Shown here: positions 1-63,924 of the stretch, one piece after another
How the letters are laid out: each line of letters begins with the position of its first letter
Position numbering within the stretch: position 1 is the stretch's first letter
IMG/VR virus record: IMGVR_UViG_3300044691_000230
Coordinates: 1 to 63,924 of that record
Reading direction: 5' to 3' (one strand)
Source: a virus
DNA length: 63,924 nucleotides
Translations under genes and position numbers: made by a program
Notes under the pieces: generated by a model
What the model was told of the DNA's origin: nothing
The model's input: the letters and a program-made list of their open reading frames with translations, nothing else
Databases searched by the model: none

Positions 1-441
1 GCTCTGGCCGCTCGGGACGCTCGGGACGCTCAGGACGCTCTGGACGCTCTGAACGCTCGGGCCGCTCGGGCCGCTCTGGACGCTCGGGACGCTCGGGACG
101 CTCGGGACGCTCTGTACGCTCGGGCCGCTCGGGCCGCTCTGGACGCTCGGGACGCTCGGGACGCTCTGGACGCTCTGGACGCTCTGGACGCTCTGGACGC
201 TCGGGACGCTCGGGCCGCTCGGGACGCTCGGGCCGCTCAGGACGCTCGGGCCGCTCAGGCCGCTCTGGACGCTCTGGCCGCTCGGGACGCTCGGGCCGCT
301 CGGGCCGCTCGGGACGCTCGGGACGCTCAGGACGCTCGGGACGCTCAGGACGCTCGGGACGCTCGGGCCGCTCGGGCCGCTCTGGACGCTCTGGACGCTC
401 GGGACGCTCGGGCCGCTCGGGACGCTCGGGACGCTCGGGCC
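1..441 (+). repeat. 9-base tandem array, 49 units (left end)
   Basis: Forty-nine consecutive units of GCT-CNG-GNC with no length change, in frame with the downstream coding region. Codon 1 is always GCT (Ala). Codon 2 is CGG, CTG or CAG (Arg, Leu, Gln). Codon 3 is GAC or GCC (Asp, Ala), with one AAC and one TAC. The array ends at 441 where the frame continues as unique sequence beginning Ala-Phe-Asp. The same repeat family fills 63672-63923 at the other end of the window. Confidence 0.97.
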
Positions 442-1197
442 GCATTTGATCGCGTCGGCAATGCCGAACACCGCTTCGCGTCGTGGTGTATCCAAGGCTG
501 GGGTTGGTGGTGGGGCGTTCGCGAGATGTCGTGGATTTCCACGACTTTCCTAGGCTCTCGCACTGAGGCCGTTCGGGCTTGGTCGGAGCCTTACTTCGAA
601 GCCTACTGCGCCGGGGCGTGGCTCCTTCATTTCACCGACGATACGCTCTACTGGGCGGCAAAGCCCATCGTTCACGTTGAACGTAATCCAGCCTTCGCCA
701 ACGGTCGACGCATGCACAACGACAAGTACGCCGCATTGGAATCGGACATCGAGAACCTCTATTTCTGGAAGGGCGTTCTTGTCCCAGCTTTCGTGGTCGT
801 TCGCCCGGACTGGATCACCGTCCAGCATATCGAGACGGAAGAAAACGCCGAGGTCCGCCGTGTGATGATTGAGCGCTACGGCGTGGATCGCTACGTTTCC
901 GACAGCGGCGCGCAAGTGGTTCACGCCGATCTGGACCAATATGACCGTCCGCGGCGATTGTTCGTGAAGGAAGTCACTGACGACGAACCCATCGTCATGG
1001 TGGAGGTGACGAACTCCTCTCCCGAACCAGACGGGCACTTCAAGACATACATGCTGCGGGTCGATCCGAACGCCTATGAAGGCCGCGCTTCTCGCGAGTG
1101 CCACGCCGCCATCGCGTCGACCTGGCGGCGAAAGGGGGACCTTTCGGAGTTCGTGTTCAAGATCCCGGAAAGCTACCGCCCATTGGTCGAGAGTTAA
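1..1197 (+). CDS. Repeat-tethered DUF6745-like protein (C-terminal part)
   Basis: The frame is open from the first base to a TAA at 1195-1197. Residues 1-147 are Ala-x-Asp/Ala triplet repeats; the remaining ~250 residues are a unique domain. An aromatic patch (GWGWWWG) precedes a region with FTDDTLYWAAKP and HVERNP, and the C-terminal part contains VEVTNSSPEPDGHFKTY and LRVDPNAYEG, which I recognise as the DUF6745 signature of phage and bacterial proteins of unknown function. The gene starts at 63438 across the window junction, so the internal ATG at 526 is not the true start. The Ala/Arg/Asp triplets permit i to i+4 Arg-Asp salt bridges and suggest a rigid single helix. The KGG gene follows after 3 bases. 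Family membership is from memory of motifs; biochemical function is unknown. Confidence 0.85.
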   Translation, partial: ALAARDARDAQDALDALNARAARAALDARDARDARDALYARAARAALDARDARDALDALDALDALDARDARAARDARAAQDARAAQAALDALAARDARAARAARDARDAQDARDAQDARDARAARAALDALDARDARAARDARDARAAFDRVGNAEHRFASWCIQGWGWWWGVREMSWISTTFLGSRTEAVRAWSEPYFEAYCAGAWLLHFTDDTLYWAAKPIVHVERNPAFANGRRMHNDKYAALESDIENLYFWKGVLVPAFVVVRPDWITVQHIETEENAEVRRVMIERYGVDRYVSDSGAQVVHADLDQYDRPRRLFVKEVTDDEPIVMVEVTNSSPEPDGHFKTYMLRVDPNAYEGRASRECHAAIASTWRRKGDLSEFVFKIPESYRPLVES

Positions 1198-1200
1198 GCC

Positions 1201-1389
1201 ATGACGAACAAACCCAAGAAGCCTCGCGGGTTCGCGGCGATGTCGTTGGAAAAGCGCCGCGAGATCGCCGCTCGGGGCGGGGCTTCAGCGGCCCCGGAAA
1301 ACCGATCCTTCAGCCGCAACCGCGAACTGGCCACCGAGGCTGGACGCAAGGGCGGTTCGGCGCCGAAGAAGCCGCAAGGGGAAGGGTGA
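1201..1389 (+). CDS. KGG-motif small protein
   Basis: 62 residues. Carries the KGG pattern twice: GFAAMSLEKRREIAARGG near the start and NRELATEAGRKGG near the end. This is the Con-10/KGG family of very small basic proteins; bacterial relatives are called general stress proteins, and phages often carry them beside DUF6745 repeat genes. Starts 3 bases after the DUF6745 gene and its stop overlaps the next start (TGATG), so the four genes from 63438 to 1867 look co-translated. Role in the phage unknown. Confidence 0.8.
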   Translation: MTNKPKKPRGFAAMSLEKRREIAARGGASAAPENRSFSRNRELATEAGRKGGSAPKKPQGEG

Positions 1390-1574
1390 TGAGCCACGAT
1401 CCGCAGTCGCCGACCGATGCCGCTGATTTTGACGACGACCCGCCGGACCATCTCTGCGAGGGGTGTGGCGACGCCATGGATGCAGGGGACGTGAACGTTG
1501 AGGCGTTCGAGATGACATGCCGCATCCTGTGTCCTGACTGCGCGGATGAAGCGTTTGGAGAGTTCTTCCAGTGA
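1389..1574 (+). CDS. Small two-CxxC zinc-knuckle protein
   Basis: 61 residues, ATG at 1389 overlapping the previous stop. An acidic N-terminus is followed by CEGCGD and, about 20 residues later, CPDCADE, spaced as in a four-cysteine zinc ribbon. The protein is too short for any other domain. Function unknown; similar single-ribbon proteins are common fillers of phage early operons. The next gene overlaps by 4 bases. Confidence 0.7.
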   Translation: MSHDPQSPTDAADFDDDPPDHLCEGCGDAMDAGDVNVEAFEMTCRILCPDCADEAFGEFFQ

Positions 1575-1867
1575 CGGCCGCCGAATGGATCCGCGAGCGC
1601 CTGGACAACTGCCAGCGCATCGCCGCCACGAAGGCGGGCACGGAACGGGATGGCTGGTTGGAAGACGCAGACTACTTCGCCGCAACGCTGGAAGCCCTGG
1701 CGGTCCCAAAAGTCCCCGTCGCTTGGGGGCTGTGGAACCCCGCTACCCGCAAGCTTGATCATCGCTGCTATCAGCGCGAGGAAGCCGCGAAACTTGGGGC
1801 CGCCAACCAAACCAACCGCTGGCAGACGTGGGTCGCCGTCCCGCTGTTCCTGCAACCCCCATTCTAG
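1571..1867 (+). CDS. Hypothetical phage protein, 98 aa
   Basis: GTG start at 1571 in a GTGA overlap with the upstream stop. No recognised domain. The N-terminal half is helical and charged (WIRERLDNCQRIA); the C-terminal half has VAWGLWNPATRKLDH and ends in VAVPLFLQPPF, a layout seen in small phage proteins that end in a beta-rich segment. Last gene of the leftmost rightward cluster, followed at once by a promoter-like region. Confidence 0.65.
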   Translation: MTAAEWIRERLDNCQRIAATKAGTERDGWLEDADYFAATLEALAVPKVPVAWGLWNPATRKLDHRCYQREEAAKLGAANQTNRWQTWVAVPLFLQPPF

Positions 1868-1869
1868 CC

Positions 1870-1925
1870 TTGCGCTTCCCGCTGCATAGTGTAGCTTTGT
1901 CCTAGCCACACCACAGGAGATCACC
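1870..1925 (+). promoter_or_regulatory. Rightward promoter and shared leader, copy A
   Basis: 58-base gap before the recombination operon. TTGCGC at 1870 could be a -35 box, with GTGTAGCTT about 16-20 bases later. It is followed by GCCACACCACAGGAGAT ending about 4 bases before the ATG at 1926. The same leader, with the same upstream TGTxTAGCTT-like block, occurs before 48749 and in altered form before 62192. The AGGAG part is the ribosome site. Promoter boxes are inferred from conservation, not from measured starts. Confidence 0.5.
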
Positions 1926-2636
1926 ATGCCCGCGACAGCCGGCCACAACCTGCCCCCAACGCCCTCCGACATCTTCGACCCGCGCATTGCGGATCTGAAC
2001 GCCGAACTTGTGCACCTGACGGAAGGGGAGATCACCGCCCCCATCGCGGCGGCTCTGCGCGACATCCAGAAGCGCGCGCGGGACCTTGAGACCGAACTGA
2101 CAGCGGCCAAGGCGTCCGACAAGGCCCCGCATCTGGACGCCGCCGCGAGGATCGAAGCCGCCTACCGCCCGCTCACCGCCTCTGCGGTCGAGATCAAGGC
2201 CGAGGCCCGCAAGCACGTCGACCTGTTCCTGCTCGCCGAGGAGAAGCGCCGCAAGGACGAAGCCGCCGAAGCCAAGAGGATCGCGGATGAGGCCAAGCGG
2301 ATCGCCGACGAAGCGGTGCAGGACGACGATCCCTTTGGAAACGCCGATGACGCCGTGCACGACGCAAGGCTGGCCACCATCGCCGCCGATCATGCCGAGC
2401 GCAAGGCGGATGCGGGCGCCAGCATCGGGAGCGCCTCGGGGATCACCAAGGCCGCGTCGCTGCGGTCGTACTGGTCGGTGAAAGTGATCGATCCTGCCGC
2501 GATGGTGAACCACTTCGCGGGCGATCCTGGCGTCATCGAAGCCGCCACGAAGGCGGCGAACGCCCTGGTCCGGGCGACCAAGGGCAGCATGAAAATCCCC
2601 GGCTGCGAGACCATCGAAGACCGCCGCAGCGTCTAG
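1926..2636 (+). CDS. Coiled-coil protein upstream of ERF
   Basis: 236 residues, strong AGGAG ribosome site. The middle is a long charged helix (ADEAKRIADEAVQDDDPFG and flanking Lys/Arg/Glu/Ala-rich sequence) predicted to form a coiled coil. The C-terminal quarter has a conserved look: ASLRSYWSVKVIDPAAMVNH then NALVRATKGSMKIPGC. Proteins of this shape commonly sit directly upstream of phage single-strand annealing genes, so a role in recombination (nuclease partner or annealing cofactor) is likely but inferred. I cannot assign a named family with confidence. Confidence 0.75.
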   Translation: MPATAGHNLPPTPSDIFDPRIADLNAELVHLTEGEITAPIAAALRDIQKRARDLETELTAAKASDKAPHLDAAARIEAAYRPLTASAVEIKAEARKHVDLFLLAEEKRRKDEAAEAKRIADEAKRIADEAVQDDDPFGNADDAVHDARLATIAADHAERKADAGASIGSASGITKAASLRSYWSVKVIDPAAMVNHFAGDPGVIEAATKAANALVRATKGSMKIPGCETIEDRRSV

Positions 2637-2666
2637 GCGCAACCCCAACTCCGCAGGAACATCCAA

Positions 2667-3464
2667 ATGACCGAATCGCCCATCCGCACGTCGGCCGAGA
2701 CCGACAAAATCGATGCCGCCATGGCGTCGGCCCAGGCCGAACTTGAGAACCCGATCAAGGGTCAGACCGCCAACCTGGAAGGCAAATCCAAGGCCACGGG
2801 CCGCGAGTACAAGATCGGTTACACCTACACCGACATCGCCGGCATTCTCGCCGACTGTCGCCCCATCCTCGCCAAGCACGGCGTCGCCACCTATCAGATC
2901 CCGGTGATTGCACCGGGCTCGGTAATGATCATCGTCACGCGGCTGGCGTGTTCTGGCCAGTGGATCGAAGGGGACTACCCTGTCTGCCACATCGGCGGCG
3001 ATCACCAGGAAATGGGCGCGGCGATGACCTACGCCCGCCGCTATGCGCTGGGCGCGATGATCGGGATCGCACCGGAGAAGGACACCGATTATGGCGTGGG
3101 CGCCGCCGCGCCGAAGGGACCATCCAATCGCGAGCCGCTGGCGGCGCATAACCGTGCGGAGGATCGCGCCCAACGCGAGCCGCTGCGCCAAGACACCCGT
3201 GGGGGCGAGCGCGAGCCGCCCAAATCCAGCGCCCAGGCCAAGAAAGACGGCGATTGGGAGCGCTACACCGACGAGATGAAGGCGATGCGCACCCTCGCCG
3301 AGCTCACTGCGTGGGCAAAGGCCAACGCCAAGGGAATCAAGGCGCTTCCGAAAAAGTGGTTCGACGAACTGCAGGCCCTCTATGAGGACCGCAAGAACGA
3401 ACTCGGCGCCTTGGAAGACGGCAACGGTCAGATGGACCGCGAATACGCCGATAGCGTCCGATGA
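2667..3464 (+). CDS. ERF-family single-strand annealing protein
   Basis: 265 residues. The N-terminal ~145 residues match the ERF superfamily (P22 Erf type): YTYTDIAGILADCRPILAKH, then HIGGDHQEMGAAMTYARRYA and LGAMIGIAPEKD near residues 109-139, the typical ERF core. The remaining C-terminal part is hydrophilic, Lys/Arg/Glu-rich with a short helical end, as in other Erf proteins. ERF proteins anneal complementary single strands during phage recombination and genome circularisation, which suits a P22-like headful phage. Overlaps the next gene by 4 bases (ATGA). Confidence 0.92.
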   Translation: MTESPIRTSAETDKIDAAMASAQAELENPIKGQTANLEGKSKATGREYKIGYTYTDIAGILADCRPILAKHGVATYQIPVIAPGSVMIIVTRLACSGQWIEGDYPVCHIGGDHQEMGAAMTYARRYALGAMIGIAPEKDTDYGVGAAAPKGPSNREPLAAHNRAEDRAQREPLRQDTRGGEREPPKSSAQAKKDGDWERYTDEMKAMRTLAELTAWAKANAKGIKALPKKWFDELQALYEDRKNELGALEDGNGQMDREYADSVR

Positions 3465-4810
3465 GCGAAAATCAGCCAATCCTTGTCCACCGTCGCGGCG
3501 ATACCCTGATCCCGCACGGCCCGATGGACGCCGAAGCGATCCGCGCCTTTGACGCCGGCCAACCGCTGCGCATCGAGATCAAGCAGCCGCGCAACGTCAA
3601 TCAGATGCGGCTGTACTTCGCGATGCTGGCGCTGATCCGCGACAACCTGCCCGAACCGGCGCCCTCGGTGGAAACCCTGCATGCCGCCACCAAGGTCATG
3701 ACCGGCTATACGCTGACCGTGCATACCGCGCGCGGTGACGTGGTGGTTCCGGGCTCTATCGCCTTCAACGCCATGTCGCAGTCGGAGTGGCGCACATTCC
3801 TCGACGACTTCATGAAGCTGGTCCGCACCCGCATCATTCCAGGCATGAGCAACCCGGCGTTCGAGAAGGCCGCACGGGAGATGATGGGCGAGCCGATCGA
3901 AGAGCACCACGTCACCAAACGCAAGACGGCGAAGAGCGACAACCCGTTCGAGGACGATGAGGGGGCTGAGACGGGCGATGATCCGTTCGCGGGCTCCGAG
4001 GAGCCGGAAACCGTCGAAGCCGCTCCTGAGCCACTGGACAGCCCGCACGACGGGGGTTTGGCCGATATCGTCGATACCGAGACCGGCGAAGTTGTCGAAG
4101 CTGATCCCAACGTTCTGGGCGTCATCGACCGCATGGGCGAACAGCGTGGACGGGCTGGGGCCGAACGCGAACCCCCGCCAGGTCTCTCCGAGGTCGAAGC
4201 GTCGGCGTGGTTCGCGGCTTTCGACAAGGGCGCACGGGAACGCAAGGCGCGCCCTACGTCGACGGAGCCTGCCCCGAGTGCGGGTCAAAAACGGGCTTCG
4301 TCGGCCTCTGCCACGCCTGCGTCTACGCCTTCAGCGGAGGCGACATCTTCCCCGACTTCGCCCGTCGAGCCGTCGGGAAGTGGCGAGGTTGAAGAGCCCA
4401 TTGCCGACGACATAGAGACGATCGTGGGCACGGCGCATCTCTCTGACGCGTTGGAGAATGCGATTGGCGAGGTTGCCGAGAGCGGGTCGTTCCTGGCCAT
4501 GAAGCAGATCGGCAAGACCCTCTCGCTCACCGATGCATGGAAAACCTGCGAGCCGGAAGGCAAGCGCATGGTCTTCGCGGCGATGTGGGAGCGCTACGAG
4601 GAACTGGTCACGGATGGCAAGGAGGACGGCAATGTCACCGTCGACCTGACCCTGATGCGTATATGGCTGGAGCACGGCGCCAACACCCCCGTTGAGATCG
4701 ATGCGCGGTGGAAAGTGTTCTGGCGCAGTTCGGTGTTCAAGGACGCCAACGCCGACGCCAAGCAACTGATCACCGAGATCATGACCACGCGAAAGAAGGA
4801 GTTGGCCTGA
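3461..4810 (+). CDS. DUF1367-like recombination-region protein with long linker
   Basis: 449 residues. Residues 1-130 resemble the DUF1367 group: IEIKQPRNVNQMRLYFAMLA then MTGYTLTVHTARGDVVVPGS and AFNAMSQSEWRTFLDD. An acidic then Ser/Thr/Pro/Ala-rich linker covers roughly residues 150-320. The last ~130 residues form a second domain with SGSFLAMKQIGKTLSLTD and RMVFAAMWERYEELV. It follows erf directly, so it probably works in recombination or replication. The linker codes for a zinc-ribbon-like peptide in another frame (4207-4392). Ends in a TGATG overlap with the ACP-like gene. DUF1367 membership is tentative. Confidence 0.75.
   Translation: MSENQPILVHRRGDTLIPHGPMDAEAIRAFDAGQPLRIEIKQPRNVNQMRLYFAMLALIRDNLPEPAPSVETLHAATKVMTGYTLTVHTARGDVVVPGSIAFNAMSQSEWRTFLDDFMKLVRTRIIPGMSNPAFEKAAREMMGEPIEEHHVTKRKTAKSDNPFEDDEGAETGDDPFAGSEEPETVEAAPEPLDSPHDGGLADIVDTETGEVVEADPNVLGVIDRMGEQRGRAGAEREPPPGLSEVEASAWFAAFDKGARERKARPTSTEPAPSAGQKRASSASATPASTPSAEATSSPTSPVEPSGSGEVEEPIADDIETIVGTAHLSDALENAIGEVAESGSFLAMKQIGKTLSLTDAWKTCEPEGKRMVFAAMWERYEELVTDGKEDGNVTVDLTLMRIWLEHGANTPVEIDARWKVFWRSSVFKDANADAKQLITEIMTTRKKELA
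4207..4392 (+). CDS. Possible overlapping out-of-frame zinc-ribbon peptide
   Basis: A GTG-started frame, +1 or +2 relative to the 3461 gene, lies wholly in that gene's Ser/Pro-rich linker. It encodes 61 residues with GACPECGSKTGFVGLCHACV, a well-formed CxxC-x10-CxxC zinc ribbon, followed by SGGDIFPDFARRAV. Such a motif is unlikely in a random frame, whereas the host frame is low complexity there. No strong ribosome site precedes the GTG. It could be a true overlapping gene, or a remnant of an ancestral zinc-ribbon frame after an indel. Confidence 0.35.
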   Translation: MVRGFRQGRTGTQGAPYVDGACPECGSKTGFVGLCHACVYAFSGGDIFPDFARRAVGKWRG

Positions 4811-5055
4811 TGGACATCCTCACCACCGTCAAAGGCGTGATCACCCGCCTGTGGTACCGCGGTGATCCGGCCCGGATCACCTTGCAGGCCCGGCTGATCG
4901 AAGATCTTCACGCTGACAGCCTCTCCAAGGTGGAGATGGTTTTGGATCTGGAGGAGGCCTTGGGCATCGCGATCACCGATGCGGAGACTGAGCGTCTGGA
5001 GACCATCGGCGATGTGGTCTCGCTCTGCACCCGCCGCGCCAAGGTGCGGGCATGA
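4810..5055 (+). CDS. Acyl carrier protein-like protein
   Basis: 81 residues, start in a TGATG overlap. ARLIEDLHADSLSKVEMVLD contains the ACP signature Asp-Ser-Leu with Ser37 at the phosphopantetheine attachment position (Ser36 in E. coli ACP), then LEEALGIAITDAETERLETI and GDVVSL, matching helices II-IV of ACP. The acidic helix II that binds partner enzymes is kept. If modified by host holo-ACP synthase it could carry acyl groups or interact with host ACP partners. It sits in a recombination operon with no lipid enzyme nearby, so its substrate is unknown. Confidence 0.8.
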   Translation: MDILTTVKGVITRLWYRGDPARITLQARLIEDLHADSLSKVEMVLDLEEALGIAITDAETERLETIGDVVSLCTRRAKVRA

Positions 5056-5276
5056 GCGATATCGCCGACCATGACCTGATCGACACTCTGCGCACGATCT
5101 CCCGCCAGGTCGCCCGCATCGGCTTTGGCATCTACCTCGATGAGACCCCGATGCGGCAACATCTGATGCGCTCCGGCCTGATCGAAAACCGCCAGCCACG
5201 GGGAAGACGGGCCAACTACACCCTCACCGACAAGGCCAAGCGGCTGCTGGAGGCGTACAATGCGGACGCACGGTAA
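5052..5276 (+). CDS. Small winged-helix-like protein
   Basis: 74 residues, 4-base overlap with the ACP-like gene. The C-terminal half, MRQHLMRSGLIENRQPRGRR followed by ANYTLTDKAKRLLEAY, looks like the recognition helix plus wing of a winged helix-turn-helix (MarR/PadR-like hairpin ending in LTDKGK-type sequence). The protein is shorter than usual for those families. A DNA-binding role is plausible but inferred. The following gene overlaps by 17 bases. Confidence 0.6.
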   Translation: MSDIADHDLIDTLRTISRQVARIGFGIYLDETPMRQHLMRSGLIENRQPRGRRANYTLTDKAKRLLEAYNADAR

Positions 5277-5508
5277 GACCCGCGACTGCGCCGGCTGTCG
5301 GTACTGGAGCGAGATGATCGCCAAGTCCGAGGGTGGAGGACCTGTCACGGCCCTGTGCCTCGCTCCGCAGGGGCCGATCCGGGGCCACTACACGGTGCAC
5401 TATCAGACCTGCAAGGGCTGGCGCAGCGGCCATCATGGGGCGGTGGACAATCCGCCGGACTGGGGTGCGGAAACCCGCGCGCTGTATGAAGCGGAGGATG
5501 CGGCATGA
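5260..5508 (+). CDS. Small cysteine-rich phage protein
   Basis: 82 residues, ATG at 5260 within the previous gene. Contains RDCAGCRYWSEMIA, a later Cys in TALCLAPQGP and YQTCKGW, giving four cysteines in a pattern common in small phage proteins with conserved CxxCRYW starts. Metal binding is likely. Function unknown. Overlaps the next gene by 4 bases. Confidence 0.65.
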   Translation: MRTHGKTRDCAGCRYWSEMIAKSEGGGPVTALCLAPQGPIRGHYTVHYQTCKGWRSGHHGAVDNPPDWGAETRALYEAEDAA

Positions 5509-5690
5509 TCGACCGCCAAGGTGGTTTCGTGGTCTTCGAATGCGATGGCTGCGACGACGTTCTCAACACCCAAGAGAGCGAGTTCAACGTGGCCTTTCAG
5601 GAATTCCGCGCCGAGCGCTGGATTGCCAAGAAGGTTGGCGAGGACTGGCTGCATCTGTGTCCAGACTGCGCACGGGATGAACGCCGATGA
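5505..5690 (+). CDS. Small zinc-finger-like protein
   Basis: 61 residues. FECDGCDDVLNT near the N-terminus and HLCPDCARDERR at the C-terminus give two CxxC knuckles about 30 residues apart, suggesting one zinc site. The intervening segment (FQEFRAERWIAKKVGEDW) is the usual helix of DUF-type phage zinc proteins. Related in layout to the 1389-1574 protein. Function unknown. Confidence 0.65.
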   Translation: MIDRQGGFVVFECDGCDDVLNTQESEFNVAFQEFRAERWIAKKVGEDWLHLCPDCARDERR

Positions 5691-5881
5691 CCAGCCTTCA
5701 GGAAGCCATCCAGTCCGCCCGCGCCGAAGGCTTCGCGATGGGCCATTCCGAGGGTGAGCGCTGCGCCCGCGAGGAAGCCCTGAGGCAAGCGGCCTCCGCA
5801 GTCCTTGCCGAGTTGCGGCCGATCCTGCGCAAGCTGGAGGACTTGGCCTATGGGACGACCGAAGCCGCCAACGGCGCATAG
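5687..5881 (+). CDS. Small helical protein, 64 aa
   Basis: 64 residues, 4-base overlap with the upstream gene. Entirely helical in character (AIQSARAEGFAMGHSEGE, then VLAELRPILRKLEDLAYG). No family recognised. It is the last gene of the rightward recombination operon and is followed within 5 bases by a hairpin. Confidence 0.55.
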   Translation: MTSLQEAIQSARAEGFAMGHSEGERCAREEALRQAASAVLAELRPILRKLEDLAYGTTEAANGA

Positions 5882-5885
5882 AAGA

Positions 5886-5913
5886 GGGCCGCTCCAGTTT
5901 CCCGGAGCGGCCC
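5886..5913. terminator. Hairpin between convergent operons
   Basis: Perfect 10-base stem GGGCCGCTCC / GGAGCGGCCC with an 8-base loop, located between the rightward operon ending at 5881 and the leftward gene ending at 5944. No long T run follows on the plus strand; on the minus strand TCTTCT follows. Probably stops both convergent transcripts. Confidence 0.65.
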
Positions 5914-5943
5914 ATGGACGCTTTGATAGCTGAGCGCGTCCTT

Positions 5944-6831
5944 CTAACCGATAGACCAGCTCACCGTCGCCGAACCCGTCGCACCCGTCGAATCGGTCGC
6001 CGTCACGATGGATGTGGTTCCACCCCCCGTGGTCGGGGTCCCGCTTACCGTTCCATCCTCCGCGACACTGACCCCATCGGGCGTCACGTCGATGGCGAAG
6101 GTGAACGGCGCCGAACCGCCAGAGGCTGAGAAAGCGCCAGTGATGGGGGTTCCTGACGTTCCGCTGACCGCTGTCGGTTCCACCGTGATCGGAACCGGCG
6201 CCGGGATCGGGTCGACCACCACCGTGTAGTCCGCCGAGACCAGCACGTTGTTGGCGTCGTGGGCCTGGATGGAGACGCTGGAGGTTCCCGCTGCCGTCGG
6301 CGTGCCGCTGATCAGACCACCCGGGGCCATGGAAAGCCCATCGGGCAGAGACCCCGAAGCGATGGAGAAGGCGTAGGGCGAGACCCCGCCAGAGGCCGTG
6401 ATCGTGGCCGAGTAGGGCTGACCCACTTCCGCATCCGCCAGCGTGGTCGGCGACAGACCCAGCACAGGAGGCGGAGGAGGCGGGGGGTTGAGCGTGCCGG
6501 CGGCGGCATCGTCCGCGGCGTTGCGATCCTCGAGCGCCTGGACGCGGGTCGTCAGCGCCGTGAGGTCGACCGGGACTGGCGGGGCGTCCTGCAGCGCCTT
6601 GATCGAGGCTTCGTCCGCATCCAGACGGGAGAGGATCGCCGACAGGTCGACGGGGGCGGCGCTCTCAAGCGTGGCGACGCGAGCGGCAACGCCTTCGATC
6701 TCGGTTTCTTCCGTGCCCAGCGTCGCCTTCAGGTCAGCGAGCATCTGGGCGAACTTGCCGTCGTCGTCTCCGACCTTGGTCACGAACTGTTCAAAGATCA
6801 GCACGAGGGTTTGGACTGCAGAACCAGCCAT
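5944..6831 (-). CDS. Coiled-coil plus Ig-like domain virion protein
   Basis: 295 residues. The N-terminal ~115 residues form heptad-like helices (IEGVAARVATLESAAP, LTTRVQALEDRNA). A polyproline spacer follows, then two ~80-residue Ig-like (He_PIG type) domains. The first shows GQPYSATITASGGVSPYAFS, LPDGLSMAPGGLISGTPTAAG and a DYTVVV strand; the second repeats the pattern (SGTPTTGGGTTSIVTA). These domains occur on phage surfaces and on bacterial adhesins and bind carbohydrate weakly. As the last gene of the late operon it may be a capsid or tail decoration fibre. Exact location on the particle is inferred. Confidence 0.75.
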   Translation of the reverse strand: MAGSAVQTLVLIFEQFVTKVGDDDGKFAQMLADLKATLGTEETEIEGVAARVATLESAAPVDLSAILSRLDADEASIKALQDAPPVPVDLTALTTRVQALEDRNAADDAAAGTLNPPPPPPPVLGLSPTTLADAEVGQPYSATITASGGVSPYAFSIASGSLPDGLSMAPGGLISGTPTAAGTSSVSIQAHDANNVLVSADYTVVVDPIPAPVPITVEPTAVSGTSGTPITGAFSASGGSAPFTFAIDVTPDGVSVAEDGTVSGTPTTGGGTTSIVTATDSTGATGSATVSWSIG

Positions 6832-6907
6832 GGATTATCTCCCTAAGGGTGTGGCGATTGATCGCAACTGTGAAGATGCGCTGATTTCATGGCGCATCCA
6901 AGACGGC

Positions 6908-7078
6908 TCAGGCCCCTGCGGGCTTCAAAGCGTCGGCCGCCGCGCGGGCCTGGGCGTGGATGGCGTCCAGCTTGACCTGATCGTTGGCCTGGAACGCCTC
7001 GACGGCCTGTGTGCCCAGTCCGATCAGTTGCGGGGCGATCGCTTCGATGAGTTGGAGGATGGCCAGAACGCTTCCCAT
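6908..7078 (-). CDS. Small hypothetical protein, 56 aa
   Basis: ATG at 7078 with AAGGAG upstream. Begins with a hydrophobic helix (MGSVLAILQLIEAIAPQLIG) followed by a charged amphipathic helix. It could be a membrane-associated lysis-cassette protein given its position just downstream of the lipoprotein and endolysin genes, but nothing specific is recognised. Confidence 0.55.
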   Translation of the reverse strand: MGSVLAILQLIEAIAPQLIGLGTQAVEAFQANDQVKLDAIHAQARAAADALKPAGA

Positions 7079-7089
7079 GGGTGGTCTCC

Positions 7090-7410
7090 TTAAGGGGCTG
7101 TCGCCGCCTTGGCTGAGGTTTGATCCGCCTGTAATGCGGTGAGGATCACGGTCCCACCGGCGGCATAGGCCTGGCGTTCGATCATGAGATCGTTCCACGC
7201 CTTCAGCTTGATCGCCTCGTCATGGGCTTTCTGAGCCGGCGTCGTGGTGGCGAGGGATTCGTGACCGTTCAGGATCGTGGCGATGGCGGCATAGAGGAGG
7301 CTGGCCTCGGTATCCGCCTTCTCGTTGATCTGCGCGGCGCTGCTCAGTTGCGATGTCTCGCAACCGGCAAGCATGGCTGTGCAGGCGAGCATCGTCAGCA
7401 GGCGTCTCAT
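7090..7410 (-). CDS. Small lipoprotein in lysis block
   Basis: 106 residues. Starts MRRLLTMLACTAMLAGCETS: two Arg, a hydrophobic core and a lipobox LAGC, so cleavage and lipidation at Cys18 are expected. The mature part is helical. Overlaps the endolysin gene by 4 bases (ATGA), so the two are co-translated. An outer-membrane lipoprotein next to an endolysin is the usual place for an o-spanin, but it is longer than most and lacks the Pro-rich Rz1 look; the spanin role is only a possibility. Confidence 0.7.
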   Translation of the reverse strand: MRRLLTMLACTAMLAGCETSQLSSAAQINEKADTEASLLYAAIATILNGHESLATTTPAQKAHDEAIKLKAWNDLMIERQAYAAGGTVILTALQADQTSAKAATAP

Positions 7411-8537
7411 GGTGTCTTCCCTATGGTGAGTTTCTGGAGTTGCGCCTCGACGATGTTGGCAAGGTGCTCTTGGCCGGCCGGGGTGGTCAGGCCCGCTTTG
7501 GTGACCGCATCGGGAACCGCTGTCTTGGCGTAGTTCAGGGCTGTCGCGACGATGGCGGACTTGGGCATCACGGTCCCATGCGCGTCGGCGTATTCGTTGG
7601 CTTTCGACAGAGCCAGAGCCGCGCCATTCTCCGTCGCGGTCAGGACCTGGGTAGCGATGGCGCTGTCCTTCTTGATCCCCAGCCACTGCAGGACGCGGTA
7701 GGCCAGCCAGGGGACAATCACGGTGATGATGGTCCCGTCGACGATCTGGAACGCCAGGTCGATGAGGGGTTTCAGGTCGATGGCGGCCACTTGATGGGTT
7801 CCTATGACGACGGCTCCAGCGGCCACGACCGTTCCAGCCACCCCGGCGCCGATGGCGACCACGGGGGTCTTGGCAGGTGGAGCGGGGAGGATCACGGGCG
7901 GGATCACGACTGACGAAGTTGGCAACGGAAGCGCATGGTTGACGGAAGCGGGAGCCAGGGGCACAGGGCCGGGATCAACCGCAGGCGCGATAGGTGGCGA
8001 TGGCTCAAGAACCACCGTCCCGGCCCGCGTCATGGCATGCGCCTGTCCCGCCGTGCTGTAGAGCCGGTGCATCCATGCCGCGCCGTACTGAGGCCAGAGC
8101 CCTGCCTTGTGATAGAGGGCGGCGCGCATCGCCACCACCCGGTCAATCATCAGTTCGGGGTTGCAGTGCGCCAGAGCATCCAGGGTCAGCGGCCCGACCA
8201 GACCGTCAACCATCGTCCCCAAGGCGCTCTGCATGGTCCTGATGGCTCGTCCCGGCCCCTGGTTGACCGCTTCGTCGAAGATCATCAGGTCAAGGCCGGC
8301 GGGGATCATGTCGCCGCGGACAACTGCCCAATAGTCCTCACGGTAAATCTGGGTGACAGTCTCAAGGGTCAGCGCCTTGACGTCCGATGCGCCGGCGGGA
8401 TGGCCCAGCCAAGCCGAGAGCGTGCGCTGCGTAATCCCCATCTGGGTCGCGCCGACGCCTGCCCCATCGTTGGGATTAAAACCACCTTCACTGCGCAGAA
8501 CCACCGCTAAGCAAGCCGCGAAATTGGCGCTCGACAT
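7407..8537 (-). CDS. GH108 endolysin fused to holin-like membrane domain
   Basis: 376 residues. Residues 1-165 are a GH108 N-acetylmuramidase with the LRSEGGF motif (catalytic Glu17) and GATQMGITQRTLSAWLG, followed by the predicted peptidoglycan-binding module (YREDYWAVVRGDMIPAGLD, DEAVNQGPGRAIRTMQ). A Pro-rich linker (about 175-230) leads to two membrane segments: VVAIGAGVAGTVVAAGAVVI, then IITVIVPWLAYRVLQWLGI. The end is helical and Ala-rich, resembling phage LLH-type holins. GH108 enzymes are usually about 180 residues, so the membrane half is an added module. It probably degrades murein during lysis while membrane anchored. Confidence 0.88.
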   Translation of the reverse strand: MSSANFAACLAVVLRSEGGFNPNDGAGVGATQMGITQRTLSAWLGHPAGASDVKALTLETVTQIYREDYWAVVRGDMIPAGLDLMIFDEAVNQGPGRAIRTMQSALGTMVDGLVGPLTLDALAHCNPELMIDRVVAMRAALYHKAGLWPQYGAAWMHRLYSTAGQAHAMTRAGTVVLEPSPPIAPAVDPGPVPLAPASVNHALPLPTSSVVIPPVILPAPPAKTPVVAIGAGVAGTVVAAGAVVIGTHQVAAIDLKPLIDLAFQIVDGTIITVIVPWLAYRVLQWLGIKKDSAIATQVLTATENGAALALSKANEYADAHGTVMPKSAIVATALNYAKTAVPDAVTKAGLTTPAGQEHLANIVEAQLQKLTIGKTP

Positions 8538-8603
8538 GTGGGAAGGTTCCTTGTGGCAAGGTCGTGCTTACGCTGCGTCGCCCGTGCGGACAAGGATGCC
8601 GGC

Positions 8604-9011
8604 TTAGGGGTGCCCCTTGGCCGCCACGTAGGCGATCACAGACCCTCCCGCCGCGACAAAGAACGCTCCCCAGTCCTTGAGGATCTGAAGCGCTTTTGCC
8701 CCCCCGGTGCGCTGGTGAAAATCCTCCTCCAGGGGTTCGATCCGGTCCGCCAGTCGGTTGATATTCGCCGCAAGGTTTGCGTCGGCTTCCTTCGCCTCCG
8801 ACCGCGTGCGGTCGATGGCGTGAACCACGTCGGCGCGCAGTTCGGTATGGTTGGCTTTCATCTCGGCGCGGAACTCGGCAAGTTTGACCGGAATGTTCTG
8901 TTCACCCATGACCGCCTTGAGCTGCAACACCCCGTCCCGTGCCTCGCGGGCGTCGTTGCGAATCTCGTTGAGGATATCGCGGTCGACGAACAGCCCGTTA
9001 TCGGCGGTCAT
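8604..9011 (-). CDS. Coiled-coil protein with C-terminal membrane helix
   Basis: 135 residues, starting at ATG 9011 in an ATGA overlap with the upstream stop; a further ATG at 9038 is possible. A long N-terminal coiled coil (LRADVVHAIDRTRSEAKEAD, INRLADRIEPLEED) ends in one hydrophobic segment (WGAFFVAAGGSVIAYVAA). This shape matches many phage proteins beside endolysins that may act as holin partners or antiholins. The role in lysis is inferred from position. Confidence 0.65.
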   Translation of the reverse strand: MTADNGLFVDRDILNEIRNDAREARDGVLQLKAVMGEQNIPVKLAEFRAEMKANHTELRADVVHAIDRTRSEAKEADANLAANINRLADRIEPLEEDFHQRTGGAKALQILKDWGAFFVAAGGSVIAYVAAKGHP

Positions 9012-9505
9012 TTCGGCGCTTCTTTGTCCGAAAGGCATCGTCCAGAGACAGACACAAGCCGACGACGCCAGCGACTACGAACAGACCACCAATCGCCAGC
9101 AGCAAGTCCAATCCTCCACCCTCCAGGCCAAGATGCGCAAAGCAGTTCTATCGCGAATAGGATGTTCAGACATAGCTTGTAGTTGTGTGGATTTCCGGTC
9201 CAACCAAGGCGGTAGGTGACGTGCAGCATCTCCTTGTCCAGCAGAGCGAACAGGATGGCCATCTTCCACGCCGCCGGCTGAGAGGCCCAGAGCGCCCCGA
9301 CGATCGCCGCCTGAACCGCATCGGTGAACCAGTAGAAGCCGAGCGGGGAAATACCGAAGGCCAACAGCACCTTGCTCCAGGCCCACGCGCACAGCAGCAT
9401 GGCCGAGACCGTCATGGCGTCGTCCCGCTCTGATTTCAGCGCCTGCGTGCTGACGAAGAGCCCCGCGAGGCAGGCGATCAGGAATCCAAGGCTAACCCGG
9501 TCCAT
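9008..9505 (-). CDS. Multi-pass membrane protein, possible holin
   Basis: 165 residues. At least three hydrophobic segments are visible: near the start (LGFLIACLAGLFVST), then AMLLCAWAWSKVLLAFGISP, and AAIVGALWASQPAAWKMAIL. The C-terminal tail is basic and cytosolic in character. It lies directly upstream of the coiled-coil membrane protein and the endolysin fusion. A holin role is a guess from location and topology. Confidence 0.6.
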   Translation of the reverse strand: MDRVSLGFLIACLAGLFVSTQALKSERDDAMTVSAMLLCAWAWSKVLLAFGISPLGFYWFTDAVQAAIVGALWASQPAAWKMAILFALLDKEMLHVTYRLGWTGNPHNYKLCLNILFAIELLCASWPGGWRIGLAAGDWWSVRSRWRRRLVSVSGRCLSDKEAPK

Positions 9506-9508
9506 GGC

Positions 9509-9727
9509 CTAGCTTTTTGGATCGCCATCCAGAGGCCTGATCACCGCCCCGAACGCCTGCGTCTCCAGTTCCGTCACCATCGGGTCGGCGTCTTCCAAAG
9601 CCGCTCCCAGCGCGTGGTAGGCGGCTTGCACGCGGTGCGAGGGGCGCAGCAGGGGTCCAAGCGCCAGATAGGCGGCCTTGACCTCAGCGCGCTTGGCTTC
9701 GGCTTGTTCGAGGGTGAAACTGGTCAT
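9509..9727 (-). CDS. Small helical protein, 72 aa
   Basis: ATG at 9727. Helical, with EQAEAKRAEVKAAYLALGPL and SHRVQAAYHALGAALED. Sits between the appendage genes and the lysis block with 3-base and 10-base gaps. No family recognised. Confidence 0.55.
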   Translation of the reverse strand: MTSFTLEQAEAKRAEVKAAYLALGPLLRPSHRVQAAYHALGAALEDADPMVTELETQAFGAVIRPLDGDPKS

Positions 9728-9737
9728 GCGGGTCCTT

Positions 9738-9920
9738 TCACTTCGCGCCGCCGTAGCGGATGGCGACATTGACCTTGCGGCGCCGGGGCGCGGGAGGAGG
9801 AGGGGGGGTGTCGTCGTTGACGATGGCGTATAGCGTCACCTTCGTGACGATGGCGTTACCCAGAGCGCCGCCGACATCGGCATAGAGATTGACCTTGGGG
9901 ACATCGATCTGGTCAACCAT
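9738..9920 (-). CDS. Small virion-region protein, 60 aa
   Basis: ATG at 9920 overlaps the stop of the upstream gene (TGATG). Beta-rich N-terminal part (VDQIDVPKVNLYADVGG, KVTLYAIVND), then five prolines and a basic tail ending in RYGGAK. Likely a minor structural or assembly protein by context. Family unknown. Confidence 0.55.
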   Translation of the reverse strand: MVDQIDVPKVNLYADVGGALGNAIVTKVTLYAIVNDDTPPPPPAPRRRKVNVAIRYGGAK

Positions 9921-10915
9921 CACGTCACCGACGTATCGCCAGCTTCCACCGTCTGCGCATTGGCCGCCACCCATGCCCCGCCAAGTGTGGGATTGGTCGT
10001 CCAGCTATTGCAGCAGGCCTGGAATCCGACATCGAGATTGATCGTCGGGCCGCTGGCGTTGGCGCCGTTGACCCGGATGGTGTTCTTCAACGCGCTGGGG
10101 CCGGTGGCGGCTTTCTTGGCTCGTGAGCCGGTGAGCACTGCGACGATGTTCTTGGCGCCCAGATTGAAGCCGTTGGCGAAGAATGTCCTGACCAAAGCAG
10201 CAGAGGGAGCCCCGATGAAGTTGGCATCATTGTAGACGATCTCGTCGATATCGCTGACGTCTCCGGTCCAACCGGTGTTGACCGCACTGTTCGTATCGAT
10301 GGGGTAGGTCCAGAGGCGATCCCCAATATGGGGGGTGGAATCGCAGATGACTTGGCTCCAGGCCGCATCCGTGGACGCTCCGAACGCATCGCCGCAGGAG
10401 AACAGTTTGACCTGCGTCACGCCTGACCACGAGCTGTGGTCAAGACCGATCACGCTGAACATTTGCGTTCCAGCGGAATAGGCCGAGAACGTCCCCGCTC
10501 CACCTGCCACGATGCCAAAATCGTAAGTGTTATAGCCGACTCCAAAGGTTGGAACCGTAAAACTGCCCGCCAATGTCATCACGGCCGACTGGCGGGTGTA
10601 GAACTTCCACGTCATGGACGTCTCGCCCGTGGCGGTCATCCGCATGACTTCATTGGCGCCGTTCAGGAACTGCAGGACATAACCGTCCGTCGCCGGATCG
10701 AAGGGCAGACCCACAGCAAGATCAGCGTGGAACCAGAAGGTTGACGCCGCCGTCCATGTCGGGGATGTCATCCAGTTGCCTGACGGAATATCGATGGCGC
10801 ATCGGGCATAAGTGGCGTTGTGGGAGGCTCCGACGGATTCCACCACGGCGTTGGTGGAGGGGTCAAACGACCCCATCTCGCCGCCGCCAAAGGGAAGGAC
10901 GGTTACGGTGCTCAC
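9920..10915 (-). CDS. Virion appendage protein, jelly-roll-like
   Basis: 331 residues, beta-rich and aromatic (TWTAASTFWFHADLAVG, FGVGYNTYDFGIVAG) in the style of lectin-like phage structural proteins. The C-terminus has CCNSWTTNPTLGGAWVAAN, recalling the PATGAAWT-type ends of phage appendage proteins. Overlaps the upstream fibre-like gene by 4 bases. Probably a surface or tail-fibre subunit; receptor binding is inferred. Confidence 0.65.
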   Translation of the reverse strand: MSTVTVLPFGGGEMGSFDPSTNAVVESVGASHNATYARCAIDIPSGNWMTSPTWTAASTFWFHADLAVGLPFDPATDGYVLQFLNGANEVMRMTATGETSMTWKFYTRQSAVMTLAGSFTVPTFGVGYNTYDFGIVAGGAGTFSAYSAGTQMFSVIGLDHSSWSGVTQVKLFSCGDAFGASTDAAWSQVICDSTPHIGDRLWTYPIDTNSAVNTGWTGDVSDIDEIVYNDANFIGAPSAALVRTFFANGFNLGAKNIVAVLTGSRAKKAATGPSALKNTIRVNGANASGPTINLDVGFQACCNSWTTNPTLGGAWVAANAQTVEAGDTSVT

Positions 10916-11595
10916 GTGGCAATCCCCGTGACCGTCCAGCCGACATTGGCGATGGTGGCGTCAGGGGCGACCTGGGCGATGAACTCCAGATAGTCCCCCG
11001 CCGCCAGATCGATTTCTGCCCCCGCCGTGGTGGCGAAGGTGAACACGCCGGTCGTGTGGTTGATGGTGATCGTGCCCACTGGGGCGGTGTTCTTGTTCAC
11101 CGTGATCACGAAATCGGCCGTCGGCAGGATCAGGCATTTGCCGTGCGCCTTGGCCAGACCCGCTGAGGTTCCATCGAAGTTGCCGTATATCTTCAGCGCC
11201 CGGGTGGCGACGAAGAGGCCCATGACCTCGCTGGCCAGGGGAGGGGTTCCCCCCAGGAACTCAAACGGCTGGTCGAAATAGGTGGCGTTGGCGGTGAACC
11301 ATGCCTCAACCACAGGGTCGTAGGTGCCGATCTCGACGGCGGGACCGGGATCGCTGGCGGTCGTCAGGACGACTTTGTACGTGATCGCCGGATCGAGGAA
11401 GATATCCGGCCACCGCCCGGCGTCATCCGCGACAACCGGATTGGCGTTCGGGACCGTCAGGGCGAAATCAGCGTAGGTGGCGGCGCGGGTGTTGCTGGTC
11501 GTCAGGTAGAAATTTAGCTCAGACCCAGGAACCGGGACACCCGCAGGGTCCACGACGTTCGCGAAGGGCATGTAAAACCGGGGTCCGCTCGCCAC
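10912..11595 (-). CDS. Tail fibre or spike N-terminal-type protein
   Basis: 227 residues. The first part (YMPFANVVDPAGVPVPGSEL, then NFYLTTSNTRAATYADFAL and NPVVADDAGRWPDIFL) is the recognisable phage appendage pattern: a beta-sandwich whose strands describe a parameter list, as in many tailspike or fibre attachment proteins. Begins a transcription unit after an 82-base gap that holds the shared leftward late element. Likely virion-attached. Confidence 0.7.
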   Translation of the reverse strand: MASGPRFYMPFANVVDPAGVPVPGSELNFYLTTSNTRAATYADFALTVPNANPVVADDAGRWPDIFLDPAITYKVVLTTASDPGPAVEIGTYDPVVEAWFTANATYFDQPFEFLGGTPPLASEVMGLFVATRALKIYGNFDGTSAGLAKAHGKCLILPTADFVITVNKNTAPVGTITINHTTGVFTFATTAGAEIDLAAGDYLEFIAQVAPDATIANVGWTVTGIAT

Positions 11596-11616
11596 TGCTT
11601 TCGCTCACGATCTGTG

Positions 11617-11640
11617 ATTGTGGCGCAGTGCCTTCGCCCT
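11617..11640 (-). promoter_or_regulatory. Leftward late element, copy 1
   Basis: Plus-strand GTGGCGCAGTGCCTTCGCCC, 25-45 bases upstream of the start at 11595. The same core GCGCAGTGCCTTCGC recurs intact at 18706 and 30705, each in a gap before a leftward late gene, with degenerate copies at 33555 and 46448. Read leftward the core is GCGAAGGCACTGCGC. Most likely a phage-type late promoter or activator site; the gap is otherwise empty. Confidence 0.55.
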
Positions 11641-11677
11641 GGCCATGCCTAGCACGCGCCGCCCCGAATGCAAAAGC

Positions 11678-14578
11678 TTACGGCTGGTTGGCGGTCCCGA
11701 CGGCAGCGCGGACGCTGATCCGCAAGGCATTGGCCAGCCCATCCCCGGCCCGGCGCGTCTTTGTCGTCTTGGCCAGCAGCTCGCGCATCACGGCGGGATG
11801 AAGAAGGGCTTGAGCCACGAGGTCCTGCACGCGGTTGATGCCGGTTTCCCGCATGGCCAGGACCAGGTTCGCGCCCACCCATCCAGCAACACCGCCAATG
11901 GGACCATGCGCTAACGCTCCTCCGGTTCCCACAAGACCGCTCAACAGGTTGCGGACCACGGCAGGTGTGGCCTTGCCTCCCGCTGCAGCCGTGAGGTCCT
12001 GCATGGTATTGGACTGCCCCTTGATCTTGGTGGCGTTCTGCGACCGTGCTCCACGTTGCAGTTCGCGCGCCAGGCGTTCAAAACTCTCGACCTTCTCGTC
12101 AGGGAATAGCGCCTCCAAGCCTTCCTTGTTGGTGCGCACGAAGGTCTGGAAGGCGTCGGATTTCAGGGCTGAGACCCCCGTGGTTCCCGCTTCGGTGTTG
12201 CCGATGTACTTGTCCGCGACGTGATCGACCACCGCTTGGCGAAGTCCCTCCACAGCATCAGGTCCAGCCTTCTGCGCTTCCGCAAAGAGCCCTTTCAGGT
12301 CCGCAACCGCCGTCTTGGACCCCATGATGTTGCCCACGGTGCGCACGATGTCCTGTCCGCTGGTCAGATGCATGACGCGGCCCAAGGCGCCGGCCTGATA
12401 GGCTTTCAGCGCCAGGGTTCGGGAGGCCCCAGCCGCCGTGATCACCTTGGCGGCGTCGGCGGCATTGGCGAACCGGCTGCGAATGTCATCGGGAAGCGCC
12501 CGCAAGGCGTCGGCATGACGCGAGGCCCACACCTGATACTTGGCCGGATCAAGCGTGCCATCGGTGCGCATGGCGGCTCTGCGAAGGCTGGAAGCGGCGT
12601 AATCGACCATGACGGGAAGCGACTTCTCAGGCCCCACCGCCTTGAATAGCGCCTGCATGTCGTTGAAGCCGTTGGGACCGGGATGGAAGAACTTGCCCGC
12701 CACCAGACCCTCAGGAAGGCGGAAGAGACCACCTGACCCCGCTGTTACGGAGCTGATGGGAGGCGCACCAAAGCGGGCCTTATAGCCGGCGTACTCCGCT
12801 GTCGCCGCATTCATGCGCGCCAACGCGGCGGGGTCTATGGTTGGAGCATTAGGCGGTAGTCCCGTATCGCCTGGAGCACCGGCAAGTCCGCCCTCCGGCG
12901 GAAGTCCTGTTCCATCAGGGCCAGCATGGATGGGTGCTCCGACAGCGGGAACCCCTTCAGTTGGTCCGCCACCGCCTGTCCGGGCCTGGGTTTGCTGCTG
13001 ACGGTATTCATCCACCCATGCCTGAATGCGCGCCGCCGTCGAATCGGCGAGCGGAAGAACCCCACGATCAACTGCGCCGCTCTCATTCGCAATCTGGTGT
13101 GCGATGGTGGTGGCCAGATTGTCCTGAATAGCGGACTTCAACATCGTCAGACGTCGTAGAGACTGCGGGTCTCCAGTCGGAAGCTGCTGGCGGCGCATCT
13201 CGGCGGAAACCCGGCTGCGCATGTCCATGATGTCGCTGAGCGGCGACAACGGTTTGAGGGCCTGCGCCGCATCGAAGATCGCCGCTTCCTCGCCTTCCAT
13301 GGGCTTGGCGGCTTGGCCGATGGAAGAGCGGATATCCCCGGCTTCCCGAATGGTCTGCTGCGCGTTGCCCAGCATGTCGTGGTTGGGGTCGATCGCCTCG
13401 TAAAGCCCCCGCATCCGCACCTTCTCGGCCGTCTCGGCTTGCAGGACCGCTGTCCGGGTCGCCTCGCCATAGCCTTCCGGGGTTCCCTCACCACCGATGT
13501 TGGCCGCTGTCCGTGCGGTATTCGTGGCGCGGTCCAGATCAGCCTGCGTCCTCGCGTCCAGGGCGTCGAAGTTGGCGCGCAGACCTGATGTCAGGGCGTT
13601 GGGATCACCCCCGGCTTGGATCGATTGCAGTTCGGTGGTCCGCGCGACGTTCTGTTGCGCCTCACGAGCGAGAAAGGGAACCGCGTTGCGCGTGGCTGCG
13701 GCTCGTTCCGCCGCCCCTAGCCCTAAGTCTCCGCTCTGCTGGAAGCTGGTCGGTTCGGAACCGGGGACGATGTAGTCGGGTCCTCCTGCGACCGAAGCGC
13801 GCACAGCGGCTGGATCGGTCGCAGCGGCGGTGAGTTGACGGGCGGCTGCTCGAGCAACGGGGGAGTTGCCAGCAGCCAGAGCTCCAGCGTTGCCCTCGTT
13901 GACGGCCGGTCCCATCGCCGTCGTGAAGGGCTCCGCAACCCCTCCAACGCCCCGTGCAATCGCTCCGGGGGTTTCGATGGCCCCGTGGGTCGCCAAACCG
14001 CCCAGCACGGCTCCAGCGACGCCTGCTACGGGCTTGAGGGCCTCCGGTGCAGCCTCCTGGGCTTCAGCGCTCGCTGCCCCAGCGCCAGCCCCAATGGTGA
14101 GGTTGCGCATCATCTGACCCACGGTCAGCGCCGCGCCCTCTCCAGCGCCTGCAAGCCCACCGCCGAAGATCGTTCCACCAACCCCCGCCCCAGCCCCGCG
14201 CTGAAGCCGCCCCATCGTCGTGGCTGGCGGGGTTTCGACCCATGTCTTGGCGGGACCTGTGAAGGTCGATTGCGTCGACAGCCTGCCGGTCCCAAGGTCG
14301 GTGCGGATGGGGGTCTTGGGCGCACCTGCTGGAGCCGTGGCCGCGCGGATCAGATCGCCGATGGTGTCCGTCGCGGTGGCCACATTCCCCAGGATCGTCT
14401 TTGGATCTGGAAACGTGACGTCGCGGATTGAGCGCAAGGTCGCTTCGCCGCCCTCCGCGATACCACGCCAGAACTGGCCTTGGTCGGTGGCGTTCGTGGT
14501 CGCCATCGGGGACCATGGATCGCCGCTCGACGCGGATGACGCAGGGGGCGCAGCGACGGGAGACCAAGGATCGGCCAT
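11678..14578 (-). CDS. Large internal virion (ejection) protein
   Basis: 966 residues, the longest gene here. Starts with duplicated DPWSP motifs, common at the start of podovirus ejection proteins. Glycine/alanine-rich hydrophobic stretches (GAGAGVGGTIFGGGLAGAGE, PVAGVAGAVLGGLATHGA) could cross or perturb membranes. The rest is long amphipathic helix with a Pro/Gly linker near residues 540-590. Overlaps the transglycosylase gene by one base. By size, composition and order it should be a large pre-ejectosome protein (like P22 gp16 or T7 gp16) that leaves the capsid with the DNA. No catalytic motif seen. Confidence 0.75.
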   Translation of the reverse strand: MADPWSPVAAPPASSASSGDPWSPMATTNATDQGQFWRGIAEGGEATLRSIRDVTFPDPKTILGNVATATDTIGDLIRAATAPAGAPKTPIRTDLGTGRLSTQSTFTGPAKTWVETPPATTMGRLQRGAGAGVGGTIFGGGLAGAGEGAALTVGQMMRNLTIGAGAGAASAEAQEAAPEALKPVAGVAGAVLGGLATHGAIETPGAIARGVGGVAEPFTTAMGPAVNEGNAGALAAGNSPVARAAARQLTAAATDPAAVRASVAGGPDYIVPGSEPTSFQQSGDLGLGAAERAAATRNAVPFLAREAQQNVARTTELQSIQAGGDPNALTSGLRANFDALDARTQADLDRATNTARTAANIGGEGTPEGYGEATRTAVLQAETAEKVRMRGLYEAIDPNHDMLGNAQQTIREAGDIRSSIGQAAKPMEGEEAAIFDAAQALKPLSPLSDIMDMRSRVSAEMRRQQLPTGDPQSLRRLTMLKSAIQDNLATTIAHQIANESGAVDRGVLPLADSTAARIQAWVDEYRQQQTQARTGGGGPTEGVPAVGAPIHAGPDGTGLPPEGGLAGAPGDTGLPPNAPTIDPAALARMNAATAEYAGYKARFGAPPISSVTAGSGGLFRLPEGLVAGKFFHPGPNGFNDMQALFKAVGPEKSLPVMVDYAASSLRRAAMRTDGTLDPAKYQVWASRHADALRALPDDIRSRFANAADAAKVITAAGASRTLALKAYQAGALGRVMHLTSGQDIVRTVGNIMGSKTAVADLKGLFAEAQKAGPDAVEGLRQAVVDHVADKYIGNTEAGTTGVSALKSDAFQTFVRTNKEGLEALFPDEKVESFERLARELQRGARSQNATKIKGQSNTMQDLTAAAGGKATPAVVRNLLSGLVGTGGALAHGPIGGVAGWVGANLVLAMRETGINRVQDLVAQALLHPAVMRELLAKTTKTRRAGDGLANALRISVRAAVGTANQP

Positions 14579-16950
14579 CAGTGGAAGCTCTGGATAACGT
14601 CGCTGCCCTGCAGGTAGAACTGATGTCCAGAGTTGGCGGGGTTCTTCGATGCCGCCAACGCCTGATCGCGCGTGAAGATCGGTGTATGCCCATTGGGACC
14701 AAACCCAACGGTTCCAGCTGGCGCAGGCGCTGCGGAAGTCCCGGCATCGGCGACCTGTTGAGGAAGCCCCTGCAATCTCGCCAACGCAGAGGCCGAATGC
14801 GGCGACAGCCCTGGGATGGTCTTGTTGGATGTACCCATGCCGGTGTTGTACTGGTCGGTCAGAGCATCGATGCGCGAGCCAAGCAGGCTGGCGGCTTCCT
14901 TCACGGCGGCATGGAGAGCGGCGGGGCTATCGGCCTGATCGAACCGCTTCATCCAGTACTGGATATCTGCCTCCGCGCCGCCGGACCCTCTGAGGGACTT
15001 AACCATCTCAGAGGTGACAGCGCCCTTGACGGTGTTGAAATTGGCGATCGCCGCCTGAGTGTGCATGTCACCCGTGAGTTGGCCGATGCGCTGGGCGGGA
15101 GCGTTCCACCATGAGAACGGCGTATTCCCCAAGGCGTCGATGGCGTGGTCCATCTGCTCAAGGTGGCCAATGGCGGTGTTGTACGAGGTGATATTACGCC
15201 CTTCCTGACCCGACGTGAACGCCGCGCGGGTCTTGGCGCGGGCGTTGTAGTCCGACTGGTTGAAGGTTGGATCATACTGCGCCACCAGACCGATCATCTT
15301 CTGCCAGAACGGCTTGGTGAGCGCGAAGCCGGATGGGAACTGCATCCGGCCGTCCGCCAGCGCCTGGACCTGGGTGGCGATGTTGGGTGGCAACGTCTTG
15401 AGGTAGTCGGCGCCGTGGACATCGGAGCCAATACCGCCAGAAGCGCCGCCAGTCTGCGCCCCACCCATGGTCGACGCCACGGTTCCACCAGCGGTTCCAC
15501 CCATGCCGCTGTAGCGCCCCGCAATGGAGGTCGCGAACTGACCCGCCGTCATGGATGCCCACTGTGGGTTGGCCTTGAGTTCGCGGGGAGACAGAATGCT
15601 CGACATCGGCGTATCGGGGGTCGAGCCCAGCACCTGAATGGCGTTTGCAGGTCCCACGGCGTGCGCCATACCCAAGGTTGCCGGATTGATCGGCTCGCCC
15701 GCACTGGTCAGAGCCGCCGCGTTCTCGTTGGCGTAGTCGCCCACCATCTCCCGTGAGAGCTTGGGGTCGGTCTTCATGGCGATGATCTGCGCGTCGGACT
15801 TGCCGGCGGTCAGGTCCGAATGGTTGGCCTTCATCAAGCGAAGCCACGTGGCATCCACGAATTGCCCTGCCCCCGTGGCGCTCGACTTGGGATTACGGGC
15901 GTTGGCCGCGCCGCCGGACTCCGCCCCAACCGTGCGGTCGATGTAGGACGCCATTGGGAAGGCTTGCGTTCCTCCCGCAGTTCCCGCATCGCCAGACGTC
16001 AGTTTCCCGGTAGTCGTATCGAGGATGTAGGGACGCATGTTGTCGTCCATCGACCCTGGAATCGCCTGGTACTTGCTGGTCGGCTGGGTGAGTTGCGTCA
16101 CTGTTCCGTCGCGGTTCATGCGGTAGAGCACGCCGCCGACTTCCTTGACCTCGCCTTGAGGCTTGGCCAGCGGAATTCCCGCATCCTGGGCTGATATGGC
16201 TTGGCGCAGATAAATATCGTGCTGGACGATCTCCGGCGCCAGGGTCTGGATCTCTTGCAGCCAGTTGGTGCCCTTGTACTGCGGGACGCCCAGGTTCTGA
16301 GCTTCCTGATCGAAGGTAGCTTGCGGGTTGGAGGAGTTTTGAACCCTGTCGATGGCGGCGCGCAGGACGTCGAAGTGCGCCAGCATCTGCTTTTGCTGCG
16401 CCAGCGGCATGTTGGCGTAGAGCGTCTGGGGGTCTGTTCTACCGCCTTGGGCTGGTGCCCCCGCCAGTTGGCTTTGGCTTCCAGCGATCCCGGTCTGATC
16501 GCCCAACGCCGCGAGGGCCGATTGAGGCGTGGAGGCTGAAAACGCACTGGTCACCCGGCCTTGGAGTTGCGGGCTGTAGTGGCCGACCAGTTGCAGGGCT
16601 TGGTCTCCAGCCCCTGCCGCTGCGGCTTTCTTCAGCGCTTCGTCCCACTTGGTCGCTGCGTCAGGATCGTTCGGATCGACGGCTGAGGCGGCATTGGCGA
16701 TCAACGTGCGGGCGATCGCCGCTTGGCGCAGCGGATGGGACTCGTTGGCCTCGGTCAGGTCCAGGGCGGACTTGCCCGCCTCTGAGGCTCCCAGACTGGC
16801 CCGCGACTGCGCCAACGAGACCTCGCTGGGCAGTGTCTGCGCCGCAAGCTGGCTTTTCGAGGTCGCAAGGCTCGCGTTCGCCAGATCCGATTGGATCTCC
16901 GTCGGGGTCTCGACGTTGAGCGCGACTAACTGTCCGCCGTAACCGGCCAT
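14578..16950 (-). CDS. Virion lytic transglycosylase (ejection protein)
   Basis: 790 residues. The N-terminal 320 residues are helical. A lysozyme-like SLT fold follows: YIDRTVGAESGG with catalytic Glu344, then SSATGAGQFVDATWLRLMKA and a later GMAHAVGPANAIQVLG. The remaining ~330 residues are helical with a Gly/Thr-rich hinge. Internal virion transglycosylases locally open peptidoglycan during DNA entry. It lies between the small ejection protein genes and the 966-residue protein, as expected for an ejectosome block. Confidence 0.88.
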   Translation of the reverse strand: MAGYGGQLVALNVETPTEIQSDLANASLATSKSQLAAQTLPSEVSLAQSRASLGASEAGKSALDLTEANESHPLRQAAIARTLIANAASAVDPNDPDAATKWDEALKKAAAAGAGDQALQLVGHYSPQLQGRVTSAFSASTPQSALAALGDQTGIAGSQSQLAGAPAQGGRTDPQTLYANMPLAQQKQMLAHFDVLRAAIDRVQNSSNPQATFDQEAQNLGVPQYKGTNWLQEIQTLAPEIVQHDIYLRQAISAQDAGIPLAKPQGEVKEVGGVLYRMNRDGTVTQLTQPTSKYQAIPGSMDDNMRPYILDTTTGKLTSGDAGTAGGTQAFPMASYIDRTVGAESGGAANARNPKSSATGAGQFVDATWLRLMKANHSDLTAGKSDAQIIAMKTDPKLSREMVGDYANENAAALTSAGEPINPATLGMAHAVGPANAIQVLGSTPDTPMSSILSPRELKANPQWASMTAGQFATSIAGRYSGMGGTAGGTVASTMGGAQTGGASGGIGSDVHGADYLKTLPPNIATQVQALADGRMQFPSGFALTKPFWQKMIGLVAQYDPTFNQSDYNARAKTRAAFTSGQEGRNITSYNTAIGHLEQMDHAIDALGNTPFSWWNAPAQRIGQLTGDMHTQAAIANFNTVKGAVTSEMVKSLRGSGGAEADIQYWMKRFDQADSPAALHAAVKEAASLLGSRIDALTDQYNTGMGTSNKTIPGLSPHSASALARLQGLPQQVADAGTSAAPAPAGTVGFGPNGHTPIFTRDQALAASKNPANSGHQFYLQGSDVIQSFH

Positions 16951-16953
16951 GGT

Positions 16954-17172
16954 TTACCCCTGTGCGTCCCCAGGCGCGCCGCCTGGAGGCATTCCGCCGG
17001 TCCCAGCCCCAGGAGCATCGAATGCCTGCGACGGGTCTGGCGCACCGCTCCCAGCCCCAGCGCTGAAGGCTGCGGGACCCTGCGGGAAGGCGCTCTTGCC
17101 CGCGACGTTGATCTTGCGCGCGCGGAAGCGGGGTTTGGATGGGCCGTGGCTTGAGCCTTTGGGCATCTTCAT
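16954..17172 (-). CDS. Small basic-to-Gly/Pro-rich protein, 72 aa
   Basis: ATG at 17172 with AAGGAG about 8 bases upstream. Basic N-terminus (MKMPKGSSHGPSKPRFRARK), disordered Gly/Pro/Ala-rich C-terminus. Lies inside the ejection-protein block, so a virion component or assembly factor is likely. No domain seen. Confidence 0.6.
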   Translation of the reverse strand: MKMPKGSSHGPSKPRFRARKINVAGKSAFPQGPAAFSAGAGSGAPDPSQAFDAPGAGTGGMPPGGAPGDAQG

Positions 17173-17185
17173 CGGGTCGTGCTCC

Positions 17186-17896
17186 TTAGAACGGGACTTC
17201 GCCGCCGGCGTAACTGCCGCTGTAGTAGTTGCCACTGGCGGCGAGTTGCGAGCCGGCGCTGGCGGCAGCATTGTTGCCATAGGACGAAATGAGATTTCCG
17301 AGGCCGCCCAAGCCTTGATTGATCGAATTGGTGACGCCCACCTGACCCGCCGCTGTCGCCTGTCCTGCCGCCAGTTGGGAAGAGGCGACGCCCTGCCCAG
17401 TGGTGACACCGGCATTGCCGACCCTGGCCCCGGCGTCCTCGCCCAGGCTGGAGAGGCTGTTGAGTTGGGAGACGTACGGGTTCCACGCCTGCTGCATGGC
17501 GTAGTTGTTGCCGAACTGCTGGGTGGCCTGAAGCTGAGCCCCCGAGAGCGCCAGACCCCGAGAGGCGGCGCTCCTATCCAGGGCCTGAACACCTTGGTTG
17601 AGCCCGAACTGATAGCCGGGAAATTGCGTGAGGGCGGATGTAGCCGCAGCGGCGTTCGGGGTGCCGCTTCCCCCTGGTCCGATGCCCCACAGGTTGGCCA
17701 GTTGCGACAGCGCCGCCGAGCCCGTGGTCATGTAGGGCATCAGGTCGGTGCGGGTCTGGTTGTACATCTGCAACTGGGTCGCAGCGGCTTGGTTGGCGGC
17801 ATTGGCCTGGGTATTGGCGGCCGACTGCGCGCCATGAGCGCTGATGACGGCGCTTCCGATGCCGATTGCGGCGGGGATTAGGGCAACTAGTGGCAT
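17186..17896 (-). CDS. P22 gp7/gp20-like DNA ejection protein
   Basis: 236 residues. The N-terminus has a hydrophobic Gly/Ala segment (ALIPAAIGIGSAVISAHG), then a helical YNQTRTDLMPYMTTGSAALS, then FPGYQFGLNQGVQALDRSAA and RGLALSGAQLQATQQFGNNY. This is the common signature of small podovirus DNA transfer proteins. Such proteins line the ejection channel. Overlaps the upstream gene end by 10 bases. Confidence 0.82.
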   Translation of the reverse strand: MPLVALIPAAIGIGSAVISAHGAQSAANTQANAANQAAATQLQMYNQTRTDLMPYMTTGSAALSQLANLWGIGPGGSGTPNAAAATSALTQFPGYQFGLNQGVQALDRSAASRGLALSGAQLQATQQFGNNYAMQQAWNPYVSQLNSLSSLGEDAGARVGNAGVTTGQGVASSQLAAGQATAAGQVGVTNSINQGLGGLGNLISSYGNNAAASAGSQLAASGNYYSGSYAGGEVPF

Positions 17897-18345
17897 GTCT
17901 TTCTCCCAGCCGGGGATGAGGTCCAGGCGTCACGGGTCAGGAACCAACTACGAGCCTCGCCGAAGTCCGACGGCTCCATGGTTCCGATGGGCACAAAACC
18001 GAACGAGAGCGGAGGACGCGAGTGTTTGTTCGCGGCCATCTCATAGGTGATCACCATCTGACATCCGGCCGTGAAGAACACGAACCCGAACGCCTCCTTG
18101 GCGGCGGTGTTGACCTCGCGCCCCCATCCGTCAGGCTTGAACAGGGTGTGGAGTTCGCAGACACGGCCGAAGCCGTCGCAGCGGCGGAAGAGAAAGCCGC
18201 CGTGATCCGCCGCCAACGGCAAAAGGCCCGGTTGACTGATGATGGCCGTGATCTGTTCAGCACTGTAATGCCCCATCACCTCAGCAACCTGAGGGTGGCT
18301 GGCGACATCAAACCAGAAGGCGGGGTTTCGTTCGACGCGGATCAC
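17887..18345 (-). CDS. GNAT-fold-like virion-region protein
   Basis: 152 residues, GTG start at 18345 in a GTGA overlap. SHPQVAEVMG, LHTLFKPDGWGREVNTAAKE and AFGFVFFTAGCQMVITYEMA look like the beta-strand/turn/helix core of GNAT-like proteins often found near podovirus ejection genes (DUF2824-type). Clear acetyl-CoA P-loop residues are only partly present, so enzymatic activity is uncertain. Confidence 0.6.
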   Translation of the reverse strand: MIRVERNPAFWFDVASHPQVAEVMGHYSAEQITAIISQPGLLPLAADHGGFLFRRCDGFGRVCELHTLFKPDGWGREVNTAAKEAFGFVFFTAGCQMVITYEMAANKHSRPPLSFGFVPIGTMEPSDFGEARSWFLTRDAWTSSPAGRKTCH

Positions 18346-18680
18346 GGAGAGTACGTCCTTCCGCTCGCCGAGAGGTTCAGCTTGGCCGCCGTGCTGGCCA
18401 GGGCGTAGATCATATCCCCCACTCCAAGGGTTTGCCCAATCAACGGCCACGCGTCCCACGACTCCAGCGGTTGGAGCGCGCGGACGGGCTGGATGATGTT
18501 GGCGCTGGTCGGAGCCCCACCGGCGGGAACCCAATAGAGGGTGACGCTGTACGGTGTGGCTGCGTCGGGGTTACTCACATTGAGTTTGTCGATCGTCGTC
18601 CGCAGCGTGGCGGTGAAGTACAGCGTCGCCACGTTGGCGATCTGCACCGGCTCGATGATCGGTAGGATGATGACGGACAC
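18342..18680 (-). CDS. Small beta-rich virion protein, 112 aa
   Basis: Beta-sandwich-like: VTLYWVPAGGAPTSANI and PLESWDAWPLIGQTLGVGD. Phage proteins of this size and pattern often make head-tail or collar beta-domains. First gene after a gap carrying the leftward late element, so it starts a transcription unit. Exact role unknown. Confidence 0.6.
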   Translation of the reverse strand: MSVIILPIIEPVQIANVATLYFTATLRTTIDKLNVSNPDAATPYSVTLYWVPAGGAPTSANIIQPVRALQPLESWDAWPLIGQTLGVGDMIYALASTAAKLNLSASGRTYSP

Positions 18681-18702
18681 TGGCGCTCCTGGCCTAACCC
18701 AA

Positions 18703-18723
18703 GTGGCGCAGTGCCTTCGCCCT
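18703..18723 (-). promoter_or_regulatory. Leftward late element, copy 2
   Basis: Plus-strand GTGGCGCAGTGCCTTCGCCC, identical over 20 bases to the copy at 11620, in the 72-base gap upstream of the leftward gene starting at 18680. Distance to that start is 23-43 bases, almost the same as copy 1. Conservation of both sequence and spacing argues for a promoter. Confidence 0.6.
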
Positions 18724-18752
18724 CCAACGCATGGCTAACATGAACCTTGGGC

Positions 18753-19208
18753 TTATGTCACGACGAAGAGCACGGGGCGCACGCCAGCGGAGGGGGAGAA
18801 GAAGGCGTAGGCCGAGCGGGCGCGGGGCGGAAGGTCGTCGGGGAGGTCGTCAAAGCGGGATGTCGTGCGCCGCCATGTGGGGGATGATGCTGGCGAGGAG
18901 ACACCCGAGACGAAACGTCGTTGCGGGGGCCTCCAGTCATCGTCCGGCGGATCGAGGAGCGGCAGGCGGCGGAAGGTTGGCGTAGCGACGACCGGCGCGA
19001 CGTTCCCGGGCGAGGAGGTCAGTCGGCGCCGGGCAAGGGGGTCGTCATCGTCGCGATCTCCAGCGGTCTTGAATGACGCTTTGCCATTGGCGAACGATGG
19101 CGCGGGGACCGAACCGAACGCGAACTTGACCGCGTTGCCGCCCGGCGCGGTGTATCCTCCGACGAAGTTGAAGTTGACGGCGTTACCGGCGGGCGGCGCG
19201 TAGGGCAT
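18753..19208 (-). CDS. Small structural-region protein, 151 aa
   Basis: Opens with two related beta motifs, YAPPAGNAVNFNF and YTAPGGNAVKFAF, a repeat type found in many environmental phage proteins. The middle is Arg/Asp/Pro-rich and probably disordered; the end is SAYAFFSPSAGVRPVLFVV. Role unknown, presumed virion associated by position. Last gene of its transcription unit. Confidence 0.55.
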   Translation of the reverse strand: MPYAPPAGNAVNFNFVGGYTAPGGNAVKFAFGSVPAPSFANGKASFKTAGDRDDDDPLARRRLTSSPGNVAPVVATPTFRRLPLLDPPDDDWRPPQRRFVSGVSSPASSPTWRRTTSRFDDLPDDLPPRARSAYAFFSPSAGVRPVLFVVT

Positions 19209-19210
19209 CG

Positions 19211-20125
19211 CTACACCGGCTGCACAGCGTCATAGACTAGGGCTCGATAGGTGGTCGGGTCGAAGGCGACCGCGAACATGGTTCCCGAGACGCCTTGGGT
19301 GTTGATGGCGAACGAGCCGTCAACGGCGCTGGAGGTCGCCGCGCCGATCAACTCCCCGGTTCCCGTCTGGAACACCATCACGGACTTGGCGACGGGAGAC
19401 CCGCTTTCGGTGATCGTGCCCGATATCTTCTGGCTGGAGCCGTAGGAGCCCGGATTGACCGAGGCCCGCGCGTTGACCGTGATCGTCACCGCATGGTTGG
19501 TGGTCGGGCCGGTGGTCGAATAGGTCGCCGTCTTGGACGTGTCGCTGTTGGTCGCGGTGGCCCCGCACGTATCCACCGAGTTGAAGCCCGTCGGCGCGGT
19601 GTAGGCGAAACCGCTGAACACCCCGACCCAGACCGCGCCGGTCAACGAGCCACTGACCGCAGGGATTGCCGAACCGAGCGTCATCGTCGCGAGGCTAATC
19701 CCGCCAACGGCGCCCACCGGGTTCTGATTGCCGATGACGTCGTTGTTCCACGTCGTGCCGTTCTTGGTGAACCAGATCAGCTTGTTGGAGAGGTCGATGG
19801 CGACCCCGATGGTGTCGATGTTGGCATAGGTGAAGATGGTCGAGACGGTCGCGTTGTTGATCACCACCGCGCCGCTGGACTTGAAACCAACCCCGTTGGC
19901 ATCTGTGCCAAGGATCGTCCCCGAGGCCATGTTGTAGCCCCGGTTGACGAGGCCCACGGCGACCGTCCCCGTCAGCGTGGAGGGTTTGGCCTCGAAGTAG
20001 CTCAGCGGGCTGGTCAGCACGCGGGTTGCTCCGACTGTGCCAACTCCACTAGACGTTGCCGTCAGGTTGCCGCCGCTCAGTGTCTCGGTGGCGCTCTTGT
20101 TGTTTGGGTCCCAGGTCGTAGCCAT
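19211..20125 (-). CDS. SPRY-like domain virion protein
   Basis: 304 residues. Residues ~40-170 show a B30.2/SPRY-like pattern: SYFEAKPSTLTGTVAVGLVN, GVGFKSSGAVVINN, TIGVAIDLSNKLIWFTKNGT. The C-terminal ~90 residues look like a carboxypeptidase-regulatory/Ig-type beta domain (SQKISGTITESGSPVAKSVM, SSAVDGSFAINT). SPRY domains bind peptides or glycans; on a phage this suggests a surface-binding appendage. Function inferred. Confidence 0.72.
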   Translation of the reverse strand: MATTWDPNNKSATETLSGGNLTATSSGVGTVGATRVLTSPLSYFEAKPSTLTGTVAVGLVNRGYNMASGTILGTDANGVGFKSSGAVVINNATVSTIFTYANIDTIGVAIDLSNKLIWFTKNGTTWNNDVIGNQNPVGAVGGISLATMTLGSAIPAVSGSLTGAVWVGVFSGFAYTAPTGFNSVDTCGATATNSDTSKTATYSTTGPTTNHAVTITVNARASVNPGSYGSSQKISGTITESGSPVAKSVMVFQTGTGELIGAATSSAVDGSFAINTQGVSGTMFAVAFDPTTYRALVYDAVQPV

Positions 20126-20128
20126 CGG

Positions 20129-21169
20129 CTAGGCCCAGGTATTCGAGGTCTCGGCCACGACCTGCCCCACATCCGTACCGCCTGTCCACGCCGGGATCTG
20201 CTGTATGATCAGGCTTTTGCCGTTCAGGTTTCCGCCTGATACCGTCAATGTGTCGTTGTGGTTCAGCGGGCGGTCGTGGAGCGGAGCCCACAACCCAGGC
20301 AGATAGCCTCGGATGGCGTTGCTGTGATTGATCCTGATCGGTGAGACCCAAAGTGCGCCATCAGACCCATTGGGATAGGCGAAGTTCGCCGTGCTGGTGT
20401 TTCGCCCCATCGCGATTGACGCATTACCTAGGGAACCGCTCGCGGCTTGGTTTCCTGAAGATCCCATCAAGGAGGAATCGATCATCTTGCCGAACTGGAC
20501 GGAGCCGCCGACCCCCGTCCAGTTGCGGGCGGCATAGCAGCCGACGCATACCTGCGTCATTGGTGTCGCCGAACCCGACTGCACGCCAATGGCATGTAGC
20601 GGATCGTTGATGGGGGAGCTGCCGTTTTCGACCGCTCGCCCAATTATGCCCACCGCGTAGGAGTCGCTGGTCTTGTAGCTGAAGAAGTCGCCAAAAAAGA
20701 ACGGGAACGCCGCGATGGGCGACGTCTGGTCGCCCGTCTCGGCGAAGAAGTAGAGGCTCTGCCCGTTGGCAATACACGTCCAAGCCCGGGCCGTGGCGTC
20801 GGCCGTGGTGGACTTGCGGATGACGAGCTGCCCAGTCCCGATCGAAGACTGCCCTGACGTCGGAAACTGCCCGGTCCCAGTGGGCGTGATCGCCGACATG
20901 GTTTCAAAACCGCAGACCCGCGCTTCCTTGGCCGTCGTCGGCGCGGTGTCGTCGACATAGAGCAGCATCCCAGAGGGATTATTCGATCCGGTCGTATTCT
21001 GCAGATAGCCGCGCTTGTTGGTCGTGGTCTGGTTGATCGACCATCCCGCCGCCGTCTGTGAGCCGTAGCCATTGACCAGCACGGCATCAAGCAGGGTCGT
21101 GAGCGAGCCAGCCTGTCCGGTGAGCGTCGGCGCGCTGGCGTCCGTGGAGCGGTAAATGCGGACGGTCAT
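20129..21169 (-). CDS. Phage virion structural protein, 346 aa
   Basis: Starts MTVRIYRSTDASAPTLTGQA followed by LLDAVLVNGYGSQTAAGWS, a start I recognise from many phage structural proteins of the 'virion structural protein' type. The body is beta-rich with a jelly-roll character (YFFAETGDQTSPIAAFPFF). Exact position on the particle unknown. Abuts the downstream SPRY gene with a 3-base gap. Confidence 0.72.
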   Translation of the reverse strand: MTVRIYRSTDASAPTLTGQAGSLTTLLDAVLVNGYGSQTAAGWSINQTTTNKRGYLQNTTGSNNPSGMLLYVDDTAPTTAKEARVCGFETMSAITPTGTGQFPTSGQSSIGTGQLVIRKSTTADATARAWTCIANGQSLYFFAETGDQTSPIAAFPFFFGDFFSYKTSDSYAVGIIGRAVENGSSPINDPLHAIGVQSGSATPMTQVCVGCYAARNWTGVGGSVQFGKMIDSSLMGSSGNQAASGSLGNASIAMGRNTSTANFAYPNGSDGALWVSPIRINHSNAIRGYLPGLWAPLHDRPLNHNDTLTVSGGNLNGKSLIIQQIPAWTGGTDVGQVVAETSNTWA

Positions 21170-21460
21170 CTAGCCCACCATCCGCCCAGCGTGCACCTGC
21201 GGGCCGCTATCCTTCACGCTCGCCTGCAGGAACCGCGCGTGGGCGTCATCGTCGTCGAAGAACAGGATGCGGACACCATTGGACCGGGCATGCACGCTCC
21301 AGATCGTGCGCTTGCGGGTCACCTCCGGCGCCGCCTTGGCGATCCGCTCGCCCAGCAGTTCGACGATGTCGGCCCACGAGAACCCCAGGCACACCATGGC
21401 GCCGGACCCCTCGGGAACCGGCCGATGATGATCGTCGGGCGAGCCGAGTTCACTGCCCAT
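21170..21460 (-). CDS. Hypothetical protein, 96 aa
   Basis: ATG at 21460, overlapping the upstream gene by 11 bases. Mixed alpha/beta (VCLGFSWADIVELLGERIAK, WSVHARSNGVRILFFDDDD). No family recognised. Conserved placement among appendage genes suggests an assembly or virion role. Confidence 0.5.
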   Translation of the reverse strand: MGSELGSPDDHHRPVPEGSGAMVCLGFSWADIVELLGERIAKAAPEVTRKRTIWSVHARSNGVRILFFDDDDAHARFLQASVKDSGPQVHAGRMVG

Positions 21461-21776
21461 AGGTGACCACGATCTGCGCGCCCGACTTCCAATGCCGCTT
21501 TTCAGCGTCATAGCCCGCGATAGCCTTGAGGGCGTCGACTTCCTCCCATGTGGTCAGGTGCAGTTCCACCCGCTCATGGTGGCTGTCGTCGCGCAGGACC
21601 ACGAGGACCTGTGGCGGCTCGTCAGGAGGAGCGGTGAGGTGATCGCCGGGCGTTCGTCCGGCCCGCGCCTCGTCCATCGCCGCGACGCGGTTGAGCGCGG
21701 CCTTGTCGGCGTTGACCTTGGCGCGGTCGCCTTCGCCATGGACCGCAATGACGGTGAGGGTTCGGGTGATGGCCAT
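21450..21776 (-). CDS. Hypothetical protein, 108 aa
   Basis: Helix-rich N-terminal half and a beta-hairpin C-terminal half (VLVVLRDDSHHERVELHLT, GAQIVVTYGQ). Its start overlaps the upstream stop by one base. Family unknown. Confidence 0.5.
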   Translation of the reverse strand: MAITRTLTVIAVHGEGDRAKVNADKAALNRVAAMDEARAGRTPGDHLTAPPDEPPQVLVVLRDDSHHERVELHLTTWEEVDALKAIAGYDAEKRHWKSGAQIVVTYGQ

Positions 21777-22243
21777 CAGACGGTCTCCCGAAAGGTCAGG
21801 GTGCCGCTGGAGGTCTCCGCAGAGCCCGGCGCCGTATCCAGAGAAACCACGAAGGCCTGGCTGATCGTGAAGGAGTGCCGGTCCTCACGGTAGGGCTGGT
21901 AGATGTAGTTGTTCAGCACGTTGATGACGTCGCCCCGGAGTGTGACGGAGGTCCCCCCCGAGGTCTGCACCGTGTCATTGGCCCTGGTCGTACAGGTCGC
22001 GGCGCTGTCGCCGAAGACGCTGGGTCTTGGGGTGACACTCGAACCGCCCGACCCGATGCTATAGCCGCCGCTGAACCGCTTCATCGAAAAGCGCAGATTG
22101 CCCACGGCGGTGGCCGTGATCTGTCCCCAGGTCCACTCGTCGATCTCGCAGACCATGCCTGAGGTGGTCTGCAGACTGTGGGCGTCCTGCACGGCCGAGA
22201 CAGAAACCCCGGCGTAGACGGATGCGTAGGCTCGGTTTCCCAT
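21776..22243 (-). CDS. Beta-rich virion protein, 155 aa
   Basis: Beta-strand and aromatic rich (MVCEIDEWTWGQITATAVGN, NNYIYQPYREDRHSFTIS), ending in SGTLTFRETV. The pattern suits a small tail or appendage beta-barrel. Located between the gp10-like closure protein region and the appendage genes. No named family. Confidence 0.55.
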   Translation of the reverse strand: MGNRAYASVYAGVSVSAVQDAHSLQTTSGMVCEIDEWTWGQITATAVGNLRFSMKRFSGGYSIGSGGSSVTPRPSVFGDSAATCTTRANDTVQTSGGTSVTLRGDVINVLNNYIYQPYREDRHSFTISQAFVVSLDTAPGSAETSSGTLTFRETV

Positions 22244-22248
22244 GCAAA

Positions 22249-22965
22249 TCAGCTCCTCGTGCCGACGAAGGTATAGCGCGGACTACTCAACGTCACGTCC
22301 TGCGGCGTGGGGGCGTAGAAGGCCAGCAAATCCCCCGCCGTGGCGTCATACCGGTTGGCCATGGTGAACGTCGCCACCGAAGCTCCAGCCCCGACGTTCA
22401 TGGTCCCGATCGGCGCCCCGTTGACCTTCAGCGGGAAGGTGACGGCAAGCGTGGGGGCGGTTCCGATCAACCCGAAGCTCTTGCCAGGGCCTCCGGTAAG
22501 AGCCGAACCCAGCCCGGCCGGAAAGTGCTCATCGCCCACCATGGGAACCGCGAACAGTTCAGCACCTGCTGGAGGTTGACCGGGGAAGTCGCCATAGAGC
22601 CGGATAATCGGCTCAGAGGGCCTCGTCAGCGGCCTGGGCTGGTCGGCGGTGAGCACTTCCTCAAGCCGCCCCTCCATGGCCACCAGCCGCCCCAGGAACG
22701 CCGCCACGGACTGTTCCGGGTCTGAGCGTTCAGCCAGCAACGATTCCACCACCGAAGCCGCAAGGCCGTAGTTCGGCTGAAGTTGCACGACGCTGTCGAT
22801 AATCCCCCCCCCGCCCTGGATCGACGCCCAGAGGATCTGGATGAACTCCATGAAGGTGGTGGTCGGATAGACCTGTCCCCCCTGCCCGACCTGACCGAAC
22901 GGGAAGTTGGCCAGCGGGGGCGGAACGGGGAAACTGGCGAGGTCGGGATTGGAGGGGTTGCTCAT
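22249..22965 (-). CDS. Virion protein with C-terminal beta domain, 238 aa
   Basis: N-terminal Pro-rich and helical part (FMEFIQILWASIQGGGGI, FLGRLVAMEGRLEEVL). C-terminal beta domain with FPLKVNGAPIGTMNVGAGAS and DLLAFYAPTPQDVTLSS. Overlaps the gp10-like gene by 4 bases, so it may be a tail needle, spike-base or fibre attachment component. Placement is inferred. Confidence 0.55.
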   Translation of the reverse strand: MSNPSNPDLASFPVPPPLANFPFGQVGQGGQVYPTTTFMEFIQILWASIQGGGGIIDSVVQLQPNYGLAASVVESLLAERSDPEQSVAAFLGRLVAMEGRLEEVLTADQPRPLTRPSEPIIRLYGDFPGQPPAGAELFAVPMVGDEHFPAGLGSALTGGPGKSFGLIGTAPTLAVTFPLKVNGAPIGTMNVGAGASVATFTMANRYDATAGDLLAFYAPTPQDVTLSSPRYTFVGTRS

Positions 22966-24380
22966 CCGCTCCCCACATCGATATCGGCATGCGCTGCGAT
23001 GATCGTCCGGGGAACCGGGTCAGTGACCAGCAACTGCCACATGATCTGGCGCCCCTGGCCTTGGCGCAGCCAGCGAAGGCGCTGGGTGTATTCGCCCTCT
23101 TTGCCCATCCCTCGCCAGGGTTCCGCGACCGACCACGTCATGCCGCCGTCCTTCGACCGCCTGAGCATGATCTGCGGGTCGGACCCCTGACCGGTCGTCA
23201 ATCCAACCCCGGCCTGCACGTCGAGTTCGAAGCGGGAGATGAAGATGCGGAAGCGGTCGTGATGCTGGTTGACGGTGTGGATCAGGCCCCGCATGGGATT
23301 GCCGTACTCGGTGTAGACGGTCCAGTCGACCGCCCCCAAACGTCCGTCAATCGCGTCCCCCACCAGGATTTTGTTGTAGATCTCCACCGCGCAGCGCGCC
23401 CGCCAGCGGCCCAGCGAGATAAACCCCTCGTCCACGCTGTCGCGGTCGTGCCACTTTCCGGTGGAGATGTCGAAGCCGACGGTTTCCTGCAAACCCGTAA
23501 GCGTCAGGTACACCAGTTTGTGGCCCTGGATCGTGAAGCTGAAAACCTCTGCGTTAGCAAGGTCGTTATCCCTGGAAATCAGCGTTTCGATGGGATGGGT
23601 GGAGACCCGGACTGGAACGTTGGCCTGCAGGCGGTAATACACCTTGTCGGCGCCGAGGAAGAAGATCGCCCCGTCCTGCTTGGTGATCGAATAGGGGCTT
23701 TCGCAGCCGTAGTTGATGATCCCGCCGGCGTACCTCTGGAACGGAAAGTCGTTGGTCCCGGCGTCGTACCAGAGCTCGATATGTCCCGAGGCCATGACGA
23801 ACAGCAGTTGCAGGTTCTGCACCGTGGCCACGACGAACCCTGGCTGACCCTCCGCCGAAGCGAAGTCCAGGCCGTTGTACGTCAGCCCGTCATAGAGGGC
23901 GGAGAGGAAGAATTCGTTGGTCCCCGCGCGGTCGAGAATGAAATAGCCGTCCATGAAGATGACGGTGAAGGCGGGGTAAAACGCCGCGGAAGTAATCAGG
24001 GTGAAGGCGTTGGTCGCCAGGGTGTAAATCCAACCCTGCACGCCGTTGACCACGATCAGCTGCACGCCGTTGTCGCTCATGCCCACCGGATTGTTCCCGG
24101 TGATCCCCGAGCCCAGCAGTGTCTCAAGCCCCGTGGCGTCGACGCTGTAGAGTTCCTCCCCGGAGACGAAGTAGGCCAGCCCGTTGAAGTTCCAGCCGCC
24201 CCGGCTTGGCCCCGTCCCGGCGCTGGAGAACGCCCCGACACCGGGAGCCCCGAACAGCGGCGCCGCGCCCTTGGAATCGGGCGGTTGGCGCTCGGTCAAG
24301 AAGTTCAGCAGCTTCTGGTTTGAGAGTTGCGGCGCCCGACTGACCGCCGTCTCAACCGCGAGTAAGATCGGGGGTGACAT
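22962..24380 (-). CDS. P22 gp10-like packaged-DNA stabilisation protein
   Basis: 472 residues from the ATG at 24380, the same length as P22 gp10. Starts MSPPILLAVETAVSRAPQLS, with LLNFLTERQPPDSKGAAPLF as in the Phage_stabilise family, then beta-propeller-like blocks (GWNFNGLAYFVSGEELYSVD, PFQRYAGGIINYGCESPYSI, GAIFFLGADKVYYRLQANVP). gp10 plugs the filled head below gp4 and builds the tail hub. Six bases after the gp4-like gene, consistent with ordered assembly. Confidence 0.85.
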   Translation of the reverse strand: MSPPILLAVETAVSRAPQLSNQKLLNFLTERQPPDSKGAAPLFGAPGVGAFSSAGTGPSRGGWNFNGLAYFVSGEELYSVDATGLETLLGSGITGNNPVGMSDNGVQLIVVNGVQGWIYTLATNAFTLITSAAFYPAFTVIFMDGYFILDRAGTNEFFLSALYDGLTYNGLDFASAEGQPGFVVATVQNLQLLFVMASGHIELWYDAGTNDFPFQRYAGGIINYGCESPYSITKQDGAIFFLGADKVYYRLQANVPVRVSTHPIETLISRDNDLANAEVFSFTIQGHKLVYLTLTGLQETVGFDISTGKWHDRDSVDEGFISLGRWRARCAVEIYNKILVGDAIDGRLGAVDWTVYTEYGNPMRGLIHTVNQHHDRFRIFISRFELDVQAGVGLTTGQGSDPQIMLRRSKDGGMTWSVAEPWRGMGKEGEYTQRLRWLRQGQGRQIMWQLLVTDPVPRTIIAAHADIDVGSG

Positions 24381-24385
24381 TGAAC

Positions 24386-25360
24386 CTAATACCCCAGCGA
24401 ATTGGTGTAATCCAAACCGAACTGAACGTCCTCGCTCTCGCGGTCGTAGCTGAGCACCACGTCGCCCCATTGCTCCGCCATCTTCTCTATCATCGCCCAC
24501 TTGGCGGGGGGCACGCTGTAGCTGGGTCCCATCTCGTGGGCGAGGTTCCAGATCAGCGGATTGATCCACTCCTGCGGAAAGTCGGACGTGTCGTTGGGAA
24601 CCAGATAGTCCTGAAGAGGCCGATACCACGTGAAGCGCACCGCCCAGTTCGAGGCGATCGGCACGGGCCAGACGTAGAAATAGCCCTGATCCCTCTGCGG
24701 CGAATAGAACCACTGCGTTGGAACCCCGGGGGACAGCTTGTTGGGAAGGTCCATGTAGCCCTGCCGCGACAGGACGGTCATGGGCGTCTCGGAGGGTCCC
24801 GCCCCTCCAGTGGGCTGGAAGGTCAGCAGACGGGCCTTGGGGACCTTCAGGGGCCGCAGGATGGGGGTCGTATAGACCAAGACGAAGTTGCCCCCGCTGG
24901 CGGAACTTGGAAGCGGGTCGGCAAGCGTGATCGAGGTGTCCGAAACCGCCGAAACCGTGCTCCAGAAGGTCAGGCCGCTATCCAGCACCACCCCGATCGA
25001 ATCGTTGACGCTGACCCCCAGAACGAGCGCGAAGGGAAGGTCTGGCGAGCCAGCGAGAACCGAGGATTGCAGGCTCAGTTGCTCCCACTGGTCCGCATCG
25101 GAGGTGTGCGCCGTCCCTCCATTGCCAATCACGTACTTGGGCTGACCGACCTGAAGGAACAGGATCGCTTCCTGCTCGGTCCAGACATGCAGCCCCGTGG
25201 CCTCCAGCGACTTGACCATGGCGTTGAGCTGGAAGACGCCATCAGAATATTGCTGGCCCGTGGGTTCCTCGTCCTCCGCGATCGCTCCGACGTTGATCAG
25301 CGACTGGCGGACCATGAAGGTCACGGCCGGGTTCCAGGTTGAAACGCCGCTGACGGTCAT
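24386..25360 (-). CDS. P22 gp4-like head-tail adaptor
   Basis: 324 residues. MVRQSLINVGAIAEDEEPTG and YSDGVFQLNAMVKSLEATGL are the helical adaptor signature, and PQRDQGYFYVWPVPIASNWA, FTWYRPLQDY and PQEWINPLIWNLAHEMGPSY the beta part of podovirus tubular/adaptor proteins. It is larger than P22 gp4 (about 166 residues), with an inserted beta region near residues 110-190. It should bind the portal ring and recruit the gp10-like protein. The exact subfamily (gp4 versus T7 gp11 style) is not settled. Confidence 0.75.
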   Translation of the reverse strand: MTVSGVSTWNPAVTFMVRQSLINVGAIAEDEEPTGQQYSDGVFQLNAMVKSLEATGLHVWTEQEAILFLQVGQPKYVIGNGGTAHTSDADQWEQLSLQSSVLAGSPDLPFALVLGVSVNDSIGVVLDSGLTFWSTVSAVSDTSITLADPLPSSASGGNFVLVYTTPILRPLKVPKARLLTFQPTGGAGPSETPMTVLSRQGYMDLPNKLSPGVPTQWFYSPQRDQGYFYVWPVPIASNWAVRFTWYRPLQDYLVPNDTSDFPQEWINPLIWNLAHEMGPSYSVPPAKWAMIEKMAEQWGDVVLSYDRESEDVQFGLDYTNSLGY

Positions 25361-26700
25361 GGAATCGTCACCCCGTTGGTCATGTTGATGTTGCCGCTGC
25401 GCGTGACGGTTCCAGGGGCGAGTGCGTACGGACCATAGTACAGGGAGATGGTCTCCGACCCCTGACTTTGCGACGGCGTGATGGTGTACGTCCCCGTCCC
25501 TCCGGTCCCGCTCCCACCGTTGGGATACACCAGGCGCGTTCCGGTCGTCAGGGGTGTGGGTGAGCCAAAGAGCGATCCCTGCTGGCCTGAACTGGTGGCG
25601 ACGTTGCCGCTCGTGATGCCGGTGACGGTCATCAGCGTAGTCGTGGTCGAGGCGGTGAAGACGCCAAGAGAAGTTGGAGCGCCATTGTTGAAGAGGTTGA
25701 AACCCGGCGTCAGGCCTGTGGGGTCGATGTAGTTGGATGTGATGTTGGCCGCCGCCGACGTCGCCAGCTGTTCCATTGAGATGCTGTAGAAGTAGTGGAC
25801 GCCGAGGAGCCCGGTCCCCGTCCCCAGCATGACTTCGGTGTTGTTCGCCAGGGTGATCCCCAGGAAGGTGGGGACGAAGAAGTTATCTCCGAAGGTCAGG
25901 CCCTGCGTGGCGTAACCGAGAGCATCGTCGTACATGATCGTGTTGAACTCGACATCCACCGTGATGCTGGCGAAGGAGTCAAAGCACTGGATCAGATCGG
26001 GGTGCGCGGCCGGGTAGGCCGACCCGTTGGTGTTGAAGGAATTGTACTTGACGACGATGGTGTGAGCACCCGCCGTGGCGTTGGTGTCGATGTAGTCGGC
26101 GGAGCTATTGAGGAAGCGGTTGTACTCGATCGTCGCCGTGCCAGACTGGTTGGTCAGGTCCAGCATCGCCCCTGAGCTGGTGGTGGTGTTGTTGCCGTCG
26201 ACATTGTTGAATTCGAAAGTGACGTTTCCGCAGCCGCTTGCCCCATAAAGCGGGTCGATCCCGGAGGCGTTCGCCCCCATCTTGAACTTAGTGTTGGTGA
26301 CGGTGATGTCGCCGGTTTGACAGTAAATGCCGACCCCGCCACCCTGGGTTAAATCCCAACCGTTGAGCGTGGACCCCCCATTGGTGACAATCTGGTGCGT
26401 GCTGGCGTTGTACGACGCCCCCGAAGGCATCGCGTCCACACCGGGAACCTTGAACACGCTCACGTTGGACTGGAGTCCTAGCCCATAGCCTGGACTGACG
26501 TCGGCAACATTCCACGGTGGATGAGCCGGGTAGCCAACGAGCAGTGCGGGATATAGGGGGGAGGAATTAGGTGCTCCGGAGAGCCCGTCAGCATAGCCGC
26601 CAGAAGAACTTATTGCGGCCGGCCCAGCGCCCGTGAGCGGCAGCGTCTGAGCGTGTGAGACGCCGCCGAGCAGGACCAGGAGAAGGCTGAGGCGGCGCAT
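25357..26700 (-). CDS. Secreted parallel beta-helix protein
   Basis: 447 residues, start at 26700 in a TAATG overlap. The N-terminus MRRLSLLLVLLGGVSHAQTL is a clear Sec signal peptide. The body is a right-handed beta-helix: GDITVTNTKFKMGANASGID, NVTFEFNNVDGNNTTTSSGA, TIVVKYNSFNTNGS. Pectate-lyase-like folds are typical of polysaccharide-degrading tailspikes. A signal peptide on a phage structural-region protein is unusual. The gene overlaps the gp4-like gene and belongs to the late operon, so it is probably made in quantity and exported or displayed. Confidence 0.8.
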   Translation of the reverse strand: MRRLSLLLVLLGGVSHAQTLPLTGAGPAAISSSGGYADGLSGAPNSSPLYPALLVGYPAHPPWNVADVSPGYGLGLQSNVSVFKVPGVDAMPSGASYNASTHQIVTNGGSTLNGWDLTQGGGVGIYCQTGDITVTNTKFKMGANASGIDPLYGASGCGNVTFEFNNVDGNNTTTSSGAMLDLTNQSGTATIEYNRFLNSSADYIDTNATAGAHTIVVKYNSFNTNGSAYPAAHPDLIQCFDSFASITVDVEFNTIMYDDALGYATQGLTFGDNFFVPTFLGITLANNTEVMLGTGTGLLGVHYFYSISMEQLATSAAANITSNYIDPTGLTPGFNLFNNGAPTSLGVFTASTTTTLMTVTGITSGNVATSSGQQGSLFGSPTPLTTGTRLVYPNGGSGTGGTGTYTITPSQSQGSETISLYYGPYALAPGTVTRSGNINMTNGVTIP

Positions 26701-27431
26701 TAGAACTGTGCGGCGGTCAGGCTTCCGCCAACGCTCGCGCTCGTCGATGTGGTGACACAAAGCGCCTTTCCAGCAGGCACGATGTCGACCGGACCAAGAC
26801 CGGCGCCTGCAACCAGTCCGCCCCCGTTGGAGCCGATCGGAATCGGCCCATCGAGCGTGGTCGTACCGGTTCCACAATTGGATCCGGTCCCATAGACCAG
26901 CGTCACATTCACGGCCGCAGCGGCGATAAAATGGTAGTGGGTCACGTAGATCTTCGTCGACCCCGAGACGGCGATCAATTGCGTGGTCGTGGCCGAAGCG
27001 AGGCTGATCGGGACGGTGGCATCGCCCTGGATGATCGGAGCGATGACACCACTTCCCTTCGCGCCGACTTGCACGGAAGACCCGGGCGAGGCCGAGCCGT
27101 TGGTGGTGACCACGGAGGTAAGAGCGGCATTCGTGACCGCAGGTGTGCCGTTGATGTGCACGTCCAGAGAACCGTCAGTCTCTCCCGCCAAGCCCTTCAG
27201 GTTGCCGCTGTTGAGCACGCCGATGTAGGTCGCCTGGGATGGGATGGTCGATCCCGTCGCCCCCACCGAACTGTTCGAACCTGGAGAACAGCCCACCTGG
27301 CAGTTGATGTTGAGGTTTCCGGGGGTGTCCACCGTGGCCCGGTTGCCGTTGGCGCCGGAGATGGTGACCAGCGAGGCCGCCACGGCAAGACCAGGGATCA
27401 GCGCGAGACAGAAGGCGATCAGGATTTTCAT
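26700..27431 (-). CDS. Secreted virion-region protein with signal peptide, 243 aa
   Basis: Start at 27431 in an ATGA overlap. MKILIAFCLALIPGLAVAAS is a Sec signal peptide; the mature part begins near SLVTISGANG and holds paired cysteines (NCQVGCSPG, GSNCGTG) fitting an oxidising periplasm. The rest is a beta-rich VTHYHFIAAAAVNVTLVYGT-type domain seen in phage structural proteins. Second of three signal-peptide genes in this cluster. Confidence 0.72.
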   Translation of the reverse strand: MKILIAFCLALIPGLAVAASLVTISGANGNRATVDTPGNLNINCQVGCSPGSNSSVGATGSTIPSQATYIGVLNSGNLKGLAGETDGSLDVHINGTPAVTNAALTSVVTTNGSASPGSSVQVGAKGSGVIAPIIQGDATVPISLASATTTQLIAVSGSTKIYVTHYHFIAAAAVNVTLVYGTGSNCGTGTTTLDGPIPIGSNGGGLVAGAGLGPVDIVPAGKALCVTTSTSASVGGSLTAAQF

Positions 27432-27817
27432 TGGTAGTAGCTCGCGTTGAGGATGCCGCCTGCGGTGGTCTGGATGAATTTTACGGCCGCCATGGAAAGG
27501 CCAGCGAAGATCATGGTCTGAGTAGAGGGTAGCAGCATGCCCACCGCAGCCCCCGGAGCCACACCATCGTCGCGCCAGCGCAGGTCCACGGTTTCGGCTT
27601 GGACGATGGCATAGGTGGACCCGGCCGGAACCGTAAGGCCGATCGAAGCCGTCAGGTCGGTGATCTGCTGGTAGCCCTTGGGCGTAGCCCCATAGGACGC
27701 CGGCAGGCTCAAGGGTGTGAGGAACCCCGACAACGAGCCATTTGACGACCACATCTGCACTGACCGCTGGACGCGGTTGCCGTCGAGAATGGTCAGTTGA
27801 ACGATGCCGCCAGCCAT
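27428..27817 (-). CDS. Small virion beta-barrel protein, 129 aa
   Basis: Contains YAIVQAETVDLRWRDDGVAP then GAAVGMLLPSTQTM and AAVKFIQTTAGGILNASYY, a pattern I recognise in many phage structural proteins (a ~120-residue beta domain). No signal peptide, in contrast to its neighbours. Likely capsid or tail decoration. Overlaps both neighbours by 1-4 bases. Confidence 0.7.
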   Translation of the reverse strand: MAGGIVQLTILDGNRVQRSVQMWSSNGSLSGFLTPLSLPASYGATPKGYQQITDLTASIGLTVPAGSTYAIVQAETVDLRWRDDGVAPGAAVGMLLPSTQTMIFAGLSMAAVKFIQTTAGGILNASYYQ

Positions 27818-28353
27818 CAGATGATCCCCAGAACAAGGTACTGGCTATCAGCATCCGCGCTGAAGTCCAAAGACGGGCCTGATGTGGGGGTCGCCGTCCC
27901 GGTTCCAGGCGCGTAGTCGACGAAGAGATTGCCTGACGCGGCCATGTTCGGCATGGGGGCAGCCAGGATCACACCCCCACTGGTCACCTGGGCGATGGTG
28001 GTGCGGAAGATGTCGCCGCTGTCGGTCCCCATCACGATACCGCAGGGGTCGCCAGCGTTCAGGCGCGCGATGCTCTCCAGAGGCACGAACACGGCGCCGA
28101 TAGAAAGCGCGTCCTCGATTTCGATGTATAGCGGGCCGACGAAGGTGTTGGGGGCGAGCGGACGGGCGTCGGGGACGGTCTGGTCGTCTTTTACGCCCCG
28201 GACGAGGTCTTGGGGTTGGCGCGCTTCCCAGACGCTCTCGTCGACGATCAGACCTGTCCACTCCTTGCGCGTTCGCTCGGCGCGCTGTGGAAAGCCCGTC
28301 CGGTCATCGACGCGATACCAGGACCCAGGACGATACGATAGGCGGCGCCCCAT
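27817..28353 (-). CDS. Conserved phage structural-region protein, 178 aa
   Basis: Opens with basic GSWYRVDDRTGFPQRAERTR followed by KEWTGLIVDESVWEARQPQD, the usual start of a widespread phage family in which two former cysteine pairs form a small knuckle; here the cysteines are absent. The C-terminal part is a small beta domain (NAGDPCGIVMGTDSGDIFRT). Function unknown; structural by position. Confidence 0.7.
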   Translation of the reverse strand: MGRRLSYRPGSWYRVDDRTGFPQRAERTRKEWTGLIVDESVWEARQPQDLVRGVKDDQTVPDARPLAPNTFVGPLYIEIEDALSIGAVFVPLESIARLNAGDPCGIVMGTDSGDIFRTTIAQVTSGGVILAAPMPNMAASGNLFVDYAPGTGTATPTSGPSLDFSADADSQYLVLGII

Positions 28354-28356
28354 CGA

Positions 28357-29235
28357 TCACCGCCAGCTCGCCGTCAGATCGGGGGCCACTGTCCCTGTCG
28401 TCACGATGGTCAGGCCGGTGGCGAACGTCACGTCATAGGTCTGGCAACCCAGCAGCGCGAGGGTGTTCAGCGTGGCGATCTTGGTTCCTGAGCCAGCGGT
28501 GTTGTCATACACCGTGGCGGAGGAAGCGACCGTTCCCAGTGCATTGACGCAGATGGTGTGCAATACCCCCCCGCCGCTCTTGGGCGTCGTCGTCGTGGCG
28601 GTGGTGATGTTGGTGTAGGAGTTGCCGCCCGTGACCGTGGGAAGCGGCGTGCCGGTCGCTGCGCCCTGGACGGTGATTACGTCCGCCGACGGGGTTCCAG
28701 CGGTCCCCAGCGCCGGCTGCTTGGCCGCCGTGGAACAGAGCGCGCACTGGATCGCGAAGGTTCCCGCATTGGTCACGGCGGTCGAGGGCGCGGTGTCCAC
28801 GATGATGTGGAACGGCGTGTTGTCCGAGGCGATCGTCACCCGCTGCGAACCCGTCCCGGTCACCCCATTGCCGCGCAGCAGGGTCACCCCGCCCACCGAG
28901 GCGATGTCGACCTGCGCCGCGAAGATCGACCCGGAGGGATTGACCCCCGTCTGGCCCACCAGATTGCCGCCGAAGTTCACCCCGTCATAGGCCGCCGAGC
29001 CTGGAACAGGGTTGCCCGTGGTTCCGGTCGCATCGTCGGTGAAGGTGCCGCTCGCCGACGCTGACGTGCAGGTCAGGCCGGCGGTGTCCTGCGTCACGGC
29101 GCGGGTGAAACCGGCCGAGTAGGTCGCGGGCGGGGTGCCGCAGGAGGACACCACCACGGCGCTCTGCGCATGCACCCCAGAGGCGATCCAGAGCGATGTG
29201 GCCAGGACGGCGAAGGCGAGGAGGAGATTGCGCAT
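28357..29235 (-). CDS. Secreted virion-region protein with signal peptide, 292 aa
   Basis: MRNLLLAFAVLATSLWIASG followed by VHAQSA is a Sec signal peptide with an Ala-x-Ala-type site. The mature part starts SAVVVSSCGTPPATYSAG and is beta-rich and Cys-containing (TFAIQCALCSTAAKQP, LHTICVNALG). This family recurs in podovirus late operons beside the previous two genes. Start at 29235 overlaps the upstream stop by one base. Confidence 0.72.
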   Translation of the reverse strand: MRNLLLAFAVLATSLWIASGVHAQSAVVVSSCGTPPATYSAGFTRAVTQDTAGLTCTSASASGTFTDDATGTTGNPVPGSAAYDGVNFGGNLVGQTGVNPSGSIFAAQVDIASVGGVTLLRGNGVTGTGSQRVTIASDNTPFHIIVDTAPSTAVTNAGTFAIQCALCSTAAKQPALGTAGTPSADVITVQGAATGTPLPTVTGGNSYTNITTATTTTPKSGGGVLHTICVNALGTVASSATVYDNTAGSGTKIATLNTLALLGCQTYDVTFATGLTIVTTGTVAPDLTASWR

Positions 29236-29663
29236 CAGGACACCGGAACATTCTTGCGCAGGTACAGCAGGAAGAAGAATGTCCCGCTCACCTGCTGGCC
29301 TACCGTGGAGATCAGGATGGAACCTGTGGCGCCAGCCAATGCCGCTGGAACCCGGATGCCGCCGAATCTCCTCCAATTGAAATCCTCCGGGGCATTGCCG
29401 ATCGGGAAGATGTCCTGATTGATCGTTGCTTCCCACTGCACCCGAAGCTTCAGGTCCTGGGCGTCATAGTCGAAGCCGACGACAGTCGTGTGCACGCCCG
29501 GATAGAACGTCTGCCCAGCCCGCACGACGCCATAGGTCCCGCTCGAGGTGGCGTCGTAGATCTTCTGGTCGGTGATCCCCGAGCCGTCGGAAACCAGCGT
29601 GCCGCGAAGGATGACGTTGCGATAGCCGTTGTTCTCGACATTGATGACAGCAGTTTCGGCCAT
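29235..29663 (-). CDS. Virion beta protein, 142 aa
   Basis: Beta-rich with INVENNGYRNVILRGTLVSD, FYPGVHTTVVGFDYDAQDLK and RVQWEATINQDIFPIG, a pattern typical of small phage structural proteins. The upstream gap of 35 bases has a ribosome site. Role unknown. Confidence 0.68.
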   Translation of the reverse strand: MAETAVINVENNGYRNVILRGTLVSDGSGITDQKIYDATSSGTYGVVRAGQTFYPGVHTTVVGFDYDAQDLKLRVQWEATINQDIFPIGNAPEDFNWRRFGGIRVPAALAGATGSILISTVGQQVSGTFFFLLYLRKNVPVS

Positions 29664-29698
29664 CGGTAGTCCTCTCCCCGCCTAAGCGGATCCAAGGG

Positions 29699-30637
29699 TT
29701 AAATCTGCGCAACCCCGAAAAGTCCCGTGGTCGGGTTGGTCAGGATCGCCCCCAGCGTCGGCGTCACGCTCATCATCAGCCGCTTGGTGCCGTCCGAGGC
29801 GTCCTGGGTGGCGTAGGTGCCGCGCACGTCGCCGGTGGTGGCCGTGGCCGGCGAGGTCGTCACCGCCGCCGTGAAGCCCGTCGAGGCGGTGATCACGGCC
29901 GAGTTCCAGTTGATGCTCACGTCACCGAAGAAGCTGGCCAGCAGGCCAAAGCCGAACACGTCCGCCGTGCCCACCGCCAGGGTGTGGGTGTCGGTGAAGT
30001 TGGGGGTCACCGAGGCGACGACCTTGAACGCCTTGGTGGTGTTGACCGTGTTCGCACCGGCGCCCACCGTGACCGTCTGGGTCATCGCGTAGCCGTAGCA
30101 GTCGTAACCGCGGATAGTCACGGTCCCGCCAGAACCGGAGCCCACCCCCGTCACCGAGACGCAACGTCCCACGCAGGTCGCACGGTTGTAGAACCCGGTC
30201 GTGAAGTTGCCGCCCGACCCGAAGGCGTGGAAGCTCGGCAGACCGTCGATCGCCACCCCGGCCGAGACCGAAACCCCCGGCGTGGGGAAGAAGGCGGGAG
30301 CGGCGGTTGACAGCACCGTGATCCCGGCGCCGGTGCTTGCCCGCAGCGTCATCGCCGTGCCGGAGGTCGGATTGGCTGCAGCGGCGATGTTGTTGGTGGC
30401 GATCGCGCTGGGCACGTAGTTGGCGACCAGGGGGCTTGCCCCGCCGTACCAACCGATGATCCCCGGCTGCGCCGCGCTCGAGCCGCGCGCATTGTAGGGC
30501 AGGCGGTGGTCCTGAATGCCCGACGCCAGGAAGTCCAGGGACGGCGCGGCGTTCAGCGGGAACCCGGCATTGGCCAGGTTGCTCATTCGCGCCAGAGCCC
30601 GATGCACCGGCGCCCAGAAGGTGGTCACAGCACCCAT
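29699..30637 (-). CDS. Virion structural protein, 312 aa
   Basis: First gene of the leftward tail/appendage unit. N-terminal helix (VHRALARMSNLANAGFPLNA), then a long beta-rich body with YNRATCVGRCVSVTGVGSGS, GGTVTIRGYDCYGYAMTQTV and STGFTAAVTTSPATATTGDV. The pattern suits a tail-sheath-less podovirus collar or capsid-associated protein. Family not named. Confidence 0.65.
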   Translation of the reverse strand: MGAVTTFWAPVHRALARMSNLANAGFPLNAAPSLDFLASGIQDHRLPYNARGSSAAQPGIIGWYGGASPLVANYVPSAIATNNIAAAANPTSGTAMTLRASTGAGITVLSTAAPAFFPTPGVSVSAGVAIDGLPSFHAFGSGGNFTTGFYNRATCVGRCVSVTGVGSGSGGTVTIRGYDCYGYAMTQTVTVGAGANTVNTTKAFKVVASVTPNFTDTHTLAVGTADVFGFGLLASFFGDVSINWNSAVITASTGFTAAVTTSPATATTGDVRGTYATQDASDGTKRLMMSVTPTLGAILTNPTTGLFGVAQI

Positions 30638-30704
30638 CGTCTTATCCTCTCAGCTACACCCAAGCCTCGCGGCAGGTGGACCCGTCGAAATGTAAGGGGA
30701 TGGA

Positions 30705-30719
30705 GCGCAGTGCCTTCGC
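30705..30719 (-). promoter_or_regulatory. Leftward late element, copy 3
   Basis: Plus-strand GCGCAGTGCCTTCGC, identical in its 15-base core to copies 1 and 2, located 68-82 bases upstream of the leftward start at 30637. The gap 30638-30782 otherwise shows only the ribosome site of the rightward gene at 30783. Confidence 0.55.
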
Positions 30720-30782
30720 TCAACGCGGCGATATTGCGGCTGTGTCGCGACGCATGTCAACTTGAGCATGTCGGAGGGGCCG

Positions 30783-31130
30783 ATGAGCACGACACACCGC
30801 ATCGACCGGGCCTTGGAGCGCTACAGCGTCACCCTCACCTGGGACGACCTAAAGGCCCTGGACGCCCTGATCAGCGACCACAACCGCCTCGCCTCCAAGC
30901 CCGGTTCCGCCATCCACGCCATCGTCTATCGCGGGATAACCTTCATCGTCACCGTCACGACCCTCAGACAGGGCGGACGCGGCATCGTCACCTTCCTGCC
31001 CCCCGACCACTTCAACCACACCGAACGCGTCCGTAGCCTCGCGCTGGTCACCGGAAAAGGCGGCAAGCCAGTCGGTCACAGACGCGCACGGGTGCTCAAG
31101 GATCGGGCGGCTAGGCGGGTGGAGGGGTAG
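30783..31130 (+). CDS. Isolated rightward hypothetical protein, 115 aa
   Basis: ATG at 30783 with GGAGGGG 5-10 bases upstream; an in-frame TTG at 30762 is less likely. Contains SVTLTWDDLKALDALISDHN, VYRGITFIVTVTTLRQGGRG and a basic C-terminus. It is the only rightward gene inside the leftward late region and its 3' end overlaps the convergent endonuclease gene by 20 bases. It may have arrived together with that endonuclease. Family unknown. Confidence 0.6.
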   Translation: MSTTHRIDRALERYSVTLTWDDLKALDALISDHNRLASKPGSAIHAIVYRGITFIVTVTTLRQGGRGIVTFLPPDHFNHTERVRSLALVTGKGGKPVGHRRARVLKDRAARRVEG

Positions 31131-31797
31131 CCGCCTGTTCGAGGTAGGCGATGGCGGCGCGGAGGACAGCCGTATCATCGTCAGCGAACCCGATAGTCTT
31201 GTTGCATCGGTCGCATAGGAGGCCGCGAACAGTTCCCGTGTTATGGTCGTGATCGATGCACATCTTAACTTCCGCGCCGAACTCGATCGTGCATATCGCG
31301 CAACGATTGTCCTGGCTCTGGCGCATCGTCTCGACCTGCTCATTCGTAAGGCCGTACTTCTTCCGACGATCCCACGTCTGCGCGTAAGTCGCCCCAGGGC
31401 CAAGGCGGACAGGCTCTCGCCAGACGAAGTTGCTGGCGCTCCACGGCTTAGATGGGTCTGGGCGCCGCAACTGATGCTGAGTGGTCGGTCGCTCGCCAAC
31501 GTCCGCAAGGAACGCCTCGAAGCGGTTCCATTCGGCTGGATAGGCCCCTTTGGCGCGTGACCTAAGGAGTTGCCAGATTAGCCGCAACGGATGCTGGGCG
31601 CGCTGGTAGTGGATTGAACAAAGGTTCTTCGCGAACGATGTCCGGCCGCAACCGTGTTCAGAACACGTGCCGGTATTGATGGCGTTCTTGCGCTCAAGTG
31701 TGCCGCCTCGTCGTAGGCGGTTGTAGTGGGTCTGGCAGATGCCCCGTGCCCAGGCGGCACGATCGCAGTCTTCAACCGAACAGGTGGTCATTGTCAT
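31111..31797 (-). CDS. Endonuclease VII-like HNH nuclease
   Basis: 228 residues. Two N-terminal zinc knuckles: C6, C11, C21, H24 and C45, C50, C60, H63 (CxxxxC...CxxHYxR). The C-terminal endonuclease VII domain has GLTNEQVETMRQSQDNRCAI, CIDHDHNTGTVRGLLCDRCN (catalytic DHDH 182-185) and the zinc pairs C166/C169 and C195/C198. Such proteins are phage homing or debranching nucleases; the position between capsid and tail genes, with a small gene in the opposite strand, favours a mobile homing type. Confidence 0.88.
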   Translation of the reverse strand: MTMTTCSVEDCDRAAWARGICQTHYNRLRRGGTLERKNAINTGTCSEHGCGRTSFAKNLCSIHYQRAQHPLRLIWQLLRSRAKGAYPAEWNRFEAFLADVGERPTTQHQLRRPDPSKPWSASNFVWREPVRLGPGATYAQTWDRRKKYGLTNEQVETMRQSQDNRCAICTIEFGAEVKMCIDHDHNTGTVRGLLCDRCNKTIGFADDDTAVLRAAIAYLEQAATPPPA

Positions 31798-31873
31798 TGT
31801 GGGTCTCCGTTTATGACAGGAGACACCTTTTCATTTTCTAATATATTCGTCAATTGCGCGTGGAAAAGCGAAA

Positions 31874-31894
31874 CGCCCGGCTTTTGGCCGAGCG
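31874..31894 (-). terminator. Leftward terminator after capsid gene
   Basis: Read leftward, CGCTCGGC / GCCGGGCG forms an 8-base stem (one G-U pair) with a 5-base loop, followed by TTTCGCTTTT. It lies 45 bases past the major capsid stop and upstream of the endonuclease gene. The rest of the 31798-31938 gap has an AT-rich patch (about 31829-31851). Confidence 0.6.
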
Positions 31895-31938
31895 CCCCGC
31901 AGTACATGCAAGTTTACTTTTGAGTGGACTAGCGGTGG

Positions 31939-32859
31939 CTAAACGCCGGCTGTCGCGTAAATCTGCCGGGGATCGGTCCAACCACAGCTAAAACGCATGT
32001 ACTGTGCAGCTTTCGCGTTCTTCGAATCGAACTCATTATCCGTATCAAACATAGGCTTATCCCGCCACAGGAACCGCAGCCCGTACGGCGCATCTGTTCT
32101 GATGAACCACGCCGTTGAACTGAGGAAGTAGTGGTTGGTGACGATACCCTTGGGGAACATGCCGGACGCCTTGATGACGTTTACGGCGTTGTTGGCGGTA
32201 TCGTTCTGCAGGACGGAGTTGATGATGCGGTTGGCGTCGAACCACTGGGCGGGGGAGATCGCGAGGCACTGGGGAACCAGGGCGATCTTGTTGCCGCGGT
32301 AGTCGGTGGCCTGCATGATCTGGATGCCGAGGTCTTCGATCGCGGTTTCGGAGAGGTCGGCCGAGGTGGTGAGCTGGTTGGACCAGTTGCCCGCCAGGGA
32401 GGGGTGGGTGGTCGAGATCATCGATTGGCCGTCACCGCCGGTGAAGGACGAATTGAACGCCTGGTTGAAGACGTTGGCGGCGATGATCTCTTCAGTCTGG
32501 CGCCCAGCGTAGGCCAGGGAGGCGGCGCGGCGCTTGGAAACCACTTCGTAGAGGTTGTCGCGAAGTTCCTCGAACGTGACGATGTAGCCGCCGGCGTAGG
32601 CGACGTGCGTATAGCGCGTCACGCTGCCCTGGACTTCGGTGTCGTAGTTGAGGGAGGCGCCCTGGTCCTTCTCGCGCAGAACCGAGAAGCCAGAGATTTC
32701 CACGTCTTCTTCGTACGCCTTGTCCGAGGTCTCGACGTCGAAGAGGTCAGGATATTCCTGCCTGTGCTCGTCGTACTGACGACCCCAGAAGGTTTTTATT
32801 CCGGGCCACAAAGCCTTAGGATGCGCGCCAGTAGTAATAACGCCGCCGACGGTAGCCAT
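31939..32859 (-). CDS. Major capsid protein
   Basis: 306 residues. HK97-fold style coat protein with an N-terminal ALWPGIKTFWGRQYDEHRQE, an E-loop-like region (TRYTHVAYAGGYIVTFEELR), the spine-helix segment RQTEEIIAANVFNQAFNSSF, DGQSMISTTHPSLAG, and a C-terminal FDTDNEFDSKNAKAAQYMRF. The pattern resembles Mu gpT-like coats. Located just downstream (in transcription) of scaffold and decoration genes and followed by a terminator, as expected for a highly expressed coat gene. Confidence 0.85.
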   Translation of the reverse strand: MATVGGVITTGAHPKALWPGIKTFWGRQYDEHRQEYPDLFDVETSDKAYEEDVEISGFSVLREKDQGASLNYDTEVQGSVTRYTHVAYAGGYIVTFEELRDNLYEVVSKRRAASLAYAGRQTEEIIAANVFNQAFNSSFTGGDGQSMISTTHPSLAGNWSNQLTTSADLSETAIEDLGIQIMQATDYRGNKIALVPQCLAISPAQWFDANRIINSVLQNDTANNAVNVIKASGMFPKGIVTNHYFLSSTAWFIRTDAPYGLRFLWRDKPMFDTDNEFDSKNAKAAQYMRFSCGWTDPRQIYATAGV

Positions 32860-32885
32860 GTTCGTATTCTCCTAAAGTCGGGGGC

Positions 32886-33500
32886 TTAGACGCCCGTCGT
32901 CGACCACAGTTGCGGGTTGTTGAGGCGCACGATCCACTTGGCGTAGTTGCCAATAGCGTTGTCAGGGCCACGCACGAGACCCAGCAGCCGCAGCTGATAG
33001 GTGGTGTTGGCGCTGGACGAGACGCTTGAGGACTGCAGTTGCCAGGACGAGAAGCCGGTGACGGTGGAACCGCCGGCCCCGGCTACCATGTTGCCGTTGG
33101 CGAAGCCGCCGGTAGCCGCCGCGATGGCGCCGCCGTTGCTGTCCTCCTGGATCTCGAACAGACAGTTCGGATCGTCGGTAACCAGGATGTAATTGAGGAT
33201 CGACGCCTGACGATAGACCGGCAGATCACGCGTCACCGTGAAGGTAGAGTTGCCGCCGGCCGCTGGGCCGTTGGAGATGCTGAGCATCGATCCAAGGACT
33301 GCGTTGCCGGCGCCCGCTGTGGCGATGCCGACCAGGGGGCAACCAAAGGCGTCAGTTCCGCCGAGGGCCACGACCGGATCGCCAAGGAAGATGTTACCGG
33401 TCTGAGCGGCGGGGACGGCGCAGAGGGTTCCCTGACCCGACCAGGGAGTCCCATTCTGATTGATGGGGCGTAGACCGCTGGGTGCGTTGGCATTCGACAT
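32886..33500 (-). CDS. Capsid decoration or stabilisation protein
   Basis: 204 residues, directly upstream of the coat gene. GLRPINQNGTPWSGQGTLCA, GNIFLGDPVVALGGTDAFG and YRQASILNYILVTDDPNCLF are the familiar pattern of podovirus head-decoration proteins. Ends with an NYAKWIVRLNNPQLWSTTGV segment similar in style to the coat C-terminus. Preceded by a degenerate leftward late element. Confidence 0.72.
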   Translation of the reverse strand: MSNANAPSGLRPINQNGTPWSGQGTLCAVPAAQTGNIFLGDPVVALGGTDAFGCPLVGIATAGAGNAVLGSMLSISNGPAAGGNSTFTVTRDLPVYRQASILNYILVTDDPNCLFEIQEDSNGGAIAAATGGFANGNMVAGAGGSTVTGFSSWQLQSSSVSSSANTTYQLRLLGLVRGPDNAIGNYAKWIVRLNNPQLWSTTGV

Positions 33501-33554
33501 GGCGCGAGGCCCTCAAGGAGTTGCGGGGGACGTTCAGCGGCGAACCGCTTGCCT

Positions 33555-33568
33555 GCAATGTGCCTTGA
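33555..33568 (-). promoter_or_regulatory. Leftward late element, degenerate copy
   Basis: Plus-strand GCAATGTGCCTTGA, sharing GC-n3-GTGCCTT with the three full copies, 55-68 bases upstream of the decoration protein start at 33500. The gap 33501-33605 holds nothing else beyond the ribosome site. Confidence 0.35.
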
Positions 33569-33605
33569 TGCCTGTGCGCCGCCCGGTTGGGCCTAAGGCG
33601 CGGTA

Positions 33606-34304
33606 TCAGCCCTTGGAAACGGAAAGCGGGCCTTCAGTGGACTCGGTGGGGTCGTAGAACTTGCCCTTGTCCGAGCTCTTCATGGTGCCTGGCGCTGCCC
33701 GGAAGGGACCGGCCTTGATGCCGGCGATCTTTTGGGAAGCCGCCTCGTGTCGGGCGTCCATGTCCTCCTGCCAAAACACCAGCGGGAGTTCCATCGCGAA
33801 GGCATACATGGAGCCTTTATCTCGCCCCGTGCCTACGCACCGACTGACCGGGTGTCCCGCCTTGTCTGTGACGAAAGCCCACCCATTCGCCTCTGCCTCT
33901 TGGATCCGACCGGCGACGTCGTTGAACCAGTGCCTGTGATATCCCGGTCTGGCTTGTAGTGCAAGTTTCTGGGAATAGGCCCCCAGAGGCTTGCGGAACG
34001 CCCGGATGCGCTCGATGTCGGCGATCAGCGCAGCGCGGTCTGAAACCGGCTCCGCTGCGGCGTGTTCGGAGAGTTCCACGTCGGCGGAACGGTCGTTGCC
34101 GAGGGGAAGCGCCCCCTCTCTCACCCGGTCTAGGAAGTCGCCGCCCAAGGGGCTGCGGTTCTGGGCCTGTGGCATACGGGGACCGTCGTCGCTGCCGGCG
34201 TAGAACGGGCCTGACGGCGGCTCGGTCGCGCCAGTGCTTGCCGCACGCGGAGGGTTGGCGACGGGACGGCCCGGGGGACGACGTTGGGGGGTCTTCTGGA
34301 CCAT
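33606..34304 (-). CDS. Conserved podovirus protein near scaffold, 232 aa
   Basis: ATG at 34304. Pro-rich disordered N-terminal half; helical IADIERIRAFRKPLGAYSQK; then a conserved core GYHRHWFNDVAGRIQEAEAN, GWAFVTDKAGHPVSRCVGTG and AFAMELPLVFWQEDMDARHE. The core recurs in many podovirus genomes beside the scaffold gene. Role unknown, presumed virion or assembly. Confidence 0.7.
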   Translation of the reverse strand: MVQKTPQRRPPGRPVANPPRAASTGATEPPSGPFYAGSDDGPRMPQAQNRSPLGGDFLDRVREGALPLGNDRSADVELSEHAAAEPVSDRAALIADIERIRAFRKPLGAYSQKLALQARPGYHRHWFNDVAGRIQEAEANGWAFVTDKAGHPVSRCVGTGRDKGSMYAFAMELPLVFWQEDMDARHEAASQKIAGIKAGPFRAAPGTMKSSDKGKFYDPTESTEGPLSVSKG

Positions 34305-34305
34305 C

Positions 34306-35334
34306 TTACTTCTTCCTCTGACGGCGCAGTTCGAGCACATCGACGTGCGGGTCGTCATAGATCGCCATGTGCTCGGCGGCGGTATAGCCGGGGTCCTGGC
34401 GACGGATGCTCTCAAAGGCGCGCTTGACGTCGGCCCGCTCGGCTTCGTCGGGGATGCTGCTGAATGGATCGGAGCGCGCGCCAGGACCTGGGCGAGGGCG
34501 TGCAGCGGGACCTGGAGCGGCGACGGCGGGGACACGCGTGCGAGGACGGGGACGGGGCGCAGGTTCTGGGGGCAATTCCTCCTCCTCTTCGTAGTCCAGA
34601 TCGGTGAGATCGCCAGCGGGGCGCGTCTCGGGATAGGCGGCGTGCATGCGGTTCAAGGCCCGGTCCAGTTGGGCCTGAAGTCCGGCCCCTTCCTTGCGCC
34701 CTTCCGCGTCGATCTCGGCCTGATGCATGGCGATCATCGCCTTGCGCAGGCGCTCGTCGCGGTCGAACCAGGGATTGTCACGGCGGAAGTCGATCACTTC
34801 CTGCGGGGGAGGCGGCGCGCCCTTGGGGGCTGGAGCGCGAGGTTCGGGCGGGGCCTCGACTTCGGCCCGGGTGGTCTCAAGCGCTTTCAACTGCTCTTCG
34901 ACCTGATCATAGGCCACTTCGTCGCCGCTCTGCACCGCCTCACGCTGCTTGGTCTTCAGGTCCGCCACAGCCCGGTCATACCCCCGCTGGTCGGCGCGGC
35001 GGGCGAGGTTCATCGCCGCTTTGAGGGCTTCGGACTGTTCGGCGGAGGTGTTTCGCAGGCTTTCGATTTCCGGTTCCAGGCGGGCGAGCTTCTCGCTCAT
35101 CTTGCGGTTCTGGGCGCGAAGGATCGACCAGTCCGCTTCGCCCCTGGCCAGGAACTCCTCAGCGTTGGACCAGCGACCAGGAGGGCCGCGGTATTCCGCC
35201 AGCGGTCGCCAGCCTTGAGCGCGAGCACGGTCTTCGGCGGAGACTTCTGGCTCTTCAGGGGGAAGTTCAGCGTCCTCGAACTCGCCTCCCAGGTCGTCGA
35301 ACTCTTCGTCAGCGGTGTGCTCAAGATTGGCCAT
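34306..35334 (-). CDS. Scaffolding protein
   Basis: 342 residues, strongly acidic N-terminus, long coiled coils (KMSEKLARLEPEIESLRNTS; YDRAVADLKTKQREAVQSGD) and a Pro/Arg-rich linker, followed by a helical C-terminus. Size, charge and position between portal and coat match podovirus scaffolds. No catalytic motif. Assignment rests on shape and synteny. Confidence 0.75.
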   Translation of the reverse strand: MANLEHTADEEFDDLGGEFEDAELPPEEPEVSAEDRARAQGWRPLAEYRGPPGRWSNAEEFLARGEADWSILRAQNRKMSEKLARLEPEIESLRNTSAEQSEALKAAMNLARRADQRGYDRAVADLKTKQREAVQSGDEVAYDQVEEQLKALETTRAEVEAPPEPRAPAPKGAPPPPQEVIDFRRDNPWFDRDERLRKAMIAMHQAEIDAEGRKEGAGLQAQLDRALNRMHAAYPETRPAGDLTDLDYEEEEELPPEPAPRPRPRTRVPAVAAPGPAARPRPGPGARSDPFSSIPDEAERADVKRAFESIRRQDPGYTAAEHMAIYDDPHVDVLELRRQRKK

Positions 35335-35336
35335 GT

Positions 35337-35789
35337 CTATGCTTCCACCATCTCGGCGCCCGGCAGGATTTTCGCGGCCACGGTGCGGAAGTCCATGACG
35401 CGGAAGAACCCGCCATCAAGCCCGCGACATTTGATGCCGGCGTACTTCTCGAAGTAGATGCGGTCCCCGACTTCCGGCTTGGCGCCATCCCAGTATGTGC
35501 CGTCATCGAACATCCGGAAGGCTTCAGGACCAAGCGCGAAGATGCAGCCGGTAACCGACGCTTCGGTCATCTGCTCGACTTTGGAATCGGTGAGGAGGAT
35601 GCCCCCAGAGGAGGCGACGGCGCATTCGTCCACCAGGACCAGGACGTTCTTGCCATAGACTTCCAGGCCGGAAGTGTTTTGGCCGTCATACGTGGCGACC
35701 ACGTAGGAGGCGCTCATGCCCTGGATCAGACGTGGCGCAAGCTTGCTCGCTTCCACTTGGTCGTTCGCGCCAAGCGCGGGGTGTTCCAT
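35337..35789 (-). CDS. GroES-like co-chaperonin
   Basis: 150 residues from the ATG at 35789 (AAAAGG just upstream). GKNVLVLVDECAVASSGGIL matches the GroES N-terminal strand and mobile-loop region, and KPEVGDRIYFEKYAGIKCRG, FFRVMDFRTVAAKIL match the GroES end (VVFSKYGGTE... DVLAVI). Like T4 gp31 it may replace host GroES in GroEL-dependent folding of the coat. Placement between portal and scaffold/coat genes supports that. Longer than GroES (97 residues), with an extra N-terminal segment. Confidence 0.78.
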   Translation of the reverse strand: MEHPALGANDQVEASKLAPRLIQGMSASYVVATYDGQNTSGLEVYGKNVLVLVDECAVASSGGILLTDSKVEQMTEASVTGCIFALGPEAFRMFDDGTYWDGAKPEVGDRIYFEKYAGIKCRGLDGGFFRVMDFRTVAAKILPGAEMVEA

Positions 35790-35802
35790 GCCTTTTAACG
35801 TC

Positions 35803-36138
35803 CTACCTTGATGCCTCATCGGCCTCTTCTGCGAGACCGTAGAATCCCCGTATGTCCTGATGCGTCAGTCCGTGCAACTGCCGCGCCATCAACAGCTTTC
35901 CCCTGACCACATCGGGGTTGCGGTCTTCGTGGCTGTCGTGGGTCAGGAAAGCGCCCGCTTCCAAGAGGTCCGCCGCAAGTTCCCGCCATCTGGAAATGAT
36001 GTCTTCCAGATACTGCAGGTAAGCCGCCGTGATCGGGTTGTGGCGCCAGGACTGATAGTCCATTTCGCTCATGGTCATGAGAATCTGGCGCTTGGCTTCG
36101 GCCTCGCTGTCGGGACCGAGGAAGTCAGCAAGGGGCAT
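35803..36138 (-). CDS. Hypothetical portal-adjacent protein, 111 aa
   Basis: Helical throughout, with MDYQSWRHNPITAAYLQYLE, WRELAADLLEAGAFL and MARQLHGLTHQDIRGFYGLA. Such proteins recur just after portal genes in podoviruses. Function unknown. Confidence 0.62.
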   Translation of the reverse strand: MPLADFLGPDSEAEAKRQILMTMSEMDYQSWRHNPITAAYLQYLEDIISRWRELAADLLEAGAFLTHDSHEDRNPDVVRGKLLMARQLHGLTHQDIRGFYGLAEEADEASR

Positions 36139-36141
36139 ACA

Positions 36142-38658
36142 TTATCCGATCGGGAGTGGTGCTTTGGGCGCCGGGGGAAGGCCGAAACCGTCTGACGGGG
36201 CAGGGCTTGGGGCCGGTGTTGGAGGAGCCGCTGGCGGACCTGGGGGCGACACGGGGAACGGTCCTGTCGGTCCAGGGGTCGGCTGACCCGCCTGCGCCGC
36301 CAGTTCCGCACTGCTCTGCGCCTGATCCGCCAGCATCTGCGCATGGGAAAGGGCCGCACGCGTGTTGGTATCATGGAACTTGTGGTCGATCAGGGCGGCG
36401 TTGTTGAGGCTGTTCACCGCCTCGATGTGCAGGCGCAGATAATCCAACTGCGCGGAGATGAATGCTTCCTCCGCCGCACTGGCGTTCTTCCTCGCCAGGG
36501 CGAGGTTGAGGAACGCCTGGGTGCTGTCCTTCTGCTCGGCCGCCCGGGTGCGTCCCAACTCCGCCTGCTTGAGCGCCATCTCCATCTGAATGGCCGCTTG
36601 CTGCGCGGCGGCTGCGGCTGGGGAAGGCGGAACCAGCAGCTCGTCGATGCGGTCGATGCTGGCTGCGTCAAACAGTCGCCGACGGATTTCCATCTGGTCG
36701 ACCATCGGGTCGTCTTTGAAGCCCATCAGAATCTGAGCCCGGCCCAGCTTCTGCATGTCGGTGACCATGGTCGGGTCGGCGATCGGCTCCACCCCGCCGG
36801 CCAATTCGTAGTCGTTCGGCGTGACCTCGCGCCATTCATCGCCCACCCGGTACTTGGCCGTGGCCTTCAGGTACTTTCGGTTCAGGCGGAAGAGCTTGGC
36901 GAGCTCCGACTTCTCGGCCCGGTACACGCGCTTGTGGATGGCGGTGTAGACCTTCATGCCCTGTTCGATCAGAGCCAGGACGGTGGTGGGGGGAGCGTTC
37001 GCAATCGACGCGTCCCCGGTCAGCACGTTCTGGATCGACGCCATCTTTTCGGATGCGGTGATCAGCACGCCCAGAAGCTGGAAGAGCACCGGGGATGGAC
37101 CCTGGAACGGCAGCGGAAACACGCTGTCGCGGATCGATTGGCCCTTGGTGGTCACGCGGGTGTAGCGGCCGACGTTGAACAGCGTCTGACCCGACGGAAT
37201 GCCAAGCTGATCGGAGATGAAGCCGCCGCCGGCGTTCTGCAGATGCCCGGCGTCGAACATCTGGTTGAGCGTGCCGTTGATCGCCTCGTTCAGGGGGCGC
37301 AGGTAGTGGCCAAACCCCATCGGGTATGAGCCGCCGTCCATGTTCGGCAGGAACGGATAGAGCGTGTAGTGGTCCACCGGATCGATGCGCTTGATGTAGT
37401 CGTCATCGTCCTCCGGGGTTTCGATGCAGTCGTCGTCGTAGCGGGCGACGATCCGCACCACCTTGCCCGAGCGCTTGTGCACGGTGATCGTGTAGGGCTC
37501 GCTGTAGCCGTCGTCGTCCAGATCCCATCGCCGATGCTGCTCGAGGAAGAGGTGGGGCGCGTCGGGGTCGTCCATCGACGTCGCGGCCTGGTCTTCGTCG
37601 AAGCCGAACGATTCGCCCTCGTCTCCACCACCTGGTCCGTATTCGATCGGCAGGAAGACGCCATCGCCCTCCTCGTCTTCATCCTCGATCCCGGCCCGTT
37701 CCATCTCCTCGATCTGGTAGGGGTAGAGAAGCACCTTCTCAGTGTGCCGCGGCGCCGCTTCGAAGCTGGGGGCGTGGTAGTTCCAGACCAGATTGGCGAG
37801 GCTGACCATCAGCGAGCGGTTGCGGTCCTCGGAGGGGTCGCGGTAGGTCTTGCGCGCGAAGCCGCCAATGATGGCCATCTGGTTGAGGCCCTGGTCGGTC
37901 TGCGGCTCCCACTCCGGCATTTCCTCGAGCAACTGCCAGGACATGTGCTCGCCGATCAGGTCGGCCCGCTTGCGCTTTTCACCCGGCGCGATCTTCCACA
38001 CCGGCTGCATGGGAGGGCCGCCGAGACCCGGAAGCGCGCCCTGCTGCGGTGAGGGTGGTTGTTGAGGCGTGGGGCCTGGAACCTGTCCAGGGCCGGCCGG
38101 GGGCGATGGCGAGGGCACAGGAACCACCACCGGCGGACCATCCGCCTTGCCGTCGTGGGTGATCGGCGTGCCCTTGTCGGAGCCCCAGACGATGCCCTTC
38201 ACGACGTTGCGGTTCTGCACGATAGCGCCGTAAGCCCGCGCGCCAAACTCCAACGCCGCTTGGCTGATCAGTGGGAAGATCACGGCCGAAGCGCCTGGCC
38301 ATGGGTATTGTTTAGGTTGCGCGTCCTGCGTGGCGAAGCGGAGCGCCTTCTTGGCCTTGGTCACCCAGTCGGCGCGGCTGTTCTCGTCGATCTGGTATTC
38401 GCGCACCACCATCATGCCGATCTCGTCCAGGGTCTGCTGGTCGAGGTAGCGGGCAAGGTTGATGTCTTCGGCCCAGGCGAGGAGTTGAGCCTTCAGGGAC
38501 CCCGCCTTGGGCTTGGCCTTGGGGGTGCGCTCTTCCTGCTGTTCCTCCCGCTCATCGCCCTCGAGGTCGGTCTCGGGTTCAAGGCCGGTGGGGAGATTGG
38601 AGGTTTCGTGGCCAAGCGCGCCCAAGGGCGAATTGGTCGTGCTCTCAATGAATGACAA
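36142..38658 (-). CDS. Portal protein
   Basis: 838 residues from the TTG at 38658 (GGGAG 7 bases upstream); another TTG at 38676 is possible. Portal signatures: YPWPGASAVIFPLISQAALE, GARAYGAIVQNRNVVKG, RADLIGEHMSWQLLEEMPEW, RRWDLDDDGYSEPYTITVHK, YTLYPFLPNMDGGSYPMGFG and LRPLNEAINGTLNQMFDAGH. Pro/Gly-rich insertions occur near residues 190-230 and at the C-terminus, and a long helical barrel-like tail precedes them. The dodecameric portal binds terminase and the gp4-like adaptor. TerL is about 4 kb away, separated by small genes. Confidence 0.88.
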   Translation of the reverse strand: MSFIESTTNSPLGALGHETSNLPTGLEPETDLEGDEREEQQEERTPKAKPKAGSLKAQLLAWAEDINLARYLDQQTLDEIGMMVVREYQIDENSRADWVTKAKKALRFATQDAQPKQYPWPGASAVIFPLISQAALEFGARAYGAIVQNRNVVKGIVWGSDKGTPITHDGKADGPPVVVPVPSPSPPAGPGQVPGPTPQQPPSPQQGALPGLGGPPMQPVWKIAPGEKRKRADLIGEHMSWQLLEEMPEWEPQTDQGLNQMAIIGGFARKTYRDPSEDRNRSLMVSLANLVWNYHAPSFEAAPRHTEKVLLYPYQIEEMERAGIEDEDEEGDGVFLPIEYGPGGGDEGESFGFDEDQAATSMDDPDAPHLFLEQHRRWDLDDDGYSEPYTITVHKRSGKVVRIVARYDDDCIETPEDDDDYIKRIDPVDHYTLYPFLPNMDGGSYPMGFGHYLRPLNEAINGTLNQMFDAGHLQNAGGGFISDQLGIPSGQTLFNVGRYTRVTTKGQSIRDSVFPLPFQGPSPVLFQLLGVLITASEKMASIQNVLTGDASIANAPPTTVLALIEQGMKVYTAIHKRVYRAEKSELAKLFRLNRKYLKATAKYRVGDEWREVTPNDYELAGGVEPIADPTMVTDMQKLGRAQILMGFKDDPMVDQMEIRRRLFDAASIDRIDELLVPPSPAAAAAQQAAIQMEMALKQAELGRTRAAEQKDSTQAFLNLALARKNASAAEEAFISAQLDYLRLHIEAVNSLNNAALIDHKFHDTNTRAALSHAQMLADQAQSSAELAAQAGQPTPGPTGPFPVSPPGPPAAPPTPAPSPAPSDGFGLPPAPKAPLPIG

Positions 38659-38713
38659 GGCGCAGCTCCCGAGCAACTGCCCTGAGGTACGCTAAGCCGC
38701 CCTAGTCACGCAA

Positions 38714-38902
38714 TCAGTTGAGGTATCGGCCGTGGGGTAGGCCAAAGGGCGCGTAGTTGAACAACAGCGCCAGGCAGAGGATGCCCACAAGGATCAGGAC
38801 AATCATCCGCACCGGTTGCGGCAAGCCCATCTGCCCGACGATGTAAAACGCCAGCCAGACCACGAGGCAGACAACCAGCAGTCCGATGAGAAGTCCGATC
38901 AT
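38714..38902 (-). CDS. Small two-helix membrane protein
   Basis: 62 residues from ATG 38902 (TTG at 38929 possible). Two membrane segments: LLIGLLVVCLVVWLAFYIVG and MIVLILVGILCLALLFNYAP. No ribosome site is obvious for the ATG. It resembles small phage membrane proteins of unknown function. Lies downstream of a terminator and upstream of the portal gene. Confidence 0.6.
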   Translation of the reverse strand: MIGLLIGLLVVCLVVWLAFYIVGQMGLPQPVRMIVLILVGILCLALLFNYAPFGLPHGRYLN

Positions 38903-38940
38903 GCAAGCGCAACGCGTGAACGCGGCCAAGGTTGCTACGC

Positions 38941-38975
38941 AAAACGGCCCGGAGGCTTGGGGCGCTCCGGGCCGT
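38941..38975 (-). terminator. Leftward intrinsic terminator
   Basis: Stem of 11 bases (ACGGCCCGGAG with CTCCGGGCCGT) around a 10-base loop, followed leftward by TTTTGCG. It separates the small-gene cluster from the portal operon. The rest of 38976-39096 shows no gene. Confidence 0.75.
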
Positions 38976-39096
38976 CGGTCTGCACCGCCGCAGACGGGCC
39001 TACTTGCGGGATCACTGCGGAGGTCTTCGGCAACCGCAGATCAGGTCCCCGCGTTCGCACGGGTTAGCTGCACATTGGCGAGGCAAAGCGGAACCG

Positions 39097-39327
39097 TCAA
39101 GTCACCTTCCGCCCGATGTGGTTGCCCTTGATCTGGTCGCTGAAGTACCGCCCCTTCGATTGCGCGCCCATCAGGGATTCAGCGCGCTCAAGGCTCACGT
39201 CATCGTAGGCCCACACGTCGCCCTTGGGGAACTGGACATGCAGCGTGCGCGAGCCCTGGTCGTAGTGCAGGCCACTCAGCGCCGTCGATTCCACCGGCGT
39301 CAGGTCAGGGTGCTTCTTGGCGGTCAT
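39097..39327 (-). CDS. KTSC-domain protein
   Basis: 76 residues, ATG at 39327 with AAAGGAG. LTPVESTALSGLHYDQGSRT, LHVQFPKGDVWAYDDV and SKGRYFSDQIKGNHIG match the KTSC domain, a small beta-rich family found in phage and RNA-associated proteins. Substrate unknown. Confidence 0.8.
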   Translation of the reverse strand: MTAKKHPDLTPVESTALSGLHYDQGSRTLHVQFPKGDVWAYDDVSLERAESLMGAQSKGRYFSDQIKGNHIGRKVT

Positions 39328-39475
39328 TGGTGATCTCCTTTCGACCAAGGTTGTTCCAAGCCTTCAGATCGGCATTCGCGGCCATGTGCTCGCCGTTCAT
39401 GCGCAGAGATGCCCCATGCTGGCCGTAGCACTGGTAGAGGGCGCGGTAGAGGTCTAGGCGCTGGTCGGGGGTCAC
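39305..39475 (-). CDS. Small hypothetical protein, 56 aa
   Basis: GTG start in a GTGA overlap at 39475. Helical: RLDLYRALYQCYGQHGASLR then EHMAANADLKAWNNLG. Overlaps the KTSC gene by 23 bases. Unknown. Confidence 0.5.
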   Translation of the reverse strand: MTPDQRLDLYRALYQCYGQHGASLRMNGEHMAANADLKAWNNLGRKEITNDRQEAP

Positions 39476-39840
39476 GGAAGCCTCCTGACTGAGGGGTGAG
39501 ATGGTCCGTAGTGCCTGAGTATCCACGACTTCACCCGCGTCGGAACATGCGCCTCAAGCAGGCTGATCAAGTCAGCCCCGCCACCCGGACATTGCTCCAG
39601 CGTCCCGTAGATGGTCGCGGCGTTGAGCTGGAGCGAGCATTCGCGAATGAACAGCCGCACGTCCTCGGGACAGTCGTCATAGAACGAGATGTCGCTGCGC
39701 CAGTCGGGATTGCCGCTGAAGATGTTGGCGATGGTCTGCGGATGCACGGGGACAGCACGCGGCGCACGCGTGAGGTAGTTGAGCGCAGGCTTGCCACGGA
39801 GGGCGGCGACGCGGGCGATTTCGTGCTCAAGCGGCGTCAT
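39472..39840 (-). CDS. Hypothetical protein, 122 aa
   Basis: ATG at 39840. Helical start (EHEIARVAALRGKPALNYLT), then FYDDCPEDVRLFIRECSLQL, suggestive of a small helical domain. Overlaps the upstream gene by 14 bases. Family unknown. Confidence 0.5.
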   Translation of the reverse strand: MTPLEHEIARVAALRGKPALNYLTRAPRAVPVHPQTIANIFSGNPDWRSDISFYDDCPEDVRLFIRECSLQLNAATIYGTLEQCPGGGADLISLLEAHVPTRVKSWILRHYGPSHPSVRRLP

Positions 39841-40009
39841 CGGTACACTCCACGATGTACGTCTTGGTGCGGTTCTTGATGCACCGCTCTTCGCGCCTCC
39901 CAAGCATCCACTTGTGTCGGTGGGTCTTGCCACAATGAGGGCATTCGACCACGGCGAAATCCCAAGCAATGGCGCCTTGGTCCCGCTTGGCGTGCAGAAC
40001 ATCAGCCAT
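39827..40009 (-). CDS. Small zinc-binding-like protein, 60 aa
   Basis: ATG at 40009 with GGAAG upstream. VVECPHCGKTHRHKWMLG plus a later YIVEC give a CxxC and a lone Cys; His residues may complete a zinc site. Basic overall. Unknown role. Confidence 0.5.
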   Translation of the reverse strand: MADVLHAKRDQGAIAWDFAVVECPHCGKTHRHKWMLGRREERCIKNRTKTYIVECTDDAA

Positions 40010-40235
40010 CGGCTTCCACCGCATCGAACGTGCGCACCGGCTTCGTCGGCCGCGCTATGGCCTGAGCTAGCGTGATCCGCAGCGCATGCAGATGCTCCCG
40101 CGCCTGCCGTCGGTCGTGGACATCGATGCAGAACCCACGATGTGGCGGGTCACGCTCCTCCACCACCAGCACGAAGCGGGGCGCGAGGATCGTCCAAGGC
40201 TGGACGCGCTTGAGGTACCAGCGGGTGCTAGTCAC
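40002..40235 (-). CDS. Hypothetical protein, 77 aa
   Basis: GTG start at 40235 overlapping the upstream stop. Beta-hairpin (FVLVVEERDPPHRGFCIDVH) followed by a helix (REHLHALRITLAQAIA). Unknown. Confidence 0.5.
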   Translation of the reverse strand: MTSTRWYLKRVQPWTILAPRFVLVVEERDPPHRGFCIDVHDRRQAREHLHALRITLAQAIARPTKPVRTFDAVEADG

Positions 40236-40707
40236 CCTGCTTATCCTTCAGCATGTCGAACTTCATCCCATCAAGGGCGCCGAGAAGTTTGTAGAATCCC
40301 TCGCCAGCACTGACACGATAAACCACGTCGCCGTCCTTATGGACGTAGGCGATGCCAAGAATGGCGATCTTGTCCTGGGTAGCGTCGTTGAGCAGGTCAG
40401 TGACCATGCTGACGATGGATTGGCCTTGGCGCGACGGAAGATCAATGACCACGGTTTCCAAACTCCTAGGGTGGATATTTGACGTGAGAGAGATGCCGTC
40501 ATCAACGCCGATGGCGTCAGGTGGACCGCTTCCAGACGGCAAGCCCGGCGACAGTTGCGACCTCTGAGGCAATTCGCGTCGAGAAGGATCGCATCCTTCG
40601 GCTAGTGCGCGAGAAGCTGGGGCTTCCCTCATCCTAGCCGGGTTGTCGTAGTGGGCCTTTACGCACTGAAGGGCCTCAAGAGCAGCCAACGCTTCGGCTT
40701 CGGACAT
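40228..40707 (-). CDS. Hypothetical protein, 159 aa
   Basis: The N-terminal part is helical and low in conserved features; the C-terminal ~60 residues (SMVTDLLNDATQDKIAILGI, YVHKDGDVVYRVSAGEGFYK) look like a compact alpha/beta unit. The internal ATG before that segment could be an alternative start. Unknown role. Confidence 0.5.
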   Translation of the reverse strand: MSEAEALAALEALQCVKAHYDNPARMREAPASRALAEGCDPSRRELPQRSQLSPGLPSGSGPPDAIGVDDGISLTSNIHPRSLETVVIDLPSRQGQSIVSMVTDLLNDATQDKIAILGIAYVHKDGDVVYRVSAGEGFYKLLGALDGMKFDMLKDKQGD

Positions 40708-40718
40708 AGCGACCTCTG

Positions 40719-41057
40719 CTAGAACAGGGGGGAAGCCTTAGCACACTTGCCTGCTTCGGTTCGCTTTCGGTCGTCCGTCCATGGCATGGAGTAAATCTGG
40801 TATGCGCCCGTGATCCGGTTGATTTCGATCTCTGTTGGAACGACCCCAGCCATCTTCAGGACCGAAGGTCCCTCCATCAAATAGGACGTGTCGCCAACGG
40901 ACAGATCATAGAACGAGGCGTCCACGATGGCTCCTCTAGATGAGAGTTCTACAGTCCTGTCCGTTGGGTAGCCCTCGGTCGTGTGGCCGTTGCAATGAAG
41001 GATGATCTTCGTCTGTGGCGCCGCAATCAAGACCGTCGCCAACGCGAGCGCGAGCAT
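40719..41057 (-). CDS. Secreted hypothetical protein, 112 aa
   Basis: ATG at 41057 in an ATGA overlap with the lipoprotein gene. Starts MLALALATVLIAAPQ, a short Sec-type signal; the mature part is beta-rich (KIILHCNGHTTEGYPTDRTV, EIEINRITGAYQIYSMPWTD). Export with its lipoprotein neighbour suggests a periplasmic or surface role, such as superinfection exclusion, but that is only inference. Confidence 0.6.
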   Translation of the reverse strand: MLALALATVLIAAPQTKIILHCNGHTTEGYPTDRTVELSSRGAIVDASFYDLSVGDTSYLMEGPSVLKMAGVVPTEIEINRITGAYQIYSMPWTDDRKRTEAGKCAKASPLF

Positions 41058-41323
41058 CAATGGGGTCCGCCGCCAGACGGTGGCGATGATCGCGCCGTCT
41101 CCAGCTTCTGGCGGCAATCTGCATAGGGCGTCGTGCCATAGGCGAGGCCGTAGGACCGGCATTGCGCATCGTCGCGGGCGGTCGCCTCTGCCCCGACGCC
41201 GTTCGTATAGCCGGGTGTGCCAGGCAGGCAGTCGGCCCAGGCGAAGCCGACGCCGCAATCAAGCGGATGATGCGCGCAGGCGCCCAACATAAGCGCCGCG
41301 CTCAGAACAACAGCGGTCCTCAT
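41057..41323 (-). CDS. Small lipoprotein, 88 aa
   Basis: MRTAVVLSAALMLGACAHHP: signal peptide with lipobox LGAC, lipidated Cys at residue 16. The mature part has further cysteines (LDCGVGFAWADCLPG, DAQCRSYGLAYGTTPYADCR) that could form disulphides. Co-translated with the following secreted protein. Role unknown. Confidence 0.68.
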   Translation of the reverse strand: MRTAVVLSAALMLGACAHHPLDCGVGFAWADCLPGTPGYTNGVGAEATARDDAQCRSYGLAYGTTPYADCRQKLETARSSPPSGGGPH

Positions 41324-41536
41324 AGATGCCCCCGTGCTCGCTCGGCTTGAGCCGGGCGGTTGATCACGCGCACACAGGGAACGCGCCCCCCGTATTTCCT
41401 ACGAGAGGTCTTCTATTCCGGGAGCCACCCGACGAAGCGGGGTCTCCTGTGTGAGCGCAATTGCGCATCGCCAGCGGTGATCAAGCCGGGGGCGACGGCG
41501 GGAATATCTCACCGATACGGATGGCTGGCGAGTCTC
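41324..41536. other. Gap without a convincing gene; palindrome at 41455-41466
   Basis: No supported coding region. It holds a perfect 12-base palindrome GCGCAATTGCGC (41455-41466). On the minus strand the palindrome is followed by TCACACAGGAGACC, a partial match to the shared leader, about 130 bases before the lipoprotein start. It may carry the leftward promoter for the two exported proteins. Confidence 0.4.
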
Positions 41537-41692
41537 TTAGCTAGACCGTGACCGGCGCTTGGATTCAGGCTTAGCTGTCTCGTGGCGCTGGGGCTTGGTG
41601 TGCAACGCCGCGTCTACGGCCTTTTCGAACCGCTCCCAGCCATCGGGCCGCAGTTCGGGTTCATCGGTCTTGGGGGAGGGTTTCTCAGGCAT
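41537..41692 (-). CDS. Small DGWERF-type protein, 51 aa
   Basis: ATG at 41692, stop at 41537. Pro/Lys-rich start, then PDGWERFEKAVDAALHTKPQ and a basic tail. The DGWERFexAVDAA pattern is shared by many short bacterial and phage proteins of unknown function, which is why I accept it. Its start overlaps the start of the divergent gene at 41691; the ribosome site is weak. Confidence 0.5.
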   Translation of the reverse strand: MPEKPSPKTDEPELRPDGWERFEKAVDAALHTKPQRHETAKPESKRRSRSS

Positions 41693-42287
41693 GGCTAAAC
41701 CCCGTAGTCAGTTGGCAGAAGCGTATGACGCCCCGTATCTGGAATATTGGGCCGCACTGGGCCGCTTCGTCCATGAATTTTCGAGGGTGGAGTATCTGCT
41801 TCAGGTGCTCTTGAAGCAGTTGGCAGGCGTCGCGGACCCTATCGGCCGTGCCATCTTCTCCGATACCCGCGCCCACGTCGGCAAGGATGCAGTCAAGCGA
41901 ATCCTAGACGCGCGCGGTGAGTTGGTTGCCAAAGCGCGCCTAGAATCGGCACTGACCCAACTGGGGATTATCAACGGCATCCGCAACGATGTGGTTCATT
42001 GGGGCGCCATGCATGACGGGACAGACGCGCTTCTCGTCAGCAACGCCAACAGGGTGACGGCGAACCGCGTGCGAGAGTTTCGACTATCGCCTCTCGACTT
42101 GGAGGCGATGAGCATCGATCTCTTTGGCATCGGCATTCACTTCATCGTGGCGATTCAGATTGATGCTGCAAAGTCCGACGACGTGTTGGAGCACTGGCGC
42201 GAGGCGCTAAAGGCGCCATGGCTCTATAGGCCAGCTCAGCAAGCTCCTCGCAGGAAATCTCGGCGTTCTCGAACCGAGCCCAGTTAA
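41691..42287 (+). CDS. HEPN/SRI-like helical protein, 198 aa
   Basis: ATG at 41691 with GGGGGAGGG about 11 bases upstream; a TTG at 41559 in frame is less likely. Helical: YWAALGRFVHEFSRVEYLLQ, LLKQLAGVADPIGRAIFS, then LTQLGIINGIRNDVVHWGAM, recalling HEPN-like bundles with an R-x4-H motif (RNDVVH). If genuine this could be an RNase-type effector or a scaffold. The only rightward gene in its neighbourhood. Its 3' end overlaps the convergent gene 42142-42363. Confidence 0.65.
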   Translation: MAKPRSQLAEAYDAPYLEYWAALGRFVHEFSRVEYLLQVLLKQLAGVADPIGRAIFSDTRAHVGKDAVKRILDARGELVAKARLESALTQLGIINGIRNDVVHWGAMHDGTDALLVSNANRVTANRVREFRLSPLDLEAMSIDLFGIGIHFIVAIQIDAAKSDDVLEHWREALKAPWLYRPAQQAPRRKSRRSRTEPS

Positions 42288-42363
42288 TTTCCAAGGCCCC
42301 CGCCTCGATCATAGCGGGGGTGATTTCGATTACCGGCCTGTCACGCCCTTTGCCGTGTACCAT
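42142..42363 (-). CDS. Small hypothetical protein, 73 aa
   Basis: ATG at 42363, GAGG upstream. The core VIEITPAMIEAGALEINWAR, then EELAELAYRAM is a common phage small-protein pattern (ITPEMIEAG...). The C-terminal 45 residues overlap the convergent 41691 gene, and are basic and probably disordered. Unknown. Confidence 0.6.
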   Translation of the reverse strand: MVHGKGRDRPVIEITPAMIEAGALEINWARFENAEISCEELAELAYRAMAPLAPRASAPTRRRTLQHQSESPR

Positions 42364-42418
42364 ATCTAGACCTCGCTATGTTAAAGGGATAATTCCCCCA
42401 GCATCTCCTGCATGGCGC

Positions 42419-42529
42419 TCACAGAAGCGCCACGAACCGCTGCACCGCCTCGCCGATCAGGTGCGAGGTCGCCACCGCAACCACCGCCGCGAAGGTCAGG
42501 CCGAAGATGTAGGGGGCTAGCATGCGCAT
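42419..42529 (-). CDS. 36-residue single-span membrane peptide
   Basis: ATG at 42529 with AGGAG 9 bases upstream in the shared leader form GCCACACAGGAGACG. Sequence begins MRMLAPYIFGLTFAAVVAVA and ends QRFVALL: one membrane helix with short flanks. Follows terL with a 51-base gap. The TGTGTAGCTTC block found at other shared-leader sites lies about 35-45 bases upstream, at the 3' edge of terL. Unknown role. Confidence 0.5.
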   Translation of the reverse strand: MRMLAPYIFGLTFAAVVAVATSHLIGEAVQRFVALL

Positions 42530-42580
42530 GGCGCGTCTCCTGTGTGGCTCAAGGGAGCATCGGACATGGAAGCTACACAG

Positions 42581-44083
42581 TCAATAGCCGGTCACGTCAG
42601 AGCGGCTGGGATCGACGAAGTTGGCATCGTTTCCATCACCAAGGCCGAGATCCTCCTCGACCGTTTCAAAGTTCCGCGTGAGCAATGGTCCAAAGTATTT
42701 CGCACACCCATATTGGACGCAATCGTGCGGATGACTGTATACGTTCTTCTCTGGCTGATCACTATACCGTTCAGCGCCAACAGTTGACAGTCTACGGCGA
42801 TGATATCCGCCCAAGAAACCTTTCCGAACTACCTTGCAGCGCGGATGAACCACAAACAGACTACCGTCTGGATGCAGTTGTCGTAGCGCCCAGCGTACCG
42901 ATTCCTGCCGCAACTGCGGGTCCTGCGGCGCGCCGTCGACCATGATCCCCTTGGCGTGCATGATCTCAAAGCATGTGCGAGAGTCCGTCTGCGCGCGTTG
43001 CTTACCCGCCGGATCGCCCCAGTCCTCGAACTGGACCTCGCCGCGGAAGTTGCGGGCGCAGTGGTTGAGGACGTTGTCGCTGAATTGGTCGATACTCATG
43101 TTGTCGCTGGTCATTTCGTCGAAGACCAGAAACCGCCCATCTGGCAGATTTTGAGCGAAGACACAGCAAGGGGTCAATCCGAAATCCCACAAACGTAGGA
43201 TTGTCGGCCCTTCGATCGGGTCCACCTCTTGGCAGTGCACGCGGTCGATGTACTCGGGATAGACCAGTTTGCCTTCCAGCAGGAAGCCGTACTGACCGTG
43301 CACGTAGATCTTCACCCACTCGTCGCTCTTGCCGGCGATCAGGTTGGCGTAGTAGCGGGGACCGCCTGGCAGATTAGCCAGGTTCTCGGCGCCGGGAGAC
43401 AGACCTGAGGGCTGCTTGAAGTAGCCCACGTAGTCGTCGGGGCTCATCGTCGAGGGCAGATGACCGTCGCGCTGCAATCGGCGGAAATCCTTCAGCCAGC
43501 CCTCTTGCTCGAAAAAGTCATACCATCGGGAATCGCTGTCTGGCGGATTGGTGTCCGACCACATCCCGAACCACGAAGGGCCGTTGTCGACCATGGCCGG
43601 ATAGCGACCGATGCGCCCCTGCAGCGCTTCAAAGATCGCCCATGGCACCTCACGGCCCTCGTTGATCCAGCCTCCGGTCAGTTCCAGAGACAACAGTTTC
43701 TTGACGTCCTCGGGGCGTTCAAGGGCCAGGAACAGCATCTCAATGTCGCAACCGTCGAACGCCTGAATCTGATAGCTGTGCTTGCTTTCGTAATAGCGGC
43801 CGAAGTGCTGGGGCGGGAGCCATTGGAACACCGTGCGGATGGTCGTGTCACGCAGCTCGCGGTAGGTCTGGCGGATGACACCCCAGCGCGTCTTGCGCCG
43901 GCCGTCCGGGCTGCGGCGCTGGATCAGGGATCGGTCGATCATTTCGAAGACGCAGGCACTGGACTTGCCGGCTCCAAGGGGTCCGACCAAGCCGCGGATG
44001 AAGGCGTTGGACTGGTTGAACTCCTCCAGGGTCGGAGCACCTTCGAAGCTGTAACGATATGTGTTCGCAGCCGGGTTGCTCAA
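42581..44083 (-). CDS. terL: Terminase large subunit
   Basis: 500 residues, TTG start at 44083 in a TTGA overlap with an upstream frame. Walker A GPLGAGKS at 34-41; Walker B-type acidic segment near LLSLELTGGWINEGREV; C-terminal nuclease region with LRLWDFGLTPCCVFAQ (first catalytic Asp) and VQFEDWGDPAGKQ, then a late Asp in SHPHDCVQYG. The ATPase translocates DNA into the head; the nuclease cuts headfuls. Separated from terS by HNH, regulator and membrane protein genes. Confidence 0.9.
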   Translation of the reverse strand: MSNPAANTYRYSFEGAPTLEEFNQSNAFIRGLVGPLGAGKSSACVFEMIDRSLIQRRSPDGRRKTRWGVIRQTYRELRDTTIRTVFQWLPPQHFGRYYESKHSYQIQAFDGCDIEMLFLALERPEDVKKLLSLELTGGWINEGREVPWAIFEALQGRIGRYPAMVDNGPSWFGMWSDTNPPDSDSRWYDFFEQEGWLKDFRRLQRDGHLPSTMSPDDYVGYFKQPSGLSPGAENLANLPGGPRYYANLIAGKSDEWVKIYVHGQYGFLLEGKLVYPEYIDRVHCQEVDPIEGPTILRLWDFGLTPCCVFAQNLPDGRFLVFDEMTSDNMSIDQFSDNVLNHCARNFRGEVQFEDWGDPAGKQRAQTDSRTCFEIMHAKGIMVDGAPQDPQLRQESVRWALRQLHPDGSLFVVHPRCKVVRKGFLGGYHRRRLSTVGAERYSDQPEKNVYSHPHDCVQYGCAKYFGPLLTRNFETVEEDLGLGDGNDANFVDPSRSDVTGY

Positions 44084-44187
44084 CTGCGCCCCACCTTGTT
44101 GCCCAGCAGGTGGTTGTGGATGGTCTGGATCATGAGGGCGATGTCTGGGTCTTCAAGGAACTCGACCAGTTCAGTGTCGGTGGCGGC
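44080..44187 (-). other. Open continuation past a TAG stop, before terL
   Basis: Directly after the TAG at 44188-44190 the same frame stays open for 35 codons and ends in the TGA that overlaps the terL start. The continuation reads naturally (TDTELVEFLEDPDIALMIQT then IHNHLLG) but has no ATG, GTG or TTG start before its internal ATG. Either the TAG is read through, or it is a recent nonsense change, or an unseen start is used. Confidence 0.45.
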
Positions 44188-44466
44188 CTACCCATTGGCC
44201 GCCTCACCAACCGCGCTCGCTACCGCCGTCCCCTTCTCGCTGACCTTCCAGAGCGAGCATCCCGGCATGGCCCGCTGGACCTGAGGCCAGAAGTTCTCGA
44301 CCTGATACTCAATCTTGCCCATCGGTCCCTGACGGGCGCCGATCACGACGGGAGTGGGGGGCGCGCCGGCGCACATCATGACGCGAAGGTCGGGGGTGGG
44401 CTGGCTGAAGCGGCAGGTCCCGCAGGTCTCAGGGACCTTGGGGCGGATCAGAAGGTGTTCGCTCAT
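44188..44466 (-). CDS. Small cysteine-containing protein upstream of terL, 92 aa
   Basis: ATG at 44466. KVPETCGTCRFSQP, MMCAGAPPTP and AMPGCSLWKV give a four-cysteine pattern common in small phage proteins. It ends at a TAG, after which the frame stays open as far as terL. Its position suggests a link to packaging, but function is unknown. Confidence 0.6.
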   Translation of the reverse strand: MSEHLLIRPKVPETCGTCRFSQPTPDLRVMMCAGAPPTPVVIGARQGPMGKIEYQVENFWPQVQRAMPGCSLWKVSEKGTAVASAVGEAANG

Positions 44467-44684
44467 CAGTGCGCTCGCAGGATCATGGCGAGGGCGCCGA
44501 CGCCGAGCACGACGACCGCTGCGAAGATCGCGAGAGCGGCGATAACAGCCCCCCACGGGAAGGCTTCGGCTTCTTCGTCGATCCACTCGAAATCATCGTC
44601 GACCAGCTGCGGCCGAACCACGTCGTTCTGCGCCTCGGTGTTGATCTGTTCGGCGACAAAGCGCCCCTTTGCGTCTCGCATCAT
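44466..44684 (-). CDS. Tail-anchored small membrane protein, 72 aa
   Basis: Start MMRDAKGRFVAEQI, GAGGGG-like ribosome site, ATGA overlap. The N-terminal half is acidic; one C-terminal membrane helix (WGAVIAALAIFAAVVVLGVG). Unknown function. Confidence 0.55.
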   Translation of the reverse strand: MMRDAKGRFVAEQINTEAQNDVVRPQLVDDDFEWIDEEAEAFPWGAVIAALAIFAAVVVLGVGALAMILRAH

Positions 44685-44875
44685 AGTCCCCTCAGAATGT
44701 GGATCTCAGCACTTAGCAGCATGGGCATGAGCGCCCAGAACTCCACCGCCATGCAGACGTACAGACCCGCGAGGACCGGAGCACTGTGCGTGGCGTGGTA
44801 GGTCGCCCTCGCCATGATCGGGCCGGTGATCGGACCAAGGGCGAGAAAGGGGAGGTAGCGGGCGAGGCGGCTCAT
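44681..44875 (-). CDS. Small membrane protein, 64 aa
   Basis: ATG at 44875 in an ATGA overlap. Hydrophobic segments YLPFLALGPITGPIMA and VLAGLYVCMAVEFWALMPML suggest two membrane spans. Unknown. Confidence 0.5.
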   Translation of the reverse strand: MSRLARYLPFLALGPITGPIMARATYHATHSAPVLAGLYVCMAVEFWALMPMLLSAEIHILRGL

Positions 44876-45258
44876 TTCGAACCTATGTTGTTCTTGGACC
44901 GTGATCCGTAGGGGGCTTTGCTGCCCCATGTTCCGGGCTCTGGCGTCGGCTTGGGCGTGAGATTGGCAGCCGCGCTGATCTTCGCAGGGCCGCTCATGGT
45001 CGCAGCGCTGACGGCGTGGGTCGTGATGCCATCTTCACCAGACGGCGGCGGCTTGGGAACCTTGCGGCGCGGTGATGGCTTCACTGGCGCCAGCGGCCGA
45101 GCGGTCGCCCTTGCGTCATCTTCGAACTGCCCGACGCCCAACCTCAGCGCCACGGTCGCCAAGGCGTTGACCGAGACAGTCAGTCTCGCCGCCTGGGTCT
45201 CAAGACGCACCCAGATTTCAGGGTCAACGCGGAGCGATTTGACAACGGTCTTAGCCAT
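44872..45258 (-). CDS. Ribbon-helix-helix regulator
   Basis: 128 residues from ATG 45258. Residues 1-42, MAKTVVKSLRVDPEIWVRLE then TQAARLTVSVNALATVALRL, match an RHH (Arc/CopG) domain: a beta strand, then two helices. The rest is Pro/Lys-rich and disordered. The predicted -10 ends 6 bases before the ATG, so the mRNA may be leaderless, and an inverted repeat covers the -35. Probably an autorepressor of the operon leading to terL. Confidence 0.7.
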   Translation of the reverse strand: MAKTVVKSLRVDPEIWVRLETQAARLTVSVNALATVALRLGVGQFEDDARATARPLAPVKPSPRRKVPKPPPSGEDGITTHAVSAATMSGPAKISAAANLTPKPTPEPGTWGSKAPYGSRSKNNIGSK

Positions 45259-45264
45259 GGACCT

Positions 45265-45292
45265 GTAATACACCTGAGGCGGAAATCGTCAA
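45265..45292 (-). promoter_or_regulatory. Leftward sigma70-like promoter with operator
   Basis: Read leftward: TTGACG (45292-45287), 16 bases, TATTAC (45270-45265), a near-consensus pair. Transcription would begin at about 45258, the A of the ATG. The inverted repeat TCGT-CA-ACGA (45286-45295) overlaps the -35 and could bind the RHH protein encoded just downstream. Confidence 0.6.
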
Positions 45293-45308
45293 CGACTGTC
45301 ATACAGTT

Positions 45309-45824
45309 TCAGGCCGCCATCTCGTCAGGAAGCCACCCCCACGTCTTGCGGTGCTTGATGCTCCAGATGACATTCAGACCCACACCATACATGTCACCTA
45401 TCTGACGCAGCGTACGAGGACCGTTCACAAGAACCCTGATCTCGCGGACCTGAGCCGCGCTCAGGGTGGTCATGTAGTGCTCTTCGCCGAGCGTGCGGTG
45501 GGTGCGTCCACGCTCCTTTCGATCCGTCATGTTTTGGGCGTGCGTACCCACGACGAAGTGCGCCGGATTGATGCACATGCCGTTATCGCAAGTGTGGCGT
45601 AGCATCATCTGTGCGGGGATATGGCCCCCCATTGCAGCCCAAAGAAACCTGCCGGCACGCCAGGTACGACCTTCCCAGAAGAAGGCCGCATATCGTCCCC
45701 CAGAACACAGAGAACCACACCACGGCCAACATGCGTCTGGCGCGCCAAACTCAACGTGGCTCCAGAACCGCGCCATGACTGCAAGGGGCACGGCAATAGG
45801 GCGTTGTTCCGGCAGGTACATCAT
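45309..45824 (-). CDS. HNH endonuclease
   Basis: 171 residues. MARFWSHVEFGAPDACWPWC, then RFLWAAMGGHIPAQMMLRHT, CDNGMCINPAHFVVGTHAQN (HNH core) and MTDRKERGR. The C-terminal LSAAQVREIRVLVNGPRTLR and QIGDMYGVGLNVIWSIKHRK is a helix-turn-helix DNA-binding tail, as in free-standing homing nucleases. Overlaps terS by 4 bases. HNH proteins next to terminases can also take part in packaging (HK97 gp74 type), so either role is possible. Confidence 0.88.
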   Translation of the reverse strand: MMYLPEQRPIAVPLAVMARFWSHVEFGAPDACWPWCGSLCSGGRYAAFFWEGRTWRAGRFLWAAMGGHIPAQMMLRHTCDNGMCINPAHFVVGTHAQNMTDRKERGRTHRTLGEEHYMTTLSAAQVREIRVLVNGPRTLRQIGDMYGVGLNVIWSIKHRKTWGWLPDEMAA

Positions 45825-46414
45825 GGCGCGTCGTCCTCCTCGTAGGGCCTGCGCGGTCGAGAGCGAGAGGTCCTTTGGACGACGAACGTCACCGGCACGC
45901 TGATATCCGCCCCGTCCTTGAACACGCCCACGTGCTTGCCCAGGTCCACCAAGGCCGCGCGCTTGTCATACAGCTTGATCCTGGGGCCGTACTTGGTCAT
46001 CGCCACTTCCGAGACAGCCCCTGCGGTGGCGTCGTCCAGCTTGTCGCTGGCGATCAGATCCAAACCGTTGCCCCACTTGGCCACGCGGCGCAGATCAGAG
46101 AACCCGATCTTGGCCAGTTCCTGCAGGACGCGCTCGGCGGTGATCTCCAGTTTGTCCGCCACAGCAGCCGTTTTGGCCTCCACTTTGGCCCGTACTTTGG
46201 CCAGAGCGGCTTGGACGTCAGGATGTTTCATGAGGCGGTGGGCGGCGTCATGAGCTGAGCGTGGAGAGAAGCCTGCTTTGATCGCGGCCTGTGTCCCGTT
46301 GGGGTTCTTCAGGTACTCGGCGGTGAAGACTTCGCGGCGCTTGGCGGCTTCAGAGCGGGAGCTGATGCGGGGCGCGGGTGTGGTTACGCGACTACGCTTC
46401 GACTTGATGACCAT
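45821..46414 (-). CDS. terS: Terminase small subunit
   Basis: 197 residues. The core EVFTAEYLKNPNGTQAAIKA, GFSPRSAHDAAHRLMKHPDV, QAALAKVRAKV is the Terminase_2 helix-turn-helix, followed by VLQELAKIGFSDLRRVAKWG and YDKRAALVDLGKHVGVF. The N-terminus is basic. TerS binds the packaging site and hands DNA to TerL. It begins after a gap with a degenerate leftward late element. Confidence 0.88.
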   Translation of the reverse strand: MVIKSKRSRVTTPAPRISSRSEAAKRREVFTAEYLKNPNGTQAAIKAGFSPRSAHDAAHRLMKHPDVQAALAKVRAKVEAKTAAVADKLEITAERVLQELAKIGFSDLRRVAKWGNGLDLIASDKLDDATAGAVSEVAMTKYGPRIKLYDKRAALVDLGKHVGVFKDGADISVPVTFVVQRTSRSRPRRPYEEDDAP

Positions 46415-46447
46415 TTGCTATGTGCCTGCGGACCTTCTGGGACCGGG

Positions 46448-46461
46448 GCTTTTGTGCCTTG
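46448..46461 (-). promoter_or_regulatory. Leftward late element before terS, degenerate
   Basis: Plus-strand GCTTTTGTGCCTTG, sharing GC-n4-GTGCCTT-like sequence with the full elements, 34-47 bases upstream of the terS start, the same distance as copies 1 and 2. Confidence 0.35.
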
Positions 46462-46476
46462 GTTTGCGGTGTTGCG

Positions 46477-46878
46477 CTAGGGCTGCTGCTGGGCCATGCG
46501 CCTTGCGTGGTTCTCGGCGGCGTTGCGTAGGAGGTCCAGGGCCTCGGGGGTGAGGGGTCGGCCCTTGGCGGGGCGGTTGGAGTGGCGGTCTGTGCGGAGG
46601 TAGTGGAGGAGGTCCTCCCGGCCAAGGCGGGCGAGCTCCATTGTCTGCCAGGCGGTCTGGCGGATGGATTCGAGCAAGGCGGTCATGGCCTCGGCGTTGG
46701 TGTGGGGCGGGAGGCGAAGGCCGTACTCGACCTGGATGCGGGCGCCGGTGGGCTCAAGGGTCAGGGTGGCGGACCACTTCAGGGCTTTGCCATCAGGGGT
46801 CTGGGTGATGTGGGCGGTGAAGGCGGGGTCAATGAGCGACATCTTGGATGTGACGTCGTGGGGGAGGTCGGTGCGCAT
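46477..46878 (-). CDS. Hypothetical protein, 133 aa
   Basis: ATG at 46878. Beta-rich first half (FTAHITQTPDGKALKWSATL) and helical second half (AMTALLESIRQTAWQTMELA). No family recognised. Just upstream of terS. Confidence 0.55.
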   Translation of the reverse strand: MRTDLPHDVTSKMSLIDPAFTAHITQTPDGKALKWSATLTLEPTGARIQVEYGLRLPPHTNAEAMTALLESIRQTAWQTMELARLGREDLLHYLRTDRHSNRPAKGRPLTPEALDLLRNAAENHARRMAQQQP

Positions 46879-46880
46879 GG

Positions 46881-47081
46881 TCAGTTGCCCGTGTAGATGA
46901 CAACATCTTCGATGACGAGACATGCCCATCGGCCGTCTGGCATGGGTCCGGCGATGATACAGTCCGCCTTGGCTATGTCCTGGATGTCCTCGCCTTGAGC
47001 ATCGATCAGGTTGGTCACGGCAATGAGTTGGCCGTCTTGGACAAGCCAGATGCCGGAAGGGGCGGTGTCGAGATCGCTCAT
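46881..47081 (-). CDS. Small beta-rich protein, 66 aa
   Basis: GIWLVQDGQLIAVTNLIDAQ and DGRWACLVIEDVVIYTGN indicate a small beta structure. Overlaps its upstream neighbour by 4 bases. Unknown. Confidence 0.5.
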   Translation of the reverse strand: MSDLDTAPSGIWLVQDGQLIAVTNLIDAQGEDIQDIAKADCIIAGPMPDGRWACLVIEDVVIYTGN

Positions 47082-47281
47082 TTGCCCAGCTTCTTGTTTG
47101 CTTTCGCCTTGATCTTCGATGCCGTGGACGGGCTCATCCGCCCCGCCTTCACGGCCTGGGTTGCGCGGGCCTTGGCGTTGGCCGCATGCGCTTTGTCAGG
47201 CATGGGGTATTTGCGCGATCCGGGCTCGCCAAACGACGACTTGGGGAGGGCTTTGCGGGCCTTGGGTGTGAGCTTAGCCAT
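47078..47281 (-). CDS. Small basic DUF6582-like protein, 67 aa
   Basis: ATG at 47281. KALPKSSFGEPGSRKYPMPD then KAHAANAKARATQAVKAGRM and SKIKAKANKKLG: this matches a widespread small phage/bacterial family (LPxSxFALPexRxYPIPDxxHAxNA). Basic throughout. Function unknown; the conserved core makes it a real gene. Confidence 0.68.
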   Translation of the reverse strand: MAKLTPKARKALPKSSFGEPGSRKYPMPDKAHAANAKARATQAVKAGRMSPSTASKIKAKANKKLGK

Positions 47282-47447
47282 CGGAGCGTCTTCTATCGCG
47301 ATAGAGCACCATGTCGCCTTCGTGGTTCCAGAAATAGCCGCCGGTGGTGGGTAGATGGCCCGAACCACGCAAGTGATTAAGCAGTTTCTGGGCTGCTTGA
47401 TCGCCGTCCGAAGGGCGCACGCGACCTAACTCTGTGAGCTTAGCCAC
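47274..47447 (-). CDS. Small hypothetical protein, 57 aa
   Basis: GTG at 47447 overlapping the previous stop by 8 bases; TAA at 47274 overlaps the next start by 8 bases, so the gene fits exactly between neighbours. The sequence is protein-like: LTELGRVRPSDGDQAAQKLL, then TTGGYFWNHEGDMVLYRDRR. Unknown family. Confidence 0.55.
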   Translation of the reverse strand: MAKLTELGRVRPSDGDQAAQKLLNHLRGSGHLPTTGGYFWNHEGDMVLYRDRRRSDG

Positions 47448-47673
47448 CGACAGTCACCTTGAAGATGTGCAGTTTCGCCCGCTCCAGAAGCCACATGGCT
47501 CTTTCTGGATCTGGCGGCGAGCCGGAGACGAAAAACTGACCTTCTGCATCAGTGCCGATCACCAGCACTTCGGAGGGCTTGGCGCCGATCGCATCGCGCA
47601 GGGTGCGGGCGCATGTGCTGCGCTCCAAGCGCTCAAAGGCCTTGTGACCACGGATGGGGAGGACGTCTGCCAT
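47440..47673 (-). CDS. Hypothetical protein, 77 aa
   Basis: AKPSEVLVIGTDAEGQFFVS then GSPPDPERAMWLLERAKLHI: a conserved small-phage-protein pattern in which a beta strand leads into PDPExAxWLLExA. Starts with its ATG overlapping the upstream stop by one base. Function unknown. Confidence 0.6.
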   Translation of the reverse strand: MADVLPIRGHKAFERLERSTCARTLRDAIGAKPSEVLVIGTDAEGQFFVSGSPPDPERAMWLLERAKLHIFKVTVGG

Positions 47674-47897
47674 CAGTCCTCCGGCCCGTTGACGCCGGCG
47701 CGGATCGAACCACGCTGACCTGATGCGCCCTTCTGGATCGCTGCGATGTAGTTGCGGCGGGAGCGGGATTGGTCGAACTGCGCTTGAATCTGGCCTTGAC
47801 GCTGGCTGCTCTCGTCAACGTCGGCAAAGGCGCTGCGCTGCTGGGGAGCATCAAAGGCGGTTTGTTGGCCTGGAGCGTCGAAAGCGGTGTCGGCCAT
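47673..47897 (-). CDS. Small hydrophilic protein, 74 aa
   Basis: ATG at 47897. Duplicated TAFDAP motif near the N-terminus (TAFDAPGQQTAFDAPQQ), then Gln/Arg-rich helix. Probably disordered. Unknown. Confidence 0.5.
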   Translation of the reverse strand: MADTAFDAPGQQTAFDAPQQRSAFADVDESSQRQGQIQAQFDQSRSRRNYIAAIQKGASGQRGSIRAGVNGPED

Positions 47898-47898
47898 A

Positions 47899-48282
47899 TC
47901 ACAGCGGCTCAAAGCAGAGACGCAGGTAGAGCCCTTCATCGGGCTCGTAAGTGGGCCCGTCTCGCCATACCAGCATTGCTGGACCGTCAATGACGGCGCG
48001 CAGACGCGTGCATTCAGCCAGCGTGGCGTTGCACATCTCGGCGAGTGAGGCGAGGGGGGCCCGTGTCTCGCCCGGCGGCTTCTCCGCGCCGTTGACGATG
48101 GATACGAAATGCGTCCCGCGCGGGGTCCGGGCGGTATTGCCGAAGAGCGGAGGTGAAACGGCGAGCGCTTCGATCTCCACGGCCAGATTGGCGAGCCGGG
48201 AAACGTCTAGAGCGGTGCCCGCATAGGTCTGAGAATAAGGACGGAGCCGATCGGCGATGGTGCTGGGTATGCCCACGTGCAT
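47899..48282 (-). CDS. Hypothetical protein, 127 aa
   Basis: Helical with PSTIADRLRPYSQTYAGTAL and ASLAEMCNATLAECTRLRAV, separated by a beta-like RTPRGTHFVSIVNG. Unknown; the downstream gap 48283-48359 upstream of it holds nothing recognised. Confidence 0.5.
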   Translation of the reverse strand: MHVGIPSTIADRLRPYSQTYAGTALDVSRLANLAVEIEALAVSPPLFGNTARTPRGTHFVSIVNGAEKPPGETRAPLASLAEMCNATLAECTRLRAVIDGPAMLVWRDGPTYEPDEGLYLRLCFEPL

Positions 48283-48359
48283 CCTCCAGAAGGGGAAACG
48301 GCGACGCCCTAACCAGCCGGGGGAGGAAGCCGAGCGCCGCCGCTATCGGGGGTGAGGCT

Positions 48360-48626
48360 TTACGCCTTGCCGCCGCGATTGAAGGTGTCGTGATGGGGGC
48401 CGTGGTCGGGATGCGCCTGGGCTGGATACTGCCCCTTGCCGCGAGCCACCGGAGCGCCAATGCCGCGCTCGCTGTCGGCCATGGCGCCGTTCTCGCCGAT
48501 GCTACCGTGGGGGTTCTTCACCTTGTCGGTGCTGCTGGGCAGCTTGTCGACCCCGAAGGAGCCGCTTGAGCCCGCGCCAGCCATCGCCTTGTGGGCGTTC
48601 ATATTGCCGCCGTACATCTTGTCCAT
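48360..48626 (-). CDS. Conserved small phage protein, 88 aa
   Basis: ATG at 48626. MYGGNMNAHKAMAGAGSSGS, then FGVDKLPSSTDKVKNPHGSI and GENGAMADSERGIGAPV: Gly/Ser/His-rich and disordered, a sequence type I recognise from many phage genomes near structural or packaging genes. Function unknown. First leftward gene beside the divergent promoter region. Confidence 0.62.
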   Translation of the reverse strand: MDKMYGGNMNAHKAMAGAGSSGSFGVDKLPSSTDKVKNPHGSIGENGAMADSERGIGAPVARGKGQYPAQAHPDHGPHHDTFNRGGKA

Positions 48627-48689
48627 GGGTCTGATCCTGTGCTCGCGAAGCAGCGCTTGAAGGACCTTGCATAGCAAGAAAATTAGGGG

Positions 48690-48748
48690 TTGCACATGGC
48701 CCCGTCATTGTATAGCTTCAGTGGGCCACACCACAGGAGATCAGATCA
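48690..48748 (+). promoter_or_regulatory. Rightward promoter and shared leader, copy B
   Basis: TTGCAC at 48690, then TGTATAGCTT at 48709-48718 (16-17 bases after the -35-like box), then GGCCACACCACAGGAGAT at 48725-48741 just before the ATG at 48749. The stretch GCCACACCACAGGAGATCA is identical to copy A. Drives the small-gene operon 48749-52948. Confidence 0.55.
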
Positions 48749-48958
48749 ATGACCACCCTGACCAACGCCCCGGCTTTCAAGCGCGGCCTGCACGTCGAGG
48801 TCTATCAGCCCTACCTCGGCGACTGGTCCGAGCGGGCCACGCTCACCGGCCACCGCATGTCTGTGTCGCCCACAAGCGGCACGTGGTGGACCGTGCGCTT
48901 CGACGGCGACAAGGCCGGTTCGATTATGATCCACGAAACTCAACTGCGGGCGGCTTGA
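48749..48958 (+). CDS. Small SH3-like protein, 69 aa
   Basis: First gene of the small-gene operon. RGLHVEVYQPYLGDWSERAT, then TWWTVRFDGDKAGSIMIHET: a compact beta-barrel pattern. A strong leader suggests high early expression. Function unknown; early phage genes of this type often act on host processes. Confidence 0.6.
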   Translation: MTTLTNAPAFKRGLHVEVYQPYLGDWSERATLTGHRMSVSPTSGTWWTVRFDGDKAGSIMIHETQLRAA

Positions 48959-48960
48959 TC

Positions 48961-49200
48961 ATGGCTTACGAATTCCTCCTCCGCAACGAGCGTTACGAAG
49001 CGCCGACGCTGGCTGAAGCCTCTGCGATCTTCTGCCGTGAGCGCGACGTGAACCTTGCGCGCGCGTCCAACTGGCCCACAGTCCGCATCCGCGAGATCGG
49101 CGCCCGTCTGCCCTTCGCCCGCTTCAGCTACAACGGGCGCGTCTGGCGCGATGAGCCTTGGACGCCCGAAGCCACCCCCATCTACGACAACCGCATCTAA
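48961..49200 (+). CDS. Small hypothetical protein, 79 aa
   Basis: ATG at 48961, two bases after the previous stop. EFLLRNERYEAPTLAEASAI then WPTVRIREIGARLPFARFSY. A short alpha/beta protein. Unknown. Confidence 0.55.
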   Translation: MAYEFLLRNERYEAPTLAEASAIFCRERDVNLARASNWPTVRIREIGARLPFARFSYNGRVWRDEPWTPEATPIYDNRI

Positions 49201-49215
49201 CCGCAAAGGAGACCC

Positions 49216-49284
49216 ATGACCTTCTGGCAACGGCCCTCGCTTCCCCAAGCCGAGCGGTCGTTTCTTGAGAGCCAAGGGAGATGA
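49216..49284 (+). CDS. 22-residue peptide gene
   Basis: ATG at 49216 with a good AAGGAG site 8 bases upstream; TGA at 49282. Sequence starts MTFWQRPSLPQAERSF. The stop sits just ahead of the next start. May be a true microprotein or a translational-coupling leader. Confidence 0.35.
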   Translation: MTFWQRPSLPQAERSFLESQGR

Positions 49285-49286
49285 CT

Positions 49287-49454
49287 ATGCGCACGCAAAT
49301 GACCGACCCCCAGAAGCCCGACCCGCGCGACCCCGATCTGTCCCGCGAAGGAATGTTTCAAGATCACAACTGCTGGAAATGCCGCAACGGCGAAAAGCCC
49401 TGCGTCAACGGTTCGCCCAGCCGGTGCGAGTTCCCCCATGCCCGCAATGACTAG
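49287..49454 (+). CDS. Small cysteine-rich protein, 55 aa
   Basis: ATG at 49287 (ATG at 49281 also possible), GGGAG 6 bases upstream. Charged N-terminus, then DHNCWKCRNGEKPCVNGSPS followed by RCEFPHARND: four cysteines in a zinc-knuckle-like array. Typical small phage protein; function unknown. Confidence 0.6.
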   Translation: MRTQMTDPQKPDPRDPDLSREGMFQDHNCWKCRNGEKPCVNGSPSRCEFPHARND

Positions 49455-49638
49455 CCTCTGGCCCCAATCCGTCCGCTCCCGCACCACAGCGTGGGCGATG
49501 GCCTACCAGCGCACCACAACGTTCCGTGAGGCCCGTGCACGTCGCCTTCGGCAACTCTGGATCAACGCCATCGCTTGGGCCATGCTCGCGGTTGGAGGCG
49601 TTCTGACCTTCGCGGCAATCACGGGGTTTGGGGCATAA
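49447..49638 (+). CDS. Small single-span membrane protein, 63 aa
   Basis: ATG at 49447 (or 49438) overlapping the previous stop. Basic N-terminus (TTTFREARARRLRQLWINAI) then AWAMLAVGGVLTFAAITGFG, one membrane helix with cytosolic basic side. Unknown. Confidence 0.55.
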   Translation: MTSLWPQSVRSRTTAWAMAYQRTTTFREARARRLRQLWINAIAWAMLAVGGVLTFAAITGFGA

Positions 49639-49683
49639 GCGACCCGCGATTGAGCAATGAGGATTATCACAGGAGAAACCACC

Positions 49684-49719
49684 ATGCACCCGCTGGCCAA
49701 AGACCAGCACCAAGGCTGA
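49684..49719 (+). other. Eleven-codon mini-frame with strong ribosome site
   Basis: CACAGGAGAAACCACC precedes an ATG whose frame ends after 11 codons (MHPLAKDQHQG). Another frame across 49660-49780 is open and runs into the gene at 49781, but lacks a start. May be a leader peptide or a decayed gene start. The rest of 49639-49780 shows no gene. Confidence 0.3.
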
Positions 49720-49780
49720 CTTTCAGCCGTCGGCGTCCAAGCGGCGCCGATCACTGAACGCCAGAAGAGACCAAAAGCGA

Positions 49781-50341
49781 ATGACCGTCATCACTGGAGA
49801 CGTTCCCCTAGCAGCTCGGCAGATGATCGCCCATGCCGCGGTTCGGATCGCCAAGCGCGCCACCGAAGAGGGATCCATGGCGCGAGACCTGATGGCTGTC
49901 GGGAAGATCGCCGAAGCGGCTCAACACCTTGGGCGGGGCGAGGCCTTTAACGAGTGCGCAGCGCTGATCCTGGCGCTGGAAAAAGGAACTCTGATGGCCC
50001 ACTACGTCGGCGCCGAAGTCTTCAGCGAACTGGAGGACCTCGCCCAGCCCCTCATCGCGCAAGCCCTCCACCACGCCTCCCAGCCGGGGTTTATCCTCGG
50101 CTCCAGCGAGGAGATCACCGAACTGAACCGCAACACCCAGGCCATGGTGCTGGCCTTCCAGGCTGTCGCGCACCGTTTCAACCTCTCCGAACCGGCCATG
50201 ATGATCGCGCTTGGAGCAACGGTTGGAACCATCCTCGCCCAGGTCAACGAACCCACGCGCCTGCATGGCCTGTTCAAGGATCAGTGCGCCCACTCCATCG
50301 CGGAAGTCACCGAAGCGGCGCGGCCGAAGGGGCATGCGTGA
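49781..50341 (+). CDS. Hypothetical helical protein, 186 aa
   Basis: ATG at 49781; weak ribosome site. Helix bundle: IAHAAVRIAKRATEEGSMAR, AEAAQHLGRGEAFNECAALI, AMVLAFQAVAHRFNLSEPAM. The reading frame is open upstream without a start codon. Largest protein of the small-gene operon. No family recognised. Confidence 0.55.
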   Translation: MTVITGDVPLAARQMIAHAAVRIAKRATEEGSMARDLMAVGKIAEAAQHLGRGEAFNECAALILALEKGTLMAHYVGAEVFSELEDLAQPLIAQALHHASQPGFILGSSEEITELNRNTQAMVLAFQAVAHRFNLSEPAMMIALGATVGTILAQVNEPTRLHGLFKDQCAHSIAEVTEAARPKGHA

Positions 50342-50700
50342 TGGTCGGTCGTTCCGTTCCCCTTTGGGTCGGCGCCACCCCTGACGCCAAGGTCCCCCCA
50401 CGGGTGCGGCTTCGCATCTTCGAACGCGAGGGCGGCCGATGCTGGATCAGCGGTCGCAAGATCATGGCTGCAGACGCGTGGGATCTGGACCACAAGATAG
50501 CGCTGATCAACGGCGGGACACACTCGGAAGACAACCTCTTCCCCGCTCTTCGCGACAAGCATCGAGAAAAAACCGCCGAGGACGTGGCCGAAAAGTCGAA
50601 GACAGCCCGCATCCGCGCCAAGCACTTGGGCATTTTTCCGCGCTCGCCATTCAAAATCAAAGGACGCGGGTTTGAGCGTCGGAGGACCACCCATGACTGA
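50341..50700 (+). CDS. HNH endonuclease (small)
   Basis: 119 residues, ATG at 50341 overlapping the previous stop; GTG at 50338 is an alternative. RLRIFEREGGRCWISGRKI then AWDLDHKIALINGGTHSEDN gives D50-H51, N65 and H74 of an HNH core, with only one Cys so little zinc support. The C-terminal tail is basic. Third HNH-type nuclease in the genome; a mobile origin or host DNA attack are both possible. Confidence 0.82.
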   Translation: MVGRSVPLWVGATPDAKVPPRVRLRIFEREGGRCWISGRKIMAADAWDLDHKIALINGGTHSEDNLFPALRDKHREKTAEDVAEKSKTARIRAKHLGIFPRSPFKIKGRGFERRRTTHD

Positions 50701-51175
50701 TCTCGACGCCGGAACGGCAAGCCACTCTTTCATCGCCGAGGAAATCCTACGCCTGCGGGCCGAGAACGCGAGGCTGCGGGAGGCGCTGGAGACCTTCGCG
50801 ATCCTCGGCTGGCCCGAAGCCCTCCTCGCCGAGATCGATCGCCTGAAAGCCCTCCTCGCCCCGTTTGAAGCGCTGCGGGGGGAAAGCGAGCGGGCGACCC
50901 TTCAGGATGTTGCGCCAGGGCTATTCGCGACCGCTGACGGCCACATCGGCTTGAAGACCGAGTACGCCATGTTGGTTGGCAGAGACACGGCTGGTGGCCT
51001 TGTCGAGTGGGAAATGACCCGGTGGCCAGAAGCCTATGTCGCGGCCAGCGGCGAGGTGTTCTGGGGCGGCGCATCAACCCACGAAGACCGCGCCGCGCTG
51101 CTTGTGCGACCGATCCTAGACGCGGTGCTCGAAGCCCTCCGCACCTTTCTCTCTGCTACCCAGGAGGGGAAGTGA
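50693..51175 (+). CDS. Hypothetical protein with N-terminal coiled coil, 160 aa
   Basis: ATG at 50693 with GGAGG 7 bases upstream. FIAEEILRLRAENARLREAL is a leucine-zipper-like helix; the C-terminal two thirds are mixed (LKTEYAMLVGRDTAGGLVEW). Unknown. Overlaps both neighbours. Confidence 0.55.
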   Translation: MTDLDAGTASHSFIAEEILRLRAENARLREALETFAILGWPEALLAEIDRLKALLAPFEALRGESERATLQDVAPGLFATADGHIGLKTEYAMLVGRDTAGGLVEWEMTRWPEAYVAASGEVFWGGASTHEDRAALLVRPILDAVLEALRTFLSATQEGK

Positions 51176-51510
51176 TGGGCCGCTACACCCTAACCGACGA
51201 AGCCGCCGAAGCGATGGCCGAGGCGATGTGTTTTTCGGACCCCTGTTTTGAGTGCCTTGAGGAAGGCAAGTGTCGCGGTCCGCTTGATGAGGTCGATCTC
51301 GCCCGAGCCCGCGCTGCATGGAAAGCCTCTCCCGGTCCGGCGCTGGTGGAGGCGCTGGAAGCTACGCGCGAACCAGCGGCCGGAGCCATCAAGGCGCTCT
51401 ACCAACAGGGTCGCGACGGGCTTCTGCTCGCCGACCGCATCCACAAGGCCGACGACAAGGTCCGCCAAGCCCTCTCCACCATCACCAAGGAGCCTGACCA
51501 TGCCGAGTGA
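51175..51510 (+). CDS. Hypothetical protein, 111 aa
   Basis: ATG at 51175 in a TGATG overlap. Contains CFSDPCFECLEEGKCRGPLD, four cysteines in 14 residues, then long helices. A metal site is possible. Unknown. Confidence 0.55.
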   Translation: MGRYTLTDEAAEAMAEAMCFSDPCFECLEEGKCRGPLDEVDLARARAAWKASPGPALVEALEATREPAAGAIKALYQQGRDGLLLADRIHKADDKVRQALSTITKEPDHAE

Positions 51511-51937
51511 TGAATTGTGGGCGCTCCGCATCACCGCCGACGCCGCCGAAGTGTGGACTGAGAACGGGTCCATTGTCGCGCAGTTCAAGCGCACCGAAGA
51601 TGCGCAAGAGACCATCGACATCCACAACTTTGAGATCGAACTTAACGAGCCTGAAGCGCCAGCGGTGATCAAGTCGGACGAGGAAAAGATGGCCGCCAGC
51701 ATCGCCTACTATCGACAGAATGAGCCGGACGGGGCGCGCCTGCTGTCGATGATCCAAGAGGGCGCGGCGAGGACCCTGCAGCTCCTGGCTCTACAGGCCC
51801 CCGAGATCGTCATAGCCGATTCCTGCCGCACGCTCGAAAAGCACATCGCGACGTTCGGCGCCCTCCACCCCGGCACGATGGAAGAGATCGCGGCGGAAGC
51901 AATGTGTAGCCTTCGAGAGGACCCCGACCATGCCTGA
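51500..51937 (+). CDS. Hypothetical protein, 145 aa
   Basis: ATG at 51500, overlapping the previous stop by 11 bases. Beta start (WALRITADAAEVWTENGSIV) then helices (SMIQEGAARTLQLLALQAPE). Unknown. Confidence 0.55.
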   Translation: MPSDELWALRITADAAEVWTENGSIVAQFKRTEDAQETIDIHNFEIELNEPEAPAVIKSDEEKMAASIAYYRQNEPDGARLLSMIQEGAARTLQLLALQAPEIVIADSCRTLEKHIATFGALHPGTMEEIAAEAMCSLREDPDHA

Positions 51938-52313
51938 CCTCACCTCTCTCATCACCCGTCTGTCAGAGGCGACGGAGGGCGGGCGGGAACTGGACGAAGC
52001 GATCGGCATATGGGCCGGACACAAGCCCACCATGCGCGTCGGCCACGAACTGCTGGGTACCGACCGGGAAGTGCCTCGGTACTGCCCAAACTACTCCACC
52101 TCCGTCGGCGCCGCTCTCGCCCTGATCGCCCGCAAGCTGCCGGGGTGCTGGTGGATGATTGCTCGCGGCAAGATGAAGGTCGCTGAGCCTGAATACGGAG
52201 CGATCCTCTACTTCGGTGAAGAACCCATCGGCGAGGGTGAGCACGACGCCGGACCTGCAATGGCGATCTGCCTCGCCCTTCTCCGCGCCCTGGAGGCCCA
52301 ACATGCCGACTGA
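51930..52313 (+). CDS. Phage ABA-sandwich-like protein, 127 aa
   Basis: LITRLSEATEGGRELDEAIG then TSVGAALALIARKLPGCWWM and GPAMAICLALLRALEAQHAD follow the known phage ABA-sandwich pattern (LxxAxGPDRELDAxIA ... YTxSLDAALxLV ... ALCAAxLRA). The family is common in phages and Rhizobiales; function unknown. Confidence 0.72.
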   Translation: MPDLTSLITRLSEATEGGRELDEAIGIWAGHKPTMRVGHELLGTDREVPRYCPNYSTSVGAALALIARKLPGCWWMIARGKMKVAEPEYGAILYFGEEPIGEGEHDAGPAMAICLALLRALEAQHAD

Positions 52314-52326
52314 CAGGAGGCACACC

Positions 52327-52602
52327 ATGACCAAGCGACAACCCTTCGACAACGCCGACCTGATCGCCACTTCCCGTAACCTCACCCGCGCCATCTGCTC
52401 ACCTGAAGCGGTGGAGGTGGTGGCGAGGGCGAATGCTGCTGTGGAGGGCTGGGTCTTCGACAACCTGGAAGAGGGCGACCCGACGAATCCCGGCAGTCGT
52501 CACGGCTTCCACGACCCCTACGGAGACCCGACAAAGCTCCTGTTCAGAACCCAAGCGAGAGAAGGGCTCAACGCCATCGCTGGAATGGGGGAGGCGCCAT
52601 GA
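52327..52602 (+). CDS. Hypothetical protein, 91 aa
   Basis: ATG at 52327 with AGGAGG upstream. Helical (DLIATSRNLTRAICSPEAVE) then GWVFDNLEEGDPTNPGSRHG. Unknown. Confidence 0.52.
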   Translation: MTKRQPFDNADLIATSRNLTRAICSPEAVEVVARANAAVEGWVFDNLEEGDPTNPGSRHGFHDPYGDPTKLLFRTQAREGLNAIAGMGEAP

Positions 52603-52742
52603 CCCCTCAAGACGCCCAGGACCGCGCTGACGCCCGCTCTTACCGCTGGCAGATGCTGTGGCCCACCCTGCTCAATGTCGCCGTCCTGATGGGCCTTGGG
52701 GGGCTCATAGGGTGGGTGCTGTGCGCGGTGTTCGGGCGATGA
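52599..52742 (+). CDS. 47-residue membrane protein
   Basis: ATG at 52599 in a 4-base overlap; TGA at 52740. Polar N-terminus (DAQDRADARSYRWQM) then one membrane helix (TLLNVAVLMGLGGLIGWVLC). Third single-span small membrane protein in this phage. Unknown. Confidence 0.55.
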   Translation: MTPQDAQDRADARSYRWQMLWPTLLNVAVLMGLGGLIGWVLCAVFGR

Positions 52743-52948
52743 CTATCACCCGCGATCTGGACCAGGCCGAACTGGAGCGCTGCGACGTGTTCAGCGACTT
52801 CTCGGCAAGCGAGGACCGGGCCTATTTCGAGGTTCCAGACGACCGCTGGCAAGCGATGCTGGCAAGCTGGCGGATCGAACATCCGGGAGAAGCCGCCGCC
52901 GTCGACCATGCTCTTGCGCCATACCCCAAATCATCGGATGTCTTCTGA
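52739..52948 (+). CDS. Small acidic protein, 69 aa
   Basis: ATG at 52739 in an ATGA overlap. Acidic helices (DLDQAELERCDVFSDFSASE; RWQAMLASWRIEHPGEAAAV). Last gene before the terminator at 52984. Unknown. Confidence 0.52.
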   Translation: MTITRDLDQAELERCDVFSDFSASEDRAYFEVPDDRWQAMLASWRIEHPGEAAAVDHALAPYPKSSDVF

Positions 52949-52983
52949 GCTCCCCCGACCGGGAACAACCCTGTACCGACTTT

Positions 52984-53012
52984 AGGCCGCTCTCCCCCGG
53001 GGCGGCCTTTTT
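52984..53012 (+). terminator. Strong intrinsic terminator
   Basis: AGGCCGC / GCGGCCT stem with an 11-base C/G-rich loop, directly followed by TTTTT (53008-53012). Ends the rightward small-gene operon; the convergent leftward gene ends at 53041. Confidence 0.85.
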
Positions 53013-53040
53013 CGTTCCAGCGTCGAGGTGATGCCAGCCA

Positions 53041-53394
53041 TCACAATCCCCCCACGATCTCGCCGTTGATGATATGTCCATGCCAATTTCCACCTGCACT
53101 CCCATCCAGCGATGGCTGAACTGACAGACTGGCGAAATCGGCGACTGCGATATCTGGCGTGATGGTCCAATGCGCTTCTGGCTTGCAGCCTTGCACATCG
53201 TGGCGCGGATCGCTTTCATCAGGCGTGCCAAGTGCGGCCGAGAACAGCGCCCATTGCTCTCGCCGGGGTGGCGGATTCTGAAAGCATGACTGCCAGCAGG
53301 TCTGGCGGGTCGGCGAGCGGAATATGAATCCGACGCGAATGCCGTCCTTCAGTAGCCATCGAGGCTCAAGATCGGTCAGACGCATGGTGATCAT
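53041..53394 (-). CDS. DUF6527-like protein, 117 aa
   Basis: ATG at 53394 chosen because it limits overlap with the upstream gene; 53463 is an alternative giving 140 residues. RLTDLEPRWLLKDGIRVGFI, then a Cys/His-poor version of the FRCPCG core, and the C-terminal SVQPSLDGSAGGNWHGHIIN followed by GEIVGG. The layout matches DUF6527 proteins seen near phage replication genes. Function unknown. Confidence 0.6.
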   Translation of the reverse strand: MITMRLTDLEPRWLLKDGIRVGFIFRSPTRQTCWQSCFQNPPPRREQWALFSAALGTPDESDPRHDVQGCKPEAHWTITPDIAVADFASLSVQPSLDGSAGGNWHGHIINGEIVGGL

Positions 53395-53734
53395 GCCTGC
53401 CAGAGCGGATGGGATATCCGCCAAGGCGCTGATTTGTGAGTAATGGGCGCGTGTCGTGGTCATTGTTCACGGTCTGGACAATCAGCCTCCCCCACGCCGG
53501 CGCAAGGTTCCTATCCTTCACGCGCAGAGCCGCCCGCCCGTCCAACGTCATCCTCCGCAGCAAGCGCCAATCTGGTTCAATCCGATCCCACTCCGCGATT
53601 TGCGCCGCATACCCCCAACCTCCTGAGAGCACCGCACACTGGCGACGGCCTGCTTTGCGCTCTCGGGTACGGGAAGCGGCGGAAAGGCGCTCCTGGACGA
53701 TCTGGGGGTCCTGGCGGGGGTGTCTAGGGGTCAT
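53366..53734 (-). CDS. Hypothetical protein, 122 aa
   Basis: ATG at 53734. Basic N-terminus, then LSGGWGYAAQIAEWDRIEPD and WRLLRRMTLDGRAALRVKDR. The C-terminal ~30 residues overlap the DUF6527-like gene and look less protein-like, so the true end or a frameshift is uncertain. Unknown. Confidence 0.42.
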   Translation of the reverse strand: MTPRHPRQDPQIVQERLSAASRTRERKAGRRQCAVLSGGWGYAAQIAEWDRIEPDWRLLRRMTLDGRAALRVKDRNLAPAWGRLIVQTVNNDHDTRPLLTNQRLGGYPIRSGRHDHHASDRS

Positions 53735-53744
53735 CTTCCGGTCC

Positions 53745-53966
53745 TTACGTGAAGAGTTCGGCTTGGCGGGGATCTGACGCTTCGGTCCCGCCTAGCACCA
53801 CAATGGCAAAGTCGATCTCCGCCATCTCGCGTTCGATCTGACAAATCTGCGCTTTGATCAGCCACGCCGGAACCCTCGGATTGTTGATCAACTCCCGTTC
53901 GCCCTTGTGCCTGGCGTCCGCCAGCCATTCGAGCTCGAGGCGGAGGAGGCGGGTGGCGGCGTTCAT
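53745..53966 (-). CDS. Small helical protein, 73 aa
   Basis: ATG at 53966 in an ATGA overlap with the primase gene. Helical: RLLRLELEWLADARHKGERE, then KAQICQIEREMAEIDFAIVV. Coiled-coil-like. Possibly a primase partner because of translational coupling; unknown. Confidence 0.55.
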   Translation of the reverse strand: MNAATRLLRLELEWLADARHKGERELINNPRVPAWLIKAQICQIEREMAEIDFAIVVLGGTEASDPRQAELFT

Positions 53967-54922
53967 GCGGCGACGGTCTCCGGTCGGCTTCCGATTTGAC
54001 GGCGAAGGACGTCGTTCCAGTCCTCCCCCAAACGGTCGGGAATCTTGACCTCGACCTGATAGCGCTCGCGGACGAGACGATAGGCCAAGGCGTAGGCGGC
54101 TTTGTGCCCGGTGTAGCTGGGGTCGTTGTCGGCAAAGATGACGACGCGGACGTCTTGGGGCGGGCGCCATTGTTCCAGTCCCACGGCGCTGACCGCAGCC
54201 CAACACGGCACACCGTGGAGGATCGTGGCCGAGAGAGCGGTTTCGATGCCCTCGGCAATGCCTAGAATGTCATCATGGGCACAAAGCCGGATCGCCGCCC
54301 CCCCCGCCACGGAACCGCCAGCCATGCACTTGCGGGGCGATTCCACCTTGGCTTTTCCGCCCTCTGGATGGAGGAATGTCCGGTGGATGTTGACCGGGGC
54401 GCCGGCATGATCACGCACCATGGCGATCATGCCGGGATGTGTGGTCGGGATGCGGGAATCCGGGACGAAATATCGCAGCGATGTTGCGGCCCGGATGTCC
54501 GCGCAGAACTCGGTGAGGCCGGTCCTGGCCTTCAAGTAGCGCCCCGCCACAGTGCCAGGGTCCATTCGGCGCCCCGACTTCCAGACATCGTTCATGGCCT
54601 TCCGCTCGCTCTCCTCGGTGCGAACGGTCTGTGTCGGGGTGTGCGCTGCGCCTGGAAGCAGAGCCTCAACGGCCACCGCAGCCTCACGAAAATCCATGTT
54701 GAACTTGGTCATCACGAACTTGATCCCGTCGCCGGAGCCGCAATGCGAACAGATCCAAGTCCCGTCGCCGTTCTTGTCGTCGAAGCGGAAGCGATCCTTT
54801 CCGTCCTCGCAGATCGGACACGGACCGTGTTTGTCGGTGAGGTAAGCCTTGTCTATCCCAAGCTGCGACAGGACGCTTTTCCAGCAGTTGCGGGCCGCAT
54901 CCTTGACCTTCGGCTTGTCCAT
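53963..54922 (-). CDS. Primase with zinc ribbon and Toprim domain
   Basis: 319 residues. N-terminal zinc ribbon: C35, C38 (GPCPICEDGKDRF) and C58, C61 (WICSHCGSGDG). A central DUF7146-like region has AGRYLKARTGLTEF and NIHRTFLHPEGGKAKV. The C-terminal Toprim fold shows DDILGIAEGIETALSATILH with the EGIETA Glu and VVIFADNDPSYTGHKAAYAL with the D-x-D pair. It lacks a helicase domain; the separate SF2 helicase gene upstream overlaps it by one base. Primes phage DNA replication. Confidence 0.9.
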   Translation of the reverse strand: MDKPKVKDAARNCWKSVLSQLGIDKAYLTDKHGPCPICEDGKDRFRFDDKNGDGTWICSHCGSGDGIKFVMTKFNMDFREAAVAVEALLPGAAHTPTQTVRTEESERKAMNDVWKSGRRMDPGTVAGRYLKARTGLTEFCADIRAATSLRYFVPDSRIPTTHPGMIAMVRDHAGAPVNIHRTFLHPEGGKAKVESPRKCMAGGSVAGGAAIRLCAHDDILGIAEGIETALSATILHGVPCWAAVSAVGLEQWRPPQDVRVVIFADNDPSYTGHKAAYALAYRLVRERYQVEVKIPDRLGEDWNDVLRRQIGSRPETVAA

Positions 54923-56394
54923 CAGTGCGCCGCTTTCGACTTCACAAACCGGATGTTCTGGGCGGTTATCCAGCTTCTCACTTCGGCACCGACGCTGGCG
55001 GCCGGGGTGGCGTAGCGAACGCGGGGATCGTTCGGCCAAACGCCGAACTTGGCCTTGTATTTGTGGGAAACCCACCCATCGGCCTTCCCTCTGTCAAGGG
55101 CGTAGGCTTTGAGCTGGCGGATGAACGCCACCTTTTCAGGCCAGCCTTCATCGCGGTTCGCCTTGCGCCGCGAATCCAACTCGACCAACTCCCCCTCACG
55201 CCAGTCGACGCCGATGCTGGTCTTCTCCGGCTGCCAGCCACAGCCTGGGCAGACAGCTTGACCCACCGACATGAGCCGGGAGCACTTCGGGCACTCCTTG
55301 GGCAGTCGCGGTTTCATCATCGCCGCTTCGTCGCTCTCCCGAAGGTCTCCCCCATCCAGCCGGTCACGGTGAATGTCGGTGACGAAGCCCAGGCGGAGGG
55401 TGGAATCGCTATGGTCGAGCACGATGCAATCGGCCTTGCCGTCGGCGGTTCGAAGACCGCGGCCGATAATCTGGGTGAACAGGATTTCGCTCTTGGTCGG
55501 CCGAGCCAAAATGATGCAGCGGACGTCCCAATCGACGCCTGTCGTGAGGACTCCCACGTTGCAGACGACCTGAATATCGCCCCTCGCGAACGCCTTGCGG
55601 ACCACTTCTCGTTCCAGCGGCGTCGTGTCCTTGTCGATGTAGCCGCATGGGACGCCGGAGGCCTCGAATTGTTCCTGAAGCAGCCGAGCATGACGACGAT
55701 TGACGGCGAAACACAGCGTGGGCCTGCCCTCGCCCTTAGCCTGCCAGGTGCTCACCACGTCGCCGATCAGCGGGTTCATGGCCTTGGCCAGATCGCCCTC
55801 GTGGAAGTCCCCCGCCACGGTCCTGACGCCCTTCAGGTCGGGGTGTGATGGCGCGAAGGTCTTGAACGGCGAGAGATATCCCGCTTCGATCAGTTCCGCC
55901 GTTGTCGACCCCACAATCAGCGTGTCGTAAAGCCGCCCCAGGCCTTTCGTCCAAGGCGTCGCCGATAGGCCGATGAACGGGACAGACGCCCATTCGTCGC
56001 GCTGCATCCAGTCACCGATGAATTCGAAATTCTTGTGCGCCTCGTCGACGATCACAAGCGCCGCCTCCGGGATAGTCCGCCGCTGCAGGGTCTGGATGCT
56101 GGCGATCTGGACCGGTTTGGAACTGTTGGTCATAGGGTGGTCGGCCTGCATCATGCCAACGTCGCGAATGCCTTCGTCGTAGAATTCCCGAGCGGTCTGC
56201 TCGACCAGCGCAATCGCCGGGACCGTGAAGATGCATCGGTTTCCCTTAGCCAGGGCGAGATTGATGATCTCGGAGGCGATGCGGGTTTTGCCTGCCCCGG
56301 TTGGGAGTTGCAGCATCGGACGCCGGTAGCCGGACTTCAGGGCTTGCCGCAGCAGGCCGATGGCGCGGGACTGGTGATCTCGGAGGGGCTTCAT
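54922..56394 (-). CDS. SF2 DEAH-type helicase with zinc finger
   Basis: 490 residues. Q-like start LRDHQSRAIG; Walker A PTGAGKT (31-37); VIVDEAHKN (motif II DEAH); IGLSATPW (III); VCNVGVLTTGVDWDVRCIIL and FTQIIGRGLRT (V and VI). A C-terminal CPKCSRLMSVGQAVCPGCGW is a four-Cys zinc finger. Similar RAD25/UvsW-like helicases act in phage replication fork remodelling. Translationally coupled to the primase and DUF1376 genes. Confidence 0.92.
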   Translation of the reverse strand: MKPLRDHQSRAIGLLRQALKSGYRRPMLQLPTGAGKTRIASEIINLALAKGNRCIFTVPAIALVEQTAREFYDEGIRDVGMMQADHPMTNSSKPVQIASIQTLQRRTIPEAALVIVDEAHKNFEFIGDWMQRDEWASVPFIGLSATPWTKGLGRLYDTLIVGSTTAELIEAGYLSPFKTFAPSHPDLKGVRTVAGDFHEGDLAKAMNPLIGDVVSTWQAKGEGRPTLCFAVNRRHARLLQEQFEASGVPCGYIDKDTTPLEREVVRKAFARGDIQVVCNVGVLTTGVDWDVRCIILARPTKSEILFTQIIGRGLRTADGKADCIVLDHSDSTLRLGFVTDIHRDRLDGGDLRESDEAAMMKPRLPKECPKCSRLMSVGQAVCPGCGWQPEKTSIGVDWREGELVELDSRRKANRDEGWPEKVAFIRQLKAYALDRGKADGWVSHKYKAKFGVWPNDPRVRYATPAASVGAEVRSWITAQNIRFVKSKAAH

Positions 56395-56945
56395 GCCGAT
56401 TTCCCCGGGAAGCGGACCACGCCCTCGCCTAGAGGTTCCTCCTGATAGTCCTGTGTATCTTCCTTACCTGGATAGGGAGGGTTCTTAATCTCTATCTCAG
56501 TCTCTATTGGCTTAGCACTCGCTAAGCACTCGCTAAGCGGTGGCTTAGCACTCGCTAAGCGTCTGCTTAAGCCTTTGTCTGAGCGGGGTTTTTTTCGGCT
56601 CGCAGAACCGCCTTTTTTGCCGCGCGTCGCTTGTTCCGATTTAAACGCGAATTGATTGTGCAATTCGCGCGCTGCTCTCGCGTTCATTAATCCAGGTAAA
56701 CCGTCCAATGTGGGCGCCAAAAATAACTTGTCCTTGGCGATCAATGCGTCCCGATCCCGCAGCCATGCCGCTTCGGAACAGTCAAAGAGGCTGGCCCAGT
56801 AGAACGGCTGGTCTTTGACGGGACCCCCTTCGATATAGATGCAATTGATCACTGTGACGTAGACGCCGCGCTCGGATCGGCTAAGGCCGACCATGCCGTC
56901 ATTGAAGGCCGATGGTGAGCACTTGTACCAGGGGAGGCCACTCAA
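56391..56945 (-). CDS. DUF1376 replication-initiator-like protein
   Basis: 184 residues. PWYKCSPSAFNDGMVGLSRS then ERGVYVTVINCIYIEGGPVK and YWASLFDCSEAAWLRDRDAL are the DUF1376 winged-helix core, a family found at the position of lambda O-type initiators. The basic middle leads into a tract with the repeated peptide LASAKP that is encoded by iteron-like DNA (56509-56572), and then a disordered end. Overlaps the helicase by 4 bases. Probably binds the origin lying within its own gene. Confidence 0.8.
   Translation of the reverse strand: MSGLPWYKCSPSAFNDGMVGLSRSERGVYVTVINCIYIEGGPVKDQPFYWASLFDCSEAAWLRDRDALIAKDKLFLAPTLDGLPGLMNARAARELHNQFAFKSEQATRGKKGGSASRKKPRSDKGLSRRLASAKPPLSECLASAKPIETEIEIKNPPYPGKEDTQDYQEEPLGEGVVRFPGKSA
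56509..56572. repeat. Iteron cluster, candidate replication origin
   Basis: GGCTTAGCACTCGCTAAGC occurs at 56509-56527 and at 56542-56560, a third partial copy ACTCGCTAAGC lies between (56528-56538), and a GCTTAAGC palindrome follows at 56565-56572. Each full unit is a dyad (GCTTAG/CTAAGC) about one helical turn apart in spacing. Flanks contain AT-rich runs, including TTTTTTT and TTTTTT tracts at about 56585-56620 and GATTTAAACGCGAATTGATT at about 56637. Sits inside the DUF1376 gene. Confidence 0.6.
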
Positions 56946-57193
56946 GACGGCATACCCCCCGAAAACTCGATGTGAAGGCTGATCAGCGCGTCAATCTCGC
57001 GCTGTATTTGTGCATAAGAGGTCGCTGGACCGCTCATAGCGCAAGCCAAAGCTTGAACCCCGCACCGTGCATCTGTATCTTGTGTCTCACGACGCTGCCC
57101 CCTCCACGGGTTGTGATCGAGGCGGCTCTGGGGTTGTGGTAGGCCCCAGACCGCCGTCGACCATTCATCCCCCGAACCGCGCCCATCCGTCAA
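56942..57193 (-). CDS. Uncertain small gene, 83 aa
   Basis: TTG at 57193 with GGAG upstream, or a shorter form from the ATG at 57037 (31 residues). The C-terminal SYAQIQREIDALISLHIEFS looks like a genuine helix; the N-terminal part is low confidence. Overlaps the DUF1376 start by 4 bases. Unknown. Confidence 0.4.
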   Translation of the reverse strand: MTDGRGSGDEWSTAVWGLPQPQSRLDHNPWRGQRRETQDTDARCGVQALACAMSGPATSYAQIQREIDALISLHIEFSGGMPS

Positions 57194-57305
57194 GGCTCCG
57201 CTTCACACGCTTTGGTGGATAGGACGGGGATAACTTGCGCCCACAGGCCAGCACGCTACTAATCACCCCGTGACGTGTCTGGTTTTGATCTCACCCAGAT
57301 GCGTT

Positions 57306-57341
57306 GGCGCCCTCGCCGGTGTGGCTATCAGCGGGGGCGCC
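57306..57341. terminator. Possible hairpin after the methyltransferase
   Basis: GGCGCCC (57306-57312) pairs with GGGCGCC (57335-57341) around a 22-base loop in the 57194-57350 gap, beyond the stop of the methyltransferase at 57351. No clear T tract. The rest of the gap has no supported gene. Confidence 0.3.
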
Positions 57342-57350
57342 GCCTTTAGG

Positions 57351-58310
57351 TCAGGCGAAATCATCCAGCGCCAGTTGGCCGCTGGGCGCCAGTGTCGACA
57401 AGGCGTCGAGGTTGCGCTTGGCCTGGCTGAAGTAGCTCCCCTTGAGCTCCACGCCGACACCCCGGCGTCCAAGCGAAACCGCCCCATAGACCTCCGACCC
57501 CACGCCCATGAACGGTGTCAGAACCGTGTTGCCTGGATTGCTCCACAGCGACACGGCGCGCTCAATCACGTCGAGCTGCAGCGGATGGACGTGCTTTTCG
57601 TCCTCAGGCTCCCTGGCGGCCTTGTAGGGCAGTACGCGGTCCATGCGGATGTCATCCCAGACGCATGAGGCGTAACGCCTCCAGATCCAGTGTGAGAGCT
57701 TGTTGATGCGCTGGTCGGTCTCGCCGCGATGCTTCTCCAGTTCGATCGGGACGGGCGTTGATCCAGCGTAGTCGCTGAACCCCGTGGCGTGGGTGACAGG
57801 CTCGAGGTTCTCACCGCGGCGCTTGAACACCAGGATGAAGTCGCCCGCGGCAAAGGTGCTCTCAGTGCTGTCCTTGACCAGTTGCTTGTGGGTCAGGTGC
57901 TTGAGACGGGTCCTGATCGCCACCCGAAGCGGTTCCTTCCAGATCACCGTGCGGCCGAAGAAGTAGAAGCCGTGCTTCTCGTGCAGGGCGATGATGCGAC
58001 CGGGAAGGTCGTGATAGCCCCGCTTCTGTCCCGGCTGCGGAATGTCCATGCAGTGCACGACCGTCAGGCGGCCAGGCTTGGTCACGCGGGCAATCTGTTC
58101 GATCAGGTGTTCGTAGTGGGCATAAAAGTCGTCGTAAGTGACGCTGTTGGACATGTCGCGGTCGTCGGACGAATAATTGAACAGCCCGCAAAACGGCGGA
58201 CTATAAAGAGAAAGCCCAATAGAGGCGGTAGGTAAATCACTCACAACCTCAACGCAGTCTCCGTTGTATAGAGCGTATCGATCGGTGATGATCTGATCTA
58301 TTAAAGCCAT
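57351..58310 (-). CDS. N4/N6 DNA methyltransferase
   Basis: 319 residues from ATG 58310. Motif IV SPPF at 37-40 (IGLSLYSPPFCGLFNYSS), then YHDLPGRIIALHEKHGFYFF, and a late SAM-binding motif I VLTPFMGVGSEVYGAVSLGR followed by RGVGVELKGSYF. Motif order IV before I fits a beta-class enzyme modifying exocyclic amines. Overlaps the SNF2-like helicase by 10 bases, a pairing common in phages. Likely protects phage DNA from restriction or regulates replication; the target site is unknown. Confidence 0.88.
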   Translation of the reverse strand: MALIDQIITDRYALYNGDCVEVVSDLPTASIGLSLYSPPFCGLFNYSSDDRDMSNSVTYDDFYAHYEHLIEQIARVTKPGRLTVVHCMDIPQPGQKRGYHDLPGRIIALHEKHGFYFFGRTVIWKEPLRVAIRTRLKHLTHKQLVKDSTESTFAAGDFILVFKRRGENLEPVTHATGFSDYAGSTPVPIELEKHRGETDQRINKLSHWIWRRYASCVWDDIRMDRVLPYKAAREPEDEKHVHPLQLDVIERAVSLWSNPGNTVLTPFMGVGSEVYGAVSLGRRGVGVELKGSYFSQAKRNLDALSTLAPSGQLALDDFA

Positions 58311-59698
58311 GCGGGGATCTCCTGGGAATTGGTGTGGTGCTTGAAGCGGTTGAGGGTCATGGCGTCGTTCATCTGCTCGACGATGACCTTGAACATTTCG
58401 TCGGTGGCGTCGGCCTTGCGGCGCAGGTTCTTGCTCACCCCAGCCAGGGATTCGGTGGTCACGATGTCCACCGTCACAGACCGTTTCTGGCCGAACCGCC
58501 ACATCCGCCGAACCGCCTGGTAGTACTGCTCAAAGCTGTGATCAGCGAAATAGGTCATGTGGTTGGCGTGTTGCCAGTTAAGCCCGAACGCTGCGATTTT
58601 TGGTTTTGTGACAAGGTCACTGAGCTGGCCCGACTGGAAGGCCACCAGCAATTCTTCCTTGCGCTCGTCGGGATCGCTGCCGCTGATTTGCTGGGCGCCG
58701 GGGATCATGGAAACCAGGGCGTCGGCCTCGGCGTTCAGGTGGCACCACGCCACACCCGGGACGCCTGAGGCTATACGCATCTTGGCTGCAGCTTCGCACC
58801 TTGCCTCGACGGTCGCCTTGCGTTCCGAACGCTCCTCGGCGAGGCCCTGTGCGGCCATCGGGAAGAGATAACCGTCAAGCACGGGACTATTGAGGATGTG
58901 ATCTCGCTCGATGAGTTCCGGCAAGACGAAATCGCCATCTGAAAAGCCGATGTCGGAGGGCTTTCGAACCGCTCTCGCCCACGAGCACACCCAGCGCCAG
59001 AAATCCCGCTGCGCATGGGTCTTGAACCGCCATTGCGTGCCCATCGACATCGGGTGAAGGCTGTCTTCGTCGTTTTTGAAGAACATCCCCAGCATGTCCA
59101 TGTAGCCCAGATGGCTCAAGGCTTCCGAAGAGGTTCCAAGCTCGATATAGTCGTTCGGAGAGGGTGTGGCGGAACACAGTAGCCGGTACTTCACGCGGCG
59201 CATGAACTCGGTGATCTCAGTCTTTCGCGCCCCGTCGAAATTCTTGATCGCACTCGATTCGTCGCATACCACACCTGAAAAATCGTCGGGATCGAAGTAG
59301 TGCAGACGCTCATAGTTGGTGGTCACGATCTTGGCCTTGAACTTGCCGTCCAGGGATCGCTCGGCGGCGAAATCGAACTTCTTGGCCTCCATCGCCGTCT
59401 GCATGGAGACCATCAGCGGCGCGATGACGAGTACGGGTTTGTTGGTCTCGACGTTGATGTTGTGCGCCCAGGTCAATTGCATCAGCGTCTTGCCTAAACC
59501 GCAGTCCGCGAAGATCGCCGCGCGCCCCTGTTCCACCGCCCAGTTGATCAGGTGGGTTTGGAAGTCGTAGGCCATCGAATGCGTGAACGTCGGCGTAAAG
59601 CCAAACCGCCCGTCGAGTTGCGATTTGCGCGCCAGGAACTGCTGATAGGCGTCCATGGCGTCAAACTTCGAACCGCTATCGTCCACAGTGATCTCCAT
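58301..59698 (-). CDS. SNF2-like helicase paired with methyltransferase
   Basis: 465 residues from ATG 59698 (59734 is an alternative). Walker A ADCGLGKT (64-71), GVVCDESSAIKNFDGARKTE with a DESS motif II in place of DEAH, LLCSATPSPNDYIELGTSSE, and C-terminal EQYYQAVRRMWRFGQKRSVT (motif VI). The family moves on double-stranded DNA as a translocase. Co-translated with the downstream amino-methyltransferase and following the C5 methyltransferase, suggesting a modification module. Confidence 0.88.
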   Translation of the reverse strand: MEITVDDSGSKFDAMDAYQQFLARKSQLDGRFGFTPTFTHSMAYDFQTHLINWAVEQGRAAIFADCGLGKTLMQLTWAHNINVETNKPVLVIAPLMVSMQTAMEAKKFDFAAERSLDGKFKAKIVTTNYERLHYFDPDDFSGVVCDESSAIKNFDGARKTEITEFMRRVKYRLLCSATPSPNDYIELGTSSEALSHLGYMDMLGMFFKNDEDSLHPMSMGTQWRFKTHAQRDFWRWVCSWARAVRKPSDIGFSDGDFVLPELIERDHILNSPVLDGYLFPMAAQGLAEERSERKATVEARCEAAAKMRIASGVPGVAWCHLNAEADALVSMIPGAQQISGSDPDERKEELLVAFQSGQLSDLVTKPKIAAFGLNWQHANHMTYFADHSFEQYYQAVRRMWRFGQKRSVTVDIVTTESLAGVSKNLRRKADATDEMFKVIVEQMNDAMTLNRFKHHTNSQEIPAWL

Positions 59699-59703
59699 CT
59701 CTG

Positions 59704-60513
59704 CTAGGGGTTGGGGGTTGGGTCTGGGAGCCATGCGTGCCCGATCCAGTGCGCCAACGTGAAAGGTATTTTGGCGATCTTGGCAGATGCGAGTTTGCGT
59801 TTCGGCGACCTGCTACCGCAGGAAGCAACCGGGTCTCGCTTCCACAGACGACCGTCTGGGTTCTGGCCGGTGACCGTTTGGCCTGGCGAGCCGATCTTGA
59901 ACCACGACCCACCATTGTCGTTCTTCATGTGCTCGTTGACGGCGGCCGTCTGGAAGCTTCCACCCGATCCATCGAAGCGAAAGCCTGGCACCTTCCGCGC
60001 TGCGATGGGCGGCATCAGCGCCGGCACGTCGCCCCACAGGTAGTAGGACCCGAAGTTCCATCGCGCTCGACCTACCCACGGCTGGGCGCCGCGGACGTTT
60101 TCGACCACCAGCGGGATGTATCGCCCTGCCGCTTCACAGGCCTCGCGCTGGATGCGGAAACAGGCGGTGAATAGTTCGTTCAGCTTTTCGAGCTGAGTTC
60201 CCGTTTCGTCGGCTCGTATCGCAGCGGCCTTGGCCTTGGCGCGAGACCAAGGCATCGCCATCCACGAGTAGGCCTGGCAGGGCGGACTGGCGACGATTAA
60301 TTCGCAACGCTTCGCCTGAGAGCCGTGAAAGGTGCGGATGTCCTGCAGCATGAGCAAGCAATTCTCAGGCTTAGGAGTTCCCGTCTCCGCGAACATGTCG
60401 GCGATATCGACGCGGATCACGCCCCATCCCGCCGCCTCAAGACCCTCAGCCCAACCGCCGAGACCCGAGAACAGGTCGAGAGCCAATGGGCGTCCATTCG
60501 TGAGCGGTCTCAT
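59704..60513 (-). CDS. C5 cytosine DNA methyltransferase
   Basis: 269 residues. Motif I DLFSGLGGW (13-21), motif IV SPPCQ with catalytic Cys79, motif VI VVENVRG (ENV 138-140). The target-recognition region is short and Trp/Gly-rich (GRARWNFGSYYLWGDVPALM), and the C-terminal PFTLAHWIGHAWLPDP acts as a final motif. Likely adds 5-methylcytosine to phage DNA. Its compact recognition domain suggests unusual or relaxed specificity. Confidence 0.9.
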   Translation of the reverse strand: MRPLTNGRPLALDLFSGLGGWAEGLEAAGWGVIRVDIADMFAETGTPKPENCLLMLQDIRTFHGSQAKRCELIVASPPCQAYSWMAMPWSRAKAKAAAIRADETGTQLEKLNELFTACFRIQREACEAAGRYIPLVVENVRGAQPWVGRARWNFGSYYLWGDVPALMPPIAARKVPGFRFDGSGGSFQTAAVNEHMKNDNGGSWFKIGSPGQTVTGQNPDGRLWKRDPVASCGSRSPKRKLASAKIAKIPFTLAHWIGHAWLPDPTPNP

Positions 60514-60528
60514 GCCGTGTGGCCTCGG

Positions 60529-61101
60529 CTAGATCAGCACTGTTCCGCGAGACGACCACAGCGCTTGATCGAACTTCACGCTAGCGGTTCTATCGCGTAA
60601 GCGCAACTGTAAGAGCCATCCTGCGAGGGCGTCCGCTGCGTCTTTCGCGCCTTCGCCTGGAGGGAGCGTCACGCCCAGCTTGAGCGCGGCGGCCACCATG
60701 TCATCTTTCGTCGCCCCGCCAAATCCCGCCAGCTCCTTCTTGGTGCTGTCGATGCTGGTTTCCCAGCAGGGGATTTTGTGCCGCCAACAGACTTCCTCGA
60801 TGCGGGGACCAAGCGGGATGGTCTTGCGCAGGGTGGCGAGGTTGTCGTTCCGCTTGCGCCAGATCCCGTTGGCGTCCTTGTAGCGCTGGTTGAAGATGAT
60901 GATGGGGGATTCATAGGCCACTTCGTCGGGCCGGTATGTGTCGATGTGCAGTTCCAGCGCGTCCGCCAGGCAGGCGAGCACATGACCGTAGTTCTTGCCG
61001 GTCTGCGGAAAGCTCCAGGCGCCGACGCGGGGCAACCTGGAGCCATCGCCATAGGCCCAGCCGGTGCGCTTTGAGCCTGGATCAAGGAAGGTCAGTCGCA
61101 C
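60529..61101 (-). CDS. RuvC-like Holliday-junction nuclease
   Basis: 190 residues. LTFLDPGSKRTGWAYGDG carries the first catalytic Asp7; EVAYESPIII gives Glu64; AKDAADALAGWLLQ gives Asp154 and Asp157. This acidic set and the RNase H-like start define a RuvC-type resolvase. Resolves junctions in replicating or packaging DNA. Lies between the C5 methyltransferase and the GapR/RMF-like gene with short gaps. Confidence 0.85.
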   Translation of the reverse strand: MRLTFLDPGSKRTGWAYGDGSRLPRVGAWSFPQTGKNYGHVLACLADALELHIDTYRPDEVAYESPIIIFNQRYKDANGIWRKRNDNLATLRKTIPLGPRIEEVCWRHKIPCWETSIDSTKKELAGFGGATKDDMVAAALKLGVTLPPGEGAKDAADALAGWLLQLRLRDRTASVKFDQALWSSRGTVLI

Positions 61102-61103
61102 GG

Positions 61104-62045
61104 CTAGTTGAGGATTTCCCCGTCCCCGCGCTTTTCCTGCACGGCGCGGCGGGTGGTCTGCTGGGCAAGTTCAGCGTCCGACATTTCGAACGCGTGGCCG
61201 GTGTCGTTGGCCTTGTCGAATGCCGCCTCCACGCCGATGTGTTCCAGATCCACATCGATGGCGGGGTCGAGAGATTCGTACCAAGCCCTGAAGACGTTGC
61301 GCTGTTCGAGCGACCAGACTTCAGGATCGTCGGCGAACTCGCGCCAGTCGGGTTGCCCGGCAACCGCCTTGGCGTTCTTGTCTGGCTTGGGCTTTGCCGG
61401 TTCGGCCTTGAGCTGCTTGAGACCTTCGCCGTTGCGGGCCGTTCCCTGAGCGAAGCCGCGGGAATAATCCGCCGTGTTCTCCGGAGGAACGCCCGCCGCC
61501 ACAGGATCGCAGGGTTCGTTGTTGATGCAGGCCTTGTAGCCTTCCGCCTCCCAATAGACCGCGCCGCGGGCCGCCTCGGGAAGGGATTCGAACTTCATCT
61601 CTTCCTGTTCGCCGGCGGGAAGGCCCATGGCTTCCGAACAGATCGCCCGTTCGCGCTCGATCGCAGCCAGGTCCGTTCGCTGCGTCTTCAGCTTCAGCTT
61701 TTCGTAGCGCTCGTCAAACACCTCCAGGCGGATGCCGCTGTTCTTGATCGCCGTTCGGATGAGTTTCTTCTGCCCGTTGAGTTCGGAGCGGGTGAGGTCC
61801 ACCGCTTCAATCTTGTGGTCCATGGCCCGATGTTGTTGGGTAAGGGCCGCAACCCGGTCGACCACGGCCTGGCGGGCGCGCAGTTCGGAGGGCGTGTCAG
61901 CGGACGGACGGTCGGGCTTGGCGATCGGCGTGGGTTTCAGCTTCACTGCGGTCTTGCGCGCGCCCTTTGCGCCGCCGGCGCCACGGGCCTTCGCAGTCTT
62001 GATGGACACCACTTTGCCGTCGCTCGCCTTGAGGGTTTCTGCCAT
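61104..62045 (-). CDS. GapR-like and RMF-like DNA-binding protein
   Basis: 313 residues from ATG 62045 (AAGGAG upstream). A Lys/Ala-rich N-terminus precedes a helical region (AIKNSGIRLEVFDERYEKLK, TQRTDLAAIERERAICSEAM) resembling GapR (DUF2312). Then YWEAEGYKACINNEPCDPVA and NTADYSRGFAQGTA follow the ribosome-modulation-factor pattern (GYxAgxxGxxxDpxPy...W..Gw..G). A disordered linker and acidic C-terminus follow. First gene of the leftward replication operon, divergent from the 62192 gene. Probably coats phage DNA; combined assignment is from pattern memory. Confidence 0.55.
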   Translation of the reverse strand: MAETLKASDGKVVSIKTAKARGAGGAKGARKTAVKLKPTPIAKPDRPSADTPSELRARQAVVDRVAALTQQHRAMDHKIEAVDLTRSELNGQKKLIRTAIKNSGIRLEVFDERYEKLKLKTQRTDLAAIERERAICSEAMGLPAGEQEEMKFESLPEAARGAVYWEAEGYKACINNEPCDPVAAGVPPENTADYSRGFAQGTARNGEGLKQLKAEPAKPKPDKNAKAVAGQPDWREFADDPEVWSLEQRNVFRAWYESLDPAIDVDLEHIGVEAAFDKANDTGHAFEMSDAELAQQTTRRAVQEKRGDGEILN

Positions 62046-62191
62046 CGTCCGATCTCCTTGTCTTGGGAAGGTGGTGGTCGCGCTTTGCGGGAACCACGCC
62101 AAACCCTCTGATGATTTCGGTTGACGCGCAAGCCCTACTACAAGCATTGTAGCGCTTCGGGTAGGCCACACACCCGCGAGGAGATTTTTGG
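62046..62191. promoter_or_regulatory. Divergent control region with inverted repeat
   Basis: 146-base gap between divergent units. CTACAA-GCA-TTGTAG (62138-62152) is a perfect 6-base inverted repeat. TTGACG lies at 62121. The rightward side ends in GGCCACACACCCGCGAGGAG, a variant of the shared leader, before the ATG at 62192, preceded by TTGTAGCGCTTCGGGT like the TGTATAGCTT block. The leftward ribosome site is CAAGGAG near 62055. A repressor may bind the inverted repeat to switch both operons. Confidence 0.5.
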
Positions 62192-63409
62192 ATGGCTGGA
62201 TATCTGGCATCGGGTCCGGGAACGCGCAAGCCGCGCAACGGCGGGAACGTCGGGTTCAAGCATCGCGGCGCCTTCAAGCTGCTGACGGCTTCGAACCACA
62301 AGACGCCCAAGGGCGAGACGCTGGGCTTTTTCTCGGCCGTCCTCTACCTGATGCCCCACACATCGGGAGGCGGTTCAACCCTCTGTCCGCACTCCACTCC
62401 CGCCTGCCGCGAAATGTGTCTCGCTGGCGCAGGTCTGTCGGGCCTTCCCAAGCAACTCGGCGCCAAGATGAAGCGCACCAAGCTTTTCAACGAGGACCGG
62501 CCGGAATTCCTGCGCCTCTTGCTGGCGGATATCGCCAAGCTGGAGCGGATCGCGGCGGCGGAAGGGATGCGGCCCGCGCTACGGCTCAACGGGTCAAGCG
62601 ACGTCCTTTGGGAACGCGTAATCGACGGCTGGTCCGACCTTGGCCTGACCCGATACGACTACACTAAGATACCGCTGGAACACCGCCAGACCGACCCCGG
62701 CTATCACCTGACCTTCAGCATCGAAGGCCCGCAGGACATGCGCCGCGCCGTCGGCTACCTGCGTGCTGGGCATAGTGTCGCCGCCGTGGTCCCCGAAGAC
62801 GTCAAGCACAATGCCCCGTCTTGGATCGCGCTGGGTGAAGACGTTGCCGAAGTGATCGACGGCGATCTCACCGACGCGCGGTTTCTTGATCCGCCATCCT
62901 CCATCGTTCTGCTCAAGCCCAAAGGCCATATCCGAACGGACTTGATCCGCCCTAATCTGTTCGAAGAGTTGCGGGCCGCTTCCGGCTCATTCCAGCGAAA
63001 GGCAAGACCTATGACCAAAACCCACATTCCGCTCGCCAAGCTGCCCGATGGCCGTGAAGCCGACGCCGAGACGATGGCGAAGGAATTCGCCAACCCGGGC
63101 GACCATATCCGTCAAGGCGACGTGCTGCTCATCAAGCGCGCGTCCAAGCCCCAGGGCGCCGGGTTGCTGCCCCGTGAACAGGGCTCCGTCGTTCTGGCGC
63201 ACGGCGAAGTCACAGGCCACATGCATCAGTTGCGCGGCCCGCAAGTGACGCACTATCGCGACAGCGGCCACGAATACATGACCGTCGTGAACAAGCCCGA
63301 AGCGCTGGTCCACGAAGAGCATGGCGGCATCTTCATCCCGCCGAGCGATACGGAACTGGGCCAACAGGTGGAGTACACGCCTGCCGAACTCCGCAATGTC
63401 GCCGATTAG
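62192..63409 (+). CDS. GP88/DUF7227-like fusion with HGDV-type domain
   Basis: 405 residues. Residues 1-270 resemble the phage GP88/DUF7227 family: HKTPKGETLGFFSAVLYLMP, STLCPHSTPACREMCLAGAG, ALRLNGSSDVLWERV and YHLTFSIEGPQDMRRAV. Residues ~310-405 are a small beta domain (HIRQGDVLLIKRASKPQGAG, SVVLAHGEVTGHMHQLRGPQ, LVHEEHGGIFIPPS), usually a separate gene next to DUF6745 proteins. An internal ATG at 63011 with GAAAGG upstream could express that domain alone (133 residues). The join region RTDLIRPNLFEELRAA departs from both families, so it may be a recent fusion. Role unknown. Confidence 0.78.
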   Translation: MAGYLASGPGTRKPRNGGNVGFKHRGAFKLLTASNHKTPKGETLGFFSAVLYLMPHTSGGGSTLCPHSTPACREMCLAGAGLSGLPKQLGAKMKRTKLFNEDRPEFLRLLLADIAKLERIAAAEGMRPALRLNGSSDVLWERVIDGWSDLGLTRYDYTKIPLEHRQTDPGYHLTFSIEGPQDMRRAVGYLRAGHSVAAVVPEDVKHNAPSWIALGEDVAEVIDGDLTDARFLDPPSSIVLLKPKGHIRTDLIRPNLFEELRAASGSFQRKARPMTKTHIPLAKLPDGREADAETMAKEFANPGDHIRQGDVLLIKRASKPQGAGLLPREQGSVVLAHGEVTGHMHQLRGPQVTHYRDSGHEYMTVVNKPEALVHEEHGGIFIPPSDTELGQQVEYTPAELRNVAD

Positions 63410-63437
63410 AAACCTTCGAGCCAAGGAACTATTTCCC

Positions 63438-63924
63438 GTGCACAAAGATCACGAACGCTACGTCCGCGCCTGCGAATACCCCGGAGTTCTCGATGAAGCC
63501 GCCGTCGAGAAGCACCTAGCCGACTACCTTAAGGCGCTGGGCGTAACACGGCAGATCGTCCGGCTACGACAGGGCTGGACGCTCCAAGAGCATCCGTCGC
63601 TGGCTCGGTACGTCAGCAACGTGTTGGACGATTTCGGCAAGCGCAGCGGCCGAAATCGTCCTCCTCTGGACGCTCGGGACGCTCTGGCCGCTCGGGCCGC
63701 TCTGGACGCTCTGGCCGCTCGGGCCGCTCGGGACGCTCGGGCCGCTCTGGACGCTCTGGACGCTCGGGACGCTCGGGACGCTCGGGCCGCTCAGGACGCT
63801 CTGGACGCTCTGGCCGCTCGGGCCGCTCTGGACGCTCGGGACGCTCGGGACGCTCGGGCCGCTCGGGCCGCTCTGGACGCTCTGGCCGCTCGGGACGCTC
63901 GGGACGCTCAGGACGCTCAGGACG
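63438..63924 (+). CDS. N-terminal part of triplet-repeat DUF6745 protein
   Basis: GTG at 63438 with AAGGA 10 bases upstream. The first ~75 residues are unique and helical (YVRACEYPGVLDEAAVEKHL, LARYVSNVLDDFGKRSG), followed by Ala-Arg/Leu-Asp/Ala triplets to the window end. The frame leaves one base over at 63924; joining this end to position 1 with that base shared keeps the frame, giving about 560 residues in all. N-terminal domain function unknown. Confidence 0.82.
   Translation, partial: MHKDHERYVRACEYPGVLDEAAVEKHLADYLKALGVTRQIVRLRQGWTLQEHPSLARYVSNVLDDFGKRSGRNRPPLDARDALAARAALDALAARAARDARAALDALDARDARDARAAQDALDALAARAALDARDARDARAARAALDALAARDARDAQDAQD
63672..63923 (+). repeat. 9-base tandem array, 28 units (right end)
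   Basis: Twenty-eight consecutive 9-base units of the same GCT-CNG-GNC family as 1-441, in frame with the 63438 gene, preceded by one degenerate unit (CCTCTGGAC). The array reaches the window end and continues at position 1 in a circular map. Confidence 0.97.

Follow-up and report, generated by a model that had tools for sequence, protein, structure and literature searches.

Under relaxed or positive selection, the repeat copies of a single protein grow apart, and an array that is being homogenised can be swept by beneficial changes (Persi, Wolf and Koonin 2016, PMC5120217). The repeats of Borgs have been described as mostly disordered and as perfect, with units that hardly ever differ by a single nucleotide (Schoelmerich et al. 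2023, PMC9879509). It is usual to write off short coding repeats as slippage noise; in the array described here the silent sites provide an internal control, and selection within an array becomes measurable in uncultivated phages. Our literature searches returned related concepts and no description of this array, and a full-text search on the name DUF6745 matched no paper. The array occupies both ends of a viral contig (IMG/VR record IMGVR_UViG_3300044691_000230, positions 1 to 63,924), and we refer to this whole stretch of 63,924 nucleotides as the window. We consider it probable that this in-frame array is a coding minisatellite of a phage DUF6745 protein, shaped by homogenisation in nine-base units and by selection that maintains a mixture at two sites. 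The relevant features are these:

1..441, + strand: left-end part of the array, 49 units by unit count in the frame shared with the right end, with one AAC and one TAC codon
442..450, + strand: degraded edge unit GCA-TTT-GAT, read from the sequence
451..1197, + strand: C-terminal part of the array protein, the DUF6745 domain by Pfam match (PF20530, E 3.6e-30)
63011..63409, + strand: 'RQGDV..LAHGEVTGH' partner matching phrog_27831, the 3' part of an ORF at 62192-63409 whose 5' part matches GP88
63438..63662, + strand: N-terminal region of the protein that carries the array (start codon GTG at 63438, or else ATG at 63396), with the '..ACxYPGxLD..YLxALGV.R.IxRLxxGW..' region kept in viral relatives
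63663..63671, + strand: degraded edge unit CCT-CTG-GAC, read from the sequence
63672..63923, + strand: the array's right-end portion, by unit count 28 in-frame copies of GCT-C[G/T/A]G-G[A/C]C (Ala - Arg/Leu/Gln - Asp/Ala)
63879..63924, + strand: 46-base terminal stretch equal to window positions 1-46 with one mismatch by end comparison, a probable circular-contig end overlap

The original prediction held that variation among the right-end units is confined to bases 5 and 8, that the codon-third bases T, G and C never vary, and that every change is nonsynonymous. Unit counts at 63672-63923 bear this out exactly: base 5 is G in 15, T in 10 and A in 3 of the 28 units, base 8 is A in 17 and C in 11, and the other seven positions are constant. 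The silent part of the claim extends to all 77 units of both ends, where the third bases are T, G and C throughout and silent changes number 0, whereas the limit to two positions stands for the right end and fails for the whole array, since two of the 49 left-end units differ at base 7 (one G>A and one G>T, giving AAC and TAC), both amino-acid-changing. Silent differences are present in the degraded edge unit at 442-450, and the first codon is altered in the edge unit at 63663-63671. The sole mismatch of the 46-base end match falls on the dimorphic base 5 of a unit; such a match has a chance of about 0.001 in shuffled units, so the contig is probably circular or wrapped and both of its ends probably belong to one array of about 72 units. 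A single G at 63924 trails the last right-end unit, and a plain end-to-end join leaves one surplus G while trimming the overlap preserves the frame. The array codes for A-[R/L/Q]-[D/A] repeats in frame with the region before it and with the DUF6745 domain after it (105.2 bits in the window against a curated cut-off of 27). To judge from this continuous frame, the contig ends split one gene with the array in its middle, and the protein has about 545 residues once the end overlap is removed.

Other genes in the window have matches to tailed-phage families for portal, terminase and head closure. In 28/30 relatives with enough upstream sequence, the array gene is preceded by an RQGDV homologue, and an RQGDV gene also precedes the DUF6745 gene of a Streptomyces cadmiisoli plasmid (L456); this conservation suggests that the DUF6745 protein works together with the RQGDV protein. 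In the window, the start of the RQGDV part is in frame with the GP88-like ORF (62192-63409). Neither DUF6745 nor the partner had a match in a defence-system library or in NCBIfam. A separate small tandem repeat is found at 56510-56569, with an 11-base unit (GCTAAGCACTC) in about 4.6 copies.

Taken by itself, the right end is weak evidence against neutrality. Around 28% of sense single-base changes are expected to be silent, and about three mutational events suffice for this end, which puts the chance of an all-nonsynonymous outcome at about 0.35. To that extent the array is compatible with a neutral minisatellite, in which a few founder changes were amino-acid-changing by luck and were spread by slippage with selection absent. 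The strength of the case against neutrality therefore lies in related arrays. The first relative (L002) shares the protein plan at 60% identity and carries an array of the form GCC-A[G/T]A-G[A/C]C, in which the variable sites are the same two second-codon bases and the silent bases differ from those of the window. Pattern scans with free third positions recovered dozens of such arrays. Because selecting on the array itself was to be avoided, 58 viral loci were collected by the DUF6745 domain alone, the array not being a criterion. Nearly all of these 58 genes have a tripeptide array at the matching place, with a few contigs leaving too little to judge. Each array has its own fixed set of silent spellings (GCT/GCC/GCG/GCA, CGG/CGC/CGT/AGA/AGG and GAC/GAT), and in almost all arrays of this domain-ascertained set the mixture sits at the middle base of the same two codons. 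The comparison with homologous loci that was suggested along with the original prediction yields dozens of related viral arrays that share the two-site mixture and spell it with other silent bases. In one DUF6745 relative (L455), a 12-base array [R/W/G]-[D/A/E/N]-N-L replaces the tripeptide; its variation is likewise restricted, to NGG and GAT/GCT/GAG/AAT, with AAC and CTG invariant over 32 units. None of the 50,697 cultured-phage records searched held a relative with this form of array, a Vibrio phage match proving a false lead on reading, and a genome-contig protein scan found no relative.

For the comparison of silent with non-silent variants, the variant codons of each array were split by frequency (common meaning 10% of its units or more) after trimming of edge units, with within-array unit frequencies used in place of allele frequencies. 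Across 50 domain-ascertained arrays, common variants were 121 non-silent to 4 silent and rare variants 61 to 30, the latter being about 33% silent, which is the neutral ratio; common and rare variants differ at Fisher p = 3e-9. The pattern-ascertained set, which overlaps the domain set, gave 111:2 for common and 37:16 for rare variants, whereas control 9-bp viral arrays, with less certain frames that were picked on the length of the ORF, gave 69:27 for common ones. By site, 56 of the 125 common variants change the middle base of the Arg/hydrophobic codon, and a further 49 that of the Asp/Ala codon (105/125 together). The rare variants are what a neutral minisatellite would produce, but the common ones are not: neutral simulations with duplication, deletion and mutation gave common variants that were about 11-24% silent and spread over nearly all nine positions. 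Neutrality would in addition require one very recent ancestor of the arrays, and the silent turnover described below contradicts this; we regard it as quite unlikely. The arrays are not fully independent, and common variants may be partly inherited. With that reservation, the test for nonsynonymous excess that had been suggested upholds the claim of non-neutrality, in that silent variants arise and almost never turn common while D/A and R/hydrophobic variants do. The premise that a neutral array accumulates silent changes survives only in amended form, as fast homogenisation can prevent such accumulation; what remains valid is the contrast of silent with non-silent variants at matched frequency.

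How the mixture behaves while its spelling changes was followed on a tree of 47 DUF6745 domains, on which 12 silent haplotypes require at least 22 changes. Through this turnover, D is common in 50/50 arrays, A at the position of D in 48/50 and R in 49/50. In 46/48 arrays, putting T at the second base of the commonest Arg codon gives the commonest hydrophobic codon, a rule that pairs CGC with CTC, CGG with CTG, AGA with ATA and AGG with ATG, and the Asp and Ala codons have one third base in common in 46/48. Both pairings therefore indicate one protein pattern that is spelled differently across viruses, and on this codon evidence the conserved property is charged versus hydrophobic, the local spelling setting which hydrophobic residue appears. 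The silent-site likeness of units is higher within arrays than between homologous arrays. In two close relatives (L403 and L405), flanks are 95.7% identical over 1.7 kb and yet the unit order of the arrays is no longer alignable. With its in-frame units, homogenised silent sites and relatives that differ in unit number, the window array fits a coding minisatellite under concerted evolution.

An inherited seed would account for the mixture differently: both types of unit would have been present when the family arose, and shuffling would have carried the mixture along as a relic. Most viral DUF6745 arrays are indeed mixed at the same protein position, which makes common ancestry of the dimorphism plausible. 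However, a relic should vanish as fast as silent bases are replaced, and the mixture has outlasted the at least 22 haplotype turnovers; likewise, L403/L405 suggests that units turn over far more quickly than silent bases are substituted, which argues against a passive relic. Moreover, viral proteins with no recognisable relationship to DUF6745 (L006, L007, L008, L012, L235) carry the same amino-acid type of array with silent bases fixed and two positions mixed, which argues that the pattern is selected and not inherited in one family. We therefore judge the seed explanation unlikely. None of these non-DUF6745 proteins had a hit above cut-off in Pfam or PHROGs. A faecal phage clone (L397, MT835534.1, at the start of the record) encodes a homologue of L008/L012 with another alanine-rich array that is cut by the record end. 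Restricted silent variation was also observed in other repeats: common silent variants are few or absent in 9-bp arrays reading C-S-[D/Y/S/G/R] in a putative frame (L153, L159, L171, L197, L208, L256, L261, L271, L276), and silent variation is almost absent from alanine runs with interspersed Asp and Tyr (L110, L050, L062, L064, L109, L113), where nearly all codons have one third base, e.g. GCT/GAT/TAT in L110.

The original prediction had also noted that, with CAG-GAC as ancestor, the two variable sites of the window are exactly its two adenines, as would be expected of adenine-targeted mutagenesis of the type found in diversity-generating retroelements. This coincidence does not carry over to the relatives, in which adenines elsewhere in the unit are mostly fixed. 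Arrays of relatives that share this dimorphism spell Arg as AGA, AGG, CGC or CGT and Ala as GCA; the outer bases of AGA are invariant in 61/61 units of L412 and 35/35 of L428, as is the GCA adenine in 60 units of L436, 55 of L449 and 49 of L422. In most arrays the Arg codon varies between G and T, not A. The window record, which may be incomplete, has no RVT_1 match to a reverse transcriptase, and a scan for tandem repeats located the unit at the two window ends only and revealed no second, template-like array copy. The idea of a CAG-GAC ancestor with targeted adenines has thus been abandoned, and we find such mutagenesis highly improbable. Instead, the two-site mixture points to selection on the protein and not to a mutation machine, because dozens of uncultivated phages share it in different codons.

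Most of the arrays come from short-read metagenome assemblies, so their unit number and order may carry assembly error. Two loci with 100% identical flanks (L421 and L422), for example, have 32 and 51 units and differ by a 19-unit block, for which assembly error is possible. Contig ends cluster inside arrays in many IMG/VR contigs, and 23/58 domain-ascertained contigs end in an array or at its edge, as the window itself ends inside one. It follows that unit numbers are lower bounds or approximate, and that viral genomes carrying these genes may be listed as linear although they are circular; array breakage also accounts for the many viral contigs that stop within genes of this kind. These breaks are what one would expect if the repeat itself had been shuffled or collapsed by short-read assembly, but such error cannot make frame-preserving, codon-position-specific variation across dozens of separate samples, and many arrays are spanned inside contigs. 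We give an assembly product hardly any credence.

With rare variants looking neutral, common ones non-silent and the mixture outlasting its spelling, our preferred reading remains that homogenisation erases silent changes while selection keeps the mixture. Slippage or unequal recombination, frequent and by nine bases at a time, would keep the array homogeneous and sweep new variants in or out, and silent changes would be wiped out in the process. Selection at the protein level would maintain a mix of Arg with a hydrophobic residue (Leu, Ile or Met, as the Arg codon dictates) at one position and of Asp with Ala at the second. What is selected is probably composition and length, since unit order seems immaterial, with neither helical periodicity (at 100 degrees the combined power does not exceed that of shuffles) nor clear lag autocorrelation. 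Ordering into an amphipathic alpha-helix was rejected on these grounds, and charge balancing between R and D showed only a weak trend (r 0.25, p 0.075). In AlphaFold2 models the array forms long helices, at a confidence that is moderate to low overall and low in mid-array, and proline in five units of L002 counts against a helix; a structure search of the model against the PDB gave no match with E below 0.001. Our guess at the most likely role is an alanine-rich helical arm or spacer of variable length that would connect the N-terminal region to DUF6745. Another conceivable view, which we rate as possible but rather unlikely, is that the array is a combinatorial, fast-reshuffled string with few allowed states per unit, an effectively random order and a turnover that outpaces the flanking gene, so that diversity itself would be favoured, e.g. 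for varying host-factor binding, in many phage lineages and several unrelated proteins. The array is an obvious testable feature for DUF6745.

Compared with the described systems, arrays of the window type resemble those under the horizontal positive selection of Persi and colleagues in their non-silent excess among copies, but phage units have only three residues and silent bases that are almost fully homogenised, and the two-site mixture persists over many silent turnovers whereas the Persi copies diverge and are then conserved. Like the amino-acid tandem repeats of Borgs, the phage arrays are in-frame, sit in genes of extrachromosomal elements, evolve fast, vary in unit number and are hard to assemble; unlike them, they are mixed at two sites in nearly all cases and predicted to be helical. 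Diversity-generating retroelements likewise limit variation in phage genes to amino-acid-changing positions, but variation in the window phage is not adenine-specific, no reverse transcriptase was found there and the tandem-repeat scan showed no template repeat. Finally, bacterial DUF6745 (PF20530) proteins share the C-terminal domain and, in the Streptomyces plasmid, the upstream RQGDV gene, while the nine members that we read (the Streptomyces and Nostoc plasmid copies and seven cyanobacterial or actinobacterial proteins) differ from the viral ones in having no tandem array in mid-protein.
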